From Singulisphaera sp. GP187 (lineage in GTDB: Bacteria > Planctomycetota > Phycisphaerae > Phycisphaerales > SM1A02), in assembly GCA_945871915.1 (NCBI GenBank), contig CAMBXO010000003.1, forward strand, positions 159,794-223,793: DNA of 64,000 bases, written 5' to 3'. The position numbers were made by a program, and so were the translations under genes. Of the stretch, positions 1-64,000 are shown piece after piece (the first letter of the stretch is position 1; each line of letters opens with the position of its first letter). The notes beneath the pieces were generated by a model, which saw only the letters and a list, made by a program, of their open reading frames with translations, was not told the DNA's origin and did no database searches.

Positions 1-560
1 TCCCACCGCTGTCGAGATCGTTCGCCTGTTGAATTGGAAATCACGCGTACTTCTCCCGCCGCAATTCCAAGTCGCCTCGCTGCATGCACCACCGCAGCAC
101 CTTCCATGGCTTCGGCCACTGCACCCGTACGCCGTTGCACTTCCGCGGCAAGTTCATCGGTACCGCTGCATGTGGCCACGGTGGCAATCACATTTCGGTG
201 AACTGGTCCGGGAAGAAAAGTGGTCAGGGCCGCAAAGGTCGGAACGCGATTTCCCGGAAAATCACCCAGCGGAAATCCCAGGGCCTGCATGTCCACAAAT
301 CCTTCGGGCATTTGGAGTCCCTCCTCCATGTAGACACACTCTGTTGCAATCACCACCGCGCCAAGCGGCAGCATGCTGTCAGGCAGCGAGCCAGCAATGC
401 CAAGACTGAGCACTCCGTCGAATGGACCCTCCTCAAGCAAGGCGGCCGTTGTTGCCGCAGCAGCGTTGGTGCGACCGATTCCGCTCACCACAACTTTGGC
501 TCGACTGCATTGCAACGCCTCGGCCTCGCGCGACGTGGCCACCACAATCAAAAGTGGCAC
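1..560 (-). CDS. mqnB: Futalosine hydrolase (menaquinone biosynthesis), truncated by window start
   Basis: Manual translation of the minus strand from GTG at 560: VPLLIVVATSREAEAL..VVVSGIGRTNAAAAT..LGIAGSLPDSMLPLGAVV..CSGTDELAAEVQRRTGAVAEAMEGAAVVHAARRLGIAAGEVRVISNSTGERSRQRW; nucleosidase family motifs. Missing from the supplied ORF track. Confidence 0.8.
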   Translation of the reverse strand, partial: MPLLIVVATSREAEALQCSRAKVVVSGIGRTNAAAATTAALLEEGPFDGVLSLGIAGSLPDSMLPLGAVVIATECVYMEEGLQMPEGFVDMQALGFPLGDFPGNRVPTFAALTTFLPGPVHRNVIATVATCSGTDELAAEVQRRTGAVAEAMEGAAVVHAARRLGIAAGEVRVISNSTGERSRQRW

Positions 561-561
561 C

Positions 562-1899
562 TTACGGGCCCCCTGCTCGACGCGATGCCCGAATGAAATC
601 GGAAATCCCCTGCAACGAAACTTTTTCCTGTGAACCGCCGTCGAGATTTTTCACCACCACCGAACCCTCGGCGAGTTCCGCTCCAAGAATGACTGCATAT
701 CGGGCTCGCGCTTTGGCTGCATCCCCAAGGAGTTTTCCAATGTTGCGAGTGGTCTTCCAATTGCTGCGAGCCTGAAATCCATCGCGACGCAGGCTCATCA
801 GCAATCGCGGCAGCGCTTGCTCAGCTGCATCGCTTCCATCGCTTATCAAATACGCATCAGGTCGTGGAAGCAGCGCCATGGCATCTGCAGGCAGCAGACC
901 TCGATCACCGAGCACTAATCCAAGAACAACATCTCCCATGCCGAATCCAAACGCAGGCATGGACGGCCCGCCAAAAAGTTCCACAAGGTTGTCGTAACGA
1001 CCGCCGCCGGCGATCGCTCGTTCCTTTCCACCAGCGGCATGCAATTCAAACACGGTGCCGGTGTAATACGCAAGACCCCGCACAATTCCGAAATCCCATT
1101 CGCACCACGGCGCAAGATCCATGGACTGAAGGCGTTGAGCAAGTTCTGTGGCTCCTTCAAGCGATGCTTCCGGAACACCAAGGCACTCGGCCAAGGTTTT
1201 TGCGGACGCACTCATCGGCAAACGCGACGCAGCGATGTGATCAAAGCGAGCTCTCGCCGCCGACGAAAGCCCTAGCAGCGTCGCCCGCTTGTCAAACTCC
1301 GCTGGTTCCATCCGATCGCGGCGATCGAGTAACTCAAAGGCTTCAGCGGTTTTGTCCGCAGCCACGCCGGCGCTGGTGAGCGCCGCCGCCACCGCGCCGC
1401 GGTGACTCAACCGAACCCGCACATCCGTCGCCTTCAATCCCAATCGCTCCATGGCAAGCACCGCACACCCAATCACTTCGGCGTCAGCGGCGGCTCCGTT
1501 CACACCGATCAAGTCCACATTCCATTGCACAAATTCCCGCAGCCGCCCCCGCTGCTGACGCTCGGCTCGAAAGTGAACTGGAATTCCAAACCATTTCACT
1601 GGCAACGGAAGGCTGCCTGCTTTCGCGGCCACCATGCGTGCCAGCGTTGGGGTGAACTCGGGGCGCAGCGCATAATCGTCTTCTCCACCGGCGCGGCGAA
1701 AGCTAAAAAGTTCATTCACAATCCCTGGACCACTCTTGGCGGTGTAAAGCGAAAGATGCTCAAAGGTCGGACCTTCGATCTCCTCAAATCCACAATCGAT
1801 GCTCGCCTGTCTCCACGCGGCTTCGATGTGACGGCGAACCGCCATGGCATCTGGATAGAAGTCGCGAGTGCCCTTGGGACCCTGATGGGTGACGGCCAT
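562..1899 (-). CDS. hisS: Histidyl-tRNA synthetase
   Basis: 445 aa; GTRDFYP, class II motifs, RAERQQRGRLREFVQWNVD, GGGRYDNL. Confidence 0.95.
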   Translation of the reverse strand: MAVTHQGPKGTRDFYPDAMAVRRHIEAAWRQASIDCGFEEIEGPTFEHLSLYTAKSGPGIVNELFSFRRAGGEDDYALRPEFTPTLARMVAAKAGSLPLPVKWFGIPVHFRAERQQRGRLREFVQWNVDLIGVNGAAADAEVIGCAVLAMERLGLKATDVRVRLSHRGAVAAALTSAGVAADKTAEAFELLDRRDRMEPAEFDKRATLLGLSSAARARFDHIAASRLPMSASAKTLAECLGVPEASLEGATELAQRLQSMDLAPWCEWDFGIVRGLAYYTGTVFELHAAGGKERAIAGGGRYDNLVELFGGPSMPAFGFGMGDVVLGLVLGDRGLLPADAMALLPRPDAYLISDGSDAAEQALPRLLMSLRRDGFQARSNWKTTRNIGKLLGDAAKARARYAVILGAELAEGSVVVKNLDGGSQEKVSLQGISDFIRASRRAGGP

Positions 1900-1929
1900 A
1901 CGCCGGATAGTAGAAGAAGTGGCGAACCG

Positions 1930-2532
1930 TCAGGCAACCGCCGGAGTGGCTTCGCGCATGCTGCGCATCAGCCAGACGGCGGGAAGTCCGGCAAGCGTCC
2001 ACCCGATGGTTCCGTCGATGCACAGCACCGCGGTCCAATCATTTGGCGTGGCCATGAACGCCCATCCAATCATGTGCGTGCTCAGGTTCATAAAGGTGAC
2101 GATGGCCAGAAGTGTTAGAAAGCGACGAAGCGGGCCATGTCGTGCACCTGCGAGCCCGACGGCCGCCACCAACAGTGATGTGGCGAAAAACTCAACCAAA
2201 ATGCCTCGGACAAACATCATGGAGTCAAATGGGTTCTGCCCTGCTTTGGTGAACGCCATCATGATCGTCGGCCCTCTCTTGCCTTTGGCCACCCATTCGT
2301 TTTCCATGGCGGTGCGTGCTTCAGGTGTCTTGGCAGAATTCCAATCGGGTTCCGATGGATAGACATACATGCCAGACTGGGGCGCGTCTCGATCGATCGC
2401 AGCGACCATGGCATCACCACCAGGCATGGGACGCAGGTATTCGTTGTACAAACCGCCCGCCCATGCGAAACCGCCCCACACGAAAACGAGAATGGTTCCG
2501 GCGACGACGGAGATGAGGTATCTCATTGGCAT
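1930..2532 (-). CDS. Hypothetical membrane protein
   Basis: 200 aa, several hydrophobic helices; upstream TACGCT box 6 nt before ATG. Confidence 0.7.
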   Translation of the reverse strand: MPMRYLISVVAGTILVFVWGGFAWAGGLYNEYLRPMPGGDAMVAAIDRDAPQSGMYVYPSEPDWNSAKTPEARTAMENEWVAKGKRGPTIMMAFTKAGQNPFDSMMFVRGILVEFFATSLLVAAVGLAGARHGPLRRFLTLLAIVTFMNLSTHMIGWAFMATPNDWTAVLCIDGTIGWTLAGLPAVWLMRSMREATPAVA

Positions 2533-2557
2533 GTCCGCAGCGTACCTGCTGCCAAGT

Positions 2558-3061
2558 TCAGGAGCCGAGTCGTTCGCGTGCCCAGAGAATCCAACTGGAG
2601 TCAGGCAGGCTCTTGCCCATTGAGCGAAACATAAAACTCAATTGCGCGTTGTGGTACAGAGCGTGGGTCGGAACATGCATGCACGCATCTTCCACTCGTT
2701 GCTTGTAGGTCTTTCCATCTCGAACGCGCTCGACAATCCGTTGACACTCCGCGGCGGTCAGGTTGGCAAGAAAGCGATCCCAATCGGCACGAGTGCTGTT
2801 CCAACCAGTTTTGAGAGCATCCAGCGTTGAGCAATCGGCTTGTGTTGGCATCACCAAGCCGTTGGCGGTTCCGGACATCACACCAATCCAAATCCGTTCA
2901 GCACCCATCAAGTGCAGCAGCGTTTCAAAGACACTCCCGAGACCAATTGGAAATGAACGATGCAATTCCTCGTGCGAGAGTGCTTGCGCCGCCTGCAGTG
3001 ATCGGTCGGTGAGCCATCGCAACCACTGATGCGCTTCACGAATGGTGGTCAAATTGTCCAA
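2558..3061 (-). CDS. DinB-like family protein
   Basis: 167 aa; WLTDRSLQAAQALSHEELHRSFPIGLGSVFETLLHLMGAERIWIG..HVPTHALYHNAQL DinB/DUF664-like His pattern. Confidence 0.75.
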   Translation of the reverse strand: MDNLTTIREAHQWLRWLTDRSLQAAQALSHEELHRSFPIGLGSVFETLLHLMGAERIWIGVMSGTANGLVMPTQADCSTLDALKTGWNSTRADWDRFLANLTAAECQRIVERVRDGKTYKQRVEDACMHVPTHALYHNAQLSFMFRSMGKSLPDSSWILWARERLGS

Positions 3062-3112
3062 GGTGCGAGTCCTTGTTGAATGGAAAGGAATGATTCCAGC
3101 CGCGTCCGCATC

Positions 3113-4783
3113 TCACCACTCCGGGCCACCGGCATAACGGCCATACACATCGGCCATCGCCTGCACCATCTCACCCAGCGTGCAACGACTCAATGACGCT
3201 TCCACAAGTGCCGCCATCACATTGCGGCCTTCGCGAGCATCATGGCGAATGCGATCAAGAGCACGAAGAACCGTCTCGTTGTTTCGCCCTCGCTTCAGCG
3301 CCCCAAGGCGATCGCACTGCTCGGTTTCCACGGTGTGTGGAATCTGCAGAATCTCCATGTTGCGCTCTTCATTTCCTTCGGTGTAGGCGTTCACACCAAC
3401 AATCATGCGGTCGCCCGCTTCCATCTCCTGTCCAAAGCGGTAGCTCGCTTCGGCGATTTGCCTGCGGAAATACCCCTTATGAATGCCCGCCACCACACCG
3501 CCCATCTCATCAATTTCTTCGATCAAACGATTGCCGTCCGCCTCCATGCGATCCGTGAGCGCCTCAATAAACCATGAACCACCCAATGGATCCACGGTTC
3601 GTTGCACTCCGGTTTCATGCGCAAGAATCTGCTGCGTTCGAAGCGCGACGCGAACCGCCTGCTCCGTTGGCAAGCCAAGCGTTTCATCCATCGAATCGGT
3701 ATGCAAACTTTGGCATCCACCCAGCACGCCGGCGAGAGCCTGATAGGCCACGCGAACAATGTTGTTCATCGGTTGCTGTTCGGTCAGCGAACAACCCGCG
3801 GTCTGCACATGCGTTCGCATCAGCCATGACCGTTCCAACTTGGCACCAAATCGGAAACGCATCGCATGGGCCCACATTCGCCTTGCGGCACGCAACTTGC
3901 AAATTTCTTCAAAGAACTCGTTGTGGCTGTTGAAGAAGAATGACAGCCGCGACGCAAACGCATCCACATCCAAACCTCGCTTGATGCAAGCGTCCACATA
4001 TTCCATTCCGTCGCGAAGCGTGAAGGCAAGTTCCTGTGTTGCGTTGCTGCCAGCCTCGCGAATGTGATAACCGCTAATGGAAACGCTGTTCCATTTGGGA
4101 AGGTGTTGCGTGGCAAATTCAATGGTGTCCACCACCAGTTTCACACTGGCCTCTGGCGGATAAATGAATTCGTTTTGACTGTGAAACTCCTTCAGAATGT
4201 CATTCTGAAGCGTGCCGCCAAGCGTGTCCCATCCAATGCCTCGCTCCCTGGCCATGGCCAGATACATCGCCCAGATCACACAGGCGGGGCCGTTGATCGT
4301 TTGGCTTACGGTGACTTCACCAATCGGAATGTCCGCGTACAAGCGATGCATGTCCTCAATAGTGCAAATCGCCACGCCGCAACGGCCCACTTCGCCAGCA
4401 CTCAGCGGATCATCGCTGTCTCGGCCCATCAGCGTTGGCAAGTCAAATGCCGTACTCAACCCCGTGTTGGCCTTCGTGCCTTGAGCATTCTCCAGCAGAT
4501 ACTTGAATCGTTTGTTGGTGTCGTCGGCGCTTCCAAACCCTGCAAATTGTCGCATGGTCCAGAGTCGATTGCGATACATGGTCTTGTGAACGCCCCGCGT
4601 GAATGGAAACTGACCCGGCTCGCCGATCCGAGCGTGTGATTGCTTGGGATCTTTTGCGTCGATGGTGGGAACGCTCGAAGGGTTGTAGCGTTCTTCGAGT
4701 GCGTAACCAGACAGCGTGACGGTTTCTGGATTCACCGCGGGCTGTGCGGGCTTGGCGGATTCGGTTCGTGCCGATGTGCTCAT
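3113..4783 (-). CDS. Methylmalonyl-CoA mutase family, large catalytic subunit without B12-binding domain (possibly isobutyryl-CoA mutase type)
   Basis: 556 aa; YRNRLWTMRQFAGFGSA, GLSTAFDLPTLMGRDSDDP, SISGYHIREAGS, HTDSMDETLGLPTEQA. Confidence 0.9.
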   Translation of the reverse strand: MSTSARTESAKPAQPAVNPETVTLSGYALEERYNPSSVPTIDAKDPKQSHARIGEPGQFPFTRGVHKTMYRNRLWTMRQFAGFGSADDTNKRFKYLLENAQGTKANTGLSTAFDLPTLMGRDSDDPLSAGEVGRCGVAICTIEDMHRLYADIPIGEVTVSQTINGPACVIWAMYLAMARERGIGWDTLGGTLQNDILKEFHSQNEFIYPPEASVKLVVDTIEFATQHLPKWNSVSISGYHIREAGSNATQELAFTLRDGMEYVDACIKRGLDVDAFASRLSFFFNSHNEFFEEICKLRAARRMWAHAMRFRFGAKLERSWLMRTHVQTAGCSLTEQQPMNNIVRVAYQALAGVLGGCQSLHTDSMDETLGLPTEQAVRVALRTQQILAHETGVQRTVDPLGGSWFIEALTDRMEADGNRLIEEIDEMGGVVAGIHKGYFRRQIAEASYRFGQEMEAGDRMIVGVNAYTEGNEERNMEILQIPHTVETEQCDRLGALKRGRNNETVLRALDRIRHDAREGRNVMAALVEASLSRCTLGEMVQAMADVYGRYAGGPEW

Positions 4784-4876
4784 AGTTGAAAGGACCTCAT
4801 GTGGTCATCCTAGTGGCAAACCACCACCAAACCCAAGTGCCACCACCATGAAAGGCCTAGCATCGCAGGTCCATTC

Positions 4877-5893
4877 ATGTCCCCACGCTCACGCCACCAC
4901 ACGCTGTTGTTGATTCTCTGCTTTGGAACGGTCTACCTCGTCTGGGGAAGCACCTTCATGGGAATCAAGATTGCGGTCCAAAAAATTCCGCCGCTGTTTA
5001 TGGGGGGCATCCGATTTGAGATTGCGGGTGTGGTCTTGCTGCTCATCCTGGCCTTAACCGGGAAGGTGAACTGGAAATGGATTTCGCAGTGGCCGGCATG
5101 GCGCACAGCAATCATTTCCGGTGCCATCATGCTTCTGCTTGCTCACGGCCTGCAATGTATGGGGCTCGATCGCAACATCCCAAGCGGTATTGCCGCACTG
5201 ATCGTTGGCAGCACACCCATTTCTATGGTGACGCTGGATCGACTGCAAACACGCCGCGGACTGCCCAGCGGTCGAGTGATGCTGGGCATGTTCAGCGGAC
5301 TTGTCGGCGTGTGCGTGCTGGTGGGTGGATCCATCATGTCCACAAACCTTGGCATCCATATCGATTGGATCGGGGCACTTCTGGTCCTTGGAAGTTCGCT
5401 CAGCTGGAGTGCCGGAACGATTCTCTGTCGCACACTTCCACAACCCCGTGAGCCGCTGGTGGCCAGTGCGCTCCAAATGATTGTGGGAGGCTTCATGCTG
5501 TTGGTGGTGAGTTTCGCTTTGGAATCCTGGAAGCCGATGGCGGCGGTGCCGTGGAGCGACTCGGTGTGGCTGGCACTGCTGTACCTCACCATCTTTGGTT
5601 CGTTGCTTGCGTACCCCGCGTACATGTGGATCATTCGCAATGCCAGTGCGCCCGCCGTGGCCACCTATGCGTTTGTGAATCCAATGATCGCCATGTTCTT
5701 GGGCTGGCTGGTGTTGCATGAGCAACTGCACCCACGCATCGGGCTTGCGGCCATTCTGATTCTTGGTGGAGTGGTGCTGATGCAGACTGGAAGAAAAACA
5801 CGAGAAGACCACCACCACTCACCACGTTCTCCACTGCAGACAGACGAGTCACTTACACGGCAAAGTATTTCGCCTCAGGGTGATGCACGATGA
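4877..5893 (+). CDS. EamA/DMT family transporter
   Basis: 338 aa, about 10 TM segments, typical DMT repeats (YLVWGSTFMGIKIA). Confidence 0.88.
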   Translation: MSPRSRHHTLLLILCFGTVYLVWGSTFMGIKIAVQKIPPLFMGGIRFEIAGVVLLLILALTGKVNWKWISQWPAWRTAIISGAIMLLLAHGLQCMGLDRNIPSGIAALIVGSTPISMVTLDRLQTRRGLPSGRVMLGMFSGLVGVCVLVGGSIMSTNLGIHIDWIGALLVLGSSLSWSAGTILCRTLPQPREPLVASALQMIVGGFMLLVVSFALESWKPMAAVPWSDSVWLALLYLTIFGSLLAYPAYMWIIRNASAPAVATYAFVNPMIAMFLGWLVLHEQLHPRIGLAAILILGGVVLMQTGRKTREDHHHSPRSPLQTDESLTRQSISPQGDAR

Positions 5894-8800
5894 TGGCGCT
5901 GGTGCTTTGTTCGGGGTCAATCTGCCAATTCTCCGTCAAGACACAGCCGATGCGCTCAGGCTGCAACAGCCGGAACAGTTTTGCCTGATCGGCCATCTCT
6001 GGACACGCGGGATATCCAAAGCTGAAGCGACTGCCACGATATCGCTGCGTAAAAAGGTCCTTGATCCGCGGGCTGTCCTCGTGACCCATGCTCAATTCCG
6101 CGCGGATGCGTTTGTGCCACAACTCGGCCAAGGCTTCGGCACACTCCACACCCATTCCATGCATATAAAGGTAATCGGTGTATTCGTTGCGTTCAAACAA
6201 TTGCTTGGCACGGTGGCTCACTTCCACGCCCATGGTGACGCAATGAAAGGCCACCACATCTCGCTCGCTTGAACTCGCCGGTCGGAAAAAGTCACTGATG
6301 CAGAGACGTTTGCGACCCGGCTGCCGTGGAAACGAAAATCGTTCCAGTTGGCGATCGGGGTTGGCGGGATCGAACACAATCAGATCATTGCCTTCGCTGG
6401 CACATGGAAAGAAACCGTAGACCACGGCCGGCCGAAGAATTTGCTCTCGCTTGCATTGCTCACGCAATCGTTCAAAAACAATTTCAGCCTTCTGTTCAAG
6501 GGCTTCAAACTCCGCATCGTTCAGTTCGCCTCGCTTGAACCCCCACTGCCCGCGATAGAGCGCCACCTTGTTCACAAATGGGTAAATCTGCTCCAGATCA
6601 ATCGCCTCCACCAATCGACTTCCCCAGAATGGCGGTGTGGGCACCGCAACATCCGATCGAACATCGCTTCGCACGTGAGCCGTCGCCGTAGATGTGTGCG
6701 TGGCGTCCAGTCGTTGTCCAATCTTCGCATCAACGGCGGCTCGCTTGGTGAGTCTGGCTTCAATCGCTGAATCAATGGTGGCGAGTTCGCCCCGCGAAAG
6801 CGATTCACAGACGGCCAGCCCTTCGAACGCGTCCTTACCGTAATACAACGGCCCCTCATACACACTTCGCAGATGGCTTTCCGCATAGTGCCGCGTCAGC
6901 GCCGCACCGCCAAGCAGCACCGGAACGGAAATACCCAACTTGTTCAATTCCTTCAGGTTCTGTTCCATCACATTGACACTCTTCACCAGCAATCCACTCA
7001 TGCCCACGCACTCGGCGTTGGTGGTTCGCAGGGCTTCAGTGATTTGAAGCAGCGTCTGCTTGATGCCAAGGTTGTGCACCTTGAATCCATTGTTGCTCAG
7101 AATGATGTCCACCAGATTCTTACCAATGTCATGCACATCGCCAGCCACCGTTGCAAGCACCATGGTGGCCTTGGGTTTTTCCGACACACCGCTTCGAGCC
7201 ATGTGCGGCTGCAGAAGAGCGACGGATTTTTTCATCACGCTGGCGCTCTGCAGAACAAAGGGCAACTGCATCGTGCCTGCGGCAAAGAGTTCTCCGACCG
7301 TTTTCATCCCGGCGAGCAGATGATCGTTGATAATGTCCAAAGGAGAATAGGTTTTCAGCGCATCGTTTAGCGAGTCGTCCAGACCGGCGTCGTCGCCGTC
7401 GACAATGTGCCGCTGCAATCGCTCCTCCAGCGGAAGGTCGGCAAGACCACGCTTGCGAACCACTTGCTCCTGCCCATCTGGAAAGAGATTGATGAAATGC
7501 ATCAACGGATCAAAGTTCGCCGGCATGCCCTCAGGGCGATCCTCGCCGCGTCGATCAAAGATCAGCCATTGAGCCGCGTCCCATTGCTCTTTGGGAATTC
7601 GATTGGCCGGTAGCAACTTGCTGAAATGCACAATGGCCGCCGTCAGCCCTCGCTGACGCGCCTCATGCAAGTACGCGCTGTTCAGAACCGCGCGGGCCGG
7701 TGGCTTGAGACCGAAACTGATATTGGAAAGTCCCAACACGATGCCGCACTCCGGAAATCGCTTGGCAATCTGTTCAATGCCGTTCAAGGTTTCGAGGCCT
7801 AGCTTTCGATCGTCCTCATTTCCGGTGGCGATTGTGAACGTAAGCGGATCAAAGAGCAGGTCGCGGCCGTCGAGCCCCCACTTTCGCGTGTACAGATCGT
7901 GAATGCGAGCCGCAATCTGAACTTTCCGCTCGGCGGTCTTGGCCATGCCGGCTTGCGGATCTTCGTCAATGGTCAATGCAACGCATGCAGCACCGTAACG
8001 CTTCAAGAGCGGGCAGACGCGATTCATGCGCTCTTCGCCATCTTCCAGATTGATGCTGTTCACAATGCAACGGCCGCCCGCTCGCTTGAGCCCCTCTTCA
8101 AGAACTGGTGCTTCGGTGCTGTCCAACATGATGGGTGTATTCACTTGACGAACAATCCGACTCGCCACATTCCCCATGTCTTCCACGCCGTTGCGACCGA
8201 CGTAATCCACACAGAGATCAACCAGATGGCTGCCATCTCGCATTTCCTCGCGAGCCATGCCAACCAGCGAGTCCCACTGCTCCTCTTCAAGCAGTCGTTT
8301 GAACTTGCGACTTCCGTTGGCATTGGTGCGTTCAGCCACAATCAAAAACGAAGTGTCCTGTTTGAATTCCGTAAATCCATACAGGCTGCTGCATCCTGCC
8401 GCCTGCGGCTCGATGTTGCGAGCGGCCCGAGCTCGCTGCGTGCCCACCATGTCTCGCAAGCCTTTGATGTGTTCCGGCGTCGTACCGCAGCAGCCTCCCA
8501 CCACATCCACGTTGAATTCCTCGACATAGCGGCGCATCGCGGCAGCAAATCCAGCGGGTTGCAGCGGGTATTCCGTCCGACCCTCCACCAGCACGGGCAG
8601 CCCTGCGTTGGGCACAACACTGATCGCGCGATCCCAATGCTTGACCAAATACGCAATGTGTTCGACCATTTCGGCTGGGCCCGTGGCGCAATTCAAACCA
8701 AGACTGGCAATCGGAAATGGCTTCAGGGCATTCACCACCGCGGCGATGTCGCTTCCAAGCAGCATGGTGCCAGTGGTCTCCATGGTCACACTCACCAGCA

Positions 8801-9374
8801 ACGGAACATCGGTGTGTGACAGATTGCGTTCGGCCAGTGCATCCAGACACGCATTGATGGCGCACTTCACCTGCAAAAGATCCTGACAGGTCTCAATCAT
8901 GAACCCGTCCACCCCGCCGTCGATCAATCCTCTGGCCTGCTCTCGATAACTTTCCAGCATCACATCCCAACATGTGTTGCCAAGCGTGACCAGTTTGGTG
9001 CCAGGCCCCATACTTCCTACAACAAAGCGAGGTTGCTTTGGTGTCGTAAATTTTTCACACGCGGCGCGAGCGATCTCAGCGCCGAGTCGATTGAGCTCTC
9101 GCGTCCAACCCACCATCTGTGCATCAAATTCCGCCGCCACAAGTTTGTTGGAGCCAAAGGTGTCCGTCTCCACCACATCCGCGCCGATCGCCAGAAAACT
9201 CTCGTGAATGTGCTGAATGACATCGGGCCTGCTCTTGACAAGAATGTCCGTGCAGTTGTCGCGCCCCAGATAATCCTGTGGACCGCAGTCGGCGCACGAG
9301 TGGATGCTGGTGCCCATCGCACCATCCATCACCAACACTTTGGAATGGATCGCATCAAGAAATCGGCTCGCCAT
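5853..9374 (-). CDS. metH: Cobalamin-dependent methionine synthase
   Basis: Start trimmed to MASRFLDAIHSKVLVMDGAMGTSIH; Hcy-methyltransferase, pterin-binding, B12-binding (DVHDIGKNLV) and activation domains present. Confidence 0.95.
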   Translation of the reverse strand: MASRFLDAIHSKVLVMDGAMGTSIHSCADCGPQDYLGRDNCTDILVKSRPDVIQHIHESFLAIGADVVETDTFGSNKLVAAEFDAQMVGWTRELNRLGAEIARAACEKFTTPKQPRFVVGSMGPGTKLVTLGNTCWDVMLESYREQARGLIDGGVDGFMIETCQDLLQVKCAINACLDALAERNLSHTDVPLLVSVTMETTGTMLLGSDIAAVVNALKPFPIASLGLNCATGPAEMVEHIAYLVKHWDRAISVVPNAGLPVLVEGRTEYPLQPAGFAAAMRRYVEEFNVDVVGGCCGTTPEHIKGLRDMVGTQRARAARNIEPQAAGCSSLYGFTEFKQDTSFLIVAERTNANGSRKFKRLLEEEQWDSLVGMAREEMRDGSHLVDLCVDYVGRNGVEDMGNVASRIVRQVNTPIMLDSTEAPVLEEGLKRAGGRCIVNSINLEDGEERMNRVCPLLKRYGAACVALTIDEDPQAGMAKTAERKVQIAARIHDLYTRKWGLDGRDLLFDPLTFTIATGNEDDRKLGLETLNGIEQIAKRFPECGIVLGLSNISFGLKPPARAVLNSAYLHEARQRGLTAAIVHFSKLLPANRIPKEQWDAAQWLIFDRRGEDRPEGMPANFDPLMHFINLFPDGQEQVVRKRGLADLPLEERLQRHIVDGDDAGLDDSLNDALKTYSPLDIINDHLLAGMKTVGELFAAGTMQLPFVLQSASVMKKSVALLQPHMARSGVSEKPKATMVLATVAGDVHDIGKNLVDIILSNNGFKVHNLGIKQTLLQITEALRTTNAECVGMSGLLVKSVNVMEQNLKELNKLGISVPVLLGGAALTRHYAESHLRSVYEGPLYYGKDAFEGLAVCESLSRGELATIDSAIEARLTKRAAVDAKIGQRLDATHTSTATAHVRSDVRSDVAVPTPPFWGSRLVEAIDLEQIYPFVNKVALYRGQWGFKRGELNDAEFEALEQKAEIVFERLREQCKREQILRPAVVYGFFPCASEGNDLIVFDPANPDRQLERFSFPRQPGRKRLCISDFFRPASSSERDVVAFHCVTMGVEVSHRAKQLFERNEYTDYLYMHGMGVECAEALAELWHKRIRAELSMGHEDSPRIKDLFTQRYRGSRFSFGYPACPEMADQAKLFRLLQPERIGCVLTENWQIDPEQSTSAIIVHHPEAKYFAV

Positions 9375-9410
9375 CCGGCTGAAGGTATGACGGAACCGCC
9401 CAACATTCAA

Positions 9411-9430
9411 CCGTTTATCCGGATATACGG
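9411..9430. promoter_or_regulatory. 20-bp near-perfect palindrome in the metH promoter, candidate operator
   Basis: ccgtttatcc|ggatatacgg; 18/20 symmetric positions; just upstream of the proposed -10 (9382-9387). Confidence 0.6.
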
Positions 9431-9573
9431 ATGGCGATTGGCCGCATCCAAGGCACAGGAAGGGCGTTTGGGCCACATGCCGAAATGGAAACGGTGCTCG
9501 ACCAAGAATTGTTGTGGGTTCGTCCCGTTCCCAACCCACACGACGCACCCGTGGCTTTGCACACTTCTCGTCT

Positions 9574-10986
9574 ATGAACACGTTCTCCAAGCGTCTGCGA
9601 TTGGGCACAACACTTCTTGGCATCTGGGCACTTGCATGCAGCCACTGCACGACTGCACCACGCAGTCCATCCATCGCACCGACCCCCATCGAGTCATCCG
9701 TAGCGATGGCAACCTTCGAGGAGGTGTGGACCACCATCGATCGCACCGATGTTGATCCTGCGCATCACGGAGTGGATTGGATGGCCGTCAAGGTTGAATT
9801 CATGCCTCGCGTCGCCAACTGCACCACGCGAGAGGAATTGCGAGTGGAGCTCCAACACATGTTGGCTCGCCTTGGTCGAAGTCACTACGGACTGCTGCCC
9901 GCGGAGACTGCAAACTTGTTGCCTGATGGCGACAACAATGATTCGGCCAACCCACAGCGCTCTTCCACGCAACGCGGTTCCACCGGAATGGATGTGCGCG
10001 TTATCGAAGATCAAGTTGTGGTTGTTCGCTTACAGCCCAACGGCCCAGCGGCCCAAGCAGGTGTTCAGTGCGGATGGGTGGTGGAGGAATGTTCGGGGCA
10101 ACCACCGATTCATCAACCAATCAATGCTCCGAGCGGTCAATCCATGTCGCGGTATGTGCGCGATGCGGCGGTTCAGGCCATGACACTCGGTCCCGCTGGC
10201 CAAGAGGAATCGTGGGTTTTCTCCGATCCCGCTGGCACGCTTCACCCCATGACCCTGCAACGAGTTCCAGCAACCGGCACCTCAACGCAATTGGGATTAC
10301 TGCCCACCCTTCGCGTGCATTGCGAAGACCGTTTACTGACACCAACCGAACTTCAGGCTTGCGGTGTCGCGCCCGATCGCCGTCTTGCACTGATTGCATT
10401 CAACATTTGGATGCCCGCGATTGCACTTGCGATCGATGAGGCGGTCGATCGACATCGCTCATGCGATGGAATCATTCTCGACCTGCGAGGAAATCCTGGA
10501 GGTGTTGGTGCCATGGTCATAGGCGTCGCCGGACATTTTTATAACTCCCAAGACAGCCTCGGAACGCTGCGAACGCGAGACACCACGCTGGACTTTAAAG
10601 TGAATCCGCGTCGCAGCACGCCCGATGGTCGCGTGGTTGAACCCATTTCCGCGCCCTTGGTCATTGTGGTGGACTCCATGAGCGCCAGCACCACGGAAAT
10701 TTTTGCCGGCGGTCTGCAATCTCTGCATCGCGCCAGCATCATCGGTCGCACCACGGCGGGTGCGGCGTTGCCAGCCCAAATGAAGATCTTGCCAAGTGGC
10801 GATGGACTTCTTTTCGCCTTTGCCGACTTCACGCGCCCCGATGGAAAGCAAATCGAGGGCATCGGCATCGAGCCCGATGTCACATCGGGGACCACCGTCG
10901 AGAGTTGGCGTGGCTCGGTGGATCCAGATGTGGCCGCTGCTGCCAAAAGAATCGAACAAACACTCGGACACTCTGCACGCCCCTAA
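9574..10986 (+). CDS. S41 family (C-terminal processing) peptidase, lipoprotein-like N-terminus
   Basis: Start trimmed to MNTFSKRLRL..LGIWALACSHC; PDZ-like region, DGIILDLRGNPGG, VDSMSASTTEIFAGGLQ. Confidence 0.85.
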   Translation: MNTFSKRLRLGTTLLGIWALACSHCTTAPRSPSIAPTPIESSVAMATFEEVWTTIDRTDVDPAHHGVDWMAVKVEFMPRVANCTTREELRVELQHMLARLGRSHYGLLPAETANLLPDGDNNDSANPQRSSTQRGSTGMDVRVIEDQVVVVRLQPNGPAAQAGVQCGWVVEECSGQPPIHQPINAPSGQSMSRYVRDAAVQAMTLGPAGQEESWVFSDPAGTLHPMTLQRVPATGTSTQLGLLPTLRVHCEDRLLTPTELQACGVAPDRRLALIAFNIWMPAIALAIDEAVDRHRSCDGIILDLRGNPGGVGAMVIGVAGHFYNSQDSLGTLRTRDTTLDFKVNPRRSTPDGRVVEPISAPLVIVVDSMSASTTEIFAGGLQSLHRASIIGRTTAGAALPAQMKILPSGDGLLFAFADFTRPDGKQIEGIGIEPDVTSGTTVESWRGSVDPDVAAAAKRIEQTLGHSARP

Positions 10987-11015
10987 CCCGCAAGGGGGCT
11001 ATCCTGTCGCCCCTT

Positions 11016-11921
11016 ATGCGAAACACCATTCTTCTCGTTACGGCAGTCGCGCTCTCGTTCACCTTGCATCATTCGGTCGCAGCACAAGGTGATTCCTTTG
11101 GATCAAGTGCCGCAGCAACCGCTCCGCAAGCACAACCTCCATCGAAACCCGCAGGCGTTGGAGCGCCCACCGCTGGTGTTGAACTTCCGCCCGCAACGGA
11201 CATCTTCAAGAGAAGCGTCGAAGCCATTGGTGGCGAGGCCGCCGTCCGCCGCCACACCGCTATGCGAATGAAGGGCGGTCTCAGCGCCACCGGCATGAAG
11301 ACACCGGGCACACTTGAAATTCTGATGCTGGCACCCAACAAGTTCCTGACCACAATCGAACTCCCTGGAATGGGGCCGATGAAGCAGGGCTTTGATGGAA
11401 ATATCGGATGGACCAAGAATTCCATGATGGGCACACAACTGCTCGAAGGAAAAACGCTTGCAGAACTTCGTCGGTCGAGTGACTTCTACAAAGACCTTGA
11501 TCCATCCAAGATGTGGACCACTGCAACAACTTCTGGAATCGTGGACTTTGGTGGAATGCCCTGTTACGAAGTCGCTGTGACCGGAGATTTGGGCGAAGGC
11601 AGTTTGTTTTATGGCGTGTCCGATGGCCTGAACCGAGGCATGCGACTCACCATCGACTCCCCCATGGGAAAGATTCCCGCAACAACCCGCATGGTGGAGT
11701 ACAAGGAATTTGATGGATTGAAGGTGGCCAGCAAAACTGAAATTGAGGCCATGGGCGCTGTCCAAACCATGACGGTTGATTCGATCGACTTTGCACCTCT
11801 CAACGAATCGCTCTTTGATCTTCCGGCGGATGTGCAAGCACTTGTGAAGAACGGCGGCGCAAAGACCACCGGCACCACACCTCCACCCGCCGCACCGGTT
11901 CCTCCACCAACGAAGCCTTGA
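11016..11921 (+). CDS. Secreted hypothetical protein, LolA/outer-membrane lipoprotein-sorting-like
   Basis: Signal peptide MRNTILLVTAVALSFTLHHSVAAQ; beta-rich domain; TATCCT box 10 nt before ATG. Confidence 0.7.
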   Translation: MRNTILLVTAVALSFTLHHSVAAQGDSFGSSAAATAPQAQPPSKPAGVGAPTAGVELPPATDIFKRSVEAIGGEAAVRRHTAMRMKGGLSATGMKTPGTLEILMLAPNKFLTTIELPGMGPMKQGFDGNIGWTKNSMMGTQLLEGKTLAELRRSSDFYKDLDPSKMWTTATTSGIVDFGGMPCYEVAVTGDLGEGSLFYGVSDGLNRGMRLTIDSPMGKIPATTRMVEYKEFDGLKVASKTEIEAMGAVQTMTVDSIDFAPLNESLFDLPADVQALVKNGGAKTTGTTPPPAAPVPPPTKP

Positions 11922-12700
11922 AGAATCGACTGACCGGTGCGGTAACTCGGTTTCTTGCGGCCGCTGCAGGCGCCGTTGCCGTTGCGGCTGCCGAGCCACC
12001 GCCAACCGAACCGCCCGTCGCCGCGAACACAGAAACAACCTCGCAGTCCGTCTGGCAGCGAGCCATCCACGCGACTGGTCCCGTCCATGAAGCTCGTTTC
12101 CTTCGAGTGGAGGGACGCATCACCAGCAATGAGGGAACCACACGCATTCAATTTCTCTCGTCACTTGTGCGACCGCGTCGCTTGGTGATTCGACAAACGC
12201 TTCCAGATCTCCGCGTAATGGAAATGGGTTGTCACGGCGACCTTGGCTGGTTGCGAAGTCCCATTGATGGAACGGTCAAACCCATGGAGGCCACGGCGGT
12301 GGTCGCTGCATCGGCCGGCCTGATCCCCACCAACATGATGTTCGCGCTGGCAGATCGATTTCCCCATCGACAACTGGGCCCCATTGAAATGGATCACGGT
12401 GTGCCATGTCGGCGATTGGAATTGGAGGACCGCGATGGCATCAAGGGGTCCGCATGGTTTGATGAACGCACCGGACAGTTGCGCCGCCTCCGCACGCTCG
12501 ACCGCGATCCACTCAAGCCCGCAACGGAACTCTCGATCGATGCATGGAAGACCCTTGGAACGCTTTCCGTTCCGTGCATCATCACCATTCAAACGGGCAA
12601 CCAGGTCACGCGAAGCGAGATGACAAGCATCAGCCTTGAACCGATTCCAGATTCTGAATTTGCACCGCCCAAAGAATTGCAGGCAATTGCAACAGACTAA
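11918..12700 (+). CDS. Hypothetical secreted protein related to the preceding gene
   Basis: TTG start overlapping the previous stop (TTGA); 260 aa with similar domain layout. Confidence 0.65.
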   Translation: MKNRLTGAVTRFLAAAAGAVAVAAAEPPPTEPPVAANTETTSQSVWQRAIHATGPVHEARFLRVEGRITSNEGTTRIQFLSSLVRPRRLVIRQTLPDLRVMEMGCHGDLGWLRSPIDGTVKPMEATAVVAASAGLIPTNMMFALADRFPHRQLGPIEMDHGVPCRRLELEDRDGIKGSAWFDERTGQLRRLRTLDRDPLKPATELSIDAWKTLGTLSVPCIITIQTGNQVTRSEMTSISLEPIPDSEFAPPKELQAIATD

Positions 12701-12739
12701 TGCGACCGCATGGGTCGCTACCCTCTCCGTTCCTTTCGC

Positions 12740-13696
12740 ATGAACCAGACGCCAGCCATTGCTTTGCATGATGTTTCCAAGCGGTTCGGCGCGACCCATG
12801 CGGTGCGCGGAATTTCGTTCACCGTTGAACGCGGCGGAATCTGCGGGTTCCTTGGCCCCAATGGCGCCGGCAAGAGCACATCGATTCGAATGATCATGAG
12901 CATCATCCTTCCAGATGAGGGCCGCATTGAAGTTCTTGGTGGCAACGCACTCGATGCGAAGGATCGCATCGGCTACTTGCCTGAGGAACGCGGGCTGTAT
13001 CGCACCATGCGCGTCGCTGAGTTCCTTCGATTCATGGCTGCTTTAAAGGGACTGGATCGCGCCACTGCTGACCGCAGAATTGGGGAGTGGCTTGAGCGAT
13101 TGGAATTACCGAGCGTCAGCCGCAAGCGCTGCATGGAACTCAGCAAGGGCATGCAGCAAAAGGTGCAACTGATTGCGTCGGTGGTGCATGAACCCCAGTT
13201 GCTCATTCTGGACGAGCCCTTTAGCGGACTTGATCCGGTGAACACGCGTGTTCTCACACGCGAAATTCTTGGATTACGTGAGCGAGGTGCCACCATTCTC
13301 TTTAGCACGCATCAGATGCGAACCGCCGAAGACCTCTGCGACCGAGTGCTCCTGATTCATCGCGGAGAAAAACTGCTCGACGAAACTTTGCCCTCCATCC
13401 ATCGCCGATTTGATCCACGCACGGTGCTGGCCGAGCCCGCGGGCGATCAGGCAACAGCTCAAGGTGCCATCGCCGCACTCGCGGGTGTTTCGGAATGCGT
13501 TTGGAGCGACGAGGCCCGCGCGCTCATTATTCGAATCGACGATCACGGCGATCCGCAACACGCCATGCAGCAGATGCTTGCGGCCACACCGTTGCGGCGC
13601 ATTGAACTTCGTCGCGTCACGCTCGACGATGTCTTTGTTCGCTTGGTCGGTGGCGATGCCAGCGTGCTGGAAGCACAGGAGGCGAACGGTGACTGA
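12740..13696 (+). CDS. ABC transporter ATP-binding protein (NatA-like)
   Basis: Walker A GPNGAGKST, signature LSKGMQQKVQL, Walker B LLILDEPFSGLDP. Confidence 0.93.
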   Translation: MNQTPAIALHDVSKRFGATHAVRGISFTVERGGICGFLGPNGAGKSTSIRMIMSIILPDEGRIEVLGGNALDAKDRIGYLPEERGLYRTMRVAEFLRFMAALKGLDRATADRRIGEWLERLELPSVSRKRCMELSKGMQQKVQLIASVVHEPQLLILDEPFSGLDPVNTRVLTREILGLRERGATILFSTHQMRTAEDLCDRVLLIHRGEKLLDETLPSIHRRFDPRTVLAEPAGDQATAQGAIAALAGVSECVWSDEARALIIRIDDHGDPQHAMQQMLAATPLRRIELRRVTLDDVFVRLVGGDASVLEAQEANGD

Positions 13697-14978
13697 ATCC
13701 ACTTCCGTTCGACGCACATGCGTTGTGGCGTGGCGCGACTTTCGTCACACCGTGCTCACCAAAGGATTCATCATCGGAGCCCTGGTGCTGCCGGCGATCA
13801 TGTTTCTGGTCATTCCACTCATCCCCATGCTCACGCAGTCCACACCAAAACCACTGGTCGGCCGCGTGGTGGTGATTGATGAGAGAGGCGGGATGGCCAC
13901 GGCCTTTGACCTCGCTCTGCACTCCAAAGAGAGTGCCGCCAAACGAAATCAACGCGATTTCCTTGGCGGACCACTCGAGGTGCAGGTGACTGTGGAACGC
14001 ATGAGTGATCATGCACAAGAGGCCGCACTTCGATCACAAGTCGCCGATGGTGAACTTGTGGCACTGGTCATTGCACAACACGATGACGATGGCGAAAGGG
14101 CTGAAGTGCTGGTGCCCAGTGCCAGCAGCCCGCGGCATACGCGCCATGTGGAGTCGGCCGCCAGAGAAGCCGTGATTCGTTCCCGCACCTTGGACGCCGG
14201 CGAGGATTACGATCGACTTCGTTCGATCATGCGAAACGATCGCGTGGAAGTGTCTCGCATTAGCCCGCGAGGTGAACAGGCCCCAGAATCTGCGGTCATG
14301 CGCATGCTGGTGCCAGGCGGATTCATGATGCTCTTGTGGATCACAATCTTTACGAGCGCCAATAATCTTCTGACGAGCACGATTGAAGAAAAAAGTAGCC
14401 GCGTCATTGAAGTGCTGCTCAGTGCAGTGAACCCACTGGAATTACTGGTCGGAAAGCTGCTCGGACAGGCGGGCGTAAGCCTGGTCATGCTCGCCATGTA
14501 TGGCGGCGTGGGCATTGCAGCCCTCGGCGCAATGGCCATGCTCGATGTGGTTCCTATCTCGCACATTCTTTGGTTCGCCGTGTGGTTCCCCATCGGATAT
14601 TTCATGGTGGCTGCGATCATGGTCAGCGTGGGCAGTGCCGTCACCGAACTGCGCGAAGCGCAATCGCTTATCGCCCCAGTGATGATCGCCCTCATGGTTC
14701 CACTGATGCTCTGGCTTCCCATCATTGAAAACCCAAATGGTCCGCTCGCCACTGCATTCAGTTTCATTCCGCCCGCCTCGCCATTTGTCAATGTGTTGCG
14801 ACTGACAGCCGCCACCGAACCGGTTCCACTCTGGGAAAGCCTGCTTGCAGTCGTGGTTGCCATCGTTTCTGTCATGGTTCTGCTGTGGGCCGGCGCCAGA
14901 ATTTTCCGAGTGGGCGTACTCATGCAAGGCAAGACCCCAACACCACGAGAACTTTTGCGATGGGTGTGGATGCGCTAA
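13689..14978 (+). CDS. ABC transporter permease (NatB-like)
   Basis: In-frame GTG start VTESTSVRRTCVVAWRDFRHTVLTKGF; TIEEKSSRVIEVLLSAVNPLELLVGKLLGQ; 8-nt overlap with the ATPase gene. Confidence 0.9.
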   Translation: MTESTSVRRTCVVAWRDFRHTVLTKGFIIGALVLPAIMFLVIPLIPMLTQSTPKPLVGRVVVIDERGGMATAFDLALHSKESAAKRNQRDFLGGPLEVQVTVERMSDHAQEAALRSQVADGELVALVIAQHDDDGERAEVLVPSASSPRHTRHVESAAREAVIRSRTLDAGEDYDRLRSIMRNDRVEVSRISPRGEQAPESAVMRMLVPGGFMMLLWITIFTSANNLLTSTIEEKSSRVIEVLLSAVNPLELLVGKLLGQAGVSLVMLAMYGGVGIAALGAMAMLDVVPISHILWFAVWFPIGYFMVAAIMVSVGSAVTELREAQSLIAPVMIALMVPLMLWLPIIENPNGPLATAFSFIPPASPFVNVLRLTAATEPVPLWESLLAVVVAIVSVMVLLWAGARIFRVGVLMQGKTPTPRELLRWVWMR

Positions 14979-15014
14979 GCCCGGCGTGCATGCACGCCAG
15001 ATAGGCTGCGTGGC

Positions 15015-16541
15015 GTGTCCAATGAAACGGTCATCATTCTTGGATGGATCGGGGGCGGTGCATTTGCCATCCTGATGCTGTCGCTGATTTGGTGGTCGCT
15101 CTTTGCAGATCGCTCTATGGGAAATCCGCGATGCCCACACTGCTGGCATTCCATGGCGGGGCGTGCAGAACTTCACTCGACAGCGCGTAATGGAGGTAGC
15201 GAACTTCGTCAGACAGTCGCGGACCAACGCACGGCGCCATGGCAATGTTCCGAATGTGGCGGCATCACCAGTGAACATCAGTTATTTAAAACACGTCGCC
15301 GTTGGCGCCACGCTTGCCTTGCCTTGGCAGCGTTGCTTGCGGCAACCCTTTGGTTGCGATCCAACCTCGTCGCTGGCGGCTGGTGCACGGTGACACCCGA
15401 TCGTTTGGTCATTGCGCTTCTTCCGTTCGTTCCCGATGGCACCGAGGCGGCGCATGTGCGTTCTCATTTACGAGATCGCCTTGAAAATGGCTCGCTTTCT
15501 ACCGCCAATGCATTACGAATGATTGACCTCGCGCAGCGTGGCGATGCGCGGACACCTCCCGGAAGCCCGTCGTGGAACGCAACCTACGGCCCGTGGTTGC
15601 ACGCCATCGCGGCACGACTGAGTCGCAGCGGAAGTCCCGACGATGAGCCGCTTCGTCAGGGCGTTCTCCGCCTGCCGCCAACACTTTCGCTGCGAGGATC
15701 AGAAATCTGGTGGGCCGATCAGCCGTGCATTGTCACGGCGTTGGCTCGCGACTGGTGGCCGCAGCCCGTCACTCTGCAATTGCGAGTGCTTCATGTGGAA
15801 GGCATTCCAATGGACCCGGACGTGCTCAAGAATTTGCAAGATTGCAGATGGATTCACAATGCCGATGATCAGTTTGACTCGGGGCTCTCGATCAATCTCG
15901 GAAAGCTTCCAATCGGAGAGCACCACGGCGGCTTACAACTGCAATGGACCGCCGTCGACTCCCCTCGCACGCATGAACCGATCAGTGTTGGCGAATTGAT
16001 CCTTCCGATTCATGTCGATATTCAATCCACGGCGCCTCCATTGACGCCCATAAGCGATGCGGAAATCGATCGCGCCGTGGCCGCATGCTTTGCACCTGGC
16101 CTTCGCATTCGGCCGGGCCATCCGCCTCAATTCGCTTTTTCAACCCGCCAATTTGAAACCAGCAGCACCCACCTTCGCTCGGTTGCGTTTGGCGTGATCG
16201 CACACGCATGCGAAGACGGCGTTCCGCGGCGCACACTGCGAATGTGGTGGCGAGGTGGCGGCGGTGACCGCTCCAGCTCCGGATCGGAGTCGCCTGTCGA
16301 AGATGCTCAGCGTCTCATCACGGCGGACACATCGCCACGGTGGACTCTGCGAATTCAAGGCGATGCAGAGTTGGCACAACGAGCCGCACATGAGCCTGTT
16401 TCTGCAGCCGCCACACATTATTGGGCGGGGTCCATCGAAATTCCACTTCAAGTGGAAGTGGTCAACGCGGCGGAAATGATGCGCCCGTGGATCATGGATC
16501 GCGCACAGGCCCCGACCGAACTCCTTCCACCATCGCGATAA
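15015..16541 (+). CDS. Hypothetical membrane protein with zinc-ribbon-like CPHC/CSEC motif
   Basis: 508 aa; N-terminal TM, PRCPHCWHSMAG...WQCSECGG; TAGGCT box 7 nt before GTG. Confidence 0.7.
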   Translation: MSNETVIILGWIGGGAFAILMLSLIWWSLFADRSMGNPRCPHCWHSMAGRAELHSTARNGGSELRQTVADQRTAPWQCSECGGITSEHQLFKTRRRWRHACLALAALLAATLWLRSNLVAGGWCTVTPDRLVIALLPFVPDGTEAAHVRSHLRDRLENGSLSTANALRMIDLAQRGDARTPPGSPSWNATYGPWLHAIAARLSRSGSPDDEPLRQGVLRLPPTLSLRGSEIWWADQPCIVTALARDWWPQPVTLQLRVLHVEGIPMDPDVLKNLQDCRWIHNADDQFDSGLSINLGKLPIGEHHGGLQLQWTAVDSPRTHEPISVGELILPIHVDIQSTAPPLTPISDAEIDRAVAACFAPGLRIRPGHPPQFAFSTRQFETSSTHLRSVAFGVIAHACEDGVPRRTLRMWWRGGGGDRSSSGSESPVEDAQRLITADTSPRWTLRIQGDAELAQRAAHEPVSAAATHYWAGSIEIPLQVEVVNAAEMMRPWIMDRAQAPTELLPPSR

Positions 16542-16550
16542 CATCGCCGC

Positions 16551-17111
16551 ATGGAAATGAATCTTTGGGCGCCGTGGCGAATGGCGTACATCCGCGGCCT
16601 TGATCAACAGGTCTCTGATGCCGCGGCGGGCGGCGCTGTGGAGGGCCCCACCAATTTCCTTGTGGCGGCGTGGAAAAATCCCAAAAACGATATCGAGAAT
16701 CTGGTGGTGCATCGGGATGCACAGGGGCTTCTTATGTTGAATCGCTATCCCTATTCCAACGGCCATCTCATGGTGGCTCTAGGCGATGCGCGACCGCGCC
16801 TGCTGGATTACTCCGCGGAAGCCCGCTCCCACTTCTGGCATCTTGTTGATCTCGGCGCTGCGGTGGTCGAAGCAAGCATGCATCCGCATGGGCTCAACAT
16901 CGGCGTGAATCAATCACGGGCCGGTGGCGCTGGACTCCCGGAGCATGTGCATGCGCATGTTGTGCCGCGATGGAATGGTGACACCAATTTTATGGCCACC
17001 ATTGCGGGCGCTCGCGTCGTCCCGGAATCACTCGAACATGTTGCGACCCTTTTTCGAACGGCGATGCCGAAGGCTTTGCGTCAAGTCTCCGCCAGTCCAA
17101 GTTCGCCATAG
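16551..17111 (+). CDS. HIT family protein (Ap4A phosphorylase/hydrolase-like)
   Basis: 186 aa; LLMLNRYPYSNGHLMVALGD, LPEHVHAHVVPRWNGDTNF. Confidence 0.92.
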   Translation: MEMNLWAPWRMAYIRGLDQQVSDAAAGGAVEGPTNFLVAAWKNPKNDIENLVVHRDAQGLLMLNRYPYSNGHLMVALGDARPRLLDYSAEARSHFWHLVDLGAAVVEASMHPHGLNIGVNQSRAGGAGLPEHVHAHVVPRWNGDTNFMATIAGARVVPESLEHVATLFRTAMPKALRQVSASPSSP

Positions 17112-17119
17112 AATCACTT

Positions 17120-17365
17120 GTCCGCGACCCCTTGCCCCGTCGGGCGGCGGGCCGACCATGCACTCGAACCGATGCGAACACCCAGGAATCCCTCTTCAAT
17201 GGCTGCGTCGATGATCAAGCCTCACGCCTTGTGCGGAGTGGAAGGTCGGGCACGATGGCCGGGGATCCCACGTTACAGCTGGGGTTCGAGTTTCTTCGTC
17301 GTACCGCGCAGCCATTGGCTGCGTCAGATTTTCTGCCCTCCCGACGGGGCAAGCGGTCGCGGGTT
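17120..17365 (+). ncRNA. Candidate structured RNA (~245 nt) of unrecognised family
   Basis: CCGCGACCcCTTGCCCCGTCGGG (17122-17144) pairs with CCCGACGGGGCAAGcGGTCGCGG (~17341-17363); inner ACTCGAACC/GGTTCGAGT and CAATGGCTGCG/CGCAGCCATTG; TAGAAT 17109-17114 about 7 nt upstream. Strand inferred. Confidence 0.5.
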
Positions 17366-17384
17366 CTTGCTATTCTTCCGCTCC

Positions 17385-17720
17385 ATGATTCGCACTTCCA
17401 CCCTTCTTCTCGTCGTTGCGTTCTGCGTAAGTTGCCGCTCGCAGCCCACCTACTTGCCCAACGGTGATTTGGCACCGGCAACCTCCAAGGACTATGAGAA
17501 GAATGGAATTTACGATGTGAGTTTTGACGCGATCAAGAACAACCCGTCGCCGGAACTCTCAGGCATGAACGAGCGGGATGTTGATATTCAACGAAACCTT
17601 TCGGTGAACACCAATCAATCGACCCGAATGTTTTGGAGCGACCTCGGTCGCATTTGGTTTGCGGATCAACCCAGTCCACTTTCGCCTTATCCAACGATCA
17701 ATACCACTGGCAACCCGTAG
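17385..17720 (+). CDS. Small hypothetical lipoprotein
   Basis: MIRTSTLLLVVAFCVSCRSQP lipobox; TATTCT box 8 nt before ATG. Confidence 0.65.
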   Translation: MIRTSTLLLVVAFCVSCRSQPTYLPNGDLAPATSKDYEKNGIYDVSFDAIKNNPSPELSGMNERDVDIQRNLSVNTNQSTRMFWSDLGRIWFADQPSPLSPYPTINTTGNP

Positions 17721-17748
17721 CGTTTGAACTCACAGCCGGAACCCCACC

Positions 17749-17779
17749 AGACCCGCCATGCAGGCGGGTCTGTTCTTTT
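17749..17779 (+). terminator. Rho-independent terminator
   Basis: AGACCCGCC-atgca-GGCGGGTCT followed by gttctttt. Confidence 0.85.
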
Positions 17780-17844
17780 GCGCCACGCTTTTTCAAAGAT
17801 TCACGTCCATCCGTCGATACTTCACTCCTAGAGTCAACCCTTCG

Positions 17845-19206
17845 ATGGCCCAGACCACTCTTCAATTTTTTCGCAGCGTCATGGCCACCGTAAGCCTTCG
17901 AAACTTTCACCCCAATCGTTTCCCCGTGCTCAGTCGCGCCTCGTATGTACGCGAAATGTTGAGCTGGGCATTCCTTCCGCTCTTTCTCGGTGCGATTGAA
18001 GGCGGGGCACTGGGCGTCGTTGTAAAAAAAGCATTCGCAGCTTCAGGCGTCTCCGCCATGGAACTCAACTTTGCGGTGGCGGTGGTCATCGCAGCGCCGA
18101 ATGTTGCCAACCTCACCAGTTTCGCGTGGGCCGGCCTTGCCCGCGGTCGACGGAAAGTTCCCTATATCGCAACGCTGCAGACCATCACGGCTGCATGCGT
18201 GGCACTGATTGCGGCCATGCCAGAAAATCGCATTGGATTGTGGGGCATCTGTGCCTTGGCCACGCTTGCACGCATCACATGGACTGGCGTCATCACGTTG
18301 CGTGCATCGGTGTGGCGTGCCAACTACCCGCGTGAAGTGCGAGCCCGTATTGCAGGCAACATGGCAACGGTGCAAGCGCTGGTGCTTGCGTTGAGTGGTT
18401 GGATTCTTGGCATGGGCATGGATATTTCACCCAGCAGTTTCCACATTCTCTTTCCCGCGCTGGCCCTCGTTGGCATCGTGGGAAATATTGTGTGGCGAGG
18501 CGTGCCGGTGCGTGGCGAGGACCGCACGCTTCGAACTGAAGCCGCGGACGTGGCCACTTCGTCACGCATCGATCCTGTGCGAATGATTCGCGTGCTTCAG
18601 GATGATGGTCCGTATGCAAAGTTCATGATGTGGATGACGGTCTTCGGTCTAGGCAATCTCATGATCGGTGCTCCACAGGCCATCATGCTTGAAGACGAAA
18701 TGCATGCCACCTACACCCAAGGCATTCTCGCAACCACCATCATCCCGCTTCTGGTCATGCCGCTGGCTATTCCTTTTTGGGCCCGCCACCTCGACCGCAG
18801 TCATGTGGTGGACTTTCGGTCGCACCACGCGTGGAGTTTTGTCGCCGCCACAGCCTTGTTGTTTTTCGCCGCGCTCGCACAATCCATGCCGCTCTACTAC
18901 ATCGCTGGCGCCATGCTTGGCATCGGATTTGCCGGCGGAAGTCTTGCGTGGAATATCGGTCACCAAGATTTTGCACCACCCGAACGGGATGCCGATTACA
19001 TGGCGGTGCATGTCACCCTGAATGGCTTGCGAGGCTTGGTCGCCCCTTTTCTTGCGGTGGCGTTGTATGAATCGCTCAAGGCATGGGACTTGGCACCGTG
19101 GACCTTTGGGGTGTGCACCATTGTGAATGCCATCGGTGCATGGGGGTTTGTGGCCATGCGACGCCAGAGGCGGCATCGGCGAACCACGCTCGTCGCCACC
19201 ACCTGA
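17845..19206 (+). CDS. MFS transporter
   Basis: Multiple TM helices; ORF start at 17758 lies inside a terminator, so trimmed to MAQTTLQFF (or MATVSLRNF at 17881). Confidence 0.82.
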   Translation: MAQTTLQFFRSVMATVSLRNFHPNRFPVLSRASYVREMLSWAFLPLFLGAIEGGALGVVVKKAFAASGVSAMELNFAVAVVIAAPNVANLTSFAWAGLARGRRKVPYIATLQTITAACVALIAAMPENRIGLWGICALATLARITWTGVITLRASVWRANYPREVRARIAGNMATVQALVLALSGWILGMGMDISPSSFHILFPALALVGIVGNIVWRGVPVRGEDRTLRTEAADVATSSRIDPVRMIRVLQDDGPYAKFMMWMTVFGLGNLMIGAPQAIMLEDEMHATYTQGILATTIIPLLVMPLAIPFWARHLDRSHVVDFRSHHAWSFVAATALLFFAALAQSMPLYYIAGAMLGIGFAGGSLAWNIGHQDFAPPERDADYMAVHVTLNGLRGLVAPFLAVALYESLKAWDLAPWTFGVCTIVNAIGAWGFVAMRRQRRHRRTTLVATT

Positions 19207-19250
19207 AGAACGCAACCCCTTGGTTGACCCGTGATTTTCGCTACCATGCT

Positions 19251-19332
19251 CGGCCCGGCATTTCAAACGCCGGTGCCGTGAACACGTGTTCACGCACACT
19301 GTCCTAGCCGTTCCGGCGCTTTCGCTCCGGCG
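19251..19332 (+). promoter_or_regulatory. rpsA leader with three consecutive hairpins
   Basis: CGGCCCGGC..GCCGGtGCCG; perfect 18-bp palindrome CGTGAACACGTGTTCACG (19277-19294); GCCGttCCGG..CCGGCGGC. Putative -10 TACCAT at 19242-19247. Confidence 0.55.
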
Positions 19333-19362
19333 GCGCAACTCGCACCCCTCATTCACACCCAT

Positions 19363-21120
19363 ATGGTCAACCACAATCTCATTGAGCAACTCGCTCTCGA
19401 CTCAAACGCTGCCGACCTCTTGCTCCAGGAAGCCTTCGGCGACACCTCAGACATTGCAACAATTCTTGGCGACGAACTCGCCGCCGTCGGCGCTGGCAAC
19501 ATCGTTAAAGGCCGCGTTGTCGGCATTAGCGGTGACTTTGTCATCGTGGACATTCGCGGAAAGAGCGAAGGTCAAGTTGAAAAATCCGAATTCGACGAGG
19601 CAGGCGGCGTCGCCATTGGCGATGAAGTCGAAGTCCTTGTTGAAGAAACCGACGCCGAGGATGGCGGGATCACGCTCAGCAAGCGCAAGGCCGATCGAAT
19701 CCGCGGCTGGGAACAATTGCTGCTCACTCGCAAGGAAGGCGATGTGGTGGAAGGCAAAGCACTTCGCAAGATCAAGGGCGGACTGCTGGTGGACATCGGC
19801 GTTCCGGTTTTCCTTCCAGCCAGCCAAGTGGATGTGCGTCGCCCCGGCGATATCGGTGATTTCATTGGAAAGAATGTCCGCGCTGTCATTCTGAAAATTG
19901 ACGAAGAGCGTCGCAACATCGTCATCAGCCGTCGCAAGTTGATCGAAGAAGAGCGCGAAGGTGCCAAGCGTCGCTTGATGGACAATGTGAAAGAGGGCGA
20001 TGTTGTTCGCGGAACCGTCACCAACATTGCGGAGTTCGGTGCTTTCATCGACCTCGGCGGTTTGGACGGATTGCTGCACATCACCGACATGAGTTGGGGT
20101 CGCGTGAATCATCCAAGCGAAATCGTGCGCATCGGCGACGAGATCGAAGTCAAAATTCTGAACATCGACCGAGATCGCGAAAAGATCGCGCTGGGCCTGA
20201 AGCAGAAAGAAGCCAGTCCATGGGAGGAGATCGAGCAGAAGTATCCGGTCAACGCCCGCGTGAAGGGATCTGTGGTCAGCCTGATGAGTTACGGCGCGTT
20301 TGTTCGACTTGAGGATGGCATCGAGGGCTTGGTGCATGTCAGCGAAATGAGTTGGACTCGCCGCATCAATCACCCAAGCGAACTTGTCGCAGTCGGTGCC
20401 GAACTGGATGTCGTGATCTTGGAGATCAACAAAGACAAACTCGAAATCTCGCTCGGTATGAAGCAGACCGAAGTGAATCCGTGGGAATTGGTCGCTGAGA
20501 AATATCCCCCCGGCACCATTATTGAAGGCAAGGTTCGCAACTTGGCCAACTACGGCGCGTTCATTGAGATCGAGCCTGGCATCGACGGGTTGCTGCATGT
20601 CAGTGACATCAGCTGGACCAAGAAGGTGGCACACCCAAATGAGGCCTTCAAGAAGGGCGACTCACTTCGATGCGTGGTGCTTGATGTGGATCGCGAGAAG
20701 CAGCGCGTGGGTCTTGGCACCAAGCAACTCAGCGAGGATCCGTGGGTGGAAGCCATCCCCGGTGCATATCGACCCGGCATGATCGTGAAGGGTCATATCA
20801 CCAAGATCACCAACTTCGGCGTGTTTGTGGAATTGGAAGACGGCCTCGAAGGCTTGCTGCACATCAGCGAACTTTCCGACCAGAAGGTGGAAAATCCGCT
20901 CGATGTTGTGAAGCCAGGCCAAGAAGTCGATGTGAAGATTCTTCGCGTGGACACGGCCGATCGCAAGATTGGTCTCAGCCTCAAGCGAGCCCAATGGGGC
21001 GCGGGAATGGCTGGCATGGATCAGGATCTTCCAGCCGACGATTCACTCCGTGGCAAGGGTCCAACTCGAGGCGGCATGGACGACCATGGCGCATTGGGTA
21101 CGGACAAGATCAAGTTCTGA
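19363..21120 (+). CDS. rpsA: 30S ribosomal protein S1
   Basis: 585 aa with multiple S1 repeats (GAFIDLGGLDGLLHITDMSW, GAFVRLEDGIEGLVHVSEMSW, GVFVELEDGLEGLLHISELS). Confidence 0.95.
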   Translation: MVNHNLIEQLALDSNAADLLLQEAFGDTSDIATILGDELAAVGAGNIVKGRVVGISGDFVIVDIRGKSEGQVEKSEFDEAGGVAIGDEVEVLVEETDAEDGGITLSKRKADRIRGWEQLLLTRKEGDVVEGKALRKIKGGLLVDIGVPVFLPASQVDVRRPGDIGDFIGKNVRAVILKIDEERRNIVISRRKLIEEEREGAKRRLMDNVKEGDVVRGTVTNIAEFGAFIDLGGLDGLLHITDMSWGRVNHPSEIVRIGDEIEVKILNIDRDREKIALGLKQKEASPWEEIEQKYPVNARVKGSVVSLMSYGAFVRLEDGIEGLVHVSEMSWTRRINHPSELVAVGAELDVVILEINKDKLEISLGMKQTEVNPWELVAEKYPPGTIIEGKVRNLANYGAFIEIEPGIDGLLHVSDISWTKKVAHPNEAFKKGDSLRCVVLDVDREKQRVGLGTKQLSEDPWVEAIPGAYRPGMIVKGHITKITNFGVFVELEDGLEGLLHISELSDQKVENPLDVVKPGQEVDVKILRVDTADRKIGLSLKRAQWGAGMAGMDQDLPADDSLRGKGPTRGGMDDHGALGTDKIKF

Positions 21121-21135
21121 TTTCGCAACTCCATT

Positions 21136-21228
21136 TACTCAACTCACCTAACACAACGACCTCGGCACAATGCCGAGGTCGTTTCATTTTCCCCGTTGCC
21201 GCTAGGGAGCTGAGGGAACACAGCACCC
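21136..21228. repeat. 93-bp direct repeat, left copy (contains rpsA terminator hairpin)
   Basis: 91/93 identical to 22486-22578; contains acgacctcggcacaatgccgaggtcgtttcatttt. Confidence 0.95.
21156..21190 (+). terminator. rpsA terminator
   Basis: ACGACCTCGGCA-caa-TGCCGAGGTCGT + ttcatttt. Confidence 0.85.
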
Positions 21229-21561
21229 AGCCGCCTCCGCACTGTTCATGAAAGACACGCCGTGATTCACACTTCTGAATTACCCCGAACTGAAACGACG
21301 ATTGTTTGTGGCGACTTATTTGGTGAAAGGAGTGGAATTGTGGAATACAACGCCAGTCGAATCCACGTAGACCCGATTTCCGCACAAACATGGGCGACTT
21401 GTCGGCGGGCAAGGGGCGCAGGTTCCCGATCGCGACACACTTCGTAATTGTGGTTGGCCTCGGCATCAATTGCGCAAACCCCCGCCCAAGCGTTTTCCCG
21501 TGTCCGAACACCGACCTGTCACGAGTGAATGAATTTTCATGGCCCACGCTTTGACAGCGTG

Positions 21562-22455
21562 CTACTTCCGAATGGCAACGACAAGAATCGCCATGACAAG
21601 GGACACAATAACAAGGTACAACACCAATCGAACGCTACAGTAGGACGTTAGCCCACCGCATTGCGTTGACTCGCTTCGAACGCGAAGGCCAGGGAGCGTC
21701 GCATCTTGCCCGAAAGTTGCCACAATGACGATTGGAATGGGCGAGTAACCGCCAGTTAAGACTCTGTAAATACTGGCCTGATACTTGCAGCCTGAATCAA
21801 GTTCCGCTGCCAAGTCGGCGGCATGGGTTACACCTTGACCATCGCACTCGGGGACATAACCAATTTCCACCATTCCCTCAGTGATGTAGAGGCGACATGC
21901 GTTGCGGCTGTGTTGATTTTTCGGCTCACGAATGACGATCACTTCCCGACCCACTTCTGCGTGAGCGAGAATCCGCTCTGGCCTATCTTCAAATCGTGTC
22001 CCAGCAACCATAAAGTTGTAGTGACCGCGTTTCTTGTTGAGGATCCGCTCGGCCCTCAACTTCTCATTCGCTTGCTCCTGCCGCTCTTGCCCAGCAGCCT
22101 CTTCAACCTCTGCGATTTCCTTGTTCCTCTCGCGGATCTCTAAGCGGTTTCCCTTTGCAATCGAAGTCAAATCACTTGGAAGGACTCGCTCTACTGCTTT
22201 GTAAAGGGTCTCTTGTTCCTCTCGAGTCACCTTTCCATCGGCGATGATGGCCTCTACCGTATCGGCGAGGAACGAAATCGCGGGCAGCGGAGACTCCCTA
22301 TTTCGTTTAATCCACTTCGTAAGTTCAATCACTTCAGGCGCGTCGAACTTTCCGTCCTGCGTAATGGTTTGCAGCAGCTGAATCAACTCTAGACCTTCGG
22401 CAGTCTCGCGTTGCGTTTTGGTCAGTCTGAGGTGCTTCCCCGTCGGCACTTGCAT
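21562..22455 (-). CDS. TerB-like / HIRAN domain protein with C-terminal TM anchor
   Basis: N-terminal LIQLLQTITQDGKFDAPEVIELTKWIKRN..IIADGKVTREEQETLYKAV (TerB-like); FMVAGTRFEDRPERILAHAEVGREVIVIREPKNQHSRNACRLYITEGMVEIGYVPECDG (HIRAN-like); C-terminal LVLYLVIVSLVMAILVVAIRK. Confidence 0.75.
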   Translation of the reverse strand: MQVPTGKHLRLTKTQRETAEGLELIQLLQTITQDGKFDAPEVIELTKWIKRNRESPLPAISFLADTVEAIIADGKVTREEQETLYKAVERVLPSDLTSIAKGNRLEIRERNKEIAEVEEAAGQERQEQANEKLRAERILNKKRGHYNFMVAGTRFEDRPERILAHAEVGREVIVIREPKNQHSRNACRLYITEGMVEIGYVPECDGQGVTHAADLAAELDSGCKYQASIYRVLTGGYSPIPIVIVATFGQDATLPGLRVRSESTQCGGLTSYCSVRLVLYLVIVSLVMAILVVAIRK

Positions 22456-22485
22456 GAAAGGAGTTTACTCGCGTTCGCGCACCCC

Positions 22486-22578
22486 TACTCAACTCACCCA
22501 ATACAACGACCTCGGCACAATGCCGAGGTCGTTTCATTTTCCCCGTTGCCGCTAGGGAGCTGAGGGAACACAGCACCC
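22486..22578. repeat. 93-bp direct repeat, right copy
   Basis: Differs from 21136-21228 only at two positions (cacctaacac vs cacccaatac). Confidence 0.95.
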
Positions 22579-22762
22579 TTGCCAGATTTGCGATTGCACT
22601 TTCAACACAAAGCCATGAAGCCAAGCAGCGCGAAGCCAATGAGGCGGCGCTTGCGGTCTCCAAGTTTGATGAATCGGTGCAGGGAACGCATCGCAAATCT
22701 CGAGTTGCCTTGTCGGAGCCGCCCGATCACAAGACCAAGGCGGCTCCGGCTACGCTCCCACC

Positions 22763-24565
22763 ATGCGCCGAAAATGGCCGGTGTCCACTTTGGCTTGCCT
22801 CTTCCTTGCACATTTTTCATTTGGTGCAAGGCAACCCGCACTGGACCGCCCCACCCTCGACGCGGCTCAGACATGGTTCACTGCGTGCCGATCCTGGCTT
22901 GATTCCAACCCGGAACCGGCGTCAATTCCGGACAAAACCCCTTTGAAATTGGCCGTTCCGGCCGAATTCCAAACCCTGCGTTTTTCAGCCGTTGCAGTCG
23001 TTCTTCGGCTGGATGGGCGGCCCGTGGGAGAGGCATGGAAAGCAGGTCCGGAAACTTCTGCGATCTCTTCCGCATTGCAACTGGCGTTTGCCAACGCTTC
23101 AGTCGATCGACGCGTGGCTTCGCTGCCCAGCGATTTGCTGGCAACGCTCGGTTCTCGGCTCACCATTGAACTGGAACTTGCAGGCGAACCTCAACCATTG
23201 ACCGGGCAACGCCTGGACTTGCTCGCCTCACGGGTGCAACCCGCACTTGAAGCCTTTGCATTTCGAAATGGAGATCGCTGGGTGTTTGCCATGCCAAGCA
23301 TTGTGCAGAGTCGGAATCAATCAAGTGTCCTGAAATATCTTGCGCTGCTCTCGGCGCGCGATATTGGAATCGATTTCACTGGCGCAACCGACTTGCAACT
23401 GCCAGACGGGGCTGCGGCCTATCGAGTTGCGACACGGCGATTCGCACAAGTCGCTCCTTCTGCCAAACCATTTGAATCCATTCGAGGCTCACGGCTTGTC
23501 GATCGAGCGAACATCCATGCCGCCTCTATGACGACCATGGCGACGGATCTTGCACACCATCTTCTGCAACGCTGGCCAACCACCGAATCGCTGGATGCTG
23601 AGGCCGCAAGATCGATTCAAGCCTTGGGTCCGCGCGCGCTCTATCAACCGTCTTCTGGAAGTTGGCCGCAACTGGTATCGAACCCTGCCGATCAAAGCCT
23701 TGCCGCATTGGCTATGGCTGAGGCAAGTTGTGCACCATGGCTCTCGCAAGAAGACCGCACGGCCGCGCGAGCGTTTGCTGTCAGCACGCTTCAGGCCTTG
23801 CAAACGATTGAGCCAGAGGAAATTGATCCTGCGGCCGATGCACAGGCCATCTCCACCATCGTGCTCACAGTTGATGTGCTCGATCGCCAAGACACGTCAT
23901 GGTGTTCCGCCGAACATCGTCTCTGGATTGCGCACCTTCGTGAAGTGCTGATCGCTTTGGCCGAGAAATTGGAGAAACCACAATCCAGTTTGGCGTGCGT
24001 GATCACAGCGGCGCTTGGTCAGAACACTCCACCAAGTCTTCGCAAGGCTGCATGGGATGCCGCTGATCCGGACTGCACGCTTGCGGCAACTCCGTGGATG
24101 CTTCGAAACACAACGCTGGTCGATCCTCAAGCCGTGCGTGCAGCGTGGGTCGCTGCACTTCCGGCACTGTTGGAAACGCAATGGTCCATCGAATCGCCCG
24201 GCCACGAGAGCGCAGACCTTGACGGTGGGTGGGCTCGGGGCTCATCAACCGCAGGCCCAACTGCACTTTCGTCGCGTGTTGCTCTGGCTCTCGCGATGGC
24301 GCTCAAACACGATGGCGCGATTGAAAGTGATCAGCGACCTGAGGGGGTGGAGTCGCTTCGGCGCGCGATGCGCCTTCTTCGGCAACTTCAAGTGGATCAT
24401 GAGGCGAGTTACGCCTTTCGTGATCCTGCCAAGGCGCACGGCGGAATTCGTGCCGCGCCGTGGGATAGCGATGAACACATGACCGCCACCGCCTACACAC
24501 TCTTGGCCGCACTCCATGCTCACGAAGTTTTCGCAGCGGCAGAGGCCGTGGCGAGCCAACCCTAG
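22763..24565 (+). CDS. Secreted hypothetical protein (600 aa)
   Basis: Signal peptide MRRKWPVSTLACLFLAHFSFGARQ; alpha/alpha-barrel-like repeats; TACGCT box 6 nt before ATG. Confidence 0.7.
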   Translation: MRRKWPVSTLACLFLAHFSFGARQPALDRPTLDAAQTWFTACRSWLDSNPEPASIPDKTPLKLAVPAEFQTLRFSAVAVVLRLDGRPVGEAWKAGPETSAISSALQLAFANASVDRRVASLPSDLLATLGSRLTIELELAGEPQPLTGQRLDLLASRVQPALEAFAFRNGDRWVFAMPSIVQSRNQSSVLKYLALLSARDIGIDFTGATDLQLPDGAAAYRVATRRFAQVAPSAKPFESIRGSRLVDRANIHAASMTTMATDLAHHLLQRWPTTESLDAEAARSIQALGPRALYQPSSGSWPQLVSNPADQSLAALAMAEASCAPWLSQEDRTAARAFAVSTLQALQTIEPEEIDPAADAQAISTIVLTVDVLDRQDTSWCSAEHRLWIAHLREVLIALAEKLEKPQSSLACVITAALGQNTPPSLRKAAWDAADPDCTLAATPWMLRNTTLVDPQAVRAAWVAALPALLETQWSIESPGHESADLDGGWARGSSTAGPTALSSRVALALAMALKHDGAIESDQRPEGVESLRRAMRLLRQLQVDHEASYAFRDPAKAHGGIRAAPWDSDEHMTATAYTLLAALHAHEVFAAAEAVASQP

Positions 24566-24625
24566 AATCGCGTGCCGTTGCGAAGCACTCTCGCCCATGG
24601 CGGAATCGTTCGATAACGCGCTCGT

Positions 24626-25915
24626 ATGACCCTCTTCCCTGCCGATTCACATTCAGCGTCTCCAACGCCAGAGCCCGCACGCTCATCGCTTCGGAAAGAT
24701 TTTCGCGCCTGCACTGGCGACGGTGCCACCTACTGCGCCATGGTTGGTGCGGGCGAAACCTATTTCTCGGCCTTTGTTCTGGCGTTGGGAAAAAGTCATG
24801 TCCTTGGCGGACTGGCCTCCACCATTCCCATGTTCACAGGATCGTTGCTGCAACTGGTGTCCCCTGCGGGCATGCGACGATTTGGTTCGCCGCGACATTG
24901 GGTGCAGGGATGCGCTGTCGTCCAAGGCACTTCACTCCTCACACTTGCCGCCGGTGCATGGATTGGTTCCATGCCTGCATGGCTCATCTTTACAAGTATG
25001 GCGGCGTACTGGGCGGCGGCGCTGGGTGCAGCTCCTGCATGGTCCACGTGGGTCGGTCATCTCTTTCCAGCTCGTCTTCGCAATCGATACTTCAGCTTTC
25101 GAATCCGACTTTGCAACAATGTGCAACTCGGTTTCATGCTTGTGGCCGGCGGAGTTCTCTACTTTGGAGAACAAAATGATTGGCCGCTCGGAGCATTTGC
25201 GATCATCCTCGCGGTTGCAGCGGCGGCGCGACTCAGCAGCATTTGGTATCTGCACCATCAAAGTGATGTTCGCCTCCAGCCATCGGACGTTCAGCAACTC
25301 TCATGGCGCGGACTTCCCTCTCGCCTCTTTCGAGGCGACTTGCGGCTTCTGCTCTTTCTCTCGTCATTGCAAGGAGCCTTGTTTGTAGGCGGCCCATTTA
25401 TCACGCCGTGGCTGATCGATTCACTCAAGATGAATAAGGTGAATTTCACGCTCTGTCTTGCGATGGTCTTTGTCTCCAAGAGCCTTGCGTTGCCAGTGGC
25501 CGAGCGACTGGTGCGCCGAATTGGTGCGTATCGCTTGCTCACCATCGGAGTCACGGCGGCCGCCGGTGCGGCGGTGATTCTGCCATGCAGCACCAACCTT
25601 GTGTGGATTCTGGCCATGCAAGCACTGTGTGGAATGGCCTTTGCATTTATCGAACTTTCCGGCTTTCTCTTGCAACTCGAGACGCTCGAACATGATCAAC
25701 GCCCCGCCCTCATGTCGATGTACATGGTGCTCAACTGCATCGCCGTCGCCATCGGGTCGTTGATCGGTGCTGGCGTGTTGATGGCTCTTGGCGACTGGCC
25801 ATACGCCTATGCAAGTGTCTTTGTGCTTTCCGGCGTATTGCGAGCAGCGGTTCTGGTCATTCGCCCCGTTCGCGCACATGGACGCACAGCCATGGTGCAG
25901 AGAATCGAACATTGA
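24626..25915 (+). CDS. MFS transporter
   Basis: 429 aa, about 12 hydrophobic segments. Confidence 0.82.
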   Translation: MTLFPADSHSASPTPEPARSSLRKDFRACTGDGATYCAMVGAGETYFSAFVLALGKSHVLGGLASTIPMFTGSLLQLVSPAGMRRFGSPRHWVQGCAVVQGTSLLTLAAGAWIGSMPAWLIFTSMAAYWAAALGAAPAWSTWVGHLFPARLRNRYFSFRIRLCNNVQLGFMLVAGGVLYFGEQNDWPLGAFAIILAVAAAARLSSIWYLHHQSDVRLQPSDVQQLSWRGLPSRLFRGDLRLLLFLSSLQGALFVGGPFITPWLIDSLKMNKVNFTLCLAMVFVSKSLALPVAERLVRRIGAYRLLTIGVTAAAGAAVILPCSTNLVWILAMQALCGMAFAFIELSGFLLQLETLEHDQRPALMSMYMVLNCIAVAIGSLIGAGVLMALGDWPYAYASVFVLSGVLRAAVLVIRPVRAHGRTAMVQRIEH

Positions 25916-27600
25916 TGAACCGCTTTGCCAAACACACTCACATCATCTTGCCCGCTCTTGGCGGAATGATTGTGGCGTTTGCATGGATGACTCCACAAGC
26001 TTCTCTTGCACAATGGATGCAGCACCCGCTTCGACATGATGCGGCAGCCGCCGCAATAACCGCAGCGAATTGGGCTCGCTGGGGATGGACGCTCGGCGGA
26101 CTCACGCTGTTGTGTATGCCATGGATTCTGTCTGATCACCGATCGAGTTCAGCCGTGCCGCCGCGTGGAGGTCGAGCGCTTGCAGCCGCCATATTGCTTG
26201 CGGTGGTATGGCGCATGTTGCAGGCTCGCGATGGTTTGTGGTACGACGAAATTGCTTCGCTGGGTACCTATGTCGTCCACGGCCCGGGCGTCATTATGGG
26301 GAACGCATTTACAACAGCGAATCATCCACTGCAATCGTTGTTGAGTTGGTGCATGTTGCCTATCGGTGTGGAACCATGGATTCGCGCGCCGTCGATCCTC
26401 ACAGGTGCGCTGGCGGTCCTTGGCGCATGGTGGATTGGCATTGCAACGCGCCCCGGCACATCGCTCGCGACATGGATGGCGTTCTGCATGGCACTTCTTC
26501 CAGCCGCTGTGAACGCGGCAAGTGAAGCACGCGGCTATGGCTTGATGATCGCAGCGTCAAGCCTTTCCACTGGTCTAGCCCTGATGGCCATGCAATTCGG
26601 CGGTTCATGGAGATGGGTGCTCTACGCCATCGTGCTTGCACTTGGTGTGTGGTCGCACTTTGTTACCGCCATGGTGGGAGTCGGGCACGTGATCCTTGCA
26701 TTGTGGATGGTGCGGACACCATCGCAGCGAGTCATTGCCATGCGGCTGCTTGCAGCCGTTGCGTGCGCAGCCGTGCTTGCAATGTCACTGTGGAGCCCCT
26801 TGCTACCCGACCTCTTACAGACACGCAGTCAATTGATCACTTCACGCGGTGATGAACCGTCATGGCTTGGTGTGCAGAGCAGCTTGTTGATCTGGCAATC
26901 GCTGGGTTTCAGCGCCCTTCCAAATCACCTTGGCCTTGGCAACATTTCTCTGGCGCTTCTTGCTGTTCCATTACTCATCTCTGGAGTGATCGGATGCGTT
27001 CAAGATCGCCGCACGCATACGCCGCTGGCCGCGGCAGGGCTTGGGCTGCCAGTCGCATTGATTTTGGTGTGGCTCCTTGGAAGTTGGTTTTACGCACGCT
27101 TTATGCTCTTTTCGGTTCCAGCCATTTCGCTCATTGCCGGAGTTGGCGCGGCCAATCTTTGCAATGCAAACGAGACAAATTCACGGCACCGATTCCGCTG
27201 CCTCCATTGGGCGACGATCCTGATGGCCGTGACTTCGTGGGGGATTCTTGGGTGCATGTGGTCGCGCCAACCGATTCGCGAAGCTGTTGCGTTCATTGCC
27301 GAGCATCGCACTCAAAATGAAGTGATCGTTGGCATTGGGCTTTCGGATGATGTGGTCCAGTGGTACGCCATGATGAATGATCTCACCATTCACCCCACTG
27401 GTCCAAACGGGATTCATACAAACCACGTGATGGATCGCCTTCATCCACACTGGATCATTCAACTCTATCCATCGCACACACAACCGGCGTTTCACTCCGC
27501 CATGGAGACCACGCCTCTTACAACATGGACTCCAAAACCCTTTGCGGGCTCGATCGAAGATGGAGATGTTGTGGTCTACCACCGTGCAGTACATCCGTAA
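25912..27600 (+). CDS. Multi-TM glycosyltransferase family 39-like membrane protein
   Basis: 562 aa; LWYDEIASLGTYVV early acidic motif then multiple TM; ATGA overlap with the MFS gene. Confidence 0.75.
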   Translation: MMNRFAKHTHIILPALGGMIVAFAWMTPQASLAQWMQHPLRHDAAAAAITAANWARWGWTLGGLTLLCMPWILSDHRSSSAVPPRGGRALAAAILLAVVWRMLQARDGLWYDEIASLGTYVVHGPGVIMGNAFTTANHPLQSLLSWCMLPIGVEPWIRAPSILTGALAVLGAWWIGIATRPGTSLATWMAFCMALLPAAVNAASEARGYGLMIAASSLSTGLALMAMQFGGSWRWVLYAIVLALGVWSHFVTAMVGVGHVILALWMVRTPSQRVIAMRLLAAVACAAVLAMSLWSPLLPDLLQTRSQLITSRGDEPSWLGVQSSLLIWQSLGFSALPNHLGLGNISLALLAVPLLISGVIGCVQDRRTHTPLAAAGLGLPVALILVWLLGSWFYARFMLFSVPAISLIAGVGAANLCNANETNSRHRFRCLHWATILMAVTSWGILGCMWSRQPIREAVAFIAEHRTQNEVIVGIGLSDDVVQWYAMMNDLTIHPTGPNGIHTNHVMDRLHPHWIIQLYPSHTQPAFHSAMETTPLTTWTPKPFAGSIEDGDVVVYHRAVHP

Positions 27601-27628
27601 TTTCTCCAAGCGCAGGTAGCCTCGCCGC

Positions 27629-27943
27629 GTGTTCACCGGCCCCATCGAAATCCTGACTGAATGCGAGATTGATCGCGGCTGGCGATTCACGGCGCAAGCT
27701 CTTCAGCCTGATGGTTCGCTGCAGTCACTCACGCTGGAACTCTCGTGGGCGGACTATGACTATTGGTGCCCGGACGGAGTCGCGCCCCCTGCTGCTGTGG
27801 CCGAAAGTTGCTTGCGTTGGATTTTGAAACACCAAGGACAGCTCACCTTGCCCGCACGGCTCGATGCCAGTCATGCTCGCCGACTGCACGCGGGTGCAGA
27901 TGGTGCCATCCGTTCTTCGCTCAACCCAGGCGCGCCCCCATAA
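27629..27943 (+). CDS. Hypothetical protein
   Basis: 104 aa GTG-start; TAGCCT box 6 nt before the start. Confidence 0.6.
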   Translation: MFTGPIEILTECEIDRGWRFTAQALQPDGSLQSLTLELSWADYDYWCPDGVAPPAAVAESCLRWILKHQGQLTLPARLDASHARRLHAGADGAIRSSLNPGAPP

Positions 27944-29462
27944 GCGGCGGCAGGGATCTTGCCGCAAACTGAATCGGCACATCCACCCAAAACGTGCTGC
28001 CCTTTCCCGTGGTGCTTGACAGACCGACATGTGCGCCCAGCATGTGTGCCAACTCGCGGCAAATCGCAAGACCAAGCCCCGTGCCTCCATGTTTCTTCGT
28101 GTGGCTTGCATCCACCTGACGAAATTTTTCAAAGATGGCCGCCTGCATGTCCGCTGGAATGCCCGGCCCCTGATCCACCACACTGAATCGAACCATGGCA
28201 GCACCCTCTCGCTCGCGTGCATCGGCCCGCAATTGAATCACGCCACCTGCTGGTGAAAACTTGGTCGCGTTGGACACAAAGTTATAGAGAATCTGCTGCA
28301 GTTTTCCAGCATCCGTCTCAAGCGGCGGAAGATCGCCCTGCGCCCCAATCTCAAAGGTAACGCTTCGGGATTCCGCAACTGGACGCATGATGGCTGCAAT
28401 TCCCTCAAGCACCTCCTGCACACTCACCGGACTCACCACTACCTCCATTCGACCGGCTTCGATCTTGGCCATGTCCAGCAACTCGTTGATCATGTCCAAT
28501 AGCCCCCGACCGCTCGTCTGAATGTGATTGATGTAACGCATGCGCTTTGGATCGGCTTGTGCATCATTGCGAGCAAGTTCAGCAAGCAAGTCCGCGAAGC
28601 CAAGAATGCTGTTCAACGGGGTGCGCAATTCATGGCTGACATTGGCAAGAAATTCGCTTTTAAGTTTGTTGCTGGCAAACAACCCAACATTGGCCTCACT
28701 TAACTCTCCCACCTTCAGATCCAGCGTGCGATTGATCGTCTCCAGTCGCAACTGCGCCGCTTCAAGCGCCTCCACCATGGCATTGAATGCTTCGCTCAGT
28801 TGTTGCAATTCATCGCCCGTGCGCAACACGCTCCGAGCAAGCAAGTCGCCCGCACGCACGCGATCCGCAACATCTCGCAACCGCCGAATCGCCCGCAGAT
28901 ATCCCCTCATCACCAGCGTGCGAACCACCAACACAAGGGCCACCCATGCAGCCGTTGCGGAGAGAGCCAGTGAAACGCGATCCACCGCAATTCGTCGAGC
29001 CATTTCATCGCCCGCTCGCTCCATCACCAACACACCTGCCAGCGGCTGCTCGGACCACGAAGCAGGTGGGGACTCCAGCGAAACTCGAAGGCCAGCCTTG
29101 GCACGAGTGAGATCGTCACCACGCATCGCCCTCGCATACAACATTCTTGGTGGTGAATCGTCCGTCAACCGTTCAAAGTCAAAGGTTGCGGGATGTTTTT
29201 CAAATGTCTCGATCGCCGCACGCACAAACGGATCCCCGGCGGCTGCCTCAGCATCGGTTCCCGGAATCAACCGAATCCCTTCTCCATCTGGCTGCGGAAG
29301 TCGCCCCCAGCCAATCGCCGCTTCACGCCACACCAACTGCTGAGTTTCATGCGCGGCGTGTTCCGCGCGAACCCACGGAACCGCCACCACCGCAGCCATC
29401 GCCGTAGCGCTTGCCAAAGCAAAGATCACCTGGCTTCGTTTGGTCAGACTCAGGGCGGCCAT
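27921..29462 (-). CDS. Membrane sensor histidine kinase with HAMP and periplasmic domain
   Basis: Start trimmed to MAALSLTKRS; HAMP, FLANVSHELRTPLNSILGFADLL, HATPase N/G boxes (NFVSNATKFSPAGG, DQGPGIP, GGTGLGLAI). Confidence 0.9.
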   Translation of the reverse strand: MAALSLTKRSQVIFALASATAMAAVVAVPWVRAEHAAHETQQLVWREAAIGWGRLPQPDGEGIRLIPGTDAEAAAGDPFVRAAIETFEKHPATFDFERLTDDSPPRMLYARAMRGDDLTRAKAGLRVSLESPPASWSEQPLAGVLVMERAGDEMARRIAVDRVSLALSATAAWVALVLVVRTLVMRGYLRAIRRLRDVADRVRAGDLLARSVLRTGDELQQLSEAFNAMVEALEAAQLRLETINRTLDLKVGELSEANVGLFASNKLKSEFLANVSHELRTPLNSILGFADLLAELARNDAQADPKRMRYINHIQTSGRGLLDMINELLDMAKIEAGRMEVVVSPVSVQEVLEGIAAIMRPVAESRSVTFEIGAQGDLPPLETDAGKLQQILYNFVSNATKFSPAGGVIQLRADAREREGAAMVRFSVVDQGPGIPADMQAAIFEKFRQVDASHTKKHGGTGLGLAICRELAHMLGAHVGLSSTTGKGSTFWVDVPIQFAARSLPPLMGARLG

Positions 29463-29529
29463 CTGCGCGGCAGCATAACCGCGGGCGTACTCTTGTCTGA
29501 TGCATCGAGCGGGCTGCGACGCGGACAAC

Positions 29530-29820
29530 ATGACGGAGCAGGACTTCCTCTGTGACTTTTGCCAACGCCCGTGGAGCGTGGCCGGCCCGTTCGTCGAAGG
29601 TCATCACGGGTCATGTGTGTGCAGCGACTGCTTACAGTGCGCCATGGATCGACCCGCCACGGTCGAACCAACCACCTCATTTCGCTGTGGACTTTGCCTA
29701 GAAGACCGCACCGATTTGGCCTTCGCAACAGATCCGCCGCGTGCATGGCTCTGCCGCCGATGCCGCGATCAATCCATTCGCGTGCTCAAGCGAGATCAAG
29801 CCAGCGACCAGAAACTTTAG
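29530..29820 (+). CDS. Small protein with two tandem CxxC..CxxC zinc fingers (ClpX-type-like)
   Basis: LCDFCQRPWSVAGPFVEGHHGSCVCSDC ... FRCGLCLEDRTDLAFATDPPRAWLCRRC. Confidence 0.65.
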   Translation: MTEQDFLCDFCQRPWSVAGPFVEGHHGSCVCSDCLQCAMDRPATVEPTTSFRCGLCLEDRTDLAFATDPPRAWLCRRCRDQSIRVLKRDQASDQKL

Positions 29821-30488
29821 GTCTTTTTCACCAACGTCATGGAATGGAAGGGTCGCCCTTCCTGTCGATACTTGCGTTCAAAGTTGGTGCCCACCACTTC
29901 TCCTTGCGCAGCGCTGGAGGGTGGTTCAAATGGAAGGCGTTCAAAAAGATCGGACACCCGCATCACCAGCGACTCATACCACTCCCATAGCTGGGGATGA
30001 TCCGTCACAAGTCGCAACTCACCGCCAACCGTAAGCACTCGATGGAATTGCGAAAGCGCTTCCAATTGCAACACGCGGCGCTTGTGATGCCTGGCCTTGG
30101 GCCACGGGTCACTGAAATACAGATGCACAACACTCGTTGTCGCGTCATCCAGCCAGTGCGTCACAAACTCTGAAGCGTTGGCGTACAGCATGCGCACATT
30201 TGACAAATTGTGGCGCCGCATGCGATCTGCTGCATATCGGAAGAATTCCCCCGCATACTCAATGCCAAGAAAATCAACTTCTCGCCTCGCCGCTGCTTCC
30301 TGCACCAGAAAGGTTCCCTTGCCTGATCCAATTTCGATCTCGAATGGTCGCTTGGGCTCACGCGGACCGAAAAAAAACTCGGCATTCAGCCGACCTGCTG
30401 CCGGATCAGGAAGATCTCGCGCCAAGAACCCCCATGGCCGCATATCCACCGCTCCCATTTTCTCCGGAGCAGGTGGAATAGTGTTCAC
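29817..30488 (-). CDS. trmB: tRNA (guanine-N7-)-methyltransferase
   Basis: FEIEIGSGKGTFLVQEA, FLGIEYAGEFFRYAADR, YFSDPWPKARHHKRRV; GTGA overlap with rsfS stop. Confidence 0.92.
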   Translation of the reverse strand: MNTIPPAPEKMGAVDMRPWGFLARDLPDPAAGRLNAEFFFGPREPKRPFEIEIGSGKGTFLVQEAAARREVDFLGIEYAGEFFRYAADRMRRHNLSNVRMLYANASEFVTHWLDDATTSVVHLYFSDPWPKARHHKRRVLQLEALSQFHRVLTVGGELRLVTDHPQLWEWYESLVMRVSDLFERLPFEPPSSAAQGEVVGTNFERKYRQEGRPFHSMTLVKKT

Positions 30489-30910
30489 GCTTCGTCGGCC
30501 ACGACCCGGGAAGGCTTGCGAGGTCGTTCGCCAACTGGTCTGCTCCAGACAACGCGATCGGCATCCGCCCAAAGTCCATCCAGGTCGTACCACAATCGTT
30601 GTCCGGGCTCAAACAGGTGCACCACCACATCAACAAAGTCCGCCACGATCCATGTACCGCCCGAGTCTCGATCGCGCTTCCATCGATCCATACCCATCGC
30701 CGCGCCAAGTTTTTTCAACTCGTCTGCAACGCTGCGCATCTGACGATCGCTGGTTCCGTTTCCGATCACAAGGTATTCACAGACCTGGCTGCGACCTCGT
30801 ACATCGAGCAGCGAAACCTGTTCGCACTTCAGCTCGCTCATCATGCGCGACGCTTCGATCGCGAATGTTCGCACTTTGTCAGGATCGGTTTGGCTTTGCG
30901 TTCGCGTCAT
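30485..30910 (-). CDS. rsfS: Ribosome silencing factor
   Basis: 141 aa; VCEYLVIGNGTSDRQMRSVADEL, WIVADFVDVVVHLF, YDLDGLWADADRV. Confidence 0.92.
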   Translation of the reverse strand: MTRTQSQTDPDKVRTFAIEASRMMSELKCEQVSLLDVRGRSQVCEYLVIGNGTSDRQMRSVADELKKLGAAMGMDRWKRDRDSGGTWIVADFVDVVVHLFEPGQRLWYDLDGLWADADRVVWSRPVGERPRKPSRVVADEA

Positions 30911-30922
30911 GTAACAACAACA

Positions 30923-31240
30923 TCACGCAGACCGCTGGCGGCCACCCGTTCGACCGCCGCCACTGCGACCACCGCTCATACCGCCGCGTGATCCGCCGGG
31001 ACCGCCAGAATTCGGGCCACCCTCACTCTTGCCAGCACCACGACCAGTCCTTGCTGCCATCGGCGGCAACGGCGGACGCGCAGCCCGAATCGCTGCCCGA
31101 CGCTTTCGCTCGGATGGTTTTTCGTAGTACTGACGCTTTTTCAGTTCCTTGGTCAGCCCTTCCTTTTCACACAACTTCTTGAAGCGGCGCAGCATTTGTT
31201 CTGCACTCTCGCCAGCTCGGGCCTTAATTCGAATCGCCAT
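30923..31240 (-). CDS. rpsU: 30S ribosomal protein bS21 with long Gly/Arg-rich C-terminal tail
   Basis: MAIRIKARAGESAEQMLRRFKKLCEKEGLTKELKKRQYYEKPSERKRR then ..GGPNSGGPGGSRGGMSGGRSGGGRTGGRQRSA. Confidence 0.9.
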   Translation of the reverse strand: MAIRIKARAGESAEQMLRRFKKLCEKEGLTKELKKRQYYEKPSERKRRAAIRAARPPLPPMAARTGRGAGKSEGGPNSGGPGGSRGGMSGGRSGGGRTGGRQRSA

Positions 31241-31363
31241 ATTGAAATCGTTCCTTTTTTGTGAACATGCGAACCCGCCATCCAAAGGGCGGGTCGAGCA
31301 TGATGACCCAAACCCTGCGTCGATGCAAGTCACTTCAAAGCCACCAAAGGGCATAATCCAGCC

Positions 31364-31840
31364 ATGCGGCTGCTCGTCGACGCCTCGAATGTGCTTCATG
31401 TCACCGGGGTTCTTCCACCGGCCCTTGCTCTCTCCGAGCCATCCGAACTTGCTCAATTGATTCTTCGGAGTCGGTACAGCCAAGCCGACGTCACACTTGT
31501 GTGCGATGGGTCTCGTCCGGGGATGCAGAAACTTGGACAATTTGGATTGATTCAATTGCATTGGACGGGAGCCACCACGGCTGATTCCGTGATCGAGATG
31601 CTCTTGCAAAAAAGTAGCCACGCTCGCAGCTACACCGTCGTGTCCAATGACCGCGCGGTTCAGGCGAACGCACGGCACCGAGGTGCATCGGTGCTTTCAA
31701 GCGATCGCTTTCTTTCCTATCTTGCACGCGATGCCAACCGTACTCGCCAGACAAACACGCCTCTTCGAGATGTGCATTTGGATGAAGAGACGACGCAACG
31801 TTGGATGAAAGAACTTGGCCTCAACGAGGACACGCCATGA
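31364..31840 (+). CDS. NYN (YacP-like) domain nuclease-type protein
   Basis: MRLLVDASNVLHVTG; VTLVCDGSRP; YTVVSNDRAVQANARHRGASVLSSDRF. Confidence 0.8.
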   Translation: MRLLVDASNVLHVTGVLPPALALSEPSELAQLILRSRYSQADVTLVCDGSRPGMQKLGQFGLIQLHWTGATTADSVIEMLLQKSSHARSYTVVSNDRAVQANARHRGASVLSSDRFLSYLARDANRTRQTNTPLRDVHLDEETTQRWMKELGLNEDTP

Positions 31841-32445
31841 ATGACATCGATTTTGATCATCCCCCAGTAGATCCCATCGCTGCGTGCGAGGCATGGTTTC
31901 AATGGTCCAATGGGCTCGGCATTCCCAATCCAAATTCCATGACGCTTGCAACGGTGGATTCGAGCGGGCGCCCGAGTGCCCGCATCGTCCTGCTTCGCGG
32001 CTTTGATGCTCGCGGAGCCGTTTTCTATACCAATCGACTTAGCCGCAAGGGAGTGGAACTCTCGGCCAATGATTACGCAACCCTGCTCTTTCATTGGGAT
32101 CAAAGTCCACTCGGTCGGCAGCTTCGCATTTCTGGTTCCGTCACTCACACCAGCGAAGAGGAGAGCGATGCGTATTGGAAAACGCGTCCGCGCGAGAGTC
32201 AGATCAATGCATGGGCGAGCCAACAGAGTCAACCCGTTGCCAATCGCGCAGAATTAGAACGAGCCAACGCAGAATTTGGCGAGAAATTCCACGGCCTTGA
32301 AATTCGTCGTCCACCCCACTGGGGCGGCTATCGCGTTTCACTCGAGTGCATTGAATTCTGGCTCGGCCACGCATTCCGTTTGCATGATCGGATTGTGTAT
32401 TCGCGGCACGGCACCTCATGGCGCGTTCAGCGACTCAATCCATAA
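31837..32445 (+). CDS. pdxH: Pyridoxamine 5'-phosphate oxidase
   Basis: PNSMTLATVDSSGRPSARIVLLRGFDARGAVFYTNRLSRKG; C-terminal FWLGHAFRLHDRIVYSRHGTSWRVQRLNP; ATGA overlap. Confidence 0.93.
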   Translation: MNDIDFDHPPVDPIAACEAWFQWSNGLGIPNPNSMTLATVDSSGRPSARIVLLRGFDARGAVFYTNRLSRKGVELSANDYATLLFHWDQSPLGRQLRISGSVTHTSEEESDAYWKTRPRESQINAWASQQSQPVANRAELERANAEFGEKFHGLEIRRPPHWGGYRVSLECIEFWLGHAFRLHDRIVYSRHGTSWRVQRLNP

Positions 32446-32457
32446 AGCGTGACTGCC

Positions 32458-35400
32458 TTAGGCGAAAGCGCCTTCCGATCGATTGGTGTTGAACGTGCGG
32501 CGAGGTTCTCGCTTCGCTGGAATCCAACCTCCGATCACATTCACATCACCAAGTTCTCCAAGCGTTTCGCGCAATCGCGTCAGCAGCGCTGCACTGGGAA
32601 CAACTCTCAACCCGCGTGCCGCCATGACAACTTCGCGACCATCCTCCAATTCGATTCGCAGAAATGTGTCCACAGGCCTGCCTTGAAGCGACTGTGATCC
32701 ACCCGCTGCCTGACGAAGAATCCCGCCGACCATCCGCCACACAACCGCAAACGGTTCATCCTGATCACCGTGCTTGCCCCGCAGCCTCAATTCCACTCGG
32801 GTCGCCAAGTGCTCTTGGGCCTGCTCGATCGGAAGCACTCGATCCACAATGATGCTGGCTTCCGCCCGCGAACGATCCACACTGCCGATCACAATGACTG
32901 GCCGATCGACTTGCAGAAACTCGCCAGACCTCGCAAACCCGTCGGGGAAGATCACGCCTTCCACTTGCCCGTGATTGTCCGCAAGTGAAAGCATGGCCAT
33001 CCGTCGTCCCGGATCCTTTCCGCGCTTACTCACCGTTGGACGAATCCTCAGGACAATGCCCGCCATCACCACCGCACTCTCGCCTGGGAGTTCCGCAATG
33101 TCCTTGCTCTGAACGCTGCAGAATGTGCGAACAACCCACGCGAAATCATCCAGTGGATGACCGCTCACATGAAATCCAATGGCATCTTTCTCCATCGCCA
33201 ACATGGTGAGGCGATCCCATGCTGGAGTCACTTTGAGCGACACCACACGAGGCGCGGAACTGGCCGCGGCACTTGGCATAGTGCCAAACATATTGAGTTG
33301 CCCGGTCCGGCGATCATTGGCGTGTGACTGACCCGTTGCAATCGCGTCGGCAATCGTTGCAACCATACTGGCTCTGGCAGCCAATCCGTGCAGTGAATCA
33401 AAGGCCCCGCCCTTCACCATGGCTTCGATTGTGGCTCGGTTCACCATTCTCAAATCGACTCGCTCGCAAAAATCATGTAAATCACTAAAGCGTCCGTGAG
33501 CAAGACGCTCCTTCACAATCGACTCGATCGCGATCGAACTCGCCCCCTTGATGGCCTGCAAACCAAAGCGAACATGCCCATGGACCGCGTCTCGAGGCTC
33601 ATCTGCAGCAAAGGCCACCGCAAAATCTGCGGCACTTAGATTCACATCCGGTGGCAACACTTGTACGCCAAGATGCGGCTTCGATGGCGTCGAATCACTC
33701 CACGGACAGCGACGGCAATCTTCAAGATACATGGACCATTCACCGATCTTGCCGCCAGCTTGACTTTCAAAACTCAAGACACTCGCCATATAAAACGCAG
33801 GGAAATAAGTCTTCAAGTAGGCCGTCTGATACGCAATGATGGCGTACCCACTTGAGTGACTCTTGTTGAAGCCGTACCCAGCGAATCGGAGAATCAAGTC
33901 AAAGAGTTCCTCGGCCGTTTGGTTGTCAACGCCTCGCGTGGCAGCACCCGCCACAAAATCGGACTTGGCACGAGCCATCACATCCTGTTTCTTCTTGCTA
34001 ATAGCTTTGATGATTGTGTAAGCGGAACGCAGCGGAATGCCACCAAGATGGTGCAGCACCTGCATGACTTGCTCCTGATACACCATAATTCCATAGGTTT
34101 CCGCCACAAGGCGATCCACCACAGGATGAATAAGTGGAACCTGCTGACGCCCATTCTTGCGAGCGTTGTAGTGAGGAATCAGATCCATGGGTCCAGGTCT
34201 GTACAGCGCGTTGGCAGCGATGAGATCCTCAAGCCGATCAGGCTTCATATCCATCAGCAATTTGCGCATGCCGCCGGATTCAAACTGAAACACGCCCACC
34301 GTTTCTCCGCGCCGAAATAACCCAAGCACTCGCTGATCATCCATACTCAAGCGATCGAGATCAAGCGGGTGTGCGCCGTCATGCATGGTTCGCCCCACCG
34401 CTTTCCAAATCTCATCATCCGAGAGCCCTTCACGCACCAGGGTTCGACACCTTTCAATGGTGCTCAACGTGCGCAATCCAAGGAAATCCATCTTCAACAA
34501 CCCCATCCGTTCGCACGTTGGGCCATCCCATTGCGTCACAATTTCATCGCCGCCACCGGTGGCTCGACAGAGCGGCACCAAATCCTCAAGCGGCCGCGTG
34601 GCAATCACCACTCCAGCGGCGTGAATGCCCGCGTGACGAGCGTGATCCTCCAAGGCTTGCGCGTGCTCAACTACTTTGGCAATCGCCGGATCCCCGTCGA
34701 CTGCTTTCCGAAACTCTGGTTCTTTTTTCAACGCTTCTTCAAGTGTGATGTTCAACTCTGCTGGCACCAGATTGGAAAGTCGCTGTCCCTCCGAAGGGGC
34801 CATCCCCATCACTCGTGCCACATCCTTGACCGCCTGCTTGGCTTTCAGGCGACCAAAGGTGATGATCTGCGCCACATGCCCATACTTATTGCGAACATAT
34901 TCAAGCACGCGTGCCCGCCCATCCTGACAAATATCAACATCGATGTCGGGGTATTCGCTTCGATCTGGATCGGTGAACCGCTCAAAGAGCAGACCGAATT
35001 TTTCTGGGCACGCATTCGAAAGCCCCAGCACATATCCAACCATCGTTCCCACTCCACTTCCACGCGCGAGTGCAGGAATCCCTTGCCGCCGTGCCCATGC
35101 CACAAAATCCCACACAATCAGGAAGTACGCCGAAATGTTCTTGTCCGCCAGCACTTGTAGCTCTCGCTCCAATCGAGCTCGAATCTGTGGCGTAACACCA
35201 GCCTCACCATATCGCCACAGGGCGCCGGCTTCCGCGAGCGTTCGCAATGCGTTGTCACACTCACTCTTGGCCTGTTTGCGCTCTGTGTCGCTGGCATCGC
35301 TCCCCTGAAATGGCAGCAACTCAAAACTTTCGCAAATAGCATTAAACCACTCCGTCGAACCCTTGGAGTTCATGGCCGCGGGTTCGCCACCTCGTTTCAC

Positions 35401-36318
35401 CCGCACCAACGGCGCATGGCTTTCCTCGCGCGGCAGAATCACGTTGCAGCGATCTGCAATACACACCGTGTTGTCGACGGCCTCTGGAACATCTGCAAAG
35501 AGCTCCGCCATCTGCGCCGGGTCTTTCACATACAACTCAGAACTGTAGATCAGGCGGTCGTTGGAATCTTTGTTCTTCTGCAACGAAATACAACAGAGCG
35601 TGTCGTGCGCATCGTGATCTTCTCGCCGAAGGAAATGGGCATCGTTGTCACAAACGAGCGGCAATTTCAATTCATCAGCGAGCTTCCGAACAAGCGGGTC
35701 GATCCGCCATTGCTCTTCTACATGCCGCTGAAGTTCAAGATAAAAACAGGGATCACCTTTCTCATTGGTGCCAAAGCACTCGGCGTGCCAAAGGGCGTCC
35801 TCGCGTGCGGCCTGCCACGCCTTCACATCCTTGGTTCGGTCGAACTCCATCAGCCAGTGTGCAATGCTTGAGCCAAGGTGCCCATTGATGGCAATGATTC
35901 CTTTGCCCCACTTCTCAAGTGTGCTTCGATCCATACGAGGCTTGTAATAAAACCCCTTCAGAAACGCATCGGAACTCAACTTCATCAGGTTGTGCCAACC
36001 CTGCAAAGTTTCGGCCAGCAACACAAGATGAAATCCGCTGTCGGCTAACCCATTGGGTTTGTGATCGCAGCGATCACCGGGTGCCACATACGCTTCAATT
36101 CCAAGAATTGGTTTGATGCCCCTCGCATGGGCTGCCTCATAAAACTCCATCGCTGCATGCAGATTGCCGTGATCCGTTACGGCAACGGCGTCCATGCCCA
36201 AAGCCTTGACGCGCTCAATCAGCGGAACAATTCTGTTGCCGCCATCGAGCAAGCTGTACTCGGTGTGCAGATGCAAGTGAACAAATTTTGGATGCGGGGT
36301 CTCTCGCATGAACTTCAA
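32458..36318 (-). CDS. dnaE: DNA polymerase III subunit alpha
   Basis: 1286 aa; PHP domain FVHLHLHTEYSLLDGGNR; YPDIDVDICQDGR; GIMVYQEQVMQ. Confidence 0.96.
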   Translation of the reverse strand: MKFMRETPHPKFVHLHLHTEYSLLDGGNRIVPLIERVKALGMDAVAVTDHGNLHAAMEFYEAAHARGIKPILGIEAYVAPGDRCDHKPNGLADSGFHLVLLAETLQGWHNLMKLSSDAFLKGFYYKPRMDRSTLEKWGKGIIAINGHLGSSIAHWLMEFDRTKDVKAWQAAREDALWHAECFGTNEKGDPCFYLELQRHVEEQWRIDPLVRKLADELKLPLVCDNDAHFLRREDHDAHDTLCCISLQKNKDSNDRLIYSSELYVKDPAQMAELFADVPEAVDNTVCIADRCNVILPREESHAPLVRVKRGGEPAAMNSKGSTEWFNAICESFELLPFQGSDASDTERKQAKSECDNALRTLAEAGALWRYGEAGVTPQIRARLERELQVLADKNISAYFLIVWDFVAWARRQGIPALARGSGVGTMVGYVLGLSNACPEKFGLLFERFTDPDRSEYPDIDVDICQDGRARVLEYVRNKYGHVAQIITFGRLKAKQAVKDVARVMGMAPSEGQRLSNLVPAELNITLEEALKKEPEFRKAVDGDPAIAKVVEHAQALEDHARHAGIHAAGVVIATRPLEDLVPLCRATGGGDEIVTQWDGPTCERMGLLKMDFLGLRTLSTIERCRTLVREGLSDDEIWKAVGRTMHDGAHPLDLDRLSMDDQRVLGLFRRGETVGVFQFESGGMRKLLMDMKPDRLEDLIAANALYRPGPMDLIPHYNARKNGRQQVPLIHPVVDRLVAETYGIMVYQEQVMQVLHHLGGIPLRSAYTIIKAISKKKQDVMARAKSDFVAGAATRGVDNQTAEELFDLILRFAGYGFNKSHSSGYAIIAYQTAYLKTYFPAFYMASVLSFESQAGGKIGEWSMYLEDCRRCPWSDSTPSKPHLGVQVLPPDVNLSAADFAVAFAADEPRDAVHGHVRFGLQAIKGASSIAIESIVKERLAHGRFSDLHDFCERVDLRMVNRATIEAMVKGGAFDSLHGLAARASMVATIADAIATGQSHANDRRTGQLNMFGTMPSAAASSAPRVVSLKVTPAWDRLTMLAMEKDAIGFHVSGHPLDDFAWVVRTFCSVQSKDIAELPGESAVVMAGIVLRIRPTVSKRGKDPGRRMAMLSLADNHGQVEGVIFPDGFARSGEFLQVDRPVIVIGSVDRSRAEASIIVDRVLPIEQAQEHLATRVELRLRGKHGDQDEPFAVVWRMVGGILRQAAGGSQSLQGRPVDTFLRIELEDGREVVMAARGLRVVPSAALLTRLRETLGELGDVNVIGGWIPAKREPRRTFNTNRSEGAFA

Positions 36319-36384
36319 TCAATCTCCTCAGTGGCTCCGCCACCGACGCTCTATGGTAGTGGCGGGGTCTCGGGAACCATTCGT

Positions 36385-37284
36385 TCAACCCGATGTCTGG
36401 GCATTGAGCGATGTCAGCCATCCATGCCTCAATCGCAGCGTGGCCTCTCCCGGACTCCCACTTCCGATTGTGCTGCCTTCAACCCGAACAACCGGCAGGA
36501 CCCCCCAACTCACATTGGTCAAGAACGCCTCATCCGCTCGAAGCACATCATCAATATTCAAATTGGTTCGCTCCACGTGAAGTCCACACTCGCGAGCCAA
36601 TCCGATCACCGTCCTCCTGGCAATTCCGGGCATCACGGGGCTTCGATTCTGCTCGGCAGTTTCTTCCCCACGAGCCAACGGAGTCACAAGTCGATCCCCT
36701 TGCACAAGGAACACATTACATGTGCACCCGCAACACAAGCGATTGCTTGAATCAAACCAGATTGCCTCGGCTGCGCCGGATTGGGCCGCCGCTTGAAGGG
36801 CCGCCAATCGAGGCCAATACCAGAGCACTTTGTGCCCACCGAATCGATCCAATGGACTCAGCCGATCATCGGCAACCGAAACAGTTACACCTCGATCAAA
36901 CAATTCTTGTGGAAAGGGCGTGATGGGTGAAGCGACAATCATCAGGCAAGGATTGACCTCCACCGGTTTCCCCTCGCGTGCATCTCGCAGCATGTTCACC
37001 ACTCCCCCTGTCAGCGTGAGCCGCAATCGAGCTTCGGGCTGTGCCCACTTCGCCATCACCTGCTCCACTGCCTGCGCCAATGGCTCCACTCGAAGTTGTT
37101 CTGAAAATCCTAACGCCCGGGCGCTGTCAGCCAGTCTCTCAAGATGGTCCGCCAATCGAAAGACTCTTCCGTTCCGCGCTTGCATCGTCTCGAACAATCC
37201 CACTCCATGCTGAAGGCCGGAATCCAAAGCCGAGACCTTGGCCGCATCGGCATCCACAAACGATCCATTGAGCCAAATCACCAT
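36385..37284 (-). CDS. Class IV PLP-dependent aminotransferase (BCAT/ADC-lyase family)
   Basis: LDSGLQHGVGLFETMQARNGRVFRLADHLERLADSA; EAFLTNVSWGVLPV. Confidence 0.88.
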   Translation of the reverse strand: MVIWLNGSFVDADAAKVSALDSGLQHGVGLFETMQARNGRVFRLADHLERLADSARALGFSEQLRVEPLAQAVEQVMAKWAQPEARLRLTLTGGVVNMLRDAREGKPVEVNPCLMIVASPITPFPQELFDRGVTVSVADDRLSPLDRFGGHKVLWYWPRLAALQAAAQSGAAEAIWFDSSNRLCCGCTCNVFLVQGDRLVTPLARGEETAEQNRSPVMPGIARRTVIGLARECGLHVERTNLNIDDVLRADEAFLTNVSWGVLPVVRVEGSTIGSGSPGEATLRLRHGWLTSLNAQTSG

Positions 37285-37302
37285 GGATCGAAAGGTAACA
37301 GC

Positions 37303-37346
37303 CTAGAAAATGACAGACGCCGCAGAGGGGAACTCTGCGGCGTCTG
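37303..37346 (-). terminator. Terminator downstream of anti-sigma gene
   Basis: CAGACGCCGCAGAG-ttcccc-CTCTGCGGCGTCTG then tcattttct on minus strand. Confidence 0.75.
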
Positions 37347-37392
37347 CGTTTGGAAGGGTTGGGGGAGTGAAGTCTTTCAGTTCAAGGCAAGG

Positions 37393-38262
37393 TCAGGCCG
37401 TTTCAAGCACAACCTGGCCATCGGAATCAATGAGTTGCAGTTTGCAAGTCTGAATCAACTGGCCATCCGTACGGCGAAGGAGTGCGCCGGAGAGCTGCAC
37501 GGCTTTCCCAGTGACTGAACCGAGATCATGCTGCCCCTGTGCGTCAATCATCCGAACGGTGTACACCTGATTCAGGTCCAGACCAAAGGCAACCAGAACG
37601 CTTTCGCCCGTCTTGGGATCAACCAAGACCGTTGCAGACACATTCAGGTTTGCATTCACTGGAACAAGCGAACGAATTTTGGTTCCGCTGTTTAAGAAAC
37701 TCTGGAAACTGGGCCCAAGAGTCGAGCTCACTTGGCTCGCCGTTTCTGTGCTGTAGGCAAGTTGCCCCAACTTCACAGCTTCACCGGCGACCATGCTGAC
37801 CCATACAAGGCTGACCAGCAATGCGGCAGCCAATCCGACAGACGCCGCTCGCCACATCACCAAGGTGCGACTCATGGCGCGATAGTTGGCTGCACGGCGT
37901 TCATGTTGAATGGAATCCATGACATGTGCATTCACATCAGAAGGTGTCGCAACGGTTGATCGGCGCACTCTGGTTCCAATGGTGGCAATAGGTTGAAGCT
38001 CCGTTGCTTCATCTTCTAATGCATCCATTACGGCACCCAGCACGCGACCGCGAAGACCGGCTGCCGGCAACTCATCACTCAGCATGGACGAGTCAACAAC
38101 CACGGCTGCTTGCAGTTGACGAATCTCCTCCTGCACGGTTGCGGAAGCTGCGTGAAAGCTCTTTGAAAAGTGTGAGGCCTCAAAATCATCCAGAAGCCCC
38201 ATGGCATCAAGAGAGGCCTGTTCGATCAGTTCTTCGCGATTCAGTAGTTCATTCGCATTCAT
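37393..38262 (-). CDS. Anti-sigma factor (RskA-like, single TM)
   Basis: MNANELLNREELIEQASLDAMGLLDDFEASHF; central TM AASVGLAAALLVSLVWVSMVAG; downstream of ECF sigma gene. Confidence 0.78.
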   Translation of the reverse strand: MNANELLNREELIEQASLDAMGLLDDFEASHFSKSFHAASATVQEEIRQLQAAVVVDSSMLSDELPAAGLRGRVLGAVMDALEDEATELQPIATIGTRVRRSTVATPSDVNAHVMDSIQHERRAANYRAMSRTLVMWRAASVGLAAALLVSLVWVSMVAGEAVKLGQLAYSTETASQVSSTLGPSFQSFLNSGTKIRSLVPVNANLNVSATVLVDPKTGESVLVAFGLDLNQVYTVRMIDAQGQHDLGSVTGKAVQLSGALLRRTDGQLIQTCKLQLIDSDGQVVLETA

Positions 38263-38314
38263 GGCGGCGACCCTGCTCCTATGATCGGCTGTTTGCAAGC
38301 CCGATCTTTGCCGC

Positions 38315-38346
38315 CAACAAACAAGGCGGCACCCTTTTGTGCCGCC
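38315..38346 (-). terminator. Hairpin between ECF sigma and anti-sigma genes (attenuator/terminator)
   Basis: Minus strand GGCGGCAC-aaaaggg-TGCCGCC followed by TTGTTTGTT. Confidence 0.6.
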
Positions 38347-38516
38347 CGACCCGGTGACAAACGAATGTCACACATTGAGAGCGGTGGCACGCATCCCGGA
38401 CGCCTTTCGGCTCCCGCCACTCCCTCTTTGATTACCAGTGAATACGAGCCCCTCTTAAATTGGGGTGCAGTCTTGTAGAAAAAATCTGTTTGAGTTACTC
38501 AAATCCACTCTGAGGG

Positions 38517-39092
38517 TCATGCCAAATGCTGTTCGGCGTCCCCTAGTCGCTCCCTCAAACGGGCCAAACCACGGCTTAAAGCACTTTTTACGGTTCCCAG
38601 GGGGGCATCCAGCTGTTCGCTGACCTCACGCAGCGTGAAACCCTGTAAATACGCCCGCTCGATTACTTCCCGCTGTAATTCAGGGAGTTCCTGGATTCTG
38701 GCTCTCAAAGCCTGATTCGCCTCGACCGGCTGAACCGGTGCCTTAGCCTGCTTTGTCGAAACAAATGTGCTCTCCGTATCCGCCTCAAGGCCGAGAACTT
38801 CTGGCCTAGAAACTTTGCGGCGAAGCCGATCGATGAGATGGCGGCGTGCAATCAGCATCACCCATGTCACCAGCCGTGCACGTCGTGGATCGAATCGATC
38901 CGCAGTCTTCCACAGGCGCACAAAGATCTCCTGTGATGCATCCTCGGACTCTGCTCGAGATGTCAAAACCTGCCTTGCAGCCTTAAAAACCAAGGCTCCG
39001 AAGCGATCGTAAAGTTCTGCAATGGCAGACTCATCGCCCGAAGCCACACGGCTCATAAGCACCCATTCCTCGTCGCCTGTTTGAAAAACCAT
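38517..39092 (-). CDS. ECF-type RNA polymerase sigma factor
   Basis: AIAELYDRFGALVFKAARQVLTSRAESEDASQEIFVRLWKTADRFDPRRARLVTWVMLIARR; REVIERAYLQGFTLREVSEQLDAPLGTVKSALSRGLARLRE. Confidence 0.93.
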   Translation of the reverse strand: MVFQTGDEEWVLMSRVASGDESAIAELYDRFGALVFKAARQVLTSRAESEDASQEIFVRLWKTADRFDPRRARLVTWVMLIARRHLIDRLRRKVSRPEVLGLEADTESTFVSTKQAKAPVQPVEANQALRARIQELPELQREVIERAYLQGFTLREVSEQLDAPLGTVKSALSRGLARLRERLGDAEQHLA

Positions 39093-39334
39093 TTCCACTC
39101 CTCCATTTCTCGAATTGTCAATGGGCAGGCCACAAGCCCGCCGCTCCAAGGACAACCTACACCGACTTTAGAAGAAGTCAGAAAGAATGTCATAAAATTC
39201 CTCGCATTGAGTCAATCCTGTGGCATGATGGGTTTGGGCCTGTTTCTCTCAGGCCTTCGCTCAGCCCAAGGTCCCCGTCAATTATTGACTGACGAGTGGA
39301 TGGTTGCCGATGTTTGGTCTGGATTTGTTTCGAA

Positions 39335-40114
39335 ATGCAGCTTCTTATGGTGATCCCCTTTCGTCACCCAAAATTGTCCCGCGTGCGTGGATTCAGCCTC
39401 ATCGAGTTGCTGGTCACGCTTGCTGTCGTTGCCATTCTGTCAAGCCTGCTCTTTCCAACGCTTGGCAAGGTGCATGGTATGGCCTTGATTCTGATGTGCC
39501 AGAACAACATGCGGGTCTTTGGCATGGCTCTGGATGACTATCGAGAAGAGAATGGGCGAAACCTTCCGCCATCACGCAACCAAAACAATCCCCAGGAATT
39601 GATGGCTCTATCGGCTGGTACCAGTGACGGCGTTCGCCGTTGGGATGGATTGGGCCTTCTTTGGGCAAAGCCAAAGCGGTACATCGGTAAGGACAGTCGA
39701 GTCTTCTTCTGCCCATCCCACCAAGCCGAACATCGATTTGACACCTATGCAACGGTGTTCACAAATGCCGGCTTAAACGGCGTCTCGGAAAACGTGATTT
39801 ACGGCAACTATCACTACTGGGGCGCGTGGACTGATCGAGTCGGCGAGGCAACCAAGTTGAACAATGCAAATCGCCGCGCCATTGATCTTGGCAAAGAAAT
39901 CGTTCTGACCGATGGCATGCGAACCAAACGGGATGTCAACCATGTTGGTGGCTGCAACGGTCTCTTTAGCGATGGCCATATCTCGTGGCTTGGAAGCCAC
40001 GACTTAAGCAAATTGCTTTCGACGCTTCCAAGCAAGCCTGAGCCTCGCGACGTGCAGTTACAGATCTTTGGTTCGATCGTGGGCGCCATGGGTGCCGCAA
40101 GCGCAGCCCGCTGA
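39335..40114 (+). CDS. Type IV pseudopilin-like / DUF1559-like protein
   Basis: Prepilin signal SRVRGFSLIELLVTLAVVAILSSLLFPTL; C-terminal HVGGCNGLFSDGHISWL. Confidence 0.82.
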   Translation: MQLLMVIPFRHPKLSRVRGFSLIELLVTLAVVAILSSLLFPTLGKVHGMALILMCQNNMRVFGMALDDYREENGRNLPPSRNQNNPQELMALSAGTSDGVRRWDGLGLLWAKPKRYIGKDSRVFFCPSHQAEHRFDTYATVFTNAGLNGVSENVIYGNYHYWGAWTDRVGEATKLNNANRRAIDLGKEIVLTDGMRTKRDVNHVGGCNGLFSDGHISWLGSHDLSKLLSTLPSKPEPRDVQLQIFGSIVGAMGAASAAR

Positions 40115-40123
40115 TTTCAACTT

Positions 40124-41116
40124 TCAATTCGAGTCATCCGTTTCAACCGCCTCACGAGGCTGGATGATCGCCCACGTCATGTGGTGATCCGAAACTCCTG
40201 GATCGATTGTTCCAGTTGCCACAGCTTCGAACCCGGGGCTGAGCATGACATGATCAATTTTCCATAGAGGAAATTTCCGAGGCCATGTCGCAAGCCATCC
40301 GATCCCGGCTTCTGTTGACGCATCGTGAAACATCGGAAAGCATTCTGAAAGAATCACGCTTCCGTCAATCACATTGAAGTCGCCAGCCACCACATCCACC
40401 GGTCCAAGTTCTCCGCGATCCATCGCTCGGCGTAAGGCGCCCGCAACCAATCGCCGTTCGAGCGTCGGGCGGCTTGGAAGATCCACCATCGCGATCCGCA
40501 GCAACTTTCCATTCCACTGTGGTATGAGAACTGAATAGCAAGCAACAAACATCCGCAGCCCGCCTTGGCCACCCATGGCCACCAATCGGGATTCGATGAC
40601 CGGAAATGTTGTGACGAATGCAAATGGGCCGTTGGTGTAAACATGTGCAAGATCACCAGCCCACACCCGAGTGGATTCGGCCGATGTGATTGAGCCGCGA
40701 TTGGAAATCAGAACAATGTCTGCCGGAACCTTGGCGAGAGCTGCCAAAGAACGATCATCGTCACCTGAAGGCCAATTGGTATTCCATTGCAGAATCCCCA
40801 CGGCCGCCTCCGGTAATGGACGGAGGTGCCCGAATGGATGCCACAGATCACGCTGCACATTCATGAACGCAAGGGCACCGAAGAGCACATGCACGAAAGC
40901 CATCCGTTGCCAATGCTGACGGCGGGCCCAGCTTGCCATGGCAATTCCGACACATGCAAAGGCGACCACTACGGCCGGAGGAATCCACGAGAGCCACTGG
41001 GTAACCAAGAACCGATCCCCGCATACCACCCCCACCAACCACAGGAGATACGCCCCGATGAATCCTCGGTGGAGCAACCAACATCCTCCATTCCATAATC
41101 GACTGTTGGCCTGCAT
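40124..41116 (-). CDS. Endonuclease/exonuclease/phosphatase family membrane protein
   Basis: N-terminal TMs; GILQWNTNWP, VDVVAGDFNVIDGS, KIDHVMLSPG, SDHHMTWA. Confidence 0.8.
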   Translation of the reverse strand: MQANSRLWNGGCWLLHRGFIGAYLLWLVGVVCGDRFLVTQWLSWIPPAVVVAFACVGIAMASWARRQHWQRMAFVHVLFGALAFMNVQRDLWHPFGHLRPLPEAAVGILQWNTNWPSGDDDRSLAALAKVPADIVLISNRGSITSAESTRVWAGDLAHVYTNGPFAFVTTFPVIESRLVAMGGQGGLRMFVACYSVLIPQWNGKLLRIAMVDLPSRPTLERRLVAGALRRAMDRGELGPVDVVAGDFNVIDGSVILSECFPMFHDASTEAGIGWLATWPRKFPLWKIDHVMLSPGFEAVATGTIDPGVSDHHMTWAIIQPREAVETDDSN

Positions 41117-41318
41117 TGGAGGGATCACGCTTTCAATCGAATGGTACGAGTGCCCAATTGGCAGGTGATGCAAGAGATTTCGCCACCGAAGGTGGTATGC
41201 ACGACAGAAAACCGAATCATTCTGCGGCCAATCGCCTGTGGGTCAATTGGCATTGCACTTGCTTACTCTCCTATTGTTCCGCGGCAACAGGCCGTCGAAC
41301 GAAAGGAACCTCTCAATC

Positions 41319-43223
41319 ATGGCAGGAAAAATCATCGGAATTGACCTCGGCACCACCAACTCGGTTGTGGCCGTCATGGAGGGTGGCCAGCCCAAGGTGC
41401 TGATCAACGCCTCGGGTGCACGAACCACCCCAAGCGTGGTGGGCTTTACCGAAAAAGGTGAACGTCTTGTCGGGCAACCGGCTCGCCACCAGCAGGTGAC
41501 CAACCCCAAGAACACTGTCTTCAGTATCAAGCGATTCATGGGTCGGCGACACAATGAGGTGGAGCACGAGGAAAAACTTGTTCCCTACACCGTAATTGGT
41601 GGACCGCAAGATTTGGTGAAGGTGGATGTGCGCGGGAAACAGTACACGCCTCCCGAAGTGAGCGCGATGATTCTGCAAGAACTCAAAAAAGTCGCCGAAG
41701 ATTATCTCGGTGAGAAGGTTGATCGTGCGGTGATCACGGTGCCTGCGTATTTCAATGACAGTCAGCGACAGGCCACCAAAGATGCTGGTGAAATCGCCGG
41801 CCTGAAGGTGGAACGCATCATCAATGAGCCCACCGCTGCGGCGTTGGCCTATGGCCTTGAAAAGAAGAAAAACGCGCGCATCGCGGTCTTTGATCTTGGC
41901 GGCGGAACCTTCGATGTCAGCATTCTGGATGTTGGCGACGGCGTGTTCGAGGTACTCGGCACCAGCGGCGACGGCCATCTTGGCGGTGATGACTTTGATC
42001 AGCGGCTGATCGACTTTATCGCCGATGAGTTTCGTAAGAAAGAGGGCATCGACGTCCGCAAGGACGCGATGGCTCTGCAGCGATTGAAAGAGGCTGCAGA
42101 AAAAGCCAAGATCGAACTCTCCAACCAATTGGAGACTGCGGTCAATCTGCCGTTTATTACTGCGGACCAGAACGGACCCAAGCACCTGCAAGTCACGGTG
42201 ACTCGTTCCCGCTTCGAGGACTTGTGCAAGGATCTCTTTGATCGCCTGCGAGGCCCGTGTGAACAGGCCTTGAAAGATGCCAAGTTGAACCCCAAGGATG
42301 TGCAAGAAGTGGTTCTTGTGGGCGGTTCAATTCGTATTCCCAAGGTTCAAGAACTTGCCAAGGAAATCTTTCAGACCCAGGAACTTGACCGCAGCATCAA
42401 TCCCGACGAAGTGGTGGCCATTGGTGCCGCCATCCAGGGTGCGGTGCTGCTGGGCGATGTCAAAGATGTGCTGCTGCTGGATGTGACACCGCTTTCACTG
42501 GGCGTGGAAACGCTTGGCGGAGTGATGACTCGTTTGATTGAACGCAACACAACGGTTCCGACCAGCAAGAAAGAAACTTTCTCAACCGCAGCCGACAATC
42601 AAACCAGTGTGACGATCCATGTCTTGCAAGGTGATCGAGAATTTGCCGGAGACAATCGCAGCCTTGGACGCTTTGATCTGAGCGGTATTGCACCAGCTCC
42701 GCGAGGGCTTCCTCAAATCGAAGTCGAGTTTGCCATTGATGCCAATGGAATTCTGAGTGTGACCGCCACCGAGAAAGCCACCGGCAAGAAGCAAGAGATC
42801 AAGATCACTGGCTCAAGTGGTTTGAGCAAGGAAGAAGTCGAGCGCATGCGGAAGGAAGCCGAGCAAAATGCCGCGGCTGACAAAGTGCGGCGCGAATTGA
42901 TCGACTTGCGAAATCAAGGTGAGTCCGTCGCCTACGCAACCCGCAAGAGCCTTGAGGAGCATGGCGGCAAGATCAGCCCGGAGGCTCGCGGCAAAGTGGA
43001 GAGCGCGCTGTCCGGTCTTGAGACCAATCTCAAGGGCGAAGACAAGGCGGCCATCCAGGCGGCCATGAAGACACTGAACGATGCTGCAACCGAACTTGGC
43101 AAGGCGGTGTACGAAGCCACGGCCAAGGACCAGGGTGCGCAGAAGTCTTCATCGGGTTCAACACCTGCCGGCGGCAAAGATGATGTCATTGATGCCGAAT
43201 ATGAGGTCAAAGACGGTAACTGA
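41319..43223 (+). CDS. dnaK: Chaperone DnaK (Hsp70)
   Basis: [43 protein letters not shown]-terminal [13 protein letters not shown]. Confidence 0.97.
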
Positions 43224-43259
43224 GTGGAATGGCACGGGGCGCACAACTTGAGTCATTCG

Positions 43260-43293
43260 GCGGCTGTCGGGCTTTCCGACAGCCGCTTTTTTT
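43260..43293 (+). terminator. dnaK terminator
   Basis: CGGCTGTCGG-gcttt-CCGACAGCCG-cttttttt. Confidence 0.9.
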
Positions 43294-43317
43294 GATTCCC
43301 CACCCTACGATGATGCC

Positions 43318-43995
43318 ATGCGAAGACTTCTGATTTCATTGTGCGTTGTCTCAAGTGCTCTGCTTGCAGGCGGCGATGCGGAATCTGCTGCGCCCGCTCG
43401 CGTTGGATATGCATGGCCATTGCCTACCTGCGTCGCGTGTGCCGGTCCGCTTGGCACAACACCCATCGTGCGAGTGTTGGTGGACGCCAAAGATCCATCG
43501 ATCCAGGGCCGTGAAGTTCGCTTCTGTCAAGAATCATGCATTGCCACATTTGATGCCAACCGCCCGAAGTACCTCAAGGCAGCGGATGCAACGATCGAAG
43601 TGCAAGAAATGCCCTCGTACCCTCGGATTCACTGCATCGTGATGCCGGACGAGGCGCTTCCTGATCCAAATTCACCCGATGCCGACGAGGCCAAGACGGT
43701 GGTGGTTGGAAACCAATTGGTCAGGGTCTGCTGCGCACAATGTGTTCGCAAAGTGAAACGAAATCCAACGCTGCACCTCGCAGCCCTGCAAAACGCATTC
43801 TCAATTTCCCAACCTCGAACCGATGCCACGCAACGCTGCCCAACATGCGGAAAGGACTTACCCACAACGCCAGTTGAAACTCTGATCGCTGGTCGCTTGG
43901 TGCGTGTGTGTTGCGATGGCTGCAAAGCCTCCGCCGAAAAATCCCCAGCGGCCACGCTTGCAAAAATGGATCAAGCGACGAAGAATCCAAAGTGA
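43318..43995 (+). CDS. Secreted Cys-rich (TRASH-like) putative metal-binding protein
   Basis: Signal peptide; CVACAGPLG..RFCQESC; VRVCCAQCVRK; CPTCGKDL..RVCCDGCK; TACGAT box 6 nt before ATG. Confidence 0.7.
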   Translation: MRRLLISLCVVSSALLAGGDAESAAPARVGYAWPLPTCVACAGPLGTTPIVRVLVDAKDPSIQGREVRFCQESCIATFDANRPKYLKAADATIEVQEMPSYPRIHCIVMPDEALPDPNSPDADEAKTVVVGNQLVRVCCAQCVRKVKRNPTLHLAALQNAFSISQPRTDATQRCPTCGKDLPTTPVETLIAGRLVRVCCDGCKASAEKSPAATLAKMDQATKNPK

Positions 43996-44030
43996 TCACA
44001 ACGGCATTCCGGGATGCTGACCGCGAAAAC

Positions 44031-45026
44031 CTAGACCTTTCGCGTGTGACCTTGCGTCTGCCTTCGGAAAAACGCTGCAAACAATCCGGGGCCGCCAGTC
44101 TTAGGCTCTGGAGGCAACAGCCTGTGCCGTACCAGCGACATAGATGCCTCGCTGCCAAATTGTCGCAGCGCCGCCTCGCCAAAGCCAAGATGGAGATGCC
44201 CCATATTGGCTGCATACGAACGGCGGTCGTGCGGCATGAGATCGATAATCAAGAGTGGTCCGTCATCACGAATGCACCGGCCTGCTTCCCGTAGAACGGA
44301 TGCTGGGTCGGGAACATGATGAAGCACCAGCATCATTACCGCGGCGTTGGCTTCTGCATCTTTGAGTGGAAGCGCTTCAAGGGTGCCTTGGCGAAACTGA
44401 ATGTTTCGACACGATGCGAGTCGCTTTTTCGCCGCGTCCAGCATGGTGCGCTCGCGATCAACCGCGATCACCTTGTGCACGCACGGCGCGAGCAATTGCG
44501 AAGCCTCACCTGTTCCGCAACCAAGATCCGCCACCACCCACTGCGGATCAAGTAATTCAAGGAGCGCCAGCGCCGTCAGCCGCTCGCCAAATAAGTCCCG
44601 CCGAACTTCGCTCCATTCGCCGCCGAGCCTTCCAAAGAATGCGCGGCTATCCACTCGACGACCCGCAAGCACACTCGCTAGCCGAGTGAGGTCCTGAACG
44701 GCTTCGGGATGTCGAGCCAGCGATGGCTTGACCAATTGCCAGAGTGTTTGAGCTTCGGCAGGCATGGCGGCACCTGCCAAGCGGTAAAGGCCCGATGGCC
44801 CCTCGCTGCGTCGAACCACCCACCCACCCTCGAACAAGGTTTTCAAGTGGCGACTTGCAGTGCTTTGCGGAACTTGCAGTGTGCGAGCCAATTCACCGAC
44901 GCCGAGTTCCTCGACCTCAAGCAACGCCAGAACACGCCATCGCACAAGATCGCCCATGGCGGCAAGTCGTCCCAGCAACTCGTTGGATCGCTGCAAGCCC
45001 TCGCGTGAACCTGACGCACCTGCCAC
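44031..45026 (-). CDS. ArsR-family regulator fused to SAM-dependent methyltransferase
   Basis: wHTH: LAAMGDLVRWRVLALLEVEELGVGELARTLQVPQSTASRHLKTLFEGGWV; MTase: VVADLGCGTGEASQLLA, VIAVDRERTMLDAAKK. Confidence 0.88.
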   Translation of the reverse strand: MAGASGSREGLQRSNELLGRLAAMGDLVRWRVLALLEVEELGVGELARTLQVPQSTASRHLKTLFEGGWVVRRSEGPSGLYRLAGAAMPAEAQTLWQLVKPSLARHPEAVQDLTRLASVLAGRRVDSRAFFGRLGGEWSEVRRDLFGERLTALALLELLDPQWVVADLGCGTGEASQLLAPCVHKVIAVDRERTMLDAAKKRLASCRNIQFRQGTLEALPLKDAEANAAVMMLVLHHVPDPASVLREAGRCIRDDGPLLIIDLMPHDRRSYAANMGHLHLGFGEAALRQFGSEASMSLVRHRLLPPEPKTGGPGLFAAFFRRQTQGHTRKV

Positions 45027-45035
45027 GTGCGTCGC

Positions 45036-45722
45036 TCAACTTCCTCGCGGAAGTGCGAGCGTTGGACCCAGAATCTGGCCACGCTCTTGAAGAGCCGCTC
45101 GCACCCGAGGATCTTCTGGATTGATGCCGTACGCCTGCCGCAGGCGACGCAACGCTTGTTCGCCATTACCAAGCTGATCTTGCAACATGGCCATGCGGTA
45201 ATAGGGTTCCGTGCTCTTGGCAATGTCAAAGCCCTGATCAAATTCAATCGCTGAGTCGAGCGCCTGCTTGGCGGAATCGAGATCATTCACTTGCTCCGCA
45301 ATGGTTGCCAAGCGGCAATAGGCTTCCGGGCTTCGAAGTTCGGCCCCAGCATTTCGCAGAAGCAAATAAATTTTTCCCGTATCTCCCTGCTTCTCCATGC
45401 AGGCCGCCAAGGCAAAGATCACGTCCAAGTCGCCGGGATGTCGTGCCACCGCAACTTCTAATGCACGACGCCCTTCCTTGAGATCACCCAAGCACACCAT
45501 GGCACGACCGTAGGCGTATTGAGCCCCCCAACTTCCCGGATTCGCTTCGACCACCGGCTTGATCAGATCACTGGCTTCTTCACAACGGTCATGCTTCAGC
45601 AGAAAATCTGCTTGTTGAATTGTGGAATCGGTGGGCGGCGGGCCTTGGCAACCCATGGCTGCAAGGACGGCAGGCACCACGGCGAGAGTGACCAAAGTTC
45701 GAATTCTGGGAAGTCGGCTCAT
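45036..45722 (-). CDS. TPR-repeat lipoprotein
   Basis: AVLAAMGCQG lipobox; repeated A/Y helix-turn-helix TPR pattern. Confidence 0.8.
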   Translation of the reverse strand: MSRLPRIRTLVTLAVVPAVLAAMGCQGPPPTDSTIQQADFLLKHDRCEEASDLIKPVVEANPGSWGAQYAYGRAMVCLGDLKEGRRALEVAVARHPGDLDVIFALAACMEKQGDTGKIYLLLRNAGAELRSPEAYCRLATIAEQVNDLDSAKQALDSAIEFDQGFDIAKSTEPYYRMAMLQDQLGNGEQALRRLRQAYGINPEDPRVRAALQERGQILGPTLALPRGS

Positions 45723-45772
45723 GGGTGGGAATGATAGGGTTCAGTGTGGCCCAATGCGTCCCCACCAATGCA

Positions 45773-46132
45773 ATGCTTCCCATGGTGCTGTTGCGCCATC
45801 AATTACCTGACGCCACCCATCATTTCGATCTCTTACTCGCGCCCCGTCCCGTCATACAGGATGAAGAACGAGACGTGGCGACATGGCGATGCACTGCGGA
45901 TCCGTGTGCCTTGCAACCGGGCGATGCAACCTTGATTCAACGAATTGCGCCACACCGTGGGTTGTATTTGCGGCTGCTTGAAGCGCGAGAACTTGGTGGC
46001 GATCGAGGAGTGGTTGCCATCGTGCGATCGGGGTCTCACCGATGGGTCGACGGACAACTTGAATTGACCATTCAAGATCTGGGGACAAGGCGCTACCTTG
46101 TGACGCTTGATCGCATCGAACGATTGACCTAG
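45773..46132 (+). CDS. Hypothetical protein (RHxLPDxxHHFDLLL type)
   Basis: MLPMVLLRHQLPDATHHFDLLLAPRP...; start uncertain (45725 or 45773). Confidence 0.6.
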   Translation: MLPMVLLRHQLPDATHHFDLLLAPRPVIQDEERDVATWRCTADPCALQPGDATLIQRIAPHRGLYLRLLEARELGGDRGVVAIVRSGSHRWVDGQLELTIQDLGTRRYLVTLDRIERLT

Positions 46133-46183
46133 ACGCGGCGATGGTGCGCGGCCGCGCCTTCATGCATCGCGCTTCGGCCACCA

Positions 46184-46726
46184 CTACGCCGAAACAAACG
46201 CATCGCGGACGAGCACGATCCATGTGATCAACGCGCATGGAAGTTTGACGAGAGATCCAAGCACGCGACCCACTGCCGCTCCGATGGCTGGTCGAACAGC
46301 GTCTCGAATTGTTCGGCTTCGAAAGATCATCTCGCCTGCCATCGCCCCGGCCGCAACGCCAAAGAGCGCACCACCAATGGAGCCAATCAGCGGCGCCGGA
46401 ACGAATACGGTTCCCGCAATGACTCCCACCAATCCGCCGACCATGCTTCCGATGACGCCAGAGCGGCTTGCGCCACCTGCTTTCGCTCCGGCGGCTCCAG
46501 CTAAAAACTCCAGCAATTCCCCGAGCAAAGCCGCGGCAGCCGCAATAAAGAGCGTTGGCAATCCAAATGGAAGCGGGCCATCGCCCCACATCATGGACGC
46601 CCCATCCGCGATCGCCGCAATGCCAATCATGACCCATGCCGCGGGGATGCCAAGCGGCGTAACAAGCACACCGAAAAAACCGATCAATGCAAAACTTGCC
46701 GCTCCCGCGTACTCCAACCACATCAC
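46184..46726 (-). CDS. DUF456-like membrane protein
   Basis: 180 aa; Gly/Ala-rich TMs, GVLVTPLGIPAAWVMIGIA, FLAGAAGAKAGGASRSGVIGSMVGGLVGVIAG. Confidence 0.8.
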   Translation of the reverse strand: MMWLEYAGAASFALIGFFGVLVTPLGIPAAWVMIGIAAIADGASMMWGDGPLPFGLPTLFIAAAAALLGELLEFLAGAAGAKAGGASRSGVIGSMVGGLVGVIAGTVFVPAPLIGSIGGALFGVAAGAMAGEMIFRSRTIRDAVRPAIGAAVGRVLGSLVKLPCALITWIVLVRDAFVSA

Positions 46727-47463
46727 GGCGAGCCTTCCATGATGCGAAGCTCATCCCGCAGGATCGCCGCCAATTCATAATTCTCAGCGAGCACCGCTTG
46801 CTGCAGCCTTCGCTCCAACTCAACACGCTGGCTTGCTGGAAGTTTGAGTGTGATCGCGTCAAGCAACGCGCGAAGGAGCGTACTTTCGGGTGACGCTTCC
46901 GCTTGATGACTTTGGCCCTGTTTCTGAAGTGAGCCGTGAACACGAAGCAAACCATTCTCGAGCGCCGCCTTGGCAAGATCGCGGCGGCCCGATGCAATGG
47001 CCATGGCTGCGTCCGCGCGAGCGATCATGGCCAGTTCGTGAGGTCGCCAGGGTTCGAAGCGTTTCCGATCGCCTACATCCGCAGCACGAGCCGCAACAAG
47101 ATCCAGCGCCCGCACATTGTCTTCTGCATCTCGGCGAGCACGCATCCAATCTTCCAGCATCGCGCAGGCAAGCCCTCGCTGTCGCCGCTGAGACATAACG
47201 GACGCAAGTTGGGTCACCGCGTTCAAGTCCAAGAGCGACTGAGTCTCACGATTGGAAGCCGCCACAGGTTGCATGGGAGTCACCTCAGGTTGAACTTCAC
47301 TGCCATCAACCCCAGCCGGCGGGCCATCCGCCTCCATCTGGAGAATGCCCAATTCAACCCGAACCTGAATCAAAACCCTGCCATCCACCCCCTGGAATCG
47401 CCGAACATCCAGCTTGCCCGGTCGCCAAGGCCACTCCTGAAGGGATTGCGTAAGGTCAGTCAT
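46723..47463 (-). CDS. UvrB/UvrC (UVR) motif-containing protein
   Basis: C-terminal LERRLQQAVLAENYELAAILRDELRIME matches the UVR helix pattern. Confidence 0.78.
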   Translation of the reverse strand: MTDLTQSLQEWPWRPGKLDVRRFQGVDGRVLIQVRVELGILQMEADGPPAGVDGSEVQPEVTPMQPVAASNRETQSLLDLNAVTQLASVMSQRRQRGLACAMLEDWMRARRDAEDNVRALDLVAARAADVGDRKRFEPWRPHELAMIARADAAMAIASGRRDLAKAALENGLLRVHGSLQKQGQSHQAEASPESTLLRALLDAITLKLPASQRVELERRLQQAVLAENYELAAILRDELRIMEGSP

Positions 47464-47577
47464 GATTGGAATGCCGGATGATGCTATCTCAAAATAGATG
47501 AAAATCAGTTGACTTTGGTGGTGGAACGACCCACCCCTGCCGATCTACCATGCAGGACCCAAGGCAGTCCGCACCCC

Positions 47578-48519
47578 ATGGCTCGTTTTAATACTCAGTC
47601 TGACCTTCATGTTTACATGAAGCAGATCAACAATGTGTCCCTCCTTACTCCCGAACAGGAGAAGGAGCTTGGCTGGCGCATCATTAATGATGATGATCAG
47701 TCTGCCAAGGAGCACATGATCAAAGCGAATTTACGGTTGGTGATTGCCATCAGTAAAAACTATTCGCATCGCGGACTTGCCATGGCGGACTTAGTCGAAG
47801 AAGGCAACATTGGATTGATCCGTGCCGTCGAGGGGTTCGATCCAGCACAGGGTGCCCGATTTAGTACCTATGCAAGTTGGTGGATCAAGCAGGCGATCAA
47901 GCGCACGCTGATCAATGCCGTGCAGCCGATTCACATTCCGGCCTACATGGTCGAAATGATCGTTCGCTACAAGCAGGCTCAGCGCAAATTTGAAGAAGCG
48001 CATGGTCGTCAACCAAGCCTGCAGGAACTGAGTCAGGAGACCAGCATTCCACCCAAAAAACTTGAGATTGTGAAACGAGCCATCAAGGCTCGCAGCACAC
48101 CAACACAGGCTCCGGGGAAAGACGACGGCAGCAGTTCAGATTTTGCAGACTTGTTTCAGGACACTCAGACACCGGATGCGGAATCCAAGGTGACCGATCG
48201 CGAGGATCTTGGATATATTCTGAAATTGCTGGATTCGATCGACCAGCGAGATGCTCGTGTCTTGCGATTGCGGTTTGGTCTTGAGGGGCAAGAGCCTCTT
48301 ACGCTGAAGCAGATCGGCGAAACCGTGGGTCTAACCCGCGAGCGCGTCCGGCAGATTGCTGACGAAGCCCTAAAGAAACTGCATTCCAGACTGACCGAGG
48401 GGAAACCGAGTCAATGGATTCGCGAAGATGGTCTGCCGTTTGTGGTTCCAGTTGCAACTGCGAAGCGGCGCGGTCGACCACCTGGAAGTGCTCGCAAGGC
48501 CACACCCAAAGACAACTGA
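47578..48519 (+). CDS. RpoD/SigA-type (group 1/2) sigma factor with C-terminal AT-hook-like tail
   Basis: LRLVIAISKNYSHRGLAMADLVEEGNIGLIRAVEGFDPAQGARFSTYASWWIKQAIKR; LTLKQIGETVGLTRERVRQIADEALKKL; tail AKRRGRPPGSARK. Confidence 0.93.
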   Translation: MARFNTQSDLHVYMKQINNVSLLTPEQEKELGWRIINDDDQSAKEHMIKANLRLVIAISKNYSHRGLAMADLVEEGNIGLIRAVEGFDPAQGARFSTYASWWIKQAIKRTLINAVQPIHIPAYMVEMIVRYKQAQRKFEEAHGRQPSLQELSQETSIPPKKLEIVKRAIKARSTPTQAPGKDDGSSSDFADLFQDTQTPDAESKVTDREDLGYILKLLDSIDQRDARVLRLRFGLEGQEPLTLKQIGETVGLTRERVRQIADEALKKLHSRLTEGKPSQWIREDGLPFVVPVATAKRRGRPPGSARKATPKDN

Positions 48520-48550
48520 ATCGTTTCATCGCGTTGTTTGGAATTTCGTT

Positions 48551-49681
48551 TCAGCGCGTTGTTGGAATGAACGGCATCGCGGTGATCGCAGCCTGAACAC
48601 GCTCACGCCCAAAGTCCACGCACAGCGATGGCTTGGACTCTGCAACCGCACGATCCACAATGGCCATGGCAATCGGGCGATCGAGTGTTGGGCTTAAACA
48701 TCCACTGGTCACCTGTCCAACAATGGTTTCACCTTGCAACACTTGCATGCCCTGCCTTGCACTGCGGCGACCTTCGATCAACAGCCCCACAAGCGTGCGC
48801 TTGGGTCCACCAGATGAGGCAATCGCTTGCAGTGCTCGCTGTCCAATGAATGTTCCCTCGCGTTCGTCGCCCTCGCCCTTGTTCAATTTCACAGCAAAGG
48901 CAAGACCGGCCGTCAGCGGGTCAATCTCTTCGTTGATTTCGTGGCCGTAGAGCGGCATGCCCGCTTCCAGTCGCAATGAATCGCGAGAGCCAAGACCACA
49001 TGGTTTGATCACACCATCCGCCTTGCCCATGTCCTTCAGGAAGAGACCCATTGCGAGTTTGGCCATGCTTGCGCCCAAAATGATTTCCACGCCGTCCTCT
49101 CCGGTGTAGCCAGTTCGACTGACGAGAAGTTTGACCACCATCAAACTCTTTTCTGTAAATCGATATCGCTTCAGTGTCGGAATTTCTTTGCTGAACTTTC
49201 CAATGACTTCCATCGCCTTGGGGCCCTGAATGGCCACCATCGCGGTGCTCTGCGTCTGGTCTTCCATCTTGAAGGCCATGTCACCTCGAAGGCTTTGAAA
49301 GTGCGCCACCAACTTCTCGCGGTTGCTGGCATTGCACACCATGAGGTACTCGTCCTCTTCGAGGCAATACACCAGCACATCGTCGCGGCAGCCCCCTTGC
49401 TCATTGCACACCAGCGAATACCGAATCATTCCACGCTGCATGCCAAGAATGCCGCGGGTACACACATGATCCAAAAATCGGCGTGCATGCCGACCGGTGA
49501 ATTTGAGTCGCCCCATGTGGCTGACATCAAAGAACCCTGCACTCTGCCTGCACCAACGATGCTCGTTCAGAATGCTGCCATAGGTCAGGGGCATGTCCCA
49601 TCCTGCATAGTCAGTCATGCGAGCGCCGTGCTGCACATGCAAATCATGGAAACTGGTGCGTTGCAACGAGACGGTGGTCAT
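48551..49681 (-). CDS. gcvT: Aminomethyltransferase (glycine cleavage T protein)
   Basis: HGARMTDYAGWDMPLTYGSILNEH; CGLGSRDSLRLEAGMPLYGHEI. Confidence 0.93.
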   Translation of the reverse strand: MTTVSLQRTSFHDLHVQHGARMTDYAGWDMPLTYGSILNEHRWCRQSAGFFDVSHMGRLKFTGRHARRFLDHVCTRGILGMQRGMIRYSLVCNEQGGCRDDVLVYCLEEDEYLMVCNASNREKLVAHFQSLRGDMAFKMEDQTQSTAMVAIQGPKAMEVIGKFSKEIPTLKRYRFTEKSLMVVKLLVSRTGYTGEDGVEIILGASMAKLAMGLFLKDMGKADGVIKPCGLGSRDSLRLEAGMPLYGHEINEEIDPLTAGLAFAVKLNKGEGDEREGTFIGQRALQAIASSGGPKRTLVGLLIEGRRSARQGMQVLQGETIVGQVTSGCLSPTLDRPIAMAIVDRAVAESKPSLCVDFGRERVQAAITAMPFIPTTR

Positions 49682-50757
49682 GAGTTCTCCCTTGTTTCCT
49701 TTGAATCGTTCAGTTGCAAGCGAAGTGTTTCCACTTGCCGCTCCAACTGTTTCACACGCTTGGCCATTCCGCCAAGATCCATGGATATGAGATAGTTGCG
49801 CCTGGCCATTTGCATATCCACGGCAGGGAATCCCGCAACGCGTGCACCCGCGGGAACATCGGAAATGATTCCTGTTCTCCCACCAGCCACCACGCGGTCA
49901 CCAATTTTGAGATGGCCCGACACGCCGGCCTGTCCGCCAAGCACAACATAGTCGCCAATTTCGACACTGCCGCTGATCCCAACCAGACTCACAACAAGGC
50001 AGTGCTTGCCAATGCGTGTGCCGTGACCAATCGAAATGAGATCGGCAAACTTAGTGCCAGCGCCAATTCGAGTCTCCTCCATGGCCGATCGCTCCACCAC
50101 GCACCCGCTTCCAATCTCCACATCATCTTCCAGCACCACAATACCATTCTGCGGAATTTTCTCGTGGCGACCGCCATGCGTGGCGTACCCAAACCCGTCA
50201 CTTCCAATGACAGCGTGGGCGTGAATGGTCACTCGATTTCCCAGACGACATCCGTCGTAGACAGTCGCCCCAGGAAACAATACGCATTGGTCGCCAAGCG
50301 TGGCCCCTGCACCAACATACGCACCCGGATACAGCACGCAACGCGCTCCAACCACCGCACCTCGCTCAACCACGCTGCCGGCATGGAGTTGCGTAGACGC
50401 ACCAATCGTTGCGGAGGGATGCACAACCGCCATCGGCGATCGATCAGGTGTCGAAGCCGCTGCGTCGGCAGGCAGCGGATGCACCCGAAACCCATGCAAT
50501 GCAACCATGGCCTGGCGAAACGCAAAGTATGGATCCTTGGCCTCAAGTCGAGCTAATCCGGGGCGGGTGACGACTTCGGGCGACACGATCACTGCACTGG
50601 CTTTGGTGCTTCCGAGATGGCTGATGTAGCGCGGGTTGGCAACAAAAGTCACCTGACCATCACACGCGCTGTCGATCGACGCACACGCTGTGATCTGGAC
50701 CGCTCCGTCTCCGCGCAGCGTTGCCTGAATGTGCGAAGCCAATTCGTCGAGCCGCAT
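49678..50757 (-). CDS. lpxD: UDP-3-O-acylglucosamine N-acyltransferase (copy 1)
   Basis: Hexapeptide repeats; [79 protein letters not shown]. Confidence 0.9.
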   Translation of the reverse strand: MRLDELASHIQATLRGDGAVQITACASIDSACDGQVTFVANPRYISHLGSTKASAVIVSPEVVTRPGLARLEAKDPYFAFRQAMVALHGFRVHPLPADAAASTPDRSPMAVVHPSATIGASTQLHAGSVVERGAVVGARCVLYPGAYVGAGATLGDQCVLFPGATVYDGCRLGNRVTIHAHAVIGSDGFGYATHGGRHEKIPQNGIVVLEDDVEIGSGCVVERSAMEETRIGAGTKFADLISIGHGTRIGKHCLVVSLVGISGSVEIGDYVVLGGQAGVSGHLKIGDRVVAGGRTGIISDVPAGARVAGFPAVDMQMARRNYLISMDLGGMAKRVKQLERQVETLRLQLNDSKETRENS

Positions 50758-50827
50758 GAGGCAGGCAGGCTAACAGCACCTCCGCAGAGCAGGGCGGAGG
50801 GCTGACGGTTATCCTCACTGCGTCCGC

Positions 50828-53305
50828 ATGAACGGCTCCGCTCGCCCACCCTTGCGCTCGGGTTTGCCGCCGACGGGCACCCCCCTGCAGAAACTCATGG
50901 GACTGGCTTGCGCTGTCGCAATCTGTCTGTGTGTGGTGGTTCGCGCAGACGGAGTTGAAGACGAAAGCCTTGCCGATCGACCCATCAGCAAAGTGACGCT
51001 CATTGGACTGGGGCGAATTGGCGAACAGGAAATACGCAACAACCTCCGCGTAGCAACGGGCGAGCCCTACGACTCGCGAATGGTGCGAGAAGATGTGACA
51101 AACCTGTACCGCCTTGGCCACTTTGCAACGGTGACTGCGGATGCCAAGATTCTTCCTGACGGAACGGTCGAAGTTTCCTATCTCATGGTTGAACAGGCGA
51201 TCGTGCAGGCCATTCAAACCGTCGGAAACAAGGCTTTGAGCGATCAGGAGCTTCGCGGAGTCATCCCGCTTTTCCCCGGCGGTGCGCGAGACGACTTTCT
51301 GCTGCAGCAGAGTGTCTTCAAGATCAAAGAGCTCTATAAAGGAAAGGGTCACTATTTGATCGAAGTCTCGGTCGACGAGAGTCGACTGAAGGAAGAAGGC
51401 ATTCTGATCTTCCGAATTGTGGAGGGGCCGCGGGTTCGCATTCGTGAAATCGAGTTTGTTGGCAACCGCGCATTTCCCGCCAAGCAATTGGCGCCGCAAA
51501 TCAAGACCAAGCCATGGATCTTTCTCTTTCGCAAAGGCAACCTCGATGAGGAGTTGCTGGTGGATGATGTGGCCACGCTTGATGCCTATTACAAAGATCG
51601 CGGGTATGTGGATGTGCGCGTGGATCGCAGATTGGAATTGAGCGCGGATCAGAAAGAGGCCAAGGTGATCTTTGTTATCACGGAAGGCCGCCAATACCGC
51701 TTGCGAAGTGTGCGCATCGAGGCACCCGGTGGCAAGAGTTCGCTCAAGGTTTTTAGCCCGGAACAATTACGGGGTTTGATGGCGCTTCGACCTGGGGATG
51801 CCTACACCAAGAACCGCATTGAGCAAAGCACCAAACTGATCCAAAGTGCTTATTTCACCATGGGCTATGTGGATGCACGCGTCGAAGCAACCTATGTGCG
51901 TGCCGGCGAGGAACCCGATGTGGACATGCTGATCACCGTGTCGGAAGGCGATGCTTTTCAGACGGGTCTGGTGCGAATTCAGGGAAATTTTATCACCCGC
52001 GACAAAGTGATCCGCCGGCTCGTGCGCTTTCAGCCCGGTCGACCCATCGATGGAAATGAGATCGACAACACCGACAAACGATTGAAGGCCAGCAATCTCT
52101 TTAACGAAACGCGCGTCACGCTGCAGCCGGTGGATGCCAACACTCCAACGCAGCGTGATGTGCTGGTGGACTTGAAAGAAAAGAACACCGGCAGTCTGAA
52201 CTTTGGCGTTGCTGTGGGAACGGACAATGGATTTGGCGGTGAGATTTCGCTCAATCAATACAACTTCGATATGGCCGACCCGCCAGCCAGTCTGGGCGAG
52301 TTTGTGGGCGGTCGTTCGTTCCGAGGTGCTGGGCAGACTTTCAATCTCAGCCTGCAACCGGGTGTCGAAGTCAGCACCTATTCGGTGGGTATTGGCGACC
52401 CACATCTTTTTGAGACGGACTGGTCAGGCAATGCCAGCACTTTTTATCGCAATCGAATTTATCCCTATTACAACGAGGAACGATGGAACATGCAGGTTGG
52501 CCTTGGTCGGCGCGTGGGCGACTTCTGGACCTTTAACAGCAATGCTCGATTTGACTCCGTTACGTTGACGGAGTTCCAAAGTGGAACACCTGTCGAGGTG
52601 TACAACCAAGCTGGGCCTTCCACCTTCGCCGTTTTATCTGCGAGTATTCAACGCAACACCATCGACAATCGCGCGCGGCCGGGCTCGGGAAGCATTCTTG
52701 ATTTTTCGTTTAGCCAATATGTTGGCGAGTACACGTTTCCAACAACGCGCGTGAGCTACACCACCTTTCTCACCTTGGACGAGGACTTCTTAGGGCGAAA
52801 AACCACACTGCGTCTTAACAGCCAAGCGGCCTACATCTTTAGTAGTGACGCACCCGTCTTTGAGCGCTTTTATATGGGCGGCCGCAGTTTCCGCGGATTT
52901 GCATTCCGAGGCGTCAGCCCGCAATCGGAAGCCCTGCTCAACACTTCGCCGTGGCCGGCGGCGCCCATTGTGGCCCCCTATACCCAGTATGGAACCGCCG
53001 TGGTCCCAACTGGGCCGACCTGGCAGAACAACCCAGTCGGCGGTCAGTTTCTTTTCTTTGCCGGTGCGCAACTTGAGACACCCATCTTTATGGACAGTAT
53101 CACCATGGTGTTTTTCTGCGACTCCGGAACAGTGGACGACAGTGCCAGTCTCGATTTGTATCGAGTCAGTGTCGGCAGTGGCCTGCGCCTCTACATCCCG
53201 ATGATGGGACCCGCTCCCATTGCACTGGATTTTGCAATCCCCATTATGAAACAGGAATTCGATTCAACGCAGACCTTCTCATTTAACGCAGAAATGCCCT
53301 TCTGA
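50828..53305 (+). CDS. bamA: Outer membrane protein assembly factor BamA
   Basis: 825 aa; POTRA repeats, C-terminal barrel with MGGRSFRGFAFRGVSP and FNAEMPF terminus. Confidence 0.93.
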   Translation: MNGSARPPLRSGLPPTGTPLQKLMGLACAVAICLCVVVRADGVEDESLADRPISKVTLIGLGRIGEQEIRNNLRVATGEPYDSRMVREDVTNLYRLGHFATVTADAKILPDGTVEVSYLMVEQAIVQAIQTVGNKALSDQELRGVIPLFPGGARDDFLLQQSVFKIKELYKGKGHYLIEVSVDESRLKEEGILIFRIVEGPRVRIREIEFVGNRAFPAKQLAPQIKTKPWIFLFRKGNLDEELLVDDVATLDAYYKDRGYVDVRVDRRLELSADQKEAKVIFVITEGRQYRLRSVRIEAPGGKSSLKVFSPEQLRGLMALRPGDAYTKNRIEQSTKLIQSAYFTMGYVDARVEATYVRAGEEPDVDMLITVSEGDAFQTGLVRIQGNFITRDKVIRRLVRFQPGRPIDGNEIDNTDKRLKASNLFNETRVTLQPVDANTPTQRDVLVDLKEKNTGSLNFGVAVGTDNGFGGEISLNQYNFDMADPPASLGEFVGGRSFRGAGQTFNLSLQPGVEVSTYSVGIGDPHLFETDWSGNASTFYRNRIYPYYNEERWNMQVGLGRRVGDFWTFNSNARFDSVTLTEFQSGTPVEVYNQAGPSTFAVLSASIQRNTIDNRARPGSGSILDFSFSQYVGEYTFPTTRVSYTTFLTLDEDFLGRKTTLRLNSQAAYIFSSDAPVFERFYMGGRSFRGFAFRGVSPQSEALLNTSPWPAAPIVAPYTQYGTAVVPTGPTWQNNPVGGQFLFFAGAQLETPIFMDSITMVFFCDSGTVDDSASLDLYRVSVGSGLRLYIPMMGPAPIALDFAIPIMKQEFDSTQTFSFNAEMPF

Positions 53306-53363
53306 ACTCATCGCATTGAAAGAGCCGGGCTTCTACAATCCCTGCCCCAACGGAGAACCAACC

Positions 53364-54014
53364 ATGCAGCACACCACTCGAACCATTCTTCTTACAACGG
53401 CTGTTGCAACGGCTTTGGCACTCGGTTCAGTTGCCATGGGCGTGGCTCGGCCCGTCGCACCGGGTCAAGGCACGCGAGTTGCCAGCGTGAATTTGCCCCG
53501 TCTCTTGGACAAATTGCAAGAGCGCCAAGACTTCGAGATGCAAGTGGAAGCGATGAAGCGACAATTTCAGGAAGAAGCCCTCTCTCGCAAGAACAAAATG
53601 GAAGGCGCACTCAAAGAAGTTGAGGGCATGCCCGACACGCCTGAACGACAGGCCAAGGTTGAACCCATCATCTTGGAACAGTTACAGATGGAGCAGTGGG
53701 CCAACAGCAAGGGTGGCGAATTGGACTACGAGAAGAGCCTGATGTGGCGCAGCATTTACCGCAATCTGCGAAGTGAATCCGCCAAGTTGGCTGAAACCGA
53801 GGGGTATGACTACATCATGATTGATGACGGAAGCGAGGATCTTGGAACCAACCGAGATGTGAAAGTGTCACTCGAAGGACAAGTTCTGGATCAGTTTCAA
53901 CGCCGCCGCATGTTGTATGCCAATCCTGCCAATGATCTCACAGACAAACTCATCGTGCGCATGAACAATGCCAGAGCCGCTGGCACTTCTGTCGCACCTT
54001 CTTCTGCCAAGTGA
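53364..54014 (+). CDS. OmpH/Skp-like periplasmic chaperone (copy 1)
   Basis: Signal peptide; RVASVNLPRLLDKLQERQDFEMQ coiled coil. Confidence 0.8.
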   Translation: MQHTTRTILLTTAVATALALGSVAMGVARPVAPGQGTRVASVNLPRLLDKLQERQDFEMQVEAMKRQFQEEALSRKNKMEGALKEVEGMPDTPERQAKVEPIILEQLQMEQWANSKGGELDYEKSLMWRSIYRNLRSESAKLAETEGYDYIMIDDGSEDLGTNRDVKVSLEGQVLDQFQRRRMLYANPANDLTDKLIVRMNNARAAGTSVAPSSAK

Positions 54015-54018
54015 CCAC

Positions 54019-54624
54019 ATGAACAACGGACCTTATTCCATGCGACGCCTTTCTCTCCTTGCCATTCTTCCATTCCTTCTTCTCTTGTGGGCCATGGTGA
54101 CTCCAGAGAAACCCGCGGTTGTTGGCTGCGTGGATCTTGAACGCATCTTTGCCGGATTGGATCAGCACAAATCCAATGAAGCAAAACTTGCCGAGGTCAT
54201 TAAGGCCGAAGCCACAAAACGAGATGCCATTGGTGCCGAAGTGCAGTCGTTGCAAGCTGAGATGGAGAACTTTAAGCCTGATACGCCTGGCTTTGCAGAA
54301 ACGGGCCGCAAACTCACCGATGCCGCTGGACGACTGAAGGTGTTTGAGGAATTCCTGAAGCGCAAATTGGAATTTGAGCAGAGCAATCTCGTTCGCAATA
54401 CCTACAACTCCATCAAGGCGTCACTTGGGACTATCTGCAAGGAACAGAGCATCGACATTGTGTTCATGGATGATGCCAGCCCGCCATTCGACAAAAATGA
54501 TCCAAGGCCGATCACCCAGCAGATTTCTGGCCGCCGCATGATGTGGTTCAATCCATCGCTCGACATGACCGATCTTGTGATCAAGCGCATGAACGAGGCA
54601 TTCGCCTCTGGAAAAGGTTTGTGA
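54019..54624 (+). CDS. OmpH/Skp-like periplasmic chaperone (copy 2)
   Basis: [32 protein letters not shown] coiled coil; directly follows copy 1. Confidence 0.8.
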
Positions 54625-55670
54625 ATCGACCGCCTGCCACCGCGGCAGAACTTGCACTGCTCGTGGAGGGGCAGTTGGATGGTTGCTCAACGGCGGTCGT
54701 ACGCGGCATGAATTCCATTGAGGATGCTGCGGCGGATGAAGCGGCATTTATCGTGAACGAAAAGTACGCCGCGCAGTGGATCAACGCGACAACGCGCGTG
54801 GCCATTGTGGCACAGAATGTTCCGTGCGATGTTGGGGATCGCGCAACTCGCGCGCTGATTCGCGTGGCCCATGCGGAGTTGGCACTCGCCAAGGCTCTGG
54901 AGGCCTTTGCTCCTGCTGCGGAAATGCCTCAACTGGGCGTGCACGCCACCGCCGTTGTGGATCCGTCTGCCACCATTGGGCCGGGCGCACGCATTGGTGC
55001 TCACGTTGTCATTGAGCGATCGGCTCGCCTTGGCGCGCAGTGCGTTCTGCATGCTGGTTCATTCGTCGGTGCTGAAGTCATCATGGGCGACCACTGTGTT
55101 CTTCATGCACATGCAGTTGTGCGCGAACGCTGCCAACTTGGTCATCGCGTGGTGATCAATGCGTGCACCGTCATTGGCAGCGATGGCTTTGGCTACCGCC
55201 CTGCCGCCGATGGAAAAAGCATGGTTCGCATTCCGCATCTTGGCACAGTTGTGCTTGACGATGGCGTGGAGATTGGCGCCAACTGCTGTGTGGACCGCGC
55301 CAAGTTTGGTGCAACCCGTGTTGGCGCTGGCACCAAAATTGACAATCTTTGCCAAATTGCGCACGGATGTCGCATTGGACGAATGACCGTCATCGCCGGG
55401 CTCACGGGGCTTGCTGGAAGTGTCACCGTTGGCGATGGAGTGCAAATTGGTGGCAGTTGCGGCATTGGCGACCATCTCACCATCGGCAATGGGGCCCGGC
55501 TGGCAGCGAAGAGTGCTCTCATGAATGATGTTCCAGAAGGGGCAACATGGGGCGGAATGCCTGCACAGGACATTCGGACCGAATTGAGAGTGATCGCTGC
55601 AATCCGTAAACTGCCTGAATGGTCACGGAAGTTCCGTCGTCTCAGCGAGGATTCAGGGAAGGCGCTTTGA
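54621..55670 (+). CDS. lpxD: UDP-3-O-acylglucosamine N-acyltransferase (copy 2)
   Basis: GTGA start overlap; [66 protein letters not shown]. Confidence 0.92.
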
Positions 55671-57025
55671 CGGCATCCCCGTCTGCAGTGAAGGGGCCTC
55701 GTCCACCCTCCGGTGAGCGGCAACGAACACTCGCTGCTTCGGTGACAGTGCGTGGCAAAGGATTGTTGCATGGTCAAGACGCAACGCTGGAAATCAATCC
55801 GGCGCCTGCAGGCACTGGAATCGTTTTTGAACGCACCGATCTTTCGCCGCCAGTCACCATTCCTGCGCTGGTCTCGCATGTCATTCCCAAAGCGCGTCGC
55901 ACCACGCTGCGTGTGGGCGATGCCACCATTGACACAGTGGAGCATTGCCTGAGCGCGCTGGCCGGCCTGCGCGTGGACAACGCCGTGCTGCGAATCGCTG
56001 GACCGGAATTGCCACTTGGTGATGGAAGCGCGCTGCCATTCCTTGAGCCCATTCGAGCAGTCGGCTTGGTGGAACAAGATGCGCTTCGCCGCACTTTTCA
56101 ACTTCGCGAGCCCATTGTTGTCGAAGACGGCAATGCCATGATCGCAGCGATGCCACGAAGTGAAGAGGGCATGGAGGTGGTGTATGACCTTGACTACGGT
56201 CCCACCGAGCATCGGATTCCGAGACAGATGCAGGTGTTTGATCCAGCCCGTGACGACTACGCGAAGAACATCGCGCCCGCTCGCACTTACAGTCTGAGCG
56301 AAGAGGCGGAAAAACTATGGGCCGCTGGCATGTGCCGCCACCTCACGCCCCGCGAAGCGTTGGTGATTGGTCCCGATGGACCGATCGACAATGCGTTTCG
56401 ATTTTCGAACGAGCCGGTGCGCCACAAACTGCTCGATGTGCTTGGTGATCTGTATCTGGTTGGGCGGCCAGTTCAGTGCCGAGTGATTGCCTATCGAAGC
56501 GGTCACGGGCTCAATCGGCAGTTGGCACAGCAACTTCGCCGCGCCATGAAGGCGGCGGATCTTGCGGAGAGTTTGGTGGCTGGCCGCGCCATGGACTCTC
56601 GAGCGATCCAACGGCTGTTGCCCCATCGCTTTCCCATGCTGCTGGTCGATCGTGTGGTGGAAATCGATGGTGAGCGTCGTGCGGTCGGCGTAAAGAATGT
56701 CACGGCCAACGAACCCTTTTTTCAGGGGCATTATCCGGGAACTCCCATCATGCCGGGCGTGCTCATTGTGGAAGCGATGGCACAGTTAGGTGGCTTGTTG
56801 CTGAGTCGAACGCTGGAACACACCGGCCGCGTCGCCCTGCTGTTGAGCCTGGACAAAGTGAAACTTCGCAAGGCCGTTACGCCGGGTGACCAACTTGTGT
56901 TAGAAGCGGAAACCATTCGAGCCAATGCCCGCACAGCGAGCCTGCGTTGCCGAGCCAGTGTGGGTGGTAAGCCCGCCGCGGAAGCAGAGATTCGCTTTAT
57001 GATGGTCGATCCAGAGCAAGCCTGA
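55667..57025 (+). CDS. Bifunctional LpxC/FabZ fusion (deacetylase + hydroxyacyl-ACP dehydratase)
   Basis: N-terminal LpxC ([41 protein letters not shown]); C-terminal FabZ ([44 protein letters not shown]). TTGA start overlap. Confidence 0.93.
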
Positions 57026-57031
57026 GTTCCC

Positions 57032-57892
57032 ATGCCCACGATTCACCCAACTGCAATCATTGATCCATCCACGCACATTGGCGACCATGTCACCATTGGC
57101 CCGTGGTGCGTGATCGGCCCCCGCTGTTCGATCGGTGATAGCACCACGCTTGTTTCGCATGTGCACATGGATCGTGACACGACGCTTGGAAACGAGAACA
57201 TTCTCCATCCGTTTACGATTGTTGGCGGTCCGCCGCAAGACAAAAAGTTTCACGGCGAGCGCACCACGCTGGTGATTGGCGATCGCAATCAGATTCGTGA
57301 ATTTGCCAGCATTCATCGTGGAACCAGCAACGGCGGCGGTGTCACCACGATTGGAAACGACAACCTCATCATGGGGTGTGTGCACATTGCCCACGATTGT
57401 GTGATTGGCTCCGAAGTCATCGCGGCCAACAATGCCATGCTGGCCGGACATGTCACGGTGGGCGATGGGGCCAACATTGGCGGCGGCGCTGGGCTGCACC
57501 ACTTTGTGCGAGTGGGTACCCGTGGTTTCATTGGCGCCATGGCTCGCGTGAGCAAGGATGTTCCGCCCTACATGATTGTTGAAGGAAATCCTGCAGAGGT
57601 TCGCGGGCACAACGCCATTGCCATGCGAAGGCTTGGACTGAGTGATGCGGAAGTGGATGCCATGAAGGAGGCGTACAAGCGCCTCTTCAGAGATCGCGGT
57701 GGCAATATTCTCGAGAAGATTGCATCGTTACGAAATGATTTCCCGGCGTTTGCCACCATGCAGACTTTGTGCGAAGCCGTGCTTGAGACGGTCGGTGGTG
57801 TGCATGGCCGTGCTCAAGAAGCCACTCGAGGTGATGACAAACGCCAGCGGCGGGGCGCATCCGCGCAACTGCCTGCCACTCCAGAAGCCTGA
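57032..57892 (+). CDS. lpxA: UDP-N-acetylglucosamine acyltransferase
   Basis: IHPTAIIDPSTHIGDHVTIGPWCVIGP; NLIMGCVHIAHDCVIGSEVIAANNAMLAGHVTVGDGA. Confidence 0.95.
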   Translation: MPTIHPTAIIDPSTHIGDHVTIGPWCVIGPRCSIGDSTTLVSHVHMDRDTTLGNENILHPFTIVGGPPQDKKFHGERTTLVIGDRNQIREFASIHRGTSNGGGVTTIGNDNLIMGCVHIAHDCVIGSEVIAANNAMLAGHVTVGDGANIGGGAGLHHFVRVGTRGFIGAMARVSKDVPPYMIVEGNPAEVRGHNAIAMRRLGLSDAEVDAMKEAYKRLFRDRGGNILEKIASLRNDFPAFATMQTLCEAVLETVGGVHGRAQEATRGDDKRQRRGASAQLPATPEA

Positions 57893-57903
57893 AAGGGATT
57901 TGT

Positions 57904-58617
57904 ATGACTACGCCAGCAAGCAAGATGAGAATTGATGAACAAATGGAGATGGCTGAGGCCGCCCTGCGGCGCGGCAATTGGTTTGAAAGCGAGCGGTGTG
58001 GTCAACGGGGACTCGAGATGGCTCGCAGCGCGGAAGAATTCACCGCCATGGCAAGAATTTGTCTGCTGCTTCAAGAAGCCAGGCGTTTGCGTTTGCAAGC
58101 GGCGTTTACTGCAAAGAAGGTCTTCCTTCTGAATGAAGGGATCATGGAAGAGATCAAGGTTCATGCCGGTTGCTATGTCGTGGAGCCCCCTTTGGTCGGC
58201 GCGGATGCGCGGCGATTGCGGCTGGCGGCACTGCGAGATGAGATCCCGGTGGCCATCTTGTGTCGGGAGCCGGTCAATCGGGCCGGGTTGTGTCCGGTGG
58301 TTGCTTTGGGGGCAGTCACGGTTCGAACTCGAATTCAACCGCCTAAGAATCCGGACAAGCCAACGCTTTCATGGATTGCTGCTGCGATCGAATCGCTCGG
58401 AGACAGTGCAGTTGAGAGTGTCGATGTGGGTCACGACCTTGATAAGCAGATTGACAATGTGATGGCAAAGTTGGATGCGATTCCCGATCACGAGGGGCTG
58501 CACCAATTGCTCATGGATTTATGTGAGCGGGCGGCCAAGGGGTTCGTTCGCTTAGAGCCAACCATCGATCCGCTTGAAGCCGAACTGGCCGACGAGATAG
58601 ACGACTCAAAGCAGTGA
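57904..58617 (+). CDS. Hypothetical protein at end of lpx cluster
   Basis: 237 aa, SD gaaaggga upstream; no clear family. Confidence 0.65.
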   Translation: MTTPASKMRIDEQMEMAEAALRRGNWFESERCGQRGLEMARSAEEFTAMARICLLLQEARRLRLQAAFTAKKVFLLNEGIMEEIKVHAGCYVVEPPLVGADARRLRLAALRDEIPVAILCREPVNRAGLCPVVALGAVTVRTRIQPPKNPDKPTLSWIAAAIESLGDSAVESVDVGHDLDKQIDNVMAKLDAIPDHEGLHQLLMDLCERAAKGFVRLEPTIDPLEAELADEIDDSKQ

Positions 58618-58650
58618 CCATAACCAGGGACGGGGGTCGTTATTGGTCAC
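58614..58650. repeat. REP-like hairpin 1
   Basis: GTGACCATAAC-cagggacgggggtc-GTTATTGGTCAC; overlaps the stop codon of the upstream gene. Confidence 0.6.
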
Positions 58651-58708
58651 ACGAAACACGTCCACCGCCAAGCAGCCCCCACCAATTCTAATTCTTGCAG
58701 GCGAGATT

Positions 58709-59926
58709 TCACCCTCGCCAGTCAAGGCCTTCGGGTAGGCCGTTGCCAAGATTCATGGCACCATCGCGAGTCACAACAATTGCGTCTTCAACGCGAATGC
58801 CGCCGATTGCATGGCAATAGAGCCCAGGTTCAATTGTGATCGTGTCGCCGTCGATCAGTTCGGGACCGCCCGCGTCCACCAGTGGCAATTCGTGAACATC
58901 TAATCCAACACCATGGCCGGTTCCGTGCACCATGCCGCACCATGTTGCGGGCGAGTTCATAGGCGGCAAACCCATTCCAAAACCTGCATCCTGAATCACG
59001 CGACGAGTCACCGCGTGCACCGAGTCGCCGGTCACACCAGCCTTTACGCTTTTGATTGCGGTTGCCTTGGCAAGCACAACCGCTGCGTGCATGCGCGCGA
59101 CTTCTGTTGGAATTGTGCCATGCACCACCGTGCGGGTGCTATCGCCCCAATAACCGCTGGCCTTGTTGCGAGGAAAGACATCCACAATGATGGGTTGGCC
59201 AGTCTGCAACGGACCAGTTCCGTCGTGATGGCAATCGCCACCTTGTGGACCACCCGCAACGATTGAGCGCGGGTTTTCGTAGCCCTCACGAATGAGAAAT
59301 GTGTCGATTTCGCCACGCACACGCTCACTTGTCACTGGCGATCCTTGGTGCAGCAAGCCGCCGCTTGCATTGGCTGAAGCATTGGCAATGAATCGGCACG
59401 CAAGCTCAATTGCACGCTCAGTCACTCGCTGGCTCTCTTGCATCGCTGCGATCTCCGTAGCATCTTTTGCGCGCCGATCCAAGGTAAAAAGAAGCGGATC
59501 GCAGCGAACCGAAATGCCTGCGTTCACGAGATGATGTTGAAAAATCGCTGGGAATGTTCGATCACAAACGGCCTTCTTCGCTCCAGCGCGAACGAGACAT
59601 TCAGCAAGAGCTTGGGCGGTCGCGGTTTCGCGCTCACTGCTCAATCCATTCGAGGGGCTGAAATCAAGTGGCGAACAAATGTTGTCAGCCCGCGCCGTCT
59701 TGCGAGCGCGATCGATTTCGATGTCTCTCAGAATGAGTGTGCGTATTCGGTTTCCGCCGCCGAGGCTCCACTCCATCATGGCAACGGGGTCACCAACGCG
59801 AAAGCGAATGCGATGCAGGAGTGACATGTTCACGGCAGGAATGCCAGCCATGACAATTGCTTCGTCGTTTGCGACCATGGCTGGAAGAATACGAATGGGG
59901 TTCGTTGGGGAAAGGTGAGTTGGCAT
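58709..59926 (-). CDS. M24 family metallopeptidase (Xaa-Pro aminopeptidase-like)
   Basis: IIVDVFPRNKASGYWGDSTRTVV; MVHGTGHGVGLDVHELP; TIEPGLYCHAIGGIRVED. Start at ATG 59926 preferred over GTG 59932. Confidence 0.9.
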   Translation of the reverse strand: MPTHLSPTNPIRILPAMVANDEAIVMAGIPAVNMSLLHRIRFRVGDPVAMMEWSLGGGNRIRTLILRDIEIDRARKTARADNICSPLDFSPSNGLSSERETATAQALAECLVRAGAKKAVCDRTFPAIFQHHLVNAGISVRCDPLLFTLDRRAKDATEIAAMQESQRVTERAIELACRFIANASANASGGLLHQGSPVTSERVRGEIDTFLIREGYENPRSIVAGGPQGGDCHHDGTGPLQTGQPIIVDVFPRNKASGYWGDSTRTVVHGTIPTEVARMHAAVVLAKATAIKSVKAGVTGDSVHAVTRRVIQDAGFGMGLPPMNSPATWCGMVHGTGHGVGLDVHELPLVDAGGPELIDGDTITIEPGLYCHAIGGIRVEDAIVVTRDGAMNLGNGLPEGLDWRG

Positions 59927-59927
59927 G

Positions 59928-59957
59928 GTCACTAGGGACGGGGGTCCAGTAACTCAC
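59928..59957. repeat. REP-like element 2
   Basis: GTCACT-agggacgggggtcc-AGTAACTCAC; shares AGGGACGGGGGTC with 58626-58638. Confidence 0.5.
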
Positions 59958-61657
59958 GCACGCGTGAGCTTTCGATACGCGATTCGATGCGGGGCATCAT
60001 CCGCCGCAATTCCAAGTCGCTTGCGGCGATCGGCTTCGTAATCACTCCACGACCCCGCAAAGAAGAACACTTTGCTGTCACCCTCAAATGCCAAGATGTG
60101 TGTTGCGATTCGATCCAGGAACCACCGATCATGGCTGATGATCAGCATCACGCCCGCAAAATTCTGAATCGCCTCCTCTAAGGCCCGCATGGTGTTCACA
60201 TCCAAGTCATTCGTTGGCTCGTCCAGCAACATGACATTGGCACCACTGGTCAGCATGCGGGCCAAGTGCACGCGATTCCGCTCGCCACCGCTCAACACAC
60301 CCACCAACTTCTGCTGGTCCGTGCCGGAAAATCCAAAGCGACTCACATACGCGCGGCTGTTCACACCCGCCCCACCCAACTTGATCTCCTCGCTTCCGCC
60401 TGAAATCGCTTGCCACACACTTTCGGAGTCTTGCAACGAATCTCGCGTCTGCTCCAAGTACGCCAACTTCACTGTTTCGCCAACACGCAATTCACCACCG
60501 GTTGGTTTTTCGTGCCCAGTGATCATGCGAAAAAGCGTTGTCTTCCCTGCACCGTTTGGACCAACAATTCCCACCACCGCTCCCGGCGGAATGGAAAACG
60601 TTGCCCCCTCCATCAACATCCGCTCTCCGAAATTCTTATTCGCATTCTCTGCCTGCACCACCACATTGCCCAACCGCGGCCCAGGCGGAATGAAAATCTC
60701 AATCTCCTTCACCTTGGCTTTCACATCCTGCGAAAGCAACTGGTCGTAACTTGCCATTCGGGCCTTGCTCTTGGCCTGCCGCGCCTTTGGACTCTGCCGG
60801 ATCCACTCCAATTCATGACTGAGCGTGCGCTGCCGCTGACTCTCCTGCTTTTCCTCGATCGCCAATCTCTGCTGCTTCTGCTGAAGCCACCCGGTGTAGT
60901 TGCCCTTATATGGAATGCCCTCACCTCGATCGAGTTCCAGAATCCACCCAGCCACATTGTCAAGAAAATATCGATCGTGCGTGACAGCGATCACCGTTCC
61001 CTGATAACGCTTCAGGTGCTGCTCAAGCCACCCAACACTCTCGGCATCTAAATGGTTTGTGGGCTCATCCAATAGAAGAATGTCAGGCTTGCGAAGCAAC
61101 AACCGACACAGCGCAACCCGACGCTTCTCACCACCGGAACAACTACTGAGCGATTGATCCGGCGGCGGACAACGAAGCGCCTCCATGGCCATCTCCAGCT
61201 GATTGTCAATCGACCACGCATCCAAGTGCTCAAGCTTCTCTTGAACCTCCGATTGGCGGGCCAGCACCCGTGTCATCTCCTGCGGATCAAGCGGCTCGGC
61301 AAGCTTTTCATTTAAGCGGTCGAATTCGGCAAGCAGCGAGAATGTGGCTTCTGCACCCTCTCGAACTACTTCGATGGCGGTTCTGGTTTCTCCAAGCAGC
61401 GGCTCCTGCTCCAGATACCCAATGTCGTAACCCTGCGCGGCCCAAATCTTGCCATCAAACTTGGTGTCCACTCCGGCCATGATCCTTAATAGTGTGCTCT
61501 TGCCGCTTCCATTCAGGCCCAAAACACCTATTTTTGCACCGTAGTAATACGAAAGAGAGACCCCCTTCAGAATCACTTTGCGTTCAATCTCCTTTGTCAG
61601 CCCCTGCATGGAATAAATAATCTGTGTCGTTTCGCCTTGTGTTGTGCGTGGTGGCAT
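59954..61657 (-). CDS. ettA: Energy-dependent translational throttle protein EttA (ABC-F)
   Basis: MQGLTKEIERKVILKGVSLSYYYGAKIGVLGLNGSGKSTLLRIMAG; duplicated ABC domains. Confidence 0.95.
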   Translation of the reverse strand: MPPRTTQGETTQIIYSMQGLTKEIERKVILKGVSLSYYYGAKIGVLGLNGSGKSTLLRIMAGVDTKFDGKIWAAQGYDIGYLEQEPLLGETRTAIEVVREGAEATFSLLAEFDRLNEKLAEPLDPQEMTRVLARQSEVQEKLEHLDAWSIDNQLEMAMEALRCPPPDQSLSSCSGGEKRRVALCRLLLRKPDILLLDEPTNHLDAESVGWLEQHLKRYQGTVIAVTHDRYFLDNVAGWILELDRGEGIPYKGNYTGWLQQKQQRLAIEEKQESQRQRTLSHELEWIRQSPKARQAKSKARMASYDQLLSQDVKAKVKEIEIFIPPGPRLGNVVVQAENANKNFGERMLMEGATFSIPPGAVVGIVGPNGAGKTTLFRMITGHEKPTGGELRVGETVKLAYLEQTRDSLQDSESVWQAISGGSEEIKLGGAGVNSRAYVSRFGFSGTDQQKLVGVLSGGERNRVHLARMLTSGANVMLLDEPTNDLDVNTMRALEEAIQNFAGVMLIISHDRWFLDRIATHILAFEGDSKVFFFAGSWSDYEADRRKRLGIAADDAPHRIAYRKLTRA

Positions 61658-61755
61658 GGTGGTTTCTCGGGGAATTCATGCTAGCCAAGGCGAGGCGCCG
61701 ACATGGGTTTCCCGGCGTCAAGACCGGAATTTCAAGGCGTTCAAAGTGATCAATG

Positions 61756-61821
61756 AGGGTTACGCAAAGCAGTCGCTAGGGTTATGCAAAGCAGTCACAA
61801 GGGCTATGCACGGCGGTCAAT
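61756..61821. repeat. Three tandem 22-bp repeats in the ettA/PEP-CTERM divergent intergenic region
   Basis: agggttacgcaaagcagtcgct | agggttatgcaaagcagtcaca | agggctatgcacggcggtcaat. Confidence 0.85.
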
Positions 61822-62227
61822 TGTGTCGGCTTTCGAACCCAATTCGTGCACCCAATTCCAATCCAAACCTGAATAATTTGGTGTCTGTGCTCGCTCACTA
61901 AGTGCCTGATGGACTCATTTTGCAGGGTCAATTCATAATCCGCGCCATTGCAGACGGAAACAGACTTCGCCACAAAAACGCCGTTTTTGACTCAATAACG
62001 CCATTTTTGACATTTTGAGCCTCCGAATCATCCCAACAAAAACCGCATAAAATCCAAAAACCACGGATGAATATTTTGCCAAGTGTTCAATTCGGGTTAT
62101 GTTGACTCCGGCTTCGTCGGTTCGGATCGTTCCTCCCAGAAGGTTTCGTATCCAACGAGGTTCAAAGTGTTCCCCTCGGGCTTTCCCAGCCCAACTTTCT
62201 TTCCCTTCCCTTTCTCGGAGTTTCCCA

Positions 62228-63220
62228 ATGAACAAGATCGGACTCGCAAGTATTGCTGCTGTTGTTTTGACCAGCGGTGCCATGGCTGGTTTCAATATCG
62301 ATAATGCCATCGAAATCACTGGTGCAGTGAAGTCATTCACAGGCACAGGCGGACTGGCTAATGCTCGTCAGCGAAGCCAGACTGACATCTACAGCACCAA
62401 CTGGACGACTGATTCCAACGGCGCTTCATACACCGTTGGCAACATTTCGACCAACGTGAATGCTTCAGCCGCAGGCCAAGGTGGCTGGTGGTGCTACAGC
62501 AGTGGCACAGGTGGCAACAATGCCGCACTGACCAACTACAAGATCAACGTCGGAAGCCCTCCAGGTCGTACAGGCCAGAGCCTGTCCGTGAGTGGTTCCA
62601 GCACTGCTTCTGGTAGCCGTTACATGTATCAGGACTTGAACGCAGGTTGGTCTGGCCGCAATTCAGCCGAAAACACGCTCTGGGTTGAGTGGGACCAGTA
62701 CATGGCTTCAACCGCCAGCACCACTGGCGTTCGTCAAGGTGGCGTTGTCTATGACACCACCGGTACAAGGATTCTTTGTGGTCTCTATGCGGACTACGGA
62801 ACCAACTCTTCTGGTACCCGAACCAAGGGCACCATCTACGGCATCTCCAGCTACAACAACAACGGATCGATTGGTAACTACATCTTCAAACTCTCCGGAG
62901 TGACCATGGATGACGGCAGCGTCAGCCCAATGTTCGCAGGCAGTTGGAACCAGATCGCAACCAACTTCAATCAGGACACTGGAATGGTTGAGTGGTACTA
63001 CAGCAGCGATAACTTCGCCACCTACACCGGTTTCTATGTTGACGGAGCAAGTGCTGGCTTTGAAGTCTTGGAGTTTGACTACTACGCCACCTCAACTACT
63101 GGAAACACCGTTGCTGGCGTTGCGACTCACGGTGACTTGGCTGTGTACACCACCCCAGCCCCAGGTGCAGTTGCACTCGTCGGCTTGGCTGGTCTGATGG
63201 CTCGCCGCCGTCGCGCCTGA
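62228..63220 (+). CDS. Secreted protein with PEP-CTERM-like C-terminal sorting tail (PAPG variant)
   Basis: Signal peptide MNKIGLASIAAVVLTSGAMA; C-terminus TTPAPGAVALVGLAGLMARRRRA. Confidence 0.8.
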   Translation: MNKIGLASIAAVVLTSGAMAGFNIDNAIEITGAVKSFTGTGGLANARQRSQTDIYSTNWTTDSNGASYTVGNISTNVNASAAGQGGWWCYSSGTGGNNAALTNYKINVGSPPGRTGQSLSVSGSSTASGSRYMYQDLNAGWSGRNSAENTLWVEWDQYMASTASTTGVRQGGVVYDTTGTRILCGLYADYGTNSSGTRTKGTIYGISSYNNNGSIGNYIFKLSGVTMDDGSVSPMFAGSWNQIATNFNQDTGMVEWYYSSDNFATYTGFYVDGASAGFEVLEFDYYATSTTGNTVAGVATHGDLAVYTTPAPGAVALVGLAGLMARRRRA

Positions 63221-63271
63221 TGACACTGGGGCCTTGTGCCCACAGTTACTCAGGGAATCACTTTGCACCTC

Positions 63272-63310
63272 ACCCCCCTGTCGGGCAACCGACAGGGGGT
63301 CTTTATTTTT
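63272..63310 (+). terminator. Terminator of the PEP-CTERM-like gene
   Basis: CCCCCTGTCGG-gcaa-CCGACAGGGGG-tctttattttt. Confidence 0.9.
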
Positions 63311-63319
63311 GCGTGTGGG

Positions 63320-63349
63320 TTGACGGTTACCCTGCTTTGCACCTACATT
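63320..63349 (+). promoter_or_regulatory. tRNA promoter
   Basis: TTGACG-18 bp-TACATT directly upstream of the tRNA. Confidence 0.7.
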
Positions 63350-63361
63350 CGCCCATTCGAC

Positions 63362-63435
<74 letters not shown>

Positions 63436-63481
63436 TTTTAAATGGGCCAACGCGAAAGCGAACGGCCGACCGGTTAAGAGA

Positions 63482-63518
63482 AGACGCCCGAGCCGAGAAG
63501 GCCTGGGCGTCTTTGTTT
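63482..63518 (+). terminator. Terminator downstream of tRNA-fMet
   Basis: AGACGCCC..GGGCGTCTttgttt. Confidence 0.8.
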
Positions 63519-64000
63519 GGTAGGTGTGAAAGCACAAGTGTTTTTCCGAGTGGATTGAGGGGTCGTGGCTCTTGGGGTGGGCCAGAGGGACTGGAGTAAT
63601 CACGCCCACCCCGGCCGTCGCAGCCCTTTACCGCCGCACCGGCGCACTACCATGATTCGAGTCGTTCATTAAAGACTTCAATAGACCGGAATCGTCGTGG
63701 GATGACTTTCGAGCCGCATTATTTATGCTTGTGGTGCGCGCTGTTCCGTTTCCACCCAGAAGCCTTAGCCCAAACACTCTTCCCCACCCCCTCTCGTCTT
63801 TCCCGTGGCTCCTTAATCGGCCGCGGCGGCACCTGCCAAATGCAGTGAGCGCACACTCCCTTTTCGCGGTGTCCATTACGTGTGAGAGGAGTTGCAGGCA
63901 GCTCTCCCTGACAAAATCGGCATCGATCAGCGAGTTGGATCCGTGGACCCGTCTGTACGGATAGAGACCTTGAAGCACCCGACTTCGATGCCTTCTTTCG

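What the first reader, a model, noticed from the sequence alone, without database searches (positions are those of the whole stretch)
21136..22578. One-gene insert (TerB-like/HIRAN/TM protein) bracketed by 93-bp direct repeats of the rpsA terminator
Seen: 21136-21228 and 22486-22578 are 91/93 identical in direct orientation. Both carry the rpsA terminator hairpin plus about 40 bp of downstream sequence. Between them lies about 1.26 kb with a single convincing gene on the opposite strand. Such long near-identical flanks imply a recent event: site-specific or homologous insertion downstream of rpsA, or excisable cargo. No integrase or transposase is present, so this is either a non-autonomous cargo module or a tandem duplication product. 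Recombination between the repeats would cleanly excise the gene and restore a normal rpsA 3' end.
Basis: partly seen in the sequence, partly recalled or inferred. Interest (0 to 1): 0.68.

Follow-up and report, generated by a model that had tools for sequence, protein, structure and literature searches.

The report
Gene inserted between duplicated rpsA terminators
A foreign single gene sits just after the ribosomal gene rpsA between two near-identical copies of rpsA's own stop signal, and a related species carries a different foreign gene in the same spot with its own stop signal duplicated in the same way, so this looks like a recurring landing site and not a one-off.

Summary
21136-21228 and 22486-22578 match at 91/93, and these are the only two copies in the genome. 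Each holds the rpsA terminator hairpin plus a second hairpin. Between them lie 1257 bp with one gene (297 aa; HIRAN domain, C-terminal hydrophobic helix; TerB not confirmed by Pfam). Nine same-genus genomes have the empty site: rpsA, one terminator, next gene. No homologue spanning most of the cargo protein was found in any collection searched. Only two tyrosine recombinases occur in the genome, presumably XerC and XerD.

The new result is recurrence. A second species (G010) carries an unrelated gene (GYF_2-like plus membrane segment, opposite strand) at the same place, flanked by a 62-bp direct repeat (60/62) of its own rpsA terminator. Its cargo is 61% GC in a 70% GC genome. G010's sister G006 is empty, and about 60 other family loci lack the pattern. 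The rpsA terminator was therefore probably hit twice independently.

The integration route is inferred, not shown. I favour integrase-less capture of foreign DNA at a rearrangement-prone terminator, with the terminator duplicated in the event. It works like a Neisseria minimal mobile element, with the added terminator duplication.

The parts
19363..21120 (+). rpsA, 30S ribosomal protein S1 (585 aa, six S1 domains); the upstream neighbour of the landing site
   Evidence: Pfam S1 E 1e-100, six stretches; full-length orthologues 83-91% identical in the genus
21136..21228 (+). T1, left copy of the 93-bp repeat. Contains the rpsA terminator hairpin (21155-21183) and a second imperfect hairpin (21205-21228)
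   Evidence: the homologous terminator follows rpsA in same-genus genomes
21229..22485 (.). The insert: 1257 bp, single copy, absent from relatives, GC 53.2% against 56.8% +/- 1.8 for the genome
21562..22455 (-). Cargo gene, 297 aa: helical N-terminus, HIRAN domain (residues 144-230), C-terminal hydrophobic helix
   Evidence: Pfam PF08797 27.1 bits over the 24.7 cut-off; phrog_3989 and phrog_18569; PADLOC candidate PDC-M03B E 4e-6; model
21229..21561 (.). Non-coding left third of the insert; no recognisable gene remnant
   Evidence: no Pfam match for its main frames; no convincing DNA match in 150 relatives
22486..22578 (+). T2, right copy of the 93-bp repeat, with the same two hairpins (22505-22533, 22555-22578)
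22602..22691 (-). Conserved small ORF (29 aa, MRSLHRFIKLGDRKRRLIGFALLGFMALC) native to the site; marks the right-hand native flank
   Evidence: same position and C-terminal motif in 44 of 80 family loci; control
22763..24565 (+). Downstream native gene (600 aa, no Pfam or NCBIfam match), syntenic after rpsA across the family

Best explanation
A foreign DNA segment with one complete gene was inserted at the rpsA transcription terminator, and the terminator region was duplicated in or around that event, so the cargo is now bracketed by T1 and T2. A different segment entered the same site, with the same kind of terminator duplication, in a second species of the genus. The site tolerates cargo because each flank keeps a working terminator: T1 still ends rpsA, and T2 separates the cargo from the native downstream small ORF and gene. 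No integrase is involved: foreign DNA was captured by break repair or template switching at a hairpin-rich, rearrangement-prone spot, or by short-homology recombination. Cargo can afterwards be lost by recombination between the repeats, or pass within a species by ordinary recombination in the flanking genes. Shown: insertion, empty sites, duplication, two species with unrelated cargo, atypical cargo GC in G010. Inferred: the molecular route, terminator activity, excision, spread.
For: Empty site in nine same-genus genomes. Insert single-copy in the genome, without relatives in 101 close genomes and 392 of the phylum beyond two weak partial hits, and without a near-full-length relative in phages, plasmids or other collections. 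The second case, G010, has a 62-bp repeat 60/62 identical, extending to 73 nt at 92%, 790 bp apart, around a 211-aa GYF_2-like gene on the other strand, with only two full copies of that terminator in G010. Its insert GC is 61.3% against 69.9% +/- 2.3, lowest 0.4% of windows. An rpsA tree puts G010 with empty G006 (support 95/96) and G000 outside both, favouring two events. In about 60 other family loci the rpsA-to-next-gene gap is 251-982 bp (median 372) and no gene-bracketing terminator repeat exists. Two tyrosine recombinases only. Tandem duplications directly after rpsA in three other genomes show that the spot rearranges.
Against: No junction, read or population data show an intermediate. 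A 60-95 bp direct repeat containing the 3' end of a target gene is also what a phage-type integrase leaves, and an integrase could have acted in trans and been lost. A one-time ancestral terminator duplication with cargo replacement, loss in G006 and gene conversion is not formally excluded. Own-insert composition is only mildly atypical (lowest 3% GC, top 4% tetranucleotide distance). Both genomes appear to be metagenome-type draft assemblies.
Confidence: 0.55

Rival explanations
1. Site-specific integration. The rpsA terminator is an attB; each cargo is a small element or satellite whose attP carries a host-derived copy of the terminator, integrated by a recombinase supplied in trans (phage, plasmid, or the host XerC/XerD).
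For: Long identity blocks covering the 3' end of the target, same target in two species, unrelated cargo, empty sites in relatives. The imperfect part of the repeat is on one side only, as expected if T2's left part came with the element.
Against: No integrase in either insert and only two tyrosine recombinases in the genome (serine recombinases not searched). The repeat boundaries differ between the two species: the right end is beyond the second hairpin in the window, in its loop in G010. One-gene 0.7-1.3 kb elements with no mobility gene would be unusual. No matching attP in phages or plasmids.
Confidence: 0.22
2. Campbell-type single crossover: a non-replicating circle carrying the cargo plus a copy of the terminator region recombined by homology into the chromosomal terminator.
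For: Gives exactly T1-cargo-T2 with a direct repeat; 62-93 bp is within reach of homologous recombination (general knowledge).
Against: Needs a donor that already carried a conspecific terminator next to a foreign gene; no such donor was found.
Confidence: 0.12
3. One ancestral duplication of the terminator in the subclade, followed by cargo turnover (minimal-mobile-element style), loss in G006, and gene conversion keeping T1 and T2 alike within each species.
For: Both cases fall in the same subclade. G003 and G012 contigs end in or just after the terminator, which is unresolved.
Against: G010's sister G006 has one terminator. T1 and T2 are far more alike within each species than between species, so continual gene conversion would be needed.
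Confidence: 0.1
4. Assembly artefact.
For: Both loci come from contigs of genomes that look metagenome-derived; a 76-bp perfect shared stretch can confuse short-k assemblers.
Against: Two species, each with its own terminator sequence and with internal differences between copies; the own contig is 224 kb; cargo joins the terminator on both sides in each.
Confidence: 0.05

Closest known systems
Minimal mobile elements (MME) of Neisseria (Saunders and Snyder 2002, as described in PMC3898611)
   Same: A slot between two conserved genes that holds different whole-gene cassettes in different genomes, with no mobility gene of its own.
   Different: MMEs as described there move only by homologous recombination in the conserved flanks and no flanking duplication is part of the definition. 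Here the cargo is bracketed by a 62-93 bp duplication of the upstream gene's terminator. Seen between species, not shown between strains.
Integrase-type islands at the 3' end of a gene (tRNA-type att sites)
   Same: Direct repeats that include the 3' end of the target locus; empty sites in relatives; target function preserved.
   Different: Target is a terminator after rpsA; no integrase; 0.7-1.3 kb with one gene.
Integron gene cassettes (gene plus attC hairpin)
   Same: One gene plus one hairpin-bearing repeat per unit (analogy only, own knowledge).
   Different: The hairpin is the native rpsA terminator found once in relatives; no IntI-like integrase beyond the two tyrosine recombinases; no array.
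Group IIC introns, known to insert at terminators (own knowledge; one search lists papers)
   Same: Preference for terminator hairpins.
   Different: No reverse transcriptase or intron RNA; no Rfam intron match; introns do not leave a 60-95 bp direct repeat.

Membership tests
Minimal mobile element | Region between two conserved genes | tested here: met
   rpsA and the 600-aa gene are adjacent in 61 loci of the family with a median gap of 372 bp
Minimal mobile element | Different whole-gene cassettes in different strains of a species | tested here: inconclusive
   Different cassettes in two species of one genus; no second strain of either species was available
Minimal mobile element | Incorporated solely by homologous recombination in the flanks | not testable with these tools
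   Needs strain-level data; the duplicated terminator is not explained by a plain double crossover
Integrase-dependent genomic island | Direct repeats including the target's 3' end | tested here: met
Integrase-dependent genomic island | Encodes, or is served by, an integrase | tested here: not met
   None in the insert; two tyrosine recombinases in the genome. Serine recombinases and integrases of lost helper elements were not tested
Integron cassette | Integron integrase nearby or in the genome | tested here: inconclusive
   Two PF00589 proteins of 347 and 354 aa, the number expected for XerC and XerD; not phylogenetically typed
Integron cassette | attC site specific to the cassette and not native to the chromosome | tested here: not met
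   The hairpin is the native rpsA terminator of the genus
Transposon / IS | Transposase, terminal inverted repeats, short target duplication | tested here: not met
   No transposase ORF; direct, not inverted, 93-bp repeats
HIRAN-domain protein (cargo) | Pfam PF08797 above the gathering score | tested here: met
   27.1 against 24.7 bits
TerB-like protein (cargo) | Match to a TerB family model | tested here: not met
   No Pfam hit for residues 1-127 even at E 10; only phrog_3989 of unknown function

The most novel reading that the evidence does not exclude
Small single-gene cassettes in this bacterial lineage move by a so far undescribed mechanism that targets the rpsA terminator and copies it each time, a terminator-based cassette system running without a resident integrase.
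Probability: 0.15. Interest if true: 0.8.

Novelty: new variant of a known kind. Interest (0 to 1): 0.5.

Why it matters
How single genes without relatives or mobility genes enter bacterial chromosomes is an open question. Two species of one genus with different cargo at the same ribosomal-protein terminator, each with its own terminator duplicated, give a defined locus where the entry route can be read off by sequencing more strains. It also suggests that a terminator is a safe landing pad: duplicating it keeps rpsA and the neighbours insulated from the new gene.

Tried and rejected
(1) Tandem duplication: rejected, the insert is single-copy. (2) Dispersed repeat: rejected, two copies only. 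(3) Transposon or IS: no transposase ORF and no terminal inverted repeats; ORF fragments in the non-coding left third gave no Pfam match. (4) Known RNA element or intron: the only Rfam match is a sub-threshold enterobacterial sRNA fit to the hairpin (34.3 bits against 60), taken as chance. (5) Donor search for cargo or repeat: protein and DNA searches of plasmids, phages, viral and genome contigs gave no near-full-length relative, only HIRAN-domain hits in phages covering at most 32% of the query. (6) Other duplicated-terminator inserts in the same genome: none in about 864 kb, nor in about 205 kb of G010 or about 345 kb of G014. The rest of the genome was not scanned for repeats. (7) Structure prediction of the cargo: single sequence, mean pLDDT 48, so no fold search was made. 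(8) G003 and G012 as possible third and fourth cases: contigs end at the site, unresolved. (9) The tree of the 600-aa gene was spoilt by a wrong-frame G003 row and was not used; only the rpsA tree in the same call was.

Full report
Observation. They are the only long direct repeat in the window and have exactly two copies in the 2.24-Mb genome. Each folds into the same two hairpins: a 13-bp perfect stem followed by a T-rich stretch, scored as a terminator, and about 20 nt further on a weaker stem with GGGAAC in the loop. Both fold far better than shuffled sequence (z about -6). The differences between the copies, at positions 14 and 17, lie upstream of the first hairpin.

Empty site. In nine same-genus genomes (G001, G004, G005, G006, G007, G009, G013, G014, G015) rpsA is followed by one terminator and then, about 300 bp after rpsA, by the same 600-aa gene. 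The native small ORF on the minus strand lies between terminator and gene. In the window the left flank (rpsA stop codon, terminator) and the right flank (small ORF, 600-aa gene) are both native, so the additional DNA is one repeat plus 1257 bp. At repeat position 17 the closest relative, G012, shares the base of T1 (AACAC), a weak hint that T1 is nearer the ancestral state.

Cargo. One gene, 297 aa, minus strand. HIRAN is above the Pfam cut-off. The N-terminal part matches only an unnamed phage family (phrog_3989, E 1e-7), and TerB was not found. PADLOC's candidate family PDC-M03B matches the HIRAN stretch (E 4e-6); this is a hint of a role in phage conflict, no more. I found no homologue over most of its length in 101 close genomes, 392 genomes of the phylum, plasmids, phages, viral contigs or genome contigs. 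The segment has lower GC than most of the genome (53.2% against 56.8% +/- 1.8).

Recurrence. Fetching the rpsA 3' region of G010 showed a 1077-bp gap between rpsA and the 600-aa gene, where relatives have about 300. It contains a 211-aa gene on the plus strand with a sub-threshold GYF_2 domain (22.9 bits against 25.8) and membrane segments. It is flanked by a direct repeat of G010's own rpsA terminator: 60/62 identical, or 73 nt at 92%, spacing 790, with only two full copies in G010. The insert is 61.3% GC in a genome of 69.9% +/- 2.3, lower than 99.6% of equal-sized windows. The stop codon of this gene lies inside the second terminator copy, where two changes from the native sequence (CTCGG to CTTAG) supply the TAG. 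So in the window the cargo runs towards rpsA and converges on T1, while in G010 it runs away from rpsA and ends in T2. In both, a terminator hairpin is present on each side of the cargo.

Independence. A tree of the rpsA 3' part places G010 with G006 (support 95/96), then G012, then G000. G006 has the empty site. The two cargos are unrelated and on opposite strands, and the repeat copies are much closer to each other within a species than between species. Two separate events is the simplest reading. One ancestral duplication with cargo swapping, loss in G006 and gene conversion remains possible. G003 and G012 are unresolved because their contigs end in or just after the terminator.

Background rate. 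Across 61 loci (G010 included, the window not) where rpsA and the 600-aa gene lie on one contig, the gap is 251-1077 bp, median 372, with G010 the longest; the window's own gap is 1642 bp. None of the others has a terminator repeat around a gene. Three genomes have short tandem duplications directly after rpsA: 90 bp x 2.6 in G474, 45 bp x 2 in G563, about 125 bp x 2 in G597. The spot therefore rearranges, which is why I favour a repair or template-switch route. No other such insert was seen in about 39% of the own genome.

Mechanism. A resident integrase is unlikely: two tyrosine recombinases, matching XerC and XerD in number; serine recombinases were not searched. An integrase in trans is possible and is the chief rival. 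A plain double crossover does not create the repeat. A Campbell insertion needs a donor carrying a conspecific terminator, and none was found. Capture of foreign DNA during repair at the hairpins with local duplication needs no extra component, fits the different repeat ends in the two species and fits the tandem duplications seen elsewhere; I give it 0.55. Duplication of the terminator may also be why such insertions survive, since rpsA and its neighbours keep their boundaries. That last step is inference.

Comparison. The closest concept is the minimal mobile element of Neisseria, a slot between conserved genes with different whole-gene cassettes and no mobility gene (PMC3898611). It works like one between species, but the flanking duplication is not part of that definition and strain-level exchange was not testable, so I do not file it as a member. 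Literature searches for terminator duplication around single-gene inserts, or for insertions downstream of rpsA, found no precedent in the held library, which does not cover most subscription journals.

Noticed in passing
window 22602-22691 (minus strand); also L064, L066, L067, L069-L071, L073, L074, L077 and many family loci: Conserved small ORF of 22-36 aa with one hydrophobic stretch and a C-terminal Ala-(Leu/Met/Ile)-Cys end, antisense between the rpsA terminator and the next gene. Found in 44 of 80 loci; a stricter count gave 38 of 77 loci on this strand, 0 on the other strand and 0.05 in shuffled sequence. Probably an overlooked small membrane protein.
   Followed up: partly
L180 354-588 (G474): Directly after rpsA, a 90-bp unit with hairpins is repeated 2.6 times at 97% identity.
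   Followed up: partly
L182 about 430-660 (G597) and L175 423-513 (G563): Further tandem duplications downstream of rpsA; rpsA 3' regions seem rearrangement-prone in this family.
   Followed up: no
L077 1-60 (G003) and L065 5600-5653 (G012): Contigs of two more species end in or just after the rpsA terminator, as happens at unresolved repeats; possible further inserts.
   Followed up: partly
L073 3995-4630 (G010): The G010 cargo gene's stop codon lies inside the second terminator hairpin, whose left arm is extended to match the right arm over 19 nt (AAGCAAAGCGACC...GGTCGCTTTGCTT).
   Followed up: partly
window 22763-24565: 600-aa protein next to rpsA, syntenic across the family, without a Pfam or NCBIfam match and poorly conserved (36-51% within the genus, against 83-91% for rpsA).
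   Followed up: no
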